IMG/VR virus record: IMGVR_UViG_3300048813_000098
Coordinates: 1 to 24,022 of that record
Length of the DNA: 24,022 bases
Source: a virus
Reading direction: 5' to 3' (one strand)
The position numbers and the translations under genes were made by a program. The notes under the pieces were generated by a model. That model was not told where the DNA came from and did not search any database. It saw nothing but the letters and a program-made list of their open reading frames with translations. Below are positions 1 to 24,022 of this stretch, in pieces; positions within the stretch are counted from its first letter, which is position 1, and every line of letters starts with the position of its first letter.

Positions 1-228
1 TCTCCCTTTGGAGTCCCCACCCCATTTGGCGCTCCAACCAGTAAGGAACAATATAGGGTGCACGCCAAGAAACAATTGTGCGAGAGTTTCCAATTGGCGA
101 TCACAGAAGTCGCTGTGCAGGGACAACTCATTGGCGCAGGATTTACTATGTCGGGTATTGATTTAGTTGTAGATATTAAAAAGGGCTACAGGCCCACAAA
201 AGCAGCAAGTGCTGTAGGGATGCAATAA
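1..228 (+). CDS. C-terminal end of unknown phage protein (partial)
   Basis: The frame is open from base 1 to a TAA at 226-228, giving the last 75 residues of a protein that starts outside the window. Its stop overlaps the next ATG as TAATG, so the two genes are translationally coupled. The fragment begins with a Pro/Gly-rich stretch (SPFGVPTPFGAPT), continues into a helix-like part and ends KAASAVGMQ. I do not recognise the family. From its place just before the large putative internal virion proteins it is probably a structural gene, but that is inference from position only. Confidence 0.7.
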   Translation, partial: SPFGVPTPFGAPTSKEQYRVHAKKQLCESFQLAITEVAVQGQLIGAGFTMSGIDLVVDIKKGYRPTKAASAVGMQ

Positions 229-2270
229 TGGATGCGCATAAGAAATTAGAATTTATACATAAGATGTCAAAACTGGCATTAGAACACATCCCTCACTTTG
301 ATGAAGGGGGTATGGCAGCCAGTGGCCTTGGTGCTGCGGGTACCACGAGTGCTGCGGGTACGGCAGGTGCTGGCCTTGGTACAGCAGGTGCTGGCCTTGG
401 TGCTGGCCTTGGTACGGCAGGTGCTGGCCTTGGTACGGCAGGTGCTGGCCTTGGTGCTGGCCTTGGTACGGCAGGTGCTGGCCTTGGTGCTGCGGGTGCT
501 GTGGCCCCAGTTGTGGGTGGTGCAAAAGGACTTAGTGCAGCCGGCACGGCGGCTGGTGGTAATAATAGCGCACCCGTTAGTGCACTAACTGGGGGTATGA
601 GTGGTGCGGCTGCTGGTGGGACTGCAGGGGCAGCGAATGTTTTAACCGGCGGGGCGAGTCAAACAATACCCGCAGCAATCAATGCAGCCAATTCATTAAG
701 CAACACCGCATCTCAAAATGGAATTAATGCTGGTGATCAAGGCATGCTGACGGGCGGTTTAAGTGGCTTGAAACAGGGGGGCACGTCGGGTGTCGCTGAT
801 GTACTCACCGGAGGTCTTAGTGGGCAATTGCAACAAACCTTTCAAGGTGTTGGGGCAAATACAGGTCCGACTAATCCGGGTCTAAATACCACATCACAGG
901 GTGTTGTCGGTGGAATTAATAATTTTCTAGGCACAAGCAATAACTTTCAAGGTGTCGCAGCCCCTATTCAGCAAGGCACCAATGCCTCACAATTAAGTAC
1001 GGCCTATGGCGGAACCCAAAGTGGTCTTACACAACAACAATCCTTAGTCAATGCCAATACAACTGGAGTTAACCAAGGATTGGGAACCCAAAATACCCTT
1101 GCCCAAAACTTAGCCAATGAAGCCGCTGGCCAAGGTCCGAATCCCGCGCAGGCAGCCTTAAACCAATCGACACAAGCGAACATTTCGCAGCAAGCGGCAC
1201 TTGCCGCAGGTCAACGTGGTGCAGGAGCAAATGCAGGTCTACTTGCCGCTGGTAATGCGCAGCAAGGGGCCGCCACGCAACAACAGGCGGTCGGCCAGGC
1301 CGCCACCCTGCAAGCACAACAGCAATTGGCTGCCCAGCAGCAACAAGCCGCATTAGCCTCAACTCAAGTAAATCAAGGTGCAAATGCGATCACCGGTTTG
1401 AATACCGCACAACAGAACGAACAAAACATTCTTCAAAATGCCAATACCTCAGCAAATAATGCCGGAGTGGCCATGCAGGGGAATATTAACAATGTCAATG
1501 CAGCAGTGTCTGAGGGAAACCAACAACAAGCTGCAAATACTGTGGGTGGCATCACTTCAGGACTGAGTTCCGTGCTAGGTGGTGGGTCATCCATGTTGTC
1601 TAGTTTGTTTGCTGCTGGTGGACCAGTCACCGCGCCTCCACCCAATCCGACCCCAACCCCTACCCCAACACCGGGTCCAATTGATCCCGATACCGCCAAA
1701 AGTTTCAGCAAAGGTCTTCTCGGGTATGATGAAGGCGGTGAGGTAGATGAAGGGGATTATACCTCCAGTTCAGCCTCGTCGGGTCCTTCAATTGCTGCTG
1801 CCAGTGCTGCTCCATCGGGTGGAGCAAACTACGGGCAAGATATTGCCTCAACGAATGGCGAAAAGTCAGGGGGAAGTGGTGGGGGAGGCGGAGGTGCTGC
1901 TGGTCTACTTGCTCTGCTTGCTGAAGGTGGATATGTTGAAAAGTATTTAAATCGTGCCAAAGGTGGAAAAGTTCCGCCTCCCGCAGGAAAACAAGTCCCT
2001 GCGATGGTTTCGCCCGGCGAGCGATACCTCTCGCCGAGTGACGTTAAGAAGGTTATGGCCGGTAAAGCCAATCCAATGCAAGTCGGGACGACCATCCCCG
2101 GTAAAGCCGTAGTAAAGGATGATAGCCTTAAAAATGACACAGTAAAGAAGACTTTACAAGCGGGTGGTCTAGTCATCCCAAGACACATCACTGAACACCC
2201 CATGGCCCATGAGAAGGCGCTGAGCTTCATACACGCCAGCATGGCCAAAAAAGGAATGGTGCGCAAATGA
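228..2270 (+). CDS. large Gly/Ala/Gln-rich putative virion protein (680 aa)
   Basis: Unrecognised by name; probably a structural or internal virion protein, judged from its size, low complexity and place ahead of the tail fibres. Residues about 30-95 are AGAGLG-type repeats. A unit of about 24 residues containing LTGG(M/L)SG and VLTGG occurs twice (about 115-200). The middle (about 250-430) is Gln/Asn/Ala-rich and probably helical. A Pro-Thr run lies near 475-490. Short (D/A)xGGxV motifs recur (DEGGM, AAGGPV, DEGGEV, AEGGYV, AKGGKV, QAGGLV), a style common in phage tape-measure and internal proteins. The C-terminus holds PAMVSPGERYLSPSDVKKV. N- and C-termini carry matching helices (KLEFIHKMSK and ALSFIHASMAK). 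It begins on TAATG and ends on ATGA, so it is coupled on both sides. Confidence 0.75.
   Translation: MDAHKKLEFIHKMSKLALEHIPHFDEGGMAASGLGAAGTTSAAGTAGAGLGTAGAGLGAGLGTAGAGLGTAGAGLGAGLGTAGAGLGAAGAVAPVVGGAKGLSAAGTAAGGNNSAPVSALTGGMSGAAAGGTAGAANVLTGGASQTIPAAINAANSLSNTASQNGINAGDQGMLTGGLSGLKQGGTSGVADVLTGGLSGQLQQTFQGVGANTGPTNPGLNTTSQGVVGGINNFLGTSNNFQGVAAPIQQGTNASQLSTAYGGTQSGLTQQQSLVNANTTGVNQGLGTQNTLAQNLANEAAGQGPNPAQAALNQSTQANISQQAALAAGQRGAGANAGLLAAGNAQQGAATQQQAVGQAATLQAQQQLAAQQQQAALASTQVNQGANAITGLNTAQQNEQNILQNANTSANNAGVAMQGNINNVNAAVSEGNQQQAANTVGGITSGLSSVLGGGSSMLSSLFAAGGPVTAPPPNPTPTPTPTPGPIDPDTAKSFSKGLLGYDEGGEVDEGDYTSSSASSGPSIAAASAAPSGGANYGQDIASTNGEKSGGSGGGGGGAAGLLALLAEGGYVEKYLNRAKGGKVPPPAGKQVPAMVSPGERYLSPSDVKKVMAGKANPMQVGTTIPGKAVVKDDSLKNDTVKKTLQAGGLVIPRHITEHPMAHEKALSFIHASMAKKGMVRK
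355..495. repeat. in-frame GC-rich minisatellite coding AGAGLGT units
   Basis: Tandem units of about 21 nt, built on GGCCTTGGTRCGGCAGGTGCT, alternate with shorter 12-nt units (GGCCTTGGTGCT), all multiples of three. They encode AGAGLGT and AGLG blocks in the N-terminal part of the 680-aa protein. Near-identity of the copies at DNA level points to recent slippage or unequal recombination. The repeat also opens spurious long ORFs in other frames and on the other strand. Confidence 0.85.
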
Positions 2271-3844
2271 CTCCTTTAGCCTTCAATTTGAAAGACGCTA
2301 AGAAGACTGCCGGTGACAAACATTCCACCACATTTACCCTTAAGGGCGGTCATGTGATTAAAGTGGCGCATGCCCCTTTGCCTGCGCTCCAACGTAAAGC
2401 ATTGGAACGCCTACCAGTCTACTTAGAGGCTGGTGGCCCTCCAGTTCCTCGCAATATTGCTGGCCCTGGTCCCGGTGATGCGGCAATGGCTTCTGAAGTG
2501 GCAGAAAATCAACAACAAGCAGCTGATGAGGCTTCTGACCAAGACGAGGAGGACGCTGAACGTAAAGCAAATTACGCCAAAGAAACTGCTCCTACTCCCC
2601 CACAAGTTCTCTCTGGCGCAGATGATAACGATGTAATGAACACCCCACCCCCGCAAGATCAATCGAGGCAAGTGCCCGTTGACTTAGGACAAACACCACC
2701 ATCAACACAAGCTCCTACTTACCCACAATCGCCCTATGAGTCGGCCTCGTTGGAAGGCGCAATCAACTCACAGATGCAGGGTGTTGAAGCTCGTGGTGCT
2801 GCCGCTCAAGCAGAAGCCAAATCCTTGAATAATATTGAAGTGGCCAATCAAAAGACTTTAGCTGACGCCCAAGCTGCAATGAATACATTAAATACCTCAA
2901 TGGCAAAAGATATGAATGATGCTGTTGACTCTGTTAAAGCTGGACGTATTAACCCCAATCACTACATGGAAAATATGGGTGCTGTCCAAAAGGTCGGGAC
3001 AGCAATTGGATTGGCACTTGGCGGTTTCTCCTCCGCCTTTACCCATCAAGGCAACCCCGCACAACAATGGTTGAATGAACAAATTAATCGTGATGTCACT
3101 GCGCAACAGCAGAATCTAAACCATAAGTCTACTATATTTCATGCCTATTTAGAGAAATACCAAAATGCCCATGTCGCACAGCAAATGACGCTTGCTACAC
3201 AACAAGCCATCACAGCAAGTAAAATACGTGCTGCTGGGGCTACCGCTGGTGGCGCACAGGCCCAGGCAAATACGCAAATACTTGCGGGTCAGTATGAACA
3301 ACAAGCTGTTATGTCTAAGAATAATGCCCTTCTCATACATGCTGCCTCTGCATACACTAACCCCGCCCCAAATGCACCCACAAGTGGCACTGAAGCTGGT
3401 TTACAGCAAGTTATTAATGCAGCACGTACCATAGGCAATCCAATAGCCCAACAATTAGATGCACGGTATATTCCCGGTATTGGGATGGCTGCGCAAACTG
3501 CCACTACCGATGACAAAAAGGCAATAGCAGATGCAGGTGAAATGGCAAATCTAGCGAAACAAGCATTGGCATTGTCCTATGATAAGAATATCACAGTAAG
3601 AGGAAGTCCAGCGAATCAACGAGCAGCCGATCTACAACAACAACTGGGATTTGCTTATGCTCGCTCAAATGAATTAAAACGCTTTTCTCCCGAATTACAA
3701 AAACGGATTGATGCGGTAGTGATGAATCCTGGCAGTTGGAACCAACCACAAGCGCAACAGTCTTTAAAGGACATTCAATCCTTTGCGGCACTGCATGTTC
3801 AGTCCATTGCCAATCGCCTACGTATTGTCAAATTTGCAGAATAA
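2267..3844 (+). CDS. putative internal virion protein (525 aa)
   Basis: Start ATG overlaps the previous stop (ATGA). The N-terminal about 65 residues (TLKGGHVIKVAHAPLPALQ...LEAGG) look like a small module seen in phage virion proteins, in which a Gly-His-x-Ile-x-Ala strand is followed by a short helix and a GG motif. Residues about 75-165 are acidic and Pro/Gln-rich and probably disordered. Residues about 170-345 are Ala/Gln-rich and likely helical or coiled coil, with a short Gly-rich hydrophobic patch (IGLALGGFSSAF). The C-terminal about 150 residues look helical. The size and position fit the middle of a trio of ejection proteins, as in T7-like phages, but I see no specific homology to T7 gp15. 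Confidence 0.75.
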   Translation: MTPLAFNLKDAKKTAGDKHSTTFTLKGGHVIKVAHAPLPALQRKALERLPVYLEAGGPPVPRNIAGPGPGDAAMASEVAENQQQAADEASDQDEEDAERKANYAKETAPTPPQVLSGADDNDVMNTPPPQDQSRQVPVDLGQTPPSTQAPTYPQSPYESASLEGAINSQMQGVEARGAAAQAEAKSLNNIEVANQKTLADAQAAMNTLNTSMAKDMNDAVDSVKAGRINPNHYMENMGAVQKVGTAIGLALGGFSSAFTHQGNPAQQWLNEQINRDVTAQQQNLNHKSTIFHAYLEKYQNAHVAQQMTLATQQAITASKIRAAGATAGGAQAQANTQILAGQYEQQAVMSKNNALLIHAASAYTNPAPNAPTSGTEAGLQQVINAARTIGNPIAQQLDARYIPGIGMAAQTATTDDKKAIADAGEMANLAKQALALSYDKNITVRGSPANQRAADLQQQLGFAYARSNELKRFSPELQKRIDAVVMNPGSWNQPQAQQSLKDIQSFAALHVQSIANRLRIVKFAE

Positions 3845-3857
3845 TTTAGGAGACTTC

Positions 3858-6551
3858 ATGCCGGATAATGCCGATACAATCGCCCAACAAGTTACTGGAG
3901 TAAGTCCTGAGAGCGATGCTGCGCTTGACGCCCATAATGCAGCATTTGAAGCCCTGCAGGCCAAATATGGTGGCGTAGGCCAAACAGTTCTAGGTGGTTT
4001 AGAGGGTGGCGCACAGGGTGTCTTAGGCCCCATTGCTCCCGCCCTGGAAGAGGCTACAGGCCTCACCACCGGCAAGGATATTCGAGGACGTGCCGCAGCA
4101 AGTCCATTGGTTCATGGCAGCGCGGAAGCTGCTACCTTCTTGGGCAGTATGGCCCTCCCAGGACCCAATCTACTCAAAGGCGTGGGAAAAGCTGGAGAGA
4201 TTGCAGGAGAAGTAGCTTCTCATATTGCCCCTGAAATCCCAAAGATTGCTGCCACCGGGATTAAGACAGGCGCTGAAATGGCTGCCCTCGCTACGAGCGA
4301 TGAATTGACCAAAATGGTGACAGGCGACCCGAATCAGACTATTGGGACAGCAGCCGTCAATGTTGGACTATCGGGACTTCTTGGAGGCGTTACAGGTGCA
4401 GGTATTGGGACAGTCTCTAATCTGTTCTCCACGGGTAAACGCATGCTCACCGATAAGTTTATCTCCGATAGTATGGGAGAGACCGGCTTTCTTCAGCAAG
4501 CGGCACAAGACACACGCAATGAATTGGGATACCTCAACTCGAATCCGAATCAAGTCACCACTGCTGGGGCTGAGCTTTCTGGGCGTATGGATGAAGCGGC
4601 ACAGATGACAAACATGTGGAAGGATATGAAACCGGAAGTGCTCAATAGAGCATTACCCGAACCTACACCCGAGAATACCGCGACGATTGATGCCCATGTT
4701 GCAGACCTTTCTAGGGAACTTGAGGGGAAACTCTCAGGTGCCCCACAGGTAGCACAGGATGCCTATCAAACATTTCAGCAAGAAAGTGGCACGCTTCCCC
4801 CACCTGCTCTGCCGGAACTCCCATCCATGCCAACATTGGAGGCAGATCCGACCATCTCTAAGCTAAAAGCTCAGCTGGATGCATTTCAGAATAAGAAAAT
4901 GGTGATCGAAGCGGATTCCAATTTTGCCAGCAAGAACTTTGACGTGGGAGATCCCCGGCGCCTGAAGGCTAATGACCGTTTCTTCGCCATGCGCGATCAA
5001 GAAAACAAACTTCTAACACAATACAAAGCCGCAGTGGATAATGTGTCACAAAAAGCTGCTGGGGTGTCTGCGGTTCTAGAGACTCCTGCTCTTGCTCCAC
5101 TGCCCTCGAAGTCTTTCTCCGAGAAGTATCTGGCCTTAAACAAGTTTAAACAAGAAACTGCCTCATGGGCCAAGTGGGCCTATCAAAGCCCCGAGCACTC
5201 GGCCTTGGGCCAATTGGGGCGAGACCTATCTAACCCAGTCCGAGCAATGCTCGAGGACCCTGAAATCTGGGGAGGTGCTGCCGATGTACAGAGAGTCTCC
5301 AATGCTGCCACAAAGGAAGCCATCGATGCTGGTAAGGCGTTTAGCCCTCAAATTACGACAATGGGTCAAGTGGACCCTGTTAAGGTCAATGCGCTTCTTA
5401 ATCAAGCCAATGCTGGGAAGATCTCGCGGAAAGCCAATGTCGTCGGTGCATATCTTGAGAAAACCCAAGAACTAGCTGATGTTATTAACAAAGTGCATCT
5501 GGACAATGGCTTAGATTCGCCTTTGGCAGCCAAACTCAATCCTACCCCCACCTTAGACCATGCTTTGAACACTCCCCTTACCCCTGGGGTTAAGTTTGCT
5601 CGATGGGCCCATGCAAAGGGTGCAGAATCGATTGCAGGGGCCCTAGGACGCGCCGGAGGAGGTACCCTAGGGGGGGCAGCAGGGTTCCTCGCCGGACACC
5701 CTCTAGCAGGCACCTGGGCCGGTGAAAAGGTGCTTGGGCCTGTCTTCGCCGCCATGGCCAAGCCCTTCCTCGAACGTCCCATCAATGCTTTGGGTGCTAA
5801 GGCAGCCGTAGACTATGTAGCCCAGGCCTCTCGGGGCCTTTCAGCCTTGAAAGAAGGCGTTAGTAGACTGTTCACCCCAGGCGCAGAAATCCTAGGAAAA
5901 CATACACTTCCCTCCCAAAGTGATAGAGATAGTCTACAGAAGTCTCTAGATGCTATGCAAGACCCCGATAAAGCAGTGAAAATGGCACCTCTATTGGGTG
6001 AATATCTTCCTGCACACAAGGATGCTCTTGGTATGACCGCAGGAGCAGCTACTACCTATTTTGCTTCCTTAAAGCCAACTAGCACCCAAGCGTCCCCTAT
6101 GGATACCCCAACCCCCCACAGTGTTATTGCCCAAAAGCAATATAACAGGGCCCTGGATATAGCCCAAAAGCCCTTAATGGTGTTGCAGCACATCAAGGAT
6201 GGTACCCTCCTTCCTGGTGACATCCAGACCCTTCAAACGCTATATCCTGCCCTCCATGGGGCAATGATTCAGCATATAACAGCAGAATTGACCAAGCCGG
6301 GAGTGACAGTGCCCTATGCGCAACGCACTTCATTGAATACCTTTGTGGGAGGCAAGCCATTAGACTCCACTATGACCCCATATAGTAGACAAGCTATTGT
6401 TAACTCCATCAGTCTACAACAACAGACACGCGCTAACCAGCAACACCAGAACCAACCCAAACGTGCCTCAGGCGTTATGCTGAAACAGATGAACAAAGTC
6501 AATGATATGTCAATGACCAAACTTGAACAAAGACAGTCGGGCCGTCGCTAA
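3858..6551 (+). CDS. putative large internal virion/ejection protein (897 aa)
   Basis: The frame is open from 3783, but TTTAGGAG at 3845-3852 lies six bases before the ATG at 3858 and just after the previous stop, so 3858 is the chosen start. The N-terminal third contains Gly/Ala-rich hydrophobic stretches (about 55-210) that could insert in membranes. Residues about 260-450 are helical and charged. Another Gly-rich hydrophobic block (GGGTLGGAAGFLAGHPLAG) lies near 610-640. The C-terminus is Gln/Asn/Lys-rich. Amphipathic segments of this kind suit a protein delivered into the host envelope with the DNA. I see no lytic transglycosylase motif of the kind found in T7 gp16. It ends TAATG, coupled to a small ORF. 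Confidence 0.75.
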   Translation: MPDNADTIAQQVTGVSPESDAALDAHNAAFEALQAKYGGVGQTVLGGLEGGAQGVLGPIAPALEEATGLTTGKDIRGRAAASPLVHGSAEAATFLGSMALPGPNLLKGVGKAGEIAGEVASHIAPEIPKIAATGIKTGAEMAALATSDELTKMVTGDPNQTIGTAAVNVGLSGLLGGVTGAGIGTVSNLFSTGKRMLTDKFISDSMGETGFLQQAAQDTRNELGYLNSNPNQVTTAGAELSGRMDEAAQMTNMWKDMKPEVLNRALPEPTPENTATIDAHVADLSRELEGKLSGAPQVAQDAYQTFQQESGTLPPPALPELPSMPTLEADPTISKLKAQLDAFQNKKMVIEADSNFASKNFDVGDPRRLKANDRFFAMRDQENKLLTQYKAAVDNVSQKAAGVSAVLETPALAPLPSKSFSEKYLALNKFKQETASWAKWAYQSPEHSALGQLGRDLSNPVRAMLEDPEIWGGAADVQRVSNAATKEAIDAGKAFSPQITTMGQVDPVKVNALLNQANAGKISRKANVVGAYLEKTQELADVINKVHLDNGLDSPLAAKLNPTPTLDHALNTPLTPGVKFARWAHAKGAESIAGALGRAGGGTLGGAAGFLAGHPLAGTWAGEKVLGPVFAAMAKPFLERPINALGAKAAVDYVAQASRGLSALKEGVSRLFTPGAEILGKHTLPSQSDRDSLQKSLDAMQDPDKAVKMAPLLGEYLPAHKDALGMTAGAATTYFASLKPTSTQASPMDTPTPHSVIAQKQYNRALDIAQKPLMVLQHIKDGTLLPGDIQTLQTLYPALHGAMIQHITAELTKPGVTVPYAQRTSLNTFVGGKPLDSTMTPYSRQAIVNSISLQQQTRANQQHQNQPKRASGVMLKQMNKVNDMSMTKLEQRQSGRR

Positions 6552-6640
6552 TGAGGACTACCTGCCATTATTACATGGTGTTAGTAATCCTAACATTAGC
6601 AGCCCCACAAGGGCTTAACTCACGAGGGCGTTTAGAATGA
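6551..6640 (+). CDS. hidden 29-aa hydrophobic small ORF
   Basis: This ORF exactly fills the gap between two structural genes. It starts on the TAATG of the 897-aa gene and stops on the ATGA of the following gene. The product has a short hydrophobic run, HYYMVLVILTLAAPQG, flanked by basic residues, and could be a tiny membrane peptide. Two inverted repeats lie in the same DNA: TGTTAG/CTAACA (6579-6584 with 6590-6595) and AGCCC/GGGCT (6601-6605 with 6611-6615). Neither is followed by a T run. The segment may therefore be a coupled microprotein, a structured spacer, or both. No function is assigned. Confidence 0.4.
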   Translation: MRTTCHYYMVLVILTLAAPQGLNSRGRLE

Positions 6641-7017
6641 ACACACTAGTCAAATTTGTAGACCCATTAATCACTGGCCAATCCATGGCCGCAAGCTTTA
6701 ATGGCACTCCCACAAACATTCAGTTTTTCAATGATGTCGGCATCCAACTTGCCTGGACTGGGTCTAATCCCATTGGAACCATTGGAGTACAAGTCTCCAA
6801 TGACTATGATCCCCACTTTCCTGCAGGACCAGCCACTTGGACTCCTATCCAAAGCTCTCCGGGAACGCCTATCACGGTAGCTCCGGGCGGGAGTGCCGGA
6901 AATGCCTATTTCAATCTAGACGGTCTCGCGGCAGCCTATGTCCAAGTCACCTACACCACAGCGGGTGGGTCCTCAGGCGCGTTGACAAGCAAACTCACTG
7001 CCAAGACTGGAGCATAA
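6637..7017 (+). CDS. beta-rich small structural protein (126 aa)
   Basis: Starts at an ATG preceded by GAGGG (6624-6628). The product is rich in Gly, Thr, Ser and aromatic residues, with alternating hydrophobic patterns typical of a beta-sandwich. Examples are GVQVSNDYDP followed by WTPIQS, and AAYVQVTYTTAGGSSGALTSKL at the end. Proteins with the pattern of a mean-value strand, a V-S-N-D-Y segment and a C-terminal Gly-Ser strand occur beside phage fibre genes as decoration or fibre-associated proteins. I infer a virion surface role. The exact family is not recognised. It lies immediately upstream of the first tail fibre, with one base between stop and start. Confidence 0.65.
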   Translation: MNTLVKFVDPLITGQSMAASFNGTPTNIQFFNDVGIQLAWTGSNPIGTIGVQVSNDYDPHFPAGPATWTPIQSSPGTPITVAPGGSAGNAYFNLDGLAAAYVQVTYTTAGGSSGALTSKLTAKTGA

Positions 7018-7018
7018 T

Positions 7019-7810
7019 ATGTCTGATACCTACATCCAATGGCCGTCGGTCGGCAGTGGTGCTGCCACATGGGGCACGATTACAGGCACATTGTCAAATC
7101 AAACAGATCTCTGGGCACAATTACAATTATTTCCTACATGGTTAGCATCTTCTAGTAATTTATCAGCAGGCCAAAATTCAGGGTCTGCTATTACTACTGG
7201 AACACAAAATACTTTTTTAGGTGCAAGTTCGGGAAACCATGTTACTATAGGAAATGCTAATACTGGAGTAGGATATCAAACTCTCACAGCGCTTATAGGG
7301 GGATTAATTAATACAGGAATTGGAAATGAATCTTTAACTGCATTAACTACTGGTAGTGCAAATACAGCACTTGGAGATGACTCTCTTGCCTCAGTGGTAA
7401 GTGGAAATGATAATGTGTCAGTAGGTGTAGCTAGTCTAGCTCAATGTACGGGAAGTGGCAATGTGGCATTAGGTTATAATGCTGGATTTCAACAAACCGC
7501 AGCTTCAAATACGTTTTTCTTAGGTAATGTTCGACAATCTAGTAGTGCAAATGATGTAGCATATTCTTTAATGTCAGGAACATTTTCAGGAACTGCTGGA
7601 TCATTAACTGGGCAAACTTTAGTAATTAATGCATTAACGACTATTGGGGCCACCGCATCAACTCCACAACATATTTTAAATACAGCCACTGCCACTCCCG
7701 ATGGTGGAGTGGGTACGTTAACAAATATGCCGACTGGGATATCCGGGAACCCAGTTGGGTATATTCAAATCACCGTCAATGGCAACACACACTATCTTCC
7801 TTACTGGTAA
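7019..7810 (+). CDS. tail fibre/adhesin with YadA-head-like repeats (263 aa)
   Basis: The N-terminus MSDTYIQWPSVG matches that of the second fibre (MDTYIQWPAYG) and probably anchors both to the same tail site. Residues about 60-175 hold repeats of NTxLG or N(T/V)xxG with spacing near 20-22, such as NTFLGASSG, NTGVGYQTLTA, NTGIGNESLTA and NTALGDDSLA. This is the left-handed beta-roll pattern of trimeric autotransporter heads, also found in phage fibres. The last part, NPVGYIQITVNGNTHYLPYW, is again shared with the second fibre. The central DNA (about 7130-7690) is visibly more AT-rich than the two ends, which fits exchange of the receptor-binding middle. Confidence 0.8.
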   Translation: MSDTYIQWPSVGSGAATWGTITGTLSNQTDLWAQLQLFPTWLASSSNLSAGQNSGSAITTGTQNTFLGASSGNHVTIGNANTGVGYQTLTALIGGLINTGIGNESLTALTTGSANTALGDDSLASVVSGNDNVSVGVASLAQCTGSGNVALGYNAGFQQTAASNTFFLGNVRQSSSANDVAYSLMSGTFSGTAGSLTGQTLVINALTTIGATASTPQHILNTATATPDGGVGTLTNMPTGISGNPVGYIQITVNGNTHYLPYW

Positions 7811-7828
7811 TTTACTTAGGAGGCACAC

Positions 7829-8095
7829 ATGCCTTGGACAATCACAAAGATAAACAATGCCTCTGGCTATATTGAAGCAATGAATGACGTAGGAGAGAGC
7901 ATCTCCTTCACTGTCCCTAAAGGTGAGGATCGGCAAAAGCATTTCAAAGCCCAAACCAAACAACATGATCTTACACATGCCCCTAAGGAACCTACTAAAG
8001 TTAGAAAGTTAGTAGACTCTCTTACAAGTAGAAAGATGCTCGCTACAATAGTCGCAATTGAAACTATTGTTCTTATCCTAAAGGCCCGTCACTAA
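7829..8095 (+). CDS. 88-aa protein with C-terminal membrane segment
   Basis: TTAGGAGG (7814-7821) sits seven bases before the ATG. The first about 30 residues (WTITKINNASGYIEAMNDVGESISFTVP) look like a small beta domain. The middle is basic and hydrophilic. The C-terminus has a single hydrophobic stretch (MLATIVAIETIVLILK). It lies between the two tail-fibre genes and is coupled to the second by TAATG. The position would suit a fibre accessory protein, but the membrane segment argues for an envelope role. I do not recognise it. Confidence 0.65.
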   Translation: MPWTITKINNASGYIEAMNDVGESISFTVPKGEDRQKHFKAQTKQHDLTHAPKEPTKVRKLVDSLTSRKMLATIVAIETIVLILKARH

Positions 8096-9447
8096 TGGAT
8101 ACCTATATCCAATGGCCAGCCTATGGTGATGCGCATTGGCTGGCACCTGTGCCCACAGCCACAGACCTCCCAGCCCAAGGGTTTCCTGGGGATGTCATTG
8201 TTGCCAAAGATACAGGTGTTATTTACGTTTGGGTTGGCGGCATGTGGCAAACAGAGACCGGCGTCTCGGGGGTCACAAGCCTCAATGGCCTAATGGGCAC
8301 ACTCACCATCACTGGAGCGGGCGGCATCACCGTGACGCCTTCGGGCAGCACGATTGCCCTTAGCACTACTGGCCTTCAGACCACATTGACCTTTGCTGAC
8401 AGTCTACTAAACACCGCAGGCACTGTCACCCTTAAAGGAGACTCAGCAAGTCCTGGGGCATCCGAATACTATGGCACAGACGGTTCCTCAGTGCTTGGGT
8501 ACCACGCTTTACCCCTTAGCTCACCCTGGCAACAACCGGGCGGTATTGGAACCCCCATCGAGCAAGTTGATAGCACTGCACATGTAGAGTTTGCTCAACC
8601 GATTATTGATACTTCTGGGGTTGTGAGCGTTGATCCGAATACCCGTCGTTTATATGATACAAATGGCACTACTGATACCCTTCAATGGGGATTAAACACT
8701 GGTGGAGTGATTGCTGGTGGAGTTTATTTAAATGCTGATTCAAGCATTGGAGCAGGTGCCCAAGCACCATACTACAATGGAGCTATAGCGATTGGCCCCA
8801 CAGATGTTAATGCCTATGGTTATGAGTCTATAGCAATAGGATCAGTGGTTAGCGTCTATGGTAACTTCGGTGTCTGTATTGGCAGTAATCTTTCATCCAA
8901 CTTCGGTGTCTGTATTGGCAGTAATCTTTCATCCGCCGGACCAGGTTCGGTCAACATTGGGGATGCCAATAACAGCTATAGCTTTTATGATATTTGCATT
9001 GGGTACAGTCTTAGTGCCAGTGGAGCATACTCCACACTTGTTGGGTCTAATTTAACTGATAATGGAAATGCCTATACTACAGCACTGGGTTATAATAATT
9101 CTGTTGGCGCTGTGGGTATATCCATAGGGGTTAATAATACGTCTACTGGCGAGTATTCTGCACTCCTTGGTTGGGGTCTCTCCGATGGTGGCTATAGTTT
9201 TGCGACAGTAATTGGAGATGGCATAACTGCCCCGGCCCCAAGCACTTTAACATTGGGTGGATATGGTATAAGTGGCGGAGAGATTTGGATGACATTAGGC
9301 CATGGTACAGTGTCATTGCCCAATGTGACTACATCAACGGGAAGTGCGGCTGGTACTCTATCAAATGCCCCAACAGCCGGAAACCCAGCGGGATATTTAC
9401 AAGTAACAATTAATGGAACACTAAGTTATTTGCCATATTGGCAATAA
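8095..9447 (+). CDS. second tail fibre, paralogue of the first (450 aa)
   Basis: Begins on TAATG. Residues 1-12 (MDTYIQWPAYGD) match the first fibre. A following segment (PTATDLPAQGFPGDVIVAKDTGVIYVWVGGMWQT) resembles the small fibre-shaft domain often found near the start of phage fibres. Residues about 60-140 are Thr/Ser/Gly-rich strands. From about 215 to 415 there are YadA-head-like repeats of the form (S/T)xxIGxxLS, for example ESIAIGSVVS, FGVCIGSNLSS and SVNIGDANNS. The C-terminus NPAGYLQVTINGTLSYLPYWQ matches the end of the first fibre. A perfect 36-bp tandem duplication at 8863-8934 repeats 12 residues. The role is probably host recognition. Confidence 0.82.
   Translation: MDTYIQWPAYGDAHWLAPVPTATDLPAQGFPGDVIVAKDTGVIYVWVGGMWQTETGVSGVTSLNGLMGTLTITGAGGITVTPSGSTIALSTTGLQTTLTFADSLLNTAGTVTLKGDSASPGASEYYGTDGSSVLGYHALPLSSPWQQPGGIGTPIEQVDSTAHVEFAQPIIDTSGVVSVDPNTRRLYDTNGTTDTLQWGLNTGGVIAGGVYLNADSSIGAGAQAPYYNGAIAIGPTDVNAYGYESIAIGSVVSVYGNFGVCIGSNLSSNFGVCIGSNLSSAGPGSVNIGDANNSYSFYDICIGYSLSASGAYSTLVGSNLTDNGNAYTTALGYNNSVGAVGISIGVNNTSTGEYSALLGWGLSDGGYSFATVIGDGITAPAPSTLTLGGYGISGGEIWMTLGHGTVSLPNVTTSTGSAAGTLSNAPTAGNPAGYLQVTINGTLSYLPYWQ
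8863..8934. repeat. perfect 36-bp tandem duplication in the second fibre gene
   Basis: The unit at 8863-8898 is repeated without change at 8899-8934 and codes for NFGVCIGSNLSS twice. Identity at the DNA level, including third codon positions, indicates a very recent duplication. The length keeps the frame and adds about one repeat to the beta-roll. Confidence 0.95.
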
Positions 9448-9458
9448 AAAGGAGACAT

Positions 9459-9677
9459 ATGTTAACAGACGCACAAAAAGCCCAAGTACGATTAATGATC
9501 ACTAGAAGGCCCGATCCCACCTATATGGCCCAACTCGCGGCCAGCGATACCTTTGCCTTAAGTGAATTGGCGACGTTTCTTCCTAAAGCGATTGCTCAAG
9601 CCACTGCACTCCAAACAAATCTGACCCTCAATCAAACTGAAATAGCAGCCACATTGGTCATTCTACAGGCATCCTAA
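9459..9677 (+). CDS. 72-aa protein before the holin
   Basis: The frame is open from a TTG at 9438 inside the end of the fibre gene, but AAAAGGAG (9447-9454) points to the ATG at 9459. The product (MLTDAQKAQVRLMITRRPDPTYMAQ...) has a charged helical N-terminus, then a Thr/Leu/Ala-rich part ending NQTEIAATLVILQAS. I see no membrane segment or known motif. It is coupled to the holin by TAATG. It could be a fibre-linked or lysis-timing protein; no function is assigned. Confidence 0.65.
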   Translation: MLTDAQKAQVRLMITRRPDPTYMAQLAASDTFALSELATFLPKAIAQATALQTNLTLNQTEIAATLVILQAS

Positions 9678-10075
9678 TGAAACGAGTAGTAGACTTTCTA
9701 TATGTGATAGCGCTTATATTCGCTCCCATACAGTCTACAGTGCTGTCTGTGATGGTGATGACGTTAGTCGACCTGATAACAGGTCTCCTGGCTGCGCGAA
9801 AGCGTGGCGAGGCCGTTACGTCGCTGGGGCTACGTCGCACTGTCACCAAACTGATGGTCTATGAACTACTCGTATGTCTCGCCTTCATCACAGAAATGTA
9901 CCTAACAGGCCCTATGGTGCCCGTGGTGAAGATATTTGCAGGGTTTATAGGGCTGACTGAGCTAAAGAGTGTTATGGAGAACCTAGAGACCTTGACAGGC
10001 ATGCCGCTCATTAAGACACTCATCGACAAATTGACCAATGTTGAGAAAACCCACGATGACCCCCCATCACCTTAA
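9677..10075 (+). CDS. holin, phage_holin_4 (phi-LC3/TcdE-like) type
   Basis: 132 aa starting on TAATG. Two to three membrane segments lie in the first about 95 residues: about 7-37 (LYVIALIFAPIQSTVLSVMVMTLVDLITGLLA) and about 60-95. The motif V(D)LITGLLAARKRGEAVTSLGLRRTV, a membrane helix ending in an Asp-x-x-Thr-Gly stretch followed by a basic Lys/Arg loop, is characteristic of the TcdE/phage_holin_4 family. The C-terminal tail is hydrophilic. Holins form lesions in the inner membrane that release the endolysin. The next gene, an endolysin without a signal peptide, overlaps its 3' end, which fits a classic holin-endolysin cassette. Confidence 0.85.
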   Translation: MKRVVDFLYVIALIFAPIQSTVLSVMVMTLVDLITGLLAARKRGEAVTSLGLRRTVTKLMVYELLVCLAFITEMYLTGPMVPVVKIFAGFIGLTELKSVMENLETLTGMPLIKTLIDKLTNVEKTHDDPPSP

Positions 10076-10493
10076 CACCGGCAAATGTGAGCGATGTGCG
10101 CTCATCTTCTCACGATACCCCGGCTTTAATAGAGACCTACAGGTATGGTTTGAGACCTTCCAGGTAGCAAATCCCACGGCCCACATAAGCTGTGCAGGGC
10201 GTGGAAAGGCCGACCAAGAAGCCTGCTTTCTCGCCCACACGAGTAATGCTCATTATGGTCAGAGTGCACACAACTATAATCTAGCCATTGATATATTTAG
10301 GCTTACCAATAGCGTCGATGGGACACCTAAAGCAGATTATGATAGAAGATGGTTTAGTGAGTTTGTGGGACCGGCTGTGGCCTCGGCGACGATAGGATTG
10401 GATTGGTTTGGGGCAGCGGGTAGCCCCTATTATGAACTCCCGCATGTACAAATATCGAACTGGAAAGACCTTGGCTATCCGCTTGTCGAATAG
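10056..10493 (+). CDS. endolysin, M15 family L-Ala-D-Glu/D-Ala-D-Ala peptidase
   Basis: The motif SAHNYNLAIDIF gives two zinc ligands, His72 and Asp79 (family signature SxHxxxxAxD), and ELPHVQI supplies the third, His130. The length of 145 aa fits small single-domain M15C phage lysins that cut peptidoglycan stem peptides. There is no signal peptide or wall-binding domain, so release depends on the holin. Two starts are possible: ATG 10038 has no clear Shine-Dalgarno, while ATG 10056 has a weak GAGAAA seven bases upstream and is preferred. Both overlap the holin's end. It is the last gene of the plus-strand late operon in this window. Confidence 0.85.
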   Translation: MTPHHLNTGKCERCALIFSRYPGFNRDLQVWFETFQVANPTAHISCAGRGKADQEACFLAHTSNAHYGQSAHNYNLAIDIFRLTNSVDGTPKADYDRRWFSEFVGPAVASATIGLDWFGAAGSPYYELPHVQISNWKDLGYPLVE

Positions 10494-10545
10494 CCCCGAA
10501 CGGGGCCTAAATACCCACATTTCTATCCATTAATACCCGAACGGG
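10493..10545. terminator. twin GAAC-loop hairpins at the convergent operon junction
   Basis: GCCCC-GAAC-GGGGC (10493-10506) begins inside the endolysin stop codon, and a second shorter stem with the same loop, CCC-GAAC-GGG, lies at 10536-10545. Both are near-symmetric and would fold in RNA from either strand, and the operons converge here. Neither is followed by a T run, so they are not classical intrinsic terminators. Termination or 3'-end protection is inferred from place and structure. Confidence 0.5.
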
Positions 10546-10563
10546 ACTCCTCCGGCAAAGGGG

Positions 10564-10890
10564 TTAAAAATGAAGGACAACATAAGATGCCCCTATCCCA
10601 ATGCTATTGTAAATAATAGCTCGTCCTGTGTCTGAGGGAAACCCCTCCAAATACTTATAGAATAGACCAGCAAAGGTGGTAGTAGCGACAGCGAAGATCA
10701 CACTCTCTGTCTCTGTGCACCCAAGTCCTTTCCGCCAAGTTTGATAGGCAAAAGCACTAATGGCAAAACTCATCCCAAAATGTGCACTAAAGTGGAGGAG
10801 GTCTGCATCATCTGCCTTGGCACAGTGCCCCACAGCAAGGAGCAGGGCAATGGTCATGACAATCAGTAAATGTTTCATATCCTTACTCAT
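10564..10890 (-). CDS. exported multi-pass membrane protein (108 aa)
   Basis: The N-terminus has a signal-like hydrophobic stretch (HLLIVMTIALLLAVGHCAKA) followed by LLHFSAHFGMSFAISAFAYQTW, then further membrane segments (SVIFAVATTTFAGLFYKYLEG and AIIYNSIGIGASYVVL). The pattern of a helix with spaced His, then an A-x-x-T-x-x-x-G-x-x-Y/K-E segment, then D-x-x-x-x-x-x-N-x-x-G, recalls small bacterial periplasmic or membrane proteins such as DUF2279. That resemblance is from memory and weak. ATG 10890 overlaps the upstream gene by eight bases; an internal ATG at 10878 is an alternative. It is the last gene of the minus operon. Confidence 0.6.
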   Translation of the reverse strand: MSKDMKHLLIVMTIALLLAVGHCAKADDADLLHFSAHFGMSFAISAFAYQTWRKGLGCTETESVIFAVATTTFAGLFYKYLEGFPSDTGRAIIYNSIGIGASYVVLHF

Positions 10891-11344
10891 CTGTCACGGC
10901 ACAATCTGCACCAATTGTGAAGGCACATGAACAATTAATCCCATCCGAGCTATAGGCACCAGGGGGTAGGATAGAGAGAAAGCCTCCATTTTGTGAGTAG
11001 ACTCCGTAGAGGTTGTTATTGATGCACAAGCCATACTCTGGGAAGGTTTGTGGATAGCTTGCTTCGCAAGCCCCGCACAACTCTATAGGCTGCCCTACAG
11101 TGCCATTAACTCCGGGGGGTCCTGGGGGTCCTATAGGCCCAACCACGCCCGTCGCTCCTTGGGGCCCTGTAGCCCCTGGGAGGGCTATTGGGGTGGGGAT
11201 CGGGTATGGGGTGCTCACCGGCGGGGTGAGTGTTGGGGAATTGTGGTTGGAACAGCTGGTAAGGGCTATGCAGACAAACCCGACAGCCGCAGTAGCTGCG
11301 ATACAAAGGGCCGTATAAGCAATGAATTCAAGTATATATCTCAT
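10883..11344 (-). CDS. collagen-like lipoprotein (153 aa)
   Basis: An N-terminal hydrophobic segment ends in a lipobox, L28-T-S-C31, predicting a lipid-anchored protein after signal peptidase II cleavage. It is followed by a Pro/Thr-rich spacer (about 36-56), then ten uninterrupted Gly-X-Y triplets at residues 57-86 (GATGPQGATGVVGPIGPPGP and on), the signature of a collagen-like triple helix. The C-terminal about 65 residues contain six Cys (90, 93, 107, 138, 140, 148), probably disulfide-bonded outside the cytoplasm. It could be an outer-spanin analogue, since Rz1 proteins are Pro-rich lipoproteins, or a superinfection-exclusion or surface protein. No family is recognised for the C-terminal domain. 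Confidence 0.75.
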   Translation of the reverse strand: MRYILEFIAYTALCIAATAAVGFVCIALTSCSNHNSPTLTPPVSTPYPIPTPIALPGATGPQGATGVVGPIGPPGPPGVNGTVGQPIELCGACEASYPQTFPEYGLCINNNLYGVYSQNGGFLSILPPGAYSSDGINCSCAFTIGADCAVTDE

Positions 11345-11547
11345 TTCTTACCTCGTTTCTTGGGTGCTAATACCTTATCCCAATCAGTCGCTGGGGTGAT
11401 TACTAACTCTTGGCCAGGGCGAATGACAAAACTACCGCCTTGCAGGAAGTAACGAATATGCCTAAGAACATCATCAAGGCTTTCCTCGGTAAATTCATGG
11501 GTAATTTTATCTGTAGCACTATACTGTTGAATTAATGTGTACTTCAT
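11341..11547 (-). CDS. 68-aa soluble phage protein
   Basis: The start ATG at 11547 overlaps the upstream gene's stop (ATGA), preceded by AGGAGTCAT. The product (MKYTLIQQYSATDKITHEFTEESLDDVLRHIRYFLQGGSFVIRPGQELVI...) looks like a beta-hairpin, a helix and more strands, with a basic C-terminus (KKRGKK). It has no membrane segment, unlike its neighbours. This kind of short protein is common in phage genomes and its role is unknown. Confidence 0.7.
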   Translation of the reverse strand: MKYTLIQQYSATDKITHEFTEESLDDVLRHIRYFLQGGSFVIRPGQELVITPATDWDKVLAPKKRGKK

Positions 11548-11708
11548 CTATGACTCCTTCTGCTAAACTGTTCTAAGGTTACAATACACGAGTGATAGGA
11601 AGCTTCATAGGCCGAAGCTTCTCCACGTGCGATCATTGTACCACGAGTGCCAACGATAATCAATCCCACTGCTAAGAAAACACTAAAAATAATATATTTA
11701 AGATTCAT
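11544..11708 (-). CDS. 54-aa single-pass membrane protein
   Basis: The frame is open upstream, but AGGAGG (11712-11717) places the start at ATG 11708. Residues 4-22 (KYIIFSVFLAVGLIIVGTR) are hydrophobic and form a signal anchor. The remaining about 30 residues are hydrophilic with one Cys and a basic end (FSRRSHR). It is part of a run of small envelope proteins. An N-in, C-out topology would resemble a minimal inner spanin, but it is too short to say. Confidence 0.65.
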   Translation of the reverse strand: MNLKYIIFSVFLAVGLIIVGTRGTMIARGEASAYEASYHSCIVTLEQFSRRSHR

Positions 11709-11731
11709 GTAACCTCCTGCACCCACCGGCG

Positions 11732-11992
11732 CTATTTTGTTGTTAATGCAATACCACCAATCAACCCACCTACCACCCCGGCTGCCACGTACCAGTACCA
11801 TGGCGTATCGGATTCATGTTCCGCGAGGTTCTGTTTAAGAACCTTGACCTCAGCCTTAAGATTCTCAATAGAAGCATCCTCTGCCTGTATCGTCAAATGA
11901 CAGGCATTGAGAATATCATCACAAGGCCCGGCGTGGGTATTGTTACAAAGTAGACATATTGTTAGAAAAATGATGATATAGTAACGTGTCAT
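11732..11992 (-). CDS. 86-aa exported protein with coiled coil and C-terminal membrane anchor
   Basis: AGGAGATT just before ATG 11992 fixes the start, and the ATG overlaps the upstream stop (ATGA). Residues 1-20 form a signal peptide (RYYIIIFLTICLLCNNTHA), with a likely signal peptidase I site after THA. A short Cys-containing helix follows (CDDILNACHLTIQ), then a predicted coiled coil (ENLKAEVKVLKQNLAEHE) and a C-terminal membrane segment (WYWYVAAGVVGGLIGGIALTTK). Signal peptide, periplasmic coiled coil and terminal helix together suggest a spanin-like or lysis-related protein. Phages often carry such proteins, but I cannot name the family. Confidence 0.7.
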   Translation of the reverse strand: MTRYYIIIFLTICLLCNNTHAGPCDDILNACHLTIQAEDASIENLKAEVKVLKQNLAEHESDTPWYWYVAAGVVGGLIGGIALTTK

Positions 11993-12213
11993 AATCTCCT
12001 CATCTTTGTTATAGCACTTTTCAGGATGATAAACCCTTCGGTGTTTGGGTCTTCTAATAAGCCATCGGAGACCCATGTTGCGAGGTAATAGGCCACCTTA
12101 TCCTCCCGTACCAGCCACCCAATCACTTCACATTGCATTGGCACCATGGCTTGGGCATTAAGGGTTGAATGATCTCTAAACTCAATCACCACTGGTCTAC
12201 CTAGCTTTGTCAT
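11989..12213 (-). CDS. 74-aa hypothetical protein
   Basis: ATG 12213 follows GAGGCCT and is preferred over an upstream in-frame ATG at 12264. The product (MTKLGRPVVIEFRDHSTLNAQ...CEVIGWLVREDKVAYYLATWVSDG) looks like a small beta barrel, with strands ending in an aromatic-rich pair. There is no membrane segment. Its 5' part overlaps the end of the upstream membrane protein gene by 17 bases, and its stop overlaps the next start. Unknown function. Confidence 0.65.
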   Translation of the reverse strand: MTKLGRPVVIEFRDHSTLNAQAMVPMQCEVIGWLVREDKVAYYLATWVSDGLLEDPNTEGFIILKSAITKMRRL

Positions 12214-12481
12214 AGGCCTCCTGTGCTTGTTGTAGACGTTTTTTTGAGGCCACAATGGATGCATCTGACAATTGTTGCGTAGCGTCCAGGTGCTGCATCA
12301 GGTAGCATACTTGCAAGTTGTGCAATTTGCTTCCTTGTCGCTTGAGCGCGAACACCATGACACCAAAGATTATTGCAATTGCGGCATATGTATATTGTTG
12401 CGCCGTCAACTTTAGAGAAACTACCCATTGTATCACCGTTGTAACTAGCGGTTTAATTAATATCATCAGACTCGTCAGCAT
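12197..12481 (-). CDS. 94-aa membrane protein with C-terminal helical tail
   Basis: GGAGGGAG (12487-12494) sits before ATG 12481. An amphipathic N-terminus (LTSLMILIKPLVTTVIQWVV) is followed by a membrane segment (YAAIAIIFGVMVFAL) and positively charged residues (KRQGSK), then about 45 residues of predicted helix (QQLSDASIVASKKRLQQAQEAYDKAR). The positive charges after the helix suggest a cytoplasmic C-terminus. It resembles small holin-like or spanin-like proteins in layout only. It overlaps the upstream gene by 29 bases. Confidence 0.65.
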   Translation of the reverse strand: MLTSLMILIKPLVTTVIQWVVSLKLTAQQYTYAAIAIIFGVMVFALKRQGSKLHNLQVCYLMQHLDATQQLSDASIVASKKRLQQAQEAYDKAR

Positions 12482-12644
12482 GTCTACTCCCTCCATATAA
12501 GAATGCATCATACGTGAGGATCTCTTTATAAATGTCCTCTAATGGATGCTCATTGATATCTGACATTGTCAGTTCATACAATGCAGCCTTTGCTTCGGCG
12601 CGGGAGAGGAATCCTTTCACATATCCATCACAGACTGCACACAT
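12453..12644 (-). CDS. 63-aa hypothetical protein with CxxC
   Basis: Starts on the TAATG at the end of the exonuclease gene, with AAAGGA inside the last exonuclease codons as ribosome site. The product begins MCAVCDGYVKGFLSRAEAKAALYELTM and is acidic toward the end (HADESDDIN). A single CxxC pair could bind metal only with a partner. The helical SRAEAKAALYEL part recalls small regulatory proteins. I do not recognise it. Confidence 0.65.
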   Translation of the reverse strand: MCAVCDGYVKGFLSRAEAKAALYELTMSDINEHPLEDIYKEILTYDAFLYGGSRHADESDDIN

Positions 12645-13357
12645 TATTTCGGTCCTTTCATGAGAAAATAGCCGCCACACCCTTTGCATTTCAAACGAAT
12701 GCGAGTGATGACTCCATTAAGTCCGACTGCATGTTGGAGACCATTTTTGTTGTAGCTAGTGCTTTGGCAATGTGGGCATTGTCCGGTGGTGCGTGCTAGG
12801 GAAATGCCTGGCTGATTCAAGATGTAGGGCCGAAGCTTCTTATACAATCGTTCGGTAAGAACGACATCATGTTTATTATACCGCTCCATCTTGAGCATGG
12901 CCTTCACATCCCCTGCCATGCATTTCTTCCAATGATCGAAACCTCCGGTTTCAATCTTTTTTCCAAGGCTGAGCTTTTGGCAGAGGTCAGTGAGCTTATT
13001 GCTGGAGAATTGAAAGTACTTCCTTGCCAGTTTCAAAGTATCTATCGATTTGTTTGGTGCCGGGGGTAAGAAGCCAAACTCAAGGAATTTTGCTCGTATC
13101 TTTGGGATGTCAAAGTCATCTCCATTATGTCCCACTAAGAAATCATAGTTCTCATACATCTTATAGAGCTTCGCGACAAGTTGTTGTTCGGTATGCGTGC
13201 GTCGAGAATAGACAGTGACACCGGGCTTTCCAAGCTCCTTAAAGGCGAAGGAAAGCAGTTCCCAATCCCGTTTGATGCCAAGAACATTCTGGTTCCATAG
13301 ACCCCAGGTCCATCCTTCAATCGCACTAGTCTCAATGTCAAATATTGCTATTCGCAT
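12644..13357 (-). CDS. DEDDy 3'-5' exonuclease with C-terminal zinc ribbon (237 aa)
   Basis: Start chosen at ATG 13357, preceded by GAGGAGATTAT. Motif I is FDIET (Asp7, Glu9), motif II GHNGDDFD (with Asp83) and motif III YNKHD (Tyr160, Asp164), the DEDDy arrangement of RNase H-like 3'-5' exonucleases. A C-terminal zinc ribbon follows: CPHC (194-197) and CKGC (224-227). The polymerase in the same operon has its own intact exonuclease motifs, so this is a second, free-standing exonuclease. It may act in DNA end processing, recombination or host DNA breakdown. The zinc ribbon probably recruits nucleic acid. Confidence 0.82.
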   Translation of the reverse strand: MRIAIFDIETSAIEGWTWGLWNQNVLGIKRDWELLSFAFKELGKPGVTVYSRRTHTEQQLVAKLYKMYENYDFLVGHNGDDFDIPKIRAKFLEFGFLPPAPNKSIDTLKLARKYFQFSSNKLTDLCQKLSLGKKIETGGFDHWKKCMAGDVKAMLKMERYNKHDVVLTERLYKKLRPYILNQPGISLARTTGQCPHCQSTSYNKNGLQHAVGLNGVITRIRLKCKGCGGYFLMKGPK

Positions 13358-13677
13358 ATAATCTCCTCTAATTGTAATAAACGTGCCAGTGTTAGTTCCA
13401 CATGTGTCCCATTGCTCTTCTCCCAGCCAGGCAGTAATGCGATAGCAGTGCAATCGCAGATAGCAGACAAATCACGCTTCATAGCTTGTCTCAGAAATGG
13501 GATGCCACTATTGTCCGAGTATTCGTGAACGTGTTCAAGGCGATCCAATTCAGCGGGATTAACCACTTCCCATCCTTTTCGACGAAACTCAAGGGCTGCC
13601 GCATCAAAGGCGGGGAAGTTATAGAATTTGACTCCTCGCATTGGGCCTGCGATGTAGACTCTTCCCTTTATCTTCAT
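13348..13677 (-). CDS. DUF4406 protein, nucleoside deoxyribosyltransferase-like (109 aa)
   Basis: AAGGAGG upstream of ATG 13677 marks the start, which overlaps the upstream stop. The sequence YIAGPMRG near the N-terminus, NFPAFDAAALEFRRKGWEVVNPAE after it, and DLSAICDCTAIALLPGWEKSNGTHVELTLA are typical of DUF4406, a member of the nucleoside 2-deoxyribosyltransferase-like superfamily. Such phage proteins are thought to act on nucleosides or nucleotides, though the reaction of DUF4406 is not established. Its neighbour is a nucleotide diphosphohydrolase, which supports a nucleotide-pool role. Confidence 0.82.
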   Translation of the reverse strand: MKIKGRVYIAGPMRGVKFYNFPAFDAAALEFRRKGWEVVNPAELDRLEHVHEYSDNSGIPFLRQAMKRDLSAICDCTAIALLPGWEKSNGTHVELTLARLLQLEEIICE

Positions 13678-14000
13678 TGGTCCTCCTTTTTGAGATCATC
13701 CATTCGTGGTCCGACTTGCTCAAAGTGTACTAGAAACATTGCCTCACAACAAATATGGGCGGCATGACTGAGACCAGTTTCTTTATCAAGCCGTTCACCT
13801 CTTAGATAAGCCATTGTATGCCGAAGAATAGCACCCATAATACGAGAATAAGCAATACCATTTTCCCAATTGCGTGCGGCATACTTCTTAGCACCGAAGG
13901 CTAACACCTTCCCGACCTCCTCGAGGGCGTAGGGAGATAGTAGGTGCAATGGGAGTTTCTCTTGATCATGCTTTACTCCGATAGGCTTTGCGTCGTTCAT
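13674..14000 (-). CDS. dATP/dGTP diphosphohydrolase-like protein (MazG-like, 108 aa)
   Basis: The frame extends upstream, but GAGGGGAAA precedes ATG 14000, where similarity begins. The sequence GVKHDQEKLPLHLL, FGAKKYAARNWENG, ILRHTMAYLRGERLDKETGLSHAAH and FLVHFE follows the conserved course of the phage dATP/dGTP diphosphohydrolase N-terminal family (DUF5664). These are all-helical enzymes that hydrolyse dNTPs to dNMP plus pyrophosphate; acidic residues bind Mg. A relative, MazZ, works in 2-aminoadenine (Z) genome phages, but no purZ-like gene is seen here. It overlaps the upstream HNH gene by 35 bases. Confidence 0.82.
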   Translation of the reverse strand: MNDAKPIGVKHDQEKLPLHLLSPYALEEVGKVLAFGAKKYAARNWENGIAYSRIMGAILRHTMAYLRGERLDKETGLSHAAHICCEAMFLVHFEQVGPRMDDLKKEDQ

Positions 14001-14334
14001 TTTCCCCTCTGGTTTTGATTGTGTGGCATGCGGTGCACAACACCTGAAATCCGGACATGGGCACAAGTAGTCGCCGGGCAAATGTATTGAATCCAACGAA
14101 GCCTCTGGTAGTGGAGACAACGGGGTTGATGTGGTCAATTTTCTTATCTTTGTTACGTACTGTTTGGCTACCGCAAGCAGCGCACGCATAGATGCCATAG
14201 CCTCTTCTGGCAGCTTTTGCTGCCATGTTACGCCACGGCCACCTGTAGCTAGCTCTTCTAAGGGTCGCGATGACGAATTGCTTTCTGTACTTATCAATAT
14301 CTTCTTTGGTGTATTCATTCCAGTCCTTTTTCAT
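13966..14334 (-). CDS. HNH endonuclease (122 aa)
   Basis: Zinc-binding CAAC (Cys51, Cys54) and CTAC (Cys100, Cys103) pairs enclose the core KKIDHINPV (Asp67, His68) and end CHTIKTRGENERR, the usual ending of phage HNH nucleases. The basic N-terminus would contact DNA. The start overlaps the primase stop (ATGA), and its 3' end overlaps the next gene by 35 bases. It may be a free-standing homing-type nuclease inserted in the operon, or a nuclease with a packaging or recombination role. Its location among replication genes favours the former, but this is inference. Confidence 0.83.
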   Translation of the reverse strand: MKKDWNEYTKEDIDKYRKQFVIATLRRASYRWPWRNMAAKAARRGYGIYACAACGSQTVRNKDKKIDHINPVVSTTRGFVGFNTFARRLLVPMSGFQVLCTACHTIKTRGENERRKAYRSKA

Positions 14335-15086
14335 ATAAAGATGCTTCCCACTAACTTATCCAAATATGCTTCATCCTTTGGCATCTCGAAAGTCATATTA
14401 ACCTGCGCAATCCACCAACGTGCTTCCATATTGGAGACTCCTAGGTCACGCAATGCATAAGCAAGTCTCAACAGCTGTGGATGCCGTGCTCCATTGTTTG
14501 GCGCACTATTCATCATCACTCGCGGACAATCAAAAACACTCTGTCTTTGTCCCCCGGAATTCGGAATAGTTGGCATTTCTTGTTTCGTAAATGGGGGAAG
14601 TGTGAGACTACTTCCTCGAGCAGAACAGGCTTCCCGCTTTGTTCTCCCAGTACTGTCATGTACTGTCCCAGGGAGTCGGAATGGATGAAGGTGGGTGTAG
14701 ATGCATCTGTCCGCTTCAGGAATATTAGCTTCCGCCCATTGTCGATCCATTGCAGGAAGCAAGTGACTAGGATGAGCGTCACGACGCACACCAAAGTGAC
14801 CTCCTCTGCCTCCAGTGTCATACCCCACAAAGTCAACATTCATCCTCCTTAGTCTTTCTTCAACGGCTTCACAGGCGGTGTAATTATCAATGTCAAGCCA
14901 CAGCCTGTCGGTCCAGACAACACCTTTAAAACCCGTCGTAGTTCCTGCTTGTTGTAGCGCTTGGGCCGTCCCTGCATCAACTCCATAGAGCGATGCAAAA
15001 CCTGCATTTGGTAGTTCATTCCGAGATATAAAATTAGGCTTAGCCCCATAAGTTGGGCGAAGGCTATAAAGATGAAAAGTATCCAT
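14331..15086 (-). CDS. archaeo-eukaryotic-type primase / PrimPol-like protein (251 aa)
   Basis: WLDIDN (Asp65, Asp67) gives the metal-binding DxD of the AEP catalytic core. DTGGRGGHFGV (His97) fits the second AEP motif (s-x-H with a Gly-rich loop), and FRLPGTVHDSTGRTK fits the basic nucleotide-binding segment after the third motif. The C-terminal about 60 residues (HPQLLRLAYALRDLGVSNMEARWWIAQVN...) resemble a PriCT-type helical domain. The protein lacks a helicase domain. It presumably makes primers for the family A polymerase. ATG 15086 is used, with GGAGGAG about ten bases upstream; another ATG at 15091 opens a different frame. Confidence 0.75.
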   Translation of the reverse strand: MDTFHLYSLRPTYGAKPNFISRNELPNAGFASLYGVDAGTAQALQQAGTTTGFKGVVWTDRLWLDIDNYTACEAVEERLRRMNVDFVGYDTGGRGGHFGVRRDAHPSHLLPAMDRQWAEANIPEADRCIYTHLHPFRLPGTVHDSTGRTKREACSARGSSLTLPPFTKQEMPTIPNSGGQRQSVFDCPRVMMNSAPNNGARHPQLLRLAYALRDLGVSNMEARWWIAQVNMTFEMPKDEAYLDKLVGSIFI

Positions 15087-15087
15087 G

Positions 15088-15741
15088 TCATTTTGCTCCT
15101 CCCGGGGGTGTTATATTTGTAGAATACAACCCATCCATAACATTCTTAATCGGAATCGCATAGCCTACTGGCAACGGATAACTTGTTCTGACAATCAATG
15201 CAACAATATCGCCTTGTTTATTAAAGACACCGGCACCACTATCGCCTGGGATAATATTGCCGTTGAGATTGTACATTCCCTCAGTATCGAAGTATTTATA
15301 GATTAATGGAATCGTTTTCTGTTTAAAGTCTCCGCCTCCATAGACAACAGCAGCAAGAACTTCCTCATTGGCAATGGGGTCGAATGAGACTCCAAAGGCC
15401 ACTCGTGTCCTCGTTGGTACATTAAGTATTACAAAGTCATGATCTGTATCATTATCACCTAATACTTTAACACTAGCCAAATGCTTCTGGCCATCAGTGA
15501 AAATTACAGTAATGTCTTTCTCCAGGTGTCTTTCATGGTAGACACAATGTTTTGCGGTGGCTACCAGGTTAGGTAGCAAAATGAATCCGCTACAACTATG
15601 CCCATTGGCAGTAATGTGTACCATTGCTGAGAGGGAGCTAGGAATTTCATAACGTGGAAATCGCTCAGTCCCCGACAATGTGAGACTAATCCCAAACAAC
15701 ATCACTATTAAGATAATAATTGCTATGCCGACTCGTTTCAT
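15088..15741 (-). CDS. membrane-anchored trypsin-like serine protease (217 aa)
   Basis: The full chymotrypsin-fold triad is visible: ATAKHC (His65), DHDFVIL (Asp102) and GDSGAG (Ser168). Cys50 and Cys66 sit exactly where chymotrypsin has its Cys42-Cys58 disulfide around the His loop. An N-terminal hydrophobic segment (residues 4-22) acts as signal peptide or anchor, so the protease is probably in the periplasm, where the disulfide can form. It overlaps the polymerase gene (ATGA) and the primase start region, inside the replication operon. The substrate is unknown. Possible roles are cleavage of host envelope or secreted proteins, or phage maturation. Confidence 0.85.
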   Translation of the reverse strand: MKRVGIAIIILIVMLFGISLTLSGTERFPRYEIPSSLSAMVHITANGHSCSGFILLPNLVATAKHCVYHERHLEKDITVIFTDGQKHLASVKVLGDNDTDHDFVILNVPTRTRVAFGVSFDPIANEEVLAAVVYGGGDFKQKTIPLIYKYFDTEGMYNLNGNIIPGDSGAGVFNKQGDIVALIVRTSYPLPVGYAIPIKNVMDGLYSTNITPPGGAK

Positions 15742-17663
15742 TCGTCATTCCCTTTCAACCCAGCGAGGGTGGTAAATGTTTTGGTCTCTGCCTTAATCGT
15801 AACACAAAGGTCTAGGGTCTTATTGATGCTTTCAAGTGCCTCTTTGTACACCATCTTTGCAGTTTCCAGCTGTGCCACAGGTACTGCATTTGAGGTACTA
15901 TCATGGCAATCGAATAGAACAGGATGCATTTCCACACCTTTTTCTGCCGCAAGTCGGTAAATCTCAAGGACCCACAAAATGAGAACGTCATGCGCGCTGC
16001 TTTGTATGAAGCGATTAGAAAGATCCTTGTAATTTGGATTGGGTACACGAATAATACGTCCAATAACGTTTCTAAGATGCCCTTGCTCACGATTCAACTC
16101 CTTTAGTCTATAGTTCATTTCCGCGACTTTGCGGAACTTCTTCCAGTACGCTCTAACATAACTATCAGCTTCTTGGACCGTTGTAGGGGTGTTGTCCTTA
16201 GTAAGATTCCGAGCGACAGTATGGCCTGTTCCAGTGTACTGGACGGCCAGCTGTATAACCTTTGATATCTTTCGTTGCCGGGCGAATCTTTCTTTAATGG
16301 CTTTTGTGACTGGTATATTTGGATTGTAACCATCGTGTAACTCCTTATCGTTTGGGAACAGGGTTAGGGCTAAATCTAAATAGATATCCCCGAGGCCCTT
16401 ATTGAAGACTTTCAGTAACGCCGGGTCTTCCGAGTAATGCGCGGTGATCGTCGGTTCGATTGCTGATAAGTCAGTATGGAGACCGATATAGCCTGGATCA
16501 ACTTTGAAATGGCGCATAACACGCGATTCATCAAACGGAGCATTAAGGAGATAAGGTTTAAACCCAGAAAGACGATATGAGACAGTGCCGCAGATGTTAA
16601 ATCCCGGATGAATTCTCCCTTCTTTGATGTTGGTGAGATAGGGGCCTGTGAAGTTCGTCGTGAGTGTGTTCTTCGTTTCATATTCTAAATACTCCTTGGT
16701 AAATGGCTGTGGCATGCCTTTAATGCTGTCTCCATCAACTGCAGGGAGGCCAGACTCAGTGGTGTAGACAACAGGGTTATGGAGCTTACTGTAAAATAAT
16801 TCCCTTTTGTCCTTGTCACTATTAATATTCCACCGTTTCCACTCTTCTGGGTGAAGGAGGTAACGATCTTTGTTATATTGCCTTTGATACGCGGCAATGC
16901 GGCGGTCTGCCCAATCACTCTCAAGTTCACAAATCTCTTTAGCGAGAGACTGCAATACATTGTCTTTTGCTTTTGTAGCTTCTGCTTTAAGGGCATCATG
17001 TTCCTCCTGCAAACTCTGTGTATCAACCATAATACCACGAGCTGTATTATTTGCAAGGAGAATATTATACGCCATCATCTTTTCTAGCATCCACCAGTAA
17101 TCATATTGTATAAAAAAGGTACTGCACTTATTATATAGTTGTTCTGTAGACACTACATCAAGTTCTGCATATTTCGCTAGAACAGCTAGGTCTGCTAAGT
17201 AATGATCACCTTTTCTAAGATTACCACCTTTGGCTTTAATATGGGCTGCTAACTCAGTGTCGCCGCGAGAGGTCCACCCGAGAACCTCAACTTGAGCATC
17301 CTTTAAACTATAAGGGCGGGGCCCGGCTGGTGCAGCGGAAAGGTGCCACATCAGCCGGGTGCATGCGATCCATCGAGTTTGGATGCTGAAGAAAGAATCA
17401 AGCCATCCCTTGTCATAAGTAAAGTTGTGGCCAATGAGTTGTTGTTCGCTAAGGAATGTAGTGAGGGCAGTTTTGAGATCGGGATCTAATACTGACACAA
17501 AGATTTCATCGGTAAACACAGTAATGGGAATGTAAATAGATCGACCCTCATCGCACATCGCGATGCCCAATAGATGTTTTGGGTGTGTCTCAACATCGGC
17601 AATCACAATTGATCCACATTTATTTGCCCATTGCTCAAAGTTATGTAACGAAGTTACAATCAT
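15738..17663 (-). CDS. family A DNA polymerase with 3'-5' exonuclease (641 aa)
   Basis: The exonuclease domain comes first: ADVET (Asp23, Glu25), LIGHNFTYD, and KYAELD with Tyr-x3-Asp. The polymerase domain has motif A TDLSAIEPTITAHYS, motif B RKISKVIQLAVQYTGTG and motif C FDCHDST. There is no 5'-3' exonuclease domain, as in T7-type phage polymerases. In motif B the residue matching E. coli Phe762 is Leu472. Motif A has Thr in place of the usual Arg after the Glu, and motif C reads HDS rather than HDE. The enzyme replicates the phage DNA. It overlaps the genes on both sides by four bases. Confidence 0.93.
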   Translation of the reverse strand: MIVTSLHNFEQWANKCGSIVIADVETHPKHLLGIAMCDEGRSIYIPITVFTDEIFVSVLDPDLKTALTTFLSEQQLIGHNFTYDKGWLDSFFSIQTRWIACTRLMWHLSAAPAGPRPYSLKDAQVEVLGWTSRGDTELAAHIKAKGGNLRKGDHYLADLAVLAKYAELDVVSTEQLYNKCSTFFIQYDYWWMLEKMMAYNILLANNTARGIMVDTQSLQEEHDALKAEATKAKDNVLQSLAKEICELESDWADRRIAAYQRQYNKDRYLLHPEEWKRWNINSDKDKRELFYSKLHNPVVYTTESGLPAVDGDSIKGMPQPFTKEYLEYETKNTLTTNFTGPYLTNIKEGRIHPGFNICGTVSYRLSGFKPYLLNAPFDESRVMRHFKVDPGYIGLHTDLSAIEPTITAHYSEDPALLKVFNKGLGDIYLDLALTLFPNDKELHDGYNPNIPVTKAIKERFARQRKISKVIQLAVQYTGTGHTVARNLTKDNTPTTVQEADSYVRAYWKKFRKVAEMNYRLKELNREQGHLRNVIGRIIRVPNPNYKDLSNRFIQSSAHDVLILWVLEIYRLAAEKGVEMHPVLFDCHDSTSNAVPVAQLETAKMVYKEALESINKTLDLCVTIKAETKTFTTLAGLKGNDE

Positions 17664-17878
17664 ACTTCTTTGGTCACCAAAGTATCTAAGGAACGTTTTG
17701 CAAAAGCCACGGGATTTACAACAGCCCCAGTACTGATGTCGATCAATGCTTTCATTGCTTTGTCAAGTCGGTGTTCTAACTCTATGCGTTCAGCACGCAT
17801 ATCAACTATTAATGCTGCTGCATTAGTTAGTACATCTTTCAGACGTAATGCTTGTTCTTTAGTGAAAGTGATATCCAT
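17660..17878 (-). CDS. 72-aa helical protein upstream of the polymerase
   Basis: TTAGGAGGACAT leads directly to ATG 17878. The product is mostly helical, with a possible short coiled coil (ALIVDMRAERIELEHRLDKAMKALIDI). It overlaps the polymerase start by four bases, so the two are coupled. Just upstream in the RNA there is a strong hairpin (17897-17931). A role in polymerase expression or as a small partner is possible; no known family is recognised. Confidence 0.7.
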   Translation of the reverse strand: MDITFTKEQALRLKDVLTNAAALIVDMRAERIELEHRLDKAMKALIDISTGAVVNPVAFAKRSLDTLVTKEV

Positions 17879-17896
17879 ATGTCCTCCTAAAATTGT

Positions 17897-17931
17897 GTGT
17901 CCAGGGCAAAGCCCCTAAAGATGCTGGACAC
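17897..17931 (-). promoter_or_regulatory. two-part hairpin in the leader of the 72-aa/polymerase genes
   Basis: An outer pair, GTGTCCA with TGGACAC (17897-17903 and 17925-17931), encloses an inner GGGC-AAA-GCCC stem (17904-17914). The loop side contains CTAAAGATGC. It lies in the largest gap of the minus operon (17879-18012), about 20 bases before the Shine-Dalgarno of the next gene. A 16-codon ORF (MAVKVNQLYRWGVQHL) ends inside the hairpin. An attenuator, a processing site or a partial terminator are all possible. A second small inverted repeat, CCGGT/ACCGG, lies at 17979-17995. Confidence 0.5.
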
Positions 17932-18012
17932 CCCACCTATATAGCTGATTTACCTTCACAGCCATAAGCCACAACTAACCGGTATGTGGCACCGGAGTGG
18001 TTAATGACAACG

Positions 18013-18459
18013 TTAGTCCTTTGGCCACACGGAAGCTACACGATTCTGCACTTTATCCATGTACGTTTCTTGAGTAATATAGACTGCTACGGGAACACCC
18101 GCAAAGTTATACATCTCACTCTCATCCTTTGGGGTCTTGGGAATCGGAAATGCGTTGATCTCATCGGAGGTCAAACCAAACGCTTGAAGACGGCGTTTGA
18201 GAGATTGTTCACCAAACGGCGTTGCAGTGAAGTTGCCATCTGCACCGAGCTTTTTGAGCACAATATTCTCATATACTTTGCGTTCAATGCCTTCCAGGGT
18301 ATATGCAATCTCAACGCCAAAGCTGCCTGTTGAATACGAGCGCGGTTTGAAGTGTTCAACTACTCCCAGATTGCGTTCTCCTCTATCTTTCTTATTTGCA
18401 GTCGTTGTTAAAGGCTTGGCATTTGCTGCAGCCTTCCCTTTATTTGCCCAATTAGTCAT
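18013..18459 (-). CDS. putative ssDNA-binding protein (148 aa)
   Basis: Starts on TAATG with AAGGAGAAA upstream. A basic Ala/Lys/Asn-rich N-terminus (about 1-30) is followed by a beta-rich region (GSFGVEIAYTLEGIERKVYENIVLKKLG), a helix (SLKRRLQAFGL) and a final strand pair (FAGVPVAVYITQETYMDKVQNRVASVWP). The order fits phage OB-fold or DUF669-type ssDNA-binding proteins: a strand with Y/F-x-N-I-V, an internal helix, then GxPVxVxI...NRVxxV. Its place between the nuclease and the polymerase supports this. The assignment rests on pattern only. Confidence 0.6.
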   Translation of the reverse strand: MTNWANKGKAAANAKPLTTTANKKDRGERNLGVVEHFKPRSYSTGSFGVEIAYTLEGIERKVYENIVLKKLGADGNFTATPFGEQSLKRRLQAFGLTSDEINAFPIPKTPKDESEMYNFAGVPVAVYITQETYMDKVQNRVASVWPKD

Positions 18460-18644
18460 TATTTTTCTCCTTCGGTTATGTGTTGGAATTGTGCTTTAAC
18501 AGTATTTATAGCTGCCTGCAATGCCATTAAGGCGTCAGGCAGATTGGTATAAACTGTTTCCGTTTTGGTATAAGTCTTAATGTCCCAAATCTCTAAGTAA
18601 AACCCATTGTCTACTTGCTTTAGTTCAATTTGGTAGTGATTCAT
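18459..18644 (-). CDS. 61-aa hypothetical protein
   Basis: AAAGGAGG precedes ATG 18644, which overlaps the nuclease stop (ATGA). The product MNHYQIELKQVDNGFYLEIWDIKTYTKTETVYTNLPDALMALQAAINTV... looks like a three-strand beta sheet followed by a helix. It is coupled to the putative ssDNA-binding protein by TAATG. It matches the layout of many small phage proteins of unknown role. Confidence 0.7.
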   Translation of the reverse strand: MNHYQIELKQVDNGFYLEIWDIKTYTKTETVYTNLPDALMALQAAINTVKAQFQHITEGEK

Positions 18645-19489
18645 TTGGCCTCCTTTAGGTCTTTATACTGTTGACAAAAACTTTTCACACTACAATAGGA
18701 TTCGCATCTCACGGATTCCCCAGGGCGGAATTCTATACTATACCCTGCACCTTTCTCCCCCAGTACTTGCTTTGCAGCAAGCTGGCTGTTGCATACGCGC
18801 ACTGCGCGTGCCATGTCTTTCTTTTTGACTGCATATGTGTCAGGCTTTGCCCAACGTTCCTCTGCAGTACACACTGGAAAGGTACCCTTTGCTGCAGCTT
18901 GATGGAGCGCTACGCGCTCTTTGATGAACTCTAGAACCTCGGCGTCAGGGATTAATGGTACTTCGAGTACCATTATTTGATTTGTCGGATAGTTTTCTTC
19001 ACGCCGTGCCATGTTTTTAGACCAATCTCTCAAAATAGCCACAATCTCCAGTTTGTGGACAGCTTCGCCATTAGCACGAAGAATGTGCGCATAGATATTC
19101 AATTGCTTTGCGAAGTCCTCGGTGACGCCGTCGCGCACTTTGTAGACTGAGGTGACCTTGTAGTCCTGTAGAATACCTTCCTTGGCGACAAACCTGTCCA
19201 TCTGTCCGCCTATTTTCCAGCCATTGACCTCAATAAAGAGTCTACGTTCTGCAATGGCAGTTTCCTCTGCCCTCTCGAGAATGCCATGAATGCATTGACC
19301 CACGAGTGACCATATGCGCTCGCTAACGTCCTCAGTGATTGCGTCAGCATGCTGTAGCTCTAACGCACGCAATTGAGGTGGCTTCAGGAGTGATGTCACC
19401 GATATATCACACCCTCCACTGTCATACGAGTCATTCCGTACAGCCTTGACAATGGGTTGTGGTAAATTCAACTTATTTGTTAACTTCAT
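18641..19489 (-). CDS. PD-(D/E)XK nuclease, Cas4/RecB-like, with probable Fe-S cluster (282 aa)
   Basis: The sequence GQCIHGILERAE (His68), GGQMDRF (Asp98), ILQDYKVTS (Asp109, Lys111) and KQLNIYAHIL (Gln129, Tyr133) gives the full RecB/Cas4 motif series. C-terminal cysteines at 207, 262, 266 and 272 (CTAEERWA, RCESYC, SFC) match the arrangement that holds a 4Fe-4S cluster in Cas4 and AddB nucleases. The segment VCTAEERWAKPDTYAVKKKDMARAVRV is typical of phage versions. It probably resects DNA ends for recombination or replication, next to the ssDNA-binding protein. There are no other Cas genes or repeats, so a CRISPR role is not suggested. Confidence 0.85.
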   Translation of the reverse strand: MKLTNKLNLPQPIVKAVRNDSYDSGGCDISVTSLLKPPQLRALELQHADAITEDVSERIWSLVGQCIHGILERAEETAIAERRLFIEVNGWKIGGQMDRFVAKEGILQDYKVTSVYKVRDGVTEDFAKQLNIYAHILRANGEAVHKLEIVAILRDWSKNMARREENYPTNQIMVLEVPLIPDAEVLEFIKERVALHQAAAKGTFPVCTAEERWAKPDTYAVKKKDMARAVRVCNSQLAAKQVLGEKGAGYSIEFRPGESVRCESYCSVKSFCQQYKDLKEAK

Positions 19490-19626
19490 CTATCCTCCAA
19501 TGCATCCATTGCTTTATCAATTGCTGCACTTCCATCGTCCTCATCACCGCAATCTAAACAGATGCCATGGTCACGTTCATCGTGTGGACAACATTGTTGG
19601 CACTTCGGATCATCACAGGTATTCAT
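19486..19626 (-). CDS. 46-aa zinc-binding microprotein
   Basis: This short ORF fills the gap before the nuclease gene. AGGAGGGA (19631-19638) is placed correctly, and its TGA overlaps the nuclease ATG. The product has C4, C9, C12, C13, H15, H20, C23 and C26 (KCQQCCPHDERDHGICLDCG), a zinc-ribbon or knuckle pattern, followed by an acidic helix (DKAMDALEDR). Small Cys-rich proteins of this type are common early phage products and may bind nucleic acid or a host protein. Confidence 0.75.
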   Translation of the reverse strand: MNTCDDPKCQQCCPHDERDHGICLDCGDEDDGSAAIDKAMDALEDR

Positions 19627-19656
19627 TGATTCCCTCCTAAGAATAATAGCAAATGT

Positions 19657-19869
19657 TTAGTAGTCTGTCAACACTTCTTCGTTAATATTCTCATCGTCGG
19701 ACCATGCAGTGTGGAGTGCGAATCTTCGGGATGAGTAAATACGTAGGACCATGTTTTCCTCTAATTGCAATCGATGCGGGACCCTGTAACGGGTGATTCC
19801 GCCGAACTCATTAATGGTTTCAAAGTTGTGGCCGTCGATGCTAATTACTGTTTCTAATTGGTATCTCAT
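19657..19869 (-). CDS. 70-aa hypothetical protein
   Basis: GGAGGAAAG before ATG 19869 sets the start, although the frame is open further upstream. The product (MRYQLETVISIDGHNFETINEFGGITRYRVPHRLQLEENMVLRIYSS...) appears to be a small all-beta fold with an acidic tail (DDENINEEVLTDY). It is part of the early end of the minus operon. Unknown. Confidence 0.65.
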   Translation of the reverse strand: MRYQLETVISIDGHNFETINEFGGITRYRVPHRLQLEENMVLRIYSSRRFALHTAWSDDENINEEVLTDY

Positions 19870-19870
19870 A

Positions 19871-20053
19871 TTACTTTCCTCCAAATAAATTATAATGTAA
19901 CTCATATGCAATCTCTGCGACCTCGTTAAAAGTCTCTACCTCAAGTGCCGTTGAAATCACCATGACTTTGGCAATTGACATATTACAATAGTAAGCCGTA
20001 AAGACTATCTTTAATGCAATTGCATTCGTTCTTGGGTTATCCGAGTATTTCAT
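19871..20053 (-). CDS. 60-aa hypothetical early protein
   Basis: AAGGAGAAA precedes ATG 20053. The product (MKYSDNPRTNAIALKIVFTAYYCNMSIAKVMVISTALEVETFNEVAEIAYELHYNLFGGK) is helical with hydrophobic faces but no clear membrane span. One base separates its stop from the start of the next gene. No family is recognised. Confidence 0.65.
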   Translation of the reverse strand: MKYSDNPRTNAIALKIVFTAYYCNMSIAKVMVISTALEVETFNEVAEIAYELHYNLFGGK

Positions 20054-20066
20054 GTTTTCTCCTTGT

Positions 20067-20147
20067 TTAGAATAAATGTGCTGCACTATACAGACACAAA
20101 ATCACGTCTGACACTCCTTGTTGGCTATTTAATTTGAATGTTCTCAT
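20067..20147 (-). CDS. possible 26-aa early ORF
   Basis: ATG 20147 has GAAGGAAA at good spacing and overlaps the 3' end of the 55-aa ORF in another frame. The product MRTFKLNSQQGVSDVILCLYSAAHLF ends 13 bases before the next start. The ribosome site is good but the product is very short, so it may be a leader peptide that couples translation across the gap rather than a functional protein. Confidence 0.35.
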   Translation of the reverse strand: MRTFKLNSQQGVSDVILCLYSAAHLF

Positions 20148-20292
20148 ATTGTTTCCTTCTTTCTAATTTGGCCATCTCAAGTTTGAGCATAGCCCATAGT
20201 TTATAAAAAGTCTTATAATCAGCAGAAGTCTCTGCGGTCTGCATGCTGTCTATTAAGAGACTGATTGTTTTTAATGTTATTTGCTTGCTCAT
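20125..20292 (-). CDS. 55-aa helical early protein
   Basis: The ORF starts within about two bases of the promoter-like repeat copy at 20295-20321 and has no obvious Shine-Dalgarno. The product (MSKQITLKTISLLIDSMQTAETSADYKTFYKLWAMLKLEMAKLERRKQYENIQIK) is amphipathic and helical, with no stop-like or biased segments, and looks like a real small phage protein. If the repeat is a promoter, the mRNA leader would be very short or absent. Confidence 0.5.
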   Translation of the reverse strand: MSKQITLKTISLLIDSMQTAETSADYKTFYKLWAMLKLEMAKLERRKQYENIQIK

Positions 20293-20294
20293 AC

Positions 20295-20321
20295 GAATCT
20301 ATATTGCAACGCGAATGCCAA
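20295..20321 (-). promoter_or_regulatory. 27-nt repeated element, copy 1 (promoter or operator candidate)
   Basis: Read on the minus strand it is TTGGCATTCGCGTTGCAATA followed by TAGATTC. It differs from the copy at 20714-20740 at only two positions. It lies between the 119-aa early gene and the 55-aa ORF. A TATAGA hexamer is present, but no -35 box stands at normal spacing. This suggests a phage-specific or activator-dependent promoter, or a repressor site. Confidence 0.55.
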
Positions 20322-20326
20322 TCCTG

Positions 20327-20686
20327 TTAATTTCTGGAGTATTTGCAATAGAAGTAATCATAAGCTTTTTGAGCTGCTTTCTTGATTTCTTTAGGGTCTG
20401 GATTTCTGCCCGTAATAGACACGGTAACTTGAATGTAATTGTCTTCTTCTTGCTGCTTCGTCCAATATTCATACCCACTGCAATCGTTCCACGCGTAGAC
20501 TTGAAACCCTTTTCCTTGAATGGAATACTCATTTAAATCCTTTTCCATTGCGGCGTATTCTTTCTTGGACATATTGGAAGAAAAGGTATTGATCATCTCC
20601 GTAAATAATCTCGTTTCTTCTTTACTGCCATCGAATTCAAGGCTTGTTTCTTTTGCCAAATGTTTCATTAGTTCAATCTTCGTCAT
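20327..20686 (-). CDS. 119-aa early protein, first gene of the minus operon
   Basis: CGGAGGAAAT precedes ATG 20686. The product (MTKIELMKHLAKETSLEFDGSKEETRLFTEMINTFSSNMSKKEYAAMEKDL...) has a helical N-terminal half and a mixed C-terminal half (GKGFQVYAWNDCSGYEYW...YIQVTVSITGRNPDPKEIKKAAQKAYDYF). It is highly charged and soluble. As the first gene after the divergent control region and the repeat element, it is probably expressed early, perhaps to act on the host. No family is recognised. Confidence 0.7.
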   Translation of the reverse strand: MTKIELMKHLAKETSLEFDGSKEETRLFTEMINTFSSNMSKKEYAAMEKDLNEYSIQGKGFQVYAWNDCSGYEYWTKQQEEDNYIQVTVSITGRNPDPKEIKKAAQKAYDYFYCKYSRN

Positions 20687-20713
20687 ATTTCCTCCGTTTC
20701 AATGTCTCTCACT

Positions 20714-20740
20714 GAATCTATATTGCAACGCGCATACCAA
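20714..20740 (-). promoter_or_regulatory. 27-nt repeated element, copy 2 (upstream of the minus operon)
   Basis: Matches copy 1 with two mismatches and includes a perfect 19-nt core (20714-20732). It lies about 28 bases upstream of the first minus-strand start codon, which fits a promoter whose RNA begins near 20705. The conserved block on the minus strand runs TTGG-AT-CGCGTTGCAATA then TAGATTC. Confidence 0.6.
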
Positions 20741-20980
20741 GCTCAGCAGGCACGAATAGATTATGTTTTCTGTCCGAAAACAATACAATTATACAGAATC
20801 ATCAATGATATTGCTGCTGTTAAGTATATTGACAGCGTTAATGTCTTAGGCATCGCAAGAAAGCATATAAAGTTAAGGGCTTGCAGCGTAAGTTGTGCTG
20901 CGCACACAATCTGTCAAACGATTATACATCTTAACTCATTGAATCTATTAGTCTATCTAAAAGGATGCAAAATATGCTAT
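20741..20980. other. AT-rich divergent control region, proximal part
   Basis: No convincing gene on either strand. It holds a 19-bp inverted repeat, TGTTTTC-tgtcc-GAAAACA (20764-20782), which could be a repressor operator, and a GCAGC/GCTGC stem (20883-20887 with 20897-20901). A plus-strand open frame across it (20702-21007) lacks a Shine-Dalgarno and runs through the repeat element. The region separates the replication operon from the packaging operon and could also hold an origin, but I see no iterons. Confidence 0.55.
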
Positions 20981-20989
20981 TGCTATAAT
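20981..20989 (+). promoter_or_regulatory. extended -10 promoter TGCTATAAT
   Basis: A perfect extended -10 box, TGC plus TATAAT, stands at 20981-20989 with no good -35 at 17 bases upstream (AAGGAT). Extended -10 promoters can work without a -35. Its transcript would start near 20996 and run through the hairpin-rich region 21026-21140 into the plus-strand genes. Confidence 0.5.
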
Positions 20990-21025
20990 CAATATTGTGT
21001 GATATAAAGATAGAACAAGAGGCGA

Positions 21026-21140
21026 GCATATGCGGTCAGCTTGACTGACCACGACAGACCTCCGGTGGCGGATAGGTCGGGCTAAGAGGGAAGTTAGTAG
21101 ACCTAATAGAGTACGCATGAGCGTAGGCGAATACGCATAT
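21026..21140 (+). ncRNA. structured leader or small RNA candidate
   Basis: Three consecutive stem-loops can be read: GGTCAG-cttga-CTGACC (21034-21050); GACCT-CCG-gtgg-CGG-at-AGGTC (21057-21078); and TACGC-atga-GCGTA (21112-21125). A GCATATGC palindrome lies at 21026-21033. The G/C-rich stems contrast with the AT-rich sequence before them. No gene is apparent. It lies between two plus-strand promoters, so it is either the 5' leader of the packaging operon or a separate small RNA. A cis-acting DNA site, such as a packaging or origin signal, is the alternative. Confidence 0.45.
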
Positions 21141-21145
21141 GACAG

Positions 21146-21174
21146 TTGACATGTCACTTAGCTCGTGATATACT
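21146..21174 (+). promoter_or_regulatory. near-consensus sigma70 promoter for the plus packaging operon
   Basis: TTGACA (21146-21151), a 17-base spacer and TATACT (21169-21174), with TG one base before the -10 (extended -10). This is almost the ideal host housekeeping promoter. The -35 lies inside a 10-bp palindrome, TGACATGTCA (21147-21156), a possible operator. The expected start of transcription, about seven bases after the -10, falls at 21181, the A of an ATG. Confidence 0.8.
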
Positions 21175-21180
21175 TCTTAG

Positions 21181-21498
21181 ATGAAGTTGAATCGGCGTCA
21201 ACGCCGTGCATTCTCTGCAATCATGCAGAGACAACATAAAAGGAATGAAGACATGCGAGACTCTGCCACTATCCAACAGGAATATGGAAACCTATGCTTC
21301 AATGCAGGCGAATTGCAATTGCAAGCGGACGACATTAAGAGGAAGCTGGGCGAAACGAATGGCAAGCTAAGACTTCTTTTAAAGGAATACCAAACTGCAA
21401 AGGCATTCGAAGCTAATAAGAAAATATTAGATGCTGCACCTGTCGTTGAATCCCCTCAAAACTCACCTGAATTGACAAATGGACCAGTCACCACCTAA
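21181..21498 (+). CDS. 105-aa coiled-coil protein, first gene of the packaging operon
   Basis: The product is charged, with a basic N-terminus (MKLNRRQRRAFSAIMQRQHKRNEDMR) and a long helix likely to form a coiled coil (GELQLQADDIKRKLGETNGKLRLLLKEYQTAKAFE). The tail is Pro/Ser-rich. Two starts are plausible. ATG 21181 coincides with the predicted transcription start, so translation would be leaderless. ATG 21253 has AAAAGGAA upstream and gives 81 aa. The basic N-terminus reads like protein, so the longer form is listed. The function is unknown. Confidence 0.6.
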   Translation: MKLNRRQRRAFSAIMQRQHKRNEDMRDSATIQQEYGNLCFNAGELQLQADDIKRKLGETNGKLRLLLKEYQTAKAFEANKKILDAAPVVESPQNSPELTNGPVTT

Positions 21499-21751
21499 AT
21501 TAGACCCATTATACACTCCACAGCGACGCTATGCAAAATATAATAAACCTGTCAATCTAGACAAGTATTATAGGTTGTTAATGAATGTTGTTAGGCGTGA
21601 CTTTGAGCGTATTAAGCGACGCGGGGAAACTCGTATACTATCCACAGAACAGGCTGATACACTTGTTAAATATGTGAAACTAGTCAGGATGTTTATGCAG
21701 GATGAAAGCAAGGCATTGGAAGCGGAACTGAAAAAGGATAAGGGTATTTAA
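21479..21751 (+). CDS. 90-aa basic hypothetical protein
   Basis: ATG 21479 overlaps the previous gene by 20 bases and has no clear Shine-Dalgarno, so it probably depends on coupling. The product (MDQSPPKLDPLYTPQRRYAKYNKPVNLDKYYRLLMNVVRRDFERIKRRGETRILSTEQADTLVKYVKLVRMF...) is basic and helical with a possible four-helix layout. Proteins of this kind are often found near phage terminase genes. No family is recognised. Confidence 0.65.
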   Translation: MDQSPPKLDPLYTPQRRYAKYNKPVNLDKYYRLLMNVVRRDFERIKRRGETRILSTEQADTLVKYVKLVRMFMQDESKALEAELKKDKGI

Positions 21752-21753
21752 TT

Positions 21754-22155
21754 ATGAAACTACACAGTCTACTACACAGAAAAGTACCACTCCCCACCAC
21801 ACCTGAGGCATTCGACGCGCTAATCACACGCTTGGTTGCCCGTTATAAGCTCACGGATGCCCACCACGCAGCTGCAATCATCTCGGTGGCCATTAGACAC
21901 CTGCCCAATGATGTAGACCATACCACAGAGGCCTATCTGATTGCTAACGTACGCAAGAACATTGCTAATCACATTGCAGCATCTAAGGCAAGTGTGTTGC
22001 AGCATGACGCGGAGTGCAAGCAATTGGTAGACTTGCTGAAGACTAACCCAAACAATATGCAAGCACGCGATGCCCTCACAGCTGCAGCAAGTGATGGCGA
22101 CAAGGCGGCCATTGAAGCATTGAAAGCACTGGAAGAGTATGAGTCGACTATCTAA
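21754..22155 (+). CDS. 133-aa helical hypothetical protein
   Basis: Two bases after the previous stop, with AAGGGT about nine bases before the ATG. The product is helical throughout, His/Ala-rich in the first half (KLTDAHHAAAIISVAIRHLPNDVDHTTEAYLIANVRKNIANHIA) and ending with an acidic helix (KAAIEALKALEEYESTI). No membrane segment or catalytic motif is seen. It overlaps the next gene by 17 bases. Unknown. Confidence 0.68.
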   Translation: MKLHSLLHRKVPLPTTPEAFDALITRLVARYKLTDAHHAAAIISVAIRHLPNDVDHTTEAYLIANVRKNIANHIAASKASVLQHDAECKQLVDLLKTNPNNMQARDALTAAASDGDKAAIEALKALEEYESTI

Positions 22156-22384
22156 CATTGGCAAATGGAATCCATACATCAAGGAAGATAGAATCATTCT
22201 TAGCAAGATGAGCAAGCAGGTGTATGGGATGCCGCTTTACTGGCGTCAGCTAATAGAAACTGGCAGGCGTCGTGGGAAGCGTATGCACAGGTATTCCCTC
22301 CTATCAGTAGTATATCACATGCACCTTTGCATTGCAGCAATGAAGAAGGACCCGCGTTATGCCCCGCAAGCCAAGCAATCGTAG
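22139..22384 (+). CDS. 81-aa basic hypothetical protein
   Basis: ATG 22139 follows GGAAGAG and overlaps the previous gene's end. The product (MSRLSNIGKWNPYIKEDRIILSKMSKQVYGMPLYWRQLIETGRRRGKRMHRYSLLSVVYHMHLCIAAMKKDPRYAPQAKQS) is strongly basic, with a likely helix near the C-terminus. It may bind DNA or RNA. It overlaps the next gene by 26 bases. Confidence 0.6.
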   Translation: MSRLSNIGKWNPYIKEDRIILSKMSKQVYGMPLYWRQLIETGRRRGKRMHRYSLLSVVYHMHLCIAAMKKDPRYAPQAKQS

Positions 22385-22748
22385 GCCTTCGCCTACCGCC
22401 TCGCTAACCACACAGCAAGCCTACTGGTACGCTAAGCTCAAGCAAGATGGCTTTGAGGACATTGAGGACACGCGCAATCCGTTACAACCCTTGAAGGAAT
22501 GGCACAACCTCAAGTGGTCTCGACCATCCGGGCCCTCTTCCTTGCAAGTGAGCACTACAATCGAGTATTATACGCGTGCAAGGCATGCCATTGCTTCACA
22601 TGCCTTCGACCATCCCCTACACCTCAAGGTGTGGGAGTTGCACTGCGATGGCTTGTCGGTGCGTGCTATCTCGAAGGCAGTGAAGGGCAAGCTCAGCAAG
22701 AGTGCGGTAGCCTACCTTATCAAGCGCTTAGCAGAGGAAATCATATGA
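22359..22748 (+). CDS. helix-turn-helix protein, candidate small terminase (129 aa)
   Basis: AGAAGGA lies upstream of ATG 22359. The N-terminus is basic (MPRKPSNRRPSPTAS). The middle (IEYYTRARHAIASHAF...LHLKVWELHCDGLSVRAISKAVKGKLSKSAVAYLIKRL) shows a helix, then VWELHCDGLSVRAISKAVKG, a helix-turn-helix of the type found near phage terminase genes. Two genes lie between it and the large terminase. It may recognise the packaging site as small terminase; a transcriptional regulator is the alternative. Confidence 0.65.
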   Translation: MPRKPSNRRPSPTASLTTQQAYWYAKLKQDGFEDIEDTRNPLQPLKEWHNLKWSRPSGPSSLQVSTTIEYYTRARHAIASHAFDHPLHLKVWELHCDGLSVRAISKAVKGKLSKSAVAYLIKRLAEEII

Positions 22749-23128
22749 AGGTTACCATTCGCCCATTCAACCATGACACAGACGCAGGCTTCGTGTTCTC
22801 GACATGGCCTAAAGGTGCATACTATGGTGCGATTGACCCTATTTATAAGTCTAAGCGTGTGTTCTTTAACGAGATGTATGATCATGTGCAAGTCATGCTG
22901 GAGACTGCCCACGTGATGATTGCGTGCTTGTCTGAAGCATCTGACACAATCATCGGTTATGCTATACGCTCGGAAGACGTACTCGAATGGGTCTACGTGA
23001 AGGAAGACTTTAGGAAACAAGGTGTTGCGATTCTCCTTTGGGAGATGCTTGGTACTCCGCATAGGGTGAGGAGAACCACCATAGTTGGGAACGCAATCTC
23101 CGCTCATAGCGGATTGGAGGAAGTATGA
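22745..23128 (+). CDS. GNAT-family N-acetyltransferase (127 aa)
   Basis: The start overlaps the previous stop (ATGA). The product opens MKVTIRPFNHDTDAGFVFSTWPKGAYYG, and its middle, TIIGYAIRSEDVLEWVYVKEDFRKQGVAILLWEML, is the GNAT core: a strand, then V-x-x-x-x-R-x-x-G-V-A acetyl-CoA loop and helix. A short GNAT protein with the S-T-W-x-x-G-x-Y-Y-G start is common directly upstream of the large terminase in marine and freshwater podoviruses. Its acceptor is not known; it could modify a host or virion protein. Confidence 0.8.
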   Translation: MKVTIRPFNHDTDAGFVFSTWPKGAYYGAIDPIYKSKRVFFNEMYDHVQVMLETAHVMIACLSEASDTIIGYAIRSEDVLEWVYVKEDFRKQGVAILLWEMLGTPHRVRRTTIVGNAISAHSGLEEV

Positions 23129-23352
23129 AAGAAGACGCAAAGGGTATTTCAATTCACACGGCATGGTTCATACATGCAGTGAACAATGGACTTGATGTTC
23201 CAGAGACCAGCTTTGCTATCTCCTCACATAACAGTGGCAGGCGGGTGATGATGTTCCTCACTGCCCTTGGTTTGGTGTGCAAGCACGAAGGGAAGACCTT
23301 CATTGTCCCAACAAGCAACATTAAGTTCATGAATGTCAATGAAGAAGCATAA
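23125..23352 (+). CDS. 75-aa hypothetical protein between GNAT and terminase
   Basis: GGAGGAAGT precedes ATG 23125, which overlaps the GNAT stop. The product (MKEDAKGISIHTAWFIHAVNNGLDVPETSFAISSHNSGRRVMMFLTALGLVCKHEGKTFIVPTSNIKFMNVNEEA) has a helix, turn, helix and beta-wing-like arrangement (RRVMMFLTALGLVCKHEGKTFIV) and could be a winged-helix DNA binder. No sequence family is recognised. The place before terminase suggests a packaging accessory. Confidence 0.6.
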   Translation: MKEDAKGISIHTAWFIHAVNNGLDVPETSFAISSHNSGRRVMMFLTALGLVCKHEGKTFIVPTSNIKFMNVNEEA

Positions 23353-23354
23353 CC

Positions 23355-24022
23355 ATGCGTATCCCGCAGCATAAGTTAGACGCTGCCTTAGCAGCCCGCA
23401 AGCGCTTTGGACCTAAGCCCTTCATATTAGAAGACTTCTTGTTCAAAGAGCAGCTGGAGTTTGTGAAAGACCCCGCTCGCTTTGCCATGGCATGTTGCTC
23501 TGTGAGGGCGGGTAAGTCTGTGGCATGTTGTGCAGACCTCATAAACACAGCCTTGACGATGCCTGGCACTATTGGATGTTACATTACACTGGCGCGTAGT
23601 TCCGCCGAAAGGATAGTATGGCCAGAGCTAAAGAACATTTGCCGTACTTATAGACTGAGGGTGAAGGTCAATGAAAGTAAACTTAGCATGGTGTTTCCAG
23701 GAGGGTCTACTATCTATCTCCTTGGAGCTAATGACGAAAAAGAGATCGAGAAGATTCGGGGTCTTTCTAACGTATCTCTCGTCTACCTTGATGAAGCCCA
23801 ACTCTTCCGGCATTATATCAAAGAGTTGGTCGAAGACATCGTCACCAAACGACTCTATGACACTAACGGTCGATGCCGAATGATTGGCACCCCGGGCCCC
23901 ATCCTCGATGGATACTTCTACAAATCTAGTCAGTCTCCTGGATGGTCACACCATCACTGGGATATGCGAGCTAACCCATGGCTTTTAAAGAAGTCAGGAA
24001 AGACCCCCGATGAACTTATTGC
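23355..24022 (+). CDS. terminase large subunit (partial, N-terminal 222 aa)
   Basis: Begins at ATG 23355, two bases after the previous stop, and stays open to the window end. The ATPase domain shows a Walker A CSVRAGKSV (Arg51, Gly53, Lys54, Ser55), Walker B VSLVYLDEAQ (Asp146, Glu147) and coupling motif MIGTPGP (about 176-182), the classical phage packaging motor order. The C-terminal nuclease domain is outside the window. The protein pumps DNA into the capsid, powered by ATP hydrolysis. Portal and capsid genes probably follow beyond the window. Confidence 0.93.
   Translation, partial: MRIPQHKLDAALAARKRFGPKPFILEDFLFKEQLEFVKDPARFAMACCSVRAGKSVACCADLINTALTMPGTIGCYITLARSSAERIVWPELKNICRTYRLRVKVNESKLSMVFPGGSTIYLLGANDEKEIEKIRGLSNVSLVYLDEAQLFRHYIKELVEDIVTKRLYDTNGRCRMIGTPGPILDGYFYKSSQSPGWSHHHWDMRANPWLLKKSGKTPDELI

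Follow-up and report, generated by a model that had tools for sequence, protein, structure and literature searches.

The window analysed here is a virus record of 24,022 bases in its entirety. On its minus strand, a gene for a trypsin-like protein lies between the gene for a family A DNA polymerase (polA) and that for a primase-like protein of the prim-pol type (Table 1), which is the placement given in a first-pass annotation made from the sequence alone. The same annotation held that the gene overlaps both of its neighbours. This is true for polA, with which it shares 4 bases (ATGA, 15741-15738), but not for the primase gene, which is separated from the protease stop codon by a gap of 1 base. 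The stop codon does overlap, again by 4 bases in an ATGA, the start of an open reading frame (ORF) nested out of frame within the primase gene. Judging from the gene overlap, translation probably yields the protease along with the replication proteins.

Table 1. Genes and features at the locus and in related or compared phages. Positions without a prefix are those of the window.
Feature	Position	Strand	Evidence or remark
Anchored trypsin-like (chymotrypsin-fold) serine protease, 217 aa	15088-15741	minus (15741 to 15088)	
Hydrophobic signal anchor, residues 4-22 after MKR	15676-15732	minus	Kyte-Doolittle mean 2.9 over 19 residues; AF2 helix 2-22
Cys50, putative partner of Cys66 (chymotrypsin Cys42-Cys58 type)	15592-15594	minus	kept in L112 and L120
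Predicted catalytic His65 (15547-15549) and Cys66 (15544-15546)	15544-15549	minus	alignment, sequence
Predicted catalytic Asp102, in HDFVIL	15436-15438	minus	alignment, sequence
Predicted catalytic Ser168, in PGDSG	15238-15240	minus	alignment, sequence
Family A DNA polymerase (polA), upstream neighbour	15738-17663	minus	PF00476, E 3e-33; ATGA overlap with protease
Primase-like (prim-pol type) protein, downstream neighbour	14331-15086	minus	alignments; weak PriCT_1 match (0.0003) in the relative L002
Nested ORF1, 80 aa, N-terminal hydrophobic segment	14849-15091	minus, +1 frame of primase gene	codon-shuffle test; start overlaps protease stop (ATGA)
Nested ORF2, 107 aa, N-terminal hydrophobic segment	14516-14839	minus, +1 frame of primase gene	codon-shuffle test
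Signal-coiled coil-C-terminal transmembrane (TM) protein	11732-12076	minus	conserved in 11 of 14 mapped records
Lipoprotein-like protein with short collagen-like repeat	10883-11344	minus	
Endolysin	10038-10493		
Holin	9677-10075		
ClpP-like slot genes, examples	L002:3126-3935, L007:2524-3336, L010:7875-8705		
Matrixin/M57-like (HExxHxxGxxH) lipoprotein-like proteins, one subclade	L002:6463-6960, L007:5790-6344		
Anchored trypsin-like gene of G029	contig 16939-17706 (L128:14939-15706)		Trypsin_2, 3.5e-9; GNSGS
Secreted protein, 615 aa, of an unrelated phage contig	L143:4896-6743		trypsin-like domain, then thioredoxin-like segment

Fold, family and membrane anchor

Reading the residues from the translation, we found Cys50, His65, Cys66, Asp102 and Ser168 in place as annotated, with the triad in the order His65, Asp102, Ser168 and the Ser within a G-D-S-G motif. 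The protein matched the Pfam families Trypsin_2 (PF13365; E 4.5e-10, 40.9 bits against a cut-off of 27.6, profile positions 1-144 of 144) and Trypsin (PF00089; E 4.9e-9, above the curated cut-off), as well as the PHROG profile phrog_9683, labelled 'protease' (E 6.6e-7). A single-sequence AF2 prediction was poor (pLDDT 40) and was superseded by one from a three-sequence alignment, which is still weak (pLDDT 52, pTM 0.54). When this weak model was compared with the PDB by Foldseek, 349 matches were obtained at E≤0.001, and the best 50 of the 349 were all chymotrypsin-fold proteases (probability 1.00, E-values down to 1e-6, TM about 0.45). The Pfam matches and the fold search with this modest model thus agree with the chymotrypsin fold that had been annotated. 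Among the matches listed, the first places were taken by anchored or periplasmic proteases, namely Rv3671c (MarP), DegQ, HtrA and DegS. The closest PDB match by sequence was a glutamyl endopeptidase (1p3c), which covered residues 38-70 only (E 0.005). No PDZ domain was matched in Pfam, and the C-terminus lies about 50 residues past the catalytic Ser.

The annotated signal anchor is present too: the N-terminus carries KR followed by the hydrophobic stretch, and the helix modelled there has block pLDDT values of 80 and 68. Positive charges likewise precede the anchor in the slot proteins of L112 and L120. Judged from its sequence, the product is an S1-like chymotrypsin-fold serine protease with a membrane anchor and predicted catalytic activity, and it is not an HtrA or MarP protein. 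Its fold and family are already known.

Searches with the protease alone detected no relative among the viral contigs and no good match among GenBank phages (tblastn, one match at E 0.05). Serine proteases of family S1 from Vibrio and Shewanella plasmids were considered as a source and rejected at 23-25% identity, and an alignment that included them was too divergent to serve as a query. Pairs of very close DNA sequences differed too little for an estimate of dN/dS (0-2 synonymous and 0 nonsynonymous differences).

The slot between polA and primase in related phages

Relatives were gathered by scanning viral contigs with polA and primase, which defined a clade of about 23 distinct lineages; most of these contigs are fragments, so that the absence of a gene from them is no proof of its loss. 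A polA scan of genome contigs returned a single short and irrelevant match, in a Bacteroidetes MAG. Gene order, polA-(slot)-primase, is the same in nearly all of the approximately 23 lineages, and the alignment of the relatives shows that the motifs LWxDxD and IYTHLHxFRxPGTxH of the primase-like protein are conserved. The content of the slot varies: a trypsin-like gene is found in the window and two other lineages, a ClpP-like gene in nine, and neither in eleven. The first-pass annotation had asked whether the order polA-protease-primase is kept: two other lineages keep it with a trypsin-like gene, but most relatives have a ClpP-like exported protease or none at this place.

The two further trypsin-like slot proteins are those of L112 (= L116; 224 residues, Trypsin_2 5e-17) and L120 (= L125; 216 residues counted from an internal ATG, Trypsin_2 7e-11). 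Identity to the window protease is 31% for the former and 23% for the latter, and in the alignment of the three proteins Cys50, His65, Cys66, Asp102 and PGDSG are invariant. The first-pass annotation had named degraded triad residues in relatives at the same position, or a predicted fold other than that of chymotrypsin, as observations that would speak against it; we found the triad retained in both relatives, and the weak structural model matched chymotrypsin-fold proteases.

The nine lineages with ClpP-like proteins (L002, L007, L010, L011, L021, L022, L025, L042 and L043) encode slot proteins of 259-284 residues that bear a signal or anchor at the N-terminus, and the ClpP domain PF00574 was detected in those scanned. 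The Ser (in FSASM) and the His (in M-S/T-H-R/K-A) do not vary among them, and either D or E always occupies the position that aligns with ClpP Asp171 in the register of the PDB alignment. These proteins also have a conserved Cys-containing C-terminal extension, and their genes are situated in the replication operon and not among head genes. The fold of ClpP (S14) is crotonase-like and unrelated to that of chymotrypsin. No record of the clade was found to carry both folds: among 21 records scanned, PF00574 occurred in 15 and PF13365 above its cut-off in the window alone, and among 10 further records PF13365 occurred in five and PF00574 in none.

In the eleven lineages with neither protease, some slots are empty and others hold a small or unrelated ORF (e.g. 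in L115, L117, L122 and G019), which indicates that this place is open to genes other than those for proteases. The polA tree implies at least 5 changes among the three slot states (i.e. trypsin, ClpP-like, neither); the trypsin lineages do not form one clade, and the starred branches force at least 2 changes for trypsin. A direct replacement of the ClpP gene by trypsin is not claimed, because the backbone of this tree is unresolved. Since most relatives have an exported protease of a different fold, or none, in the slot, the trypsin gene is accessory and does not belong to the core of the replication operon. Judging from the sequences, the slot has repeatedly received exported serine proteases, which belong to two unrelated folds.

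Nested reading frames and other exported proteases

Nested ORF1 has an uninterrupted frame in 20 of 22 lineages, and nested ORF2 was found in about 15; neither has a family match. When the codons of the primase gene were shuffled synonymously, an open frame together with hydrophobicity was almost never recovered for most lineages. For the window alone, the result was not significant for ORF1 (P 0.10) and significant for ORF2 (0 of 500). Both ORFs therefore probably encode small dual-coded membrane proteins that are under constraint.

At its 3' end, the replication operon encodes envelope proteins (the signal-coiled coil-TM protein and lipoproteins) and converges on the holin and endolysin genes, both of which are far from the protease gene. 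The coiled coil protein and the nearby lipoprotein-like protein may form a spanin-like pair, a possibility suggested by the lack of room for spanin genes after the endolysin gene. In the L002-like phages, the end of the operon encodes a lipoprotein-like protein with a matrixin/M57-type motif, HEIGHCVGLRH (Peptidase_M57, 8e-6).

Exported trypsin-like proteins were also encountered elsewhere. The slot of G029 is empty, and an anchored trypsin-like gene in this phage directly precedes the gene for an M15 endolysin, i.e. in the lysis region; it is itself preceded by a gene for a 79-residue protein with a C-terminal hydrophobic stretch and no family match, possibly a holin. In L144, which belongs to a phage contig that is otherwise different, the gene for an exported trypsin-like protein lies near, and converges with, one that encodes a long polymerase-like protein. 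A weak PF13365 match in G004 (17 bits) was traced to a tail-fibre-like repeat protein and rejected as a protease. The 615-residue secreted protein of L143 (Table 1) is a separate observation.

Possible roles and known systems

On the basis of these data we consider it probable that the window gene encodes an accessory, anchored periplasmic endopeptidase that is produced alongside the replication proteins and cleaves host, or else phage, proteins in the envelope of the infected cell. Such a protein would be exported by the Sec system and remain in the membrane with its catalytic domain facing the periplasm, a compartment that would suit a disulfide between Cys50 and Cys66. The gene would be cargo in a slot that members of the clade fill with a trypsin-like or a ClpP-like exported protease, or leave without one, and its translation with polA and primase would place the protease at the time when these are made. 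By cleaving at least one protein of the envelope or periplasm, it would remodel the envelope. Position and export suggest a similar job for both folds. We tentatively propose, at somewhat less than even confidence, that the slot has a function as the place of an exported endopeptidase, that either of two unrelated folds can stand there for a single envelope task, and that proteolysis in the periplasm during replication constitutes an exclusion, counter-defence or lysis-preparing system.

As to what this task might be, one candidate is that the protease removes or damages an envelope protein on which competing phages rely, or else a host factor for envelope defence or stress. We give this role a chance that is not far from even, and it is favoured by the location among the replication genes and by the accessory distribution. 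The first-pass annotation had suggested a host envelope receptor, an exclusion factor or a secreted defence protein as candidate targets. In the specific form of superinfection exclusion, the anchored protease would degrade a protein of the outer membrane or periplasm without which later phages could not adsorb or bring in their DNA. This form is possible but by itself doubtful: export and the turnover of the slot are consistent with it and T4 Spackle provides a precedent, but a protease-based exclusion system was not found by a word search of the open-access literature. The same kind of search found neither an exported ClpP-like phage protein nor any account of a slot for exported phage proteases that two unrelated folds share. 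Spackle is described as an early periplasmic exclusion protein, but it acts as an inhibitor and is not a protease (PMC7677548).

The arrangement in G029, the run of envelope proteins at the operon end (in relatives including the matrixin-like lipoprotein), and the precedent of a phage-origin metzincin in Listeria (PMC8235301) favour help in lysis instead. A weakening of the envelope that aids lysis is a possible, if somewhat unlikely, role. More specifically, the protease might cut the ties between outer membrane, peptidoglycan and inner membrane, or proteins that control the holin, as an adjunct or stand-in for spanins; we regard this as unlikely, given that the window gene stands among replication genes, at a distance from holin and endolysin, and that many relatives do not have it.

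The processing of the phage's own membrane proteins is an improbable role. The product of nested ORF1, with its ATGA coupling to the protease gene and its presence in most lineages, would be a candidate substrate, as would the signal-coiled coil-TM protein. However, ORF1 is equally intact in lineages without a slot protease, and L120 has the trypsin gene but no nested ORF1, which leaves processing of these particular products quite improbable. We reserve only a small share for roles of any other kind.

Two further explanations carry very little weight. The phage might carry the gene as an anti-phage defence, with a protease like those of Avs1b, LmuA or RT-Protease systems, and weak matches to Avs1b, LmuA and RT-Protease XI were indeed obtained, but this is very unlikely, since the matches are limited to the trypsin domain (33 bits for Avs1b against a cut-off of 1500) and no STAND ATPase, SMC or reverse transcriptase partner was seen among the neighbouring genes scanned; these proteins are not known as membrane-anchored exported enzymes. 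That a head (capsid) maturation protease has been misplaced in the operon is scarcely credible in view of the export signals or anchors of both kinds of slot protein, the replication-operon position and the absence from 11 of 23 lineages: the ClpP-like proteins do score against head maturation protease families, but far under the NCBIfam cut-off (51 against 120 bits), and no head protease family was matched by the trypsin-like protein.

The phage proteases known so far mostly mature capsids. Here, an anchored envelope protease is encoded within a replication operon, and relatives have an exported protease of unrelated fold in its place. This points to selection for protein cleavage in the host envelope during infection, and raises the question of which envelope protein is cut and whether the infected cell is thereby protected, disarmed or readied for lysis.

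With respect to known systems, the periplasmic protease that we favour most resembles MarP, DegS and HtrA, its nearest counterparts in Foldseek and NCBIfam, in which an anchor likewise precedes a trypsin-like domain on the periplasmic side. It differs from them in having no PDZ domain and a single anchor helix, and its NCBIfam scores are far below the curated cut-offs (for MarP, NF033740, 24.8 bits against an equivalog cut-off of 250). The likeness to S1B-type glutamyl endopeptidases is confined to the His region and, unlike these, the window protease would not be freely secreted if its anchor stays uncleaved. The ClpP-type slot proteins share the Ser-His-Asp/Glu residues of ClpP and the ClpP-related head maturation proteases (S14), but differ from the known members in their export signals and C-terminal extension. 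In Listeria, the secreted metzincin Mtz and its TIMP-like partner Tim, the former of phage origin, sensitise cells to phage lysis (PMC8235301). Mtz is thus also a phage-derived secreted protease that acts at the envelope and raises lysis, but it is a metalloprotease of a Gram-positive host and has a partner lipoprotein. Lastly, PHROG 9683 matches the proteins of the window, L112, L120 and L144 over most of its profile (6.6e-7, 4.1e-6, 6.5e-7 and 1.6e-8, respectively), with the matches of L112 and L120 beginning at the N-terminal segment, and this phage protease family thereby gains a recurrent genomic home.
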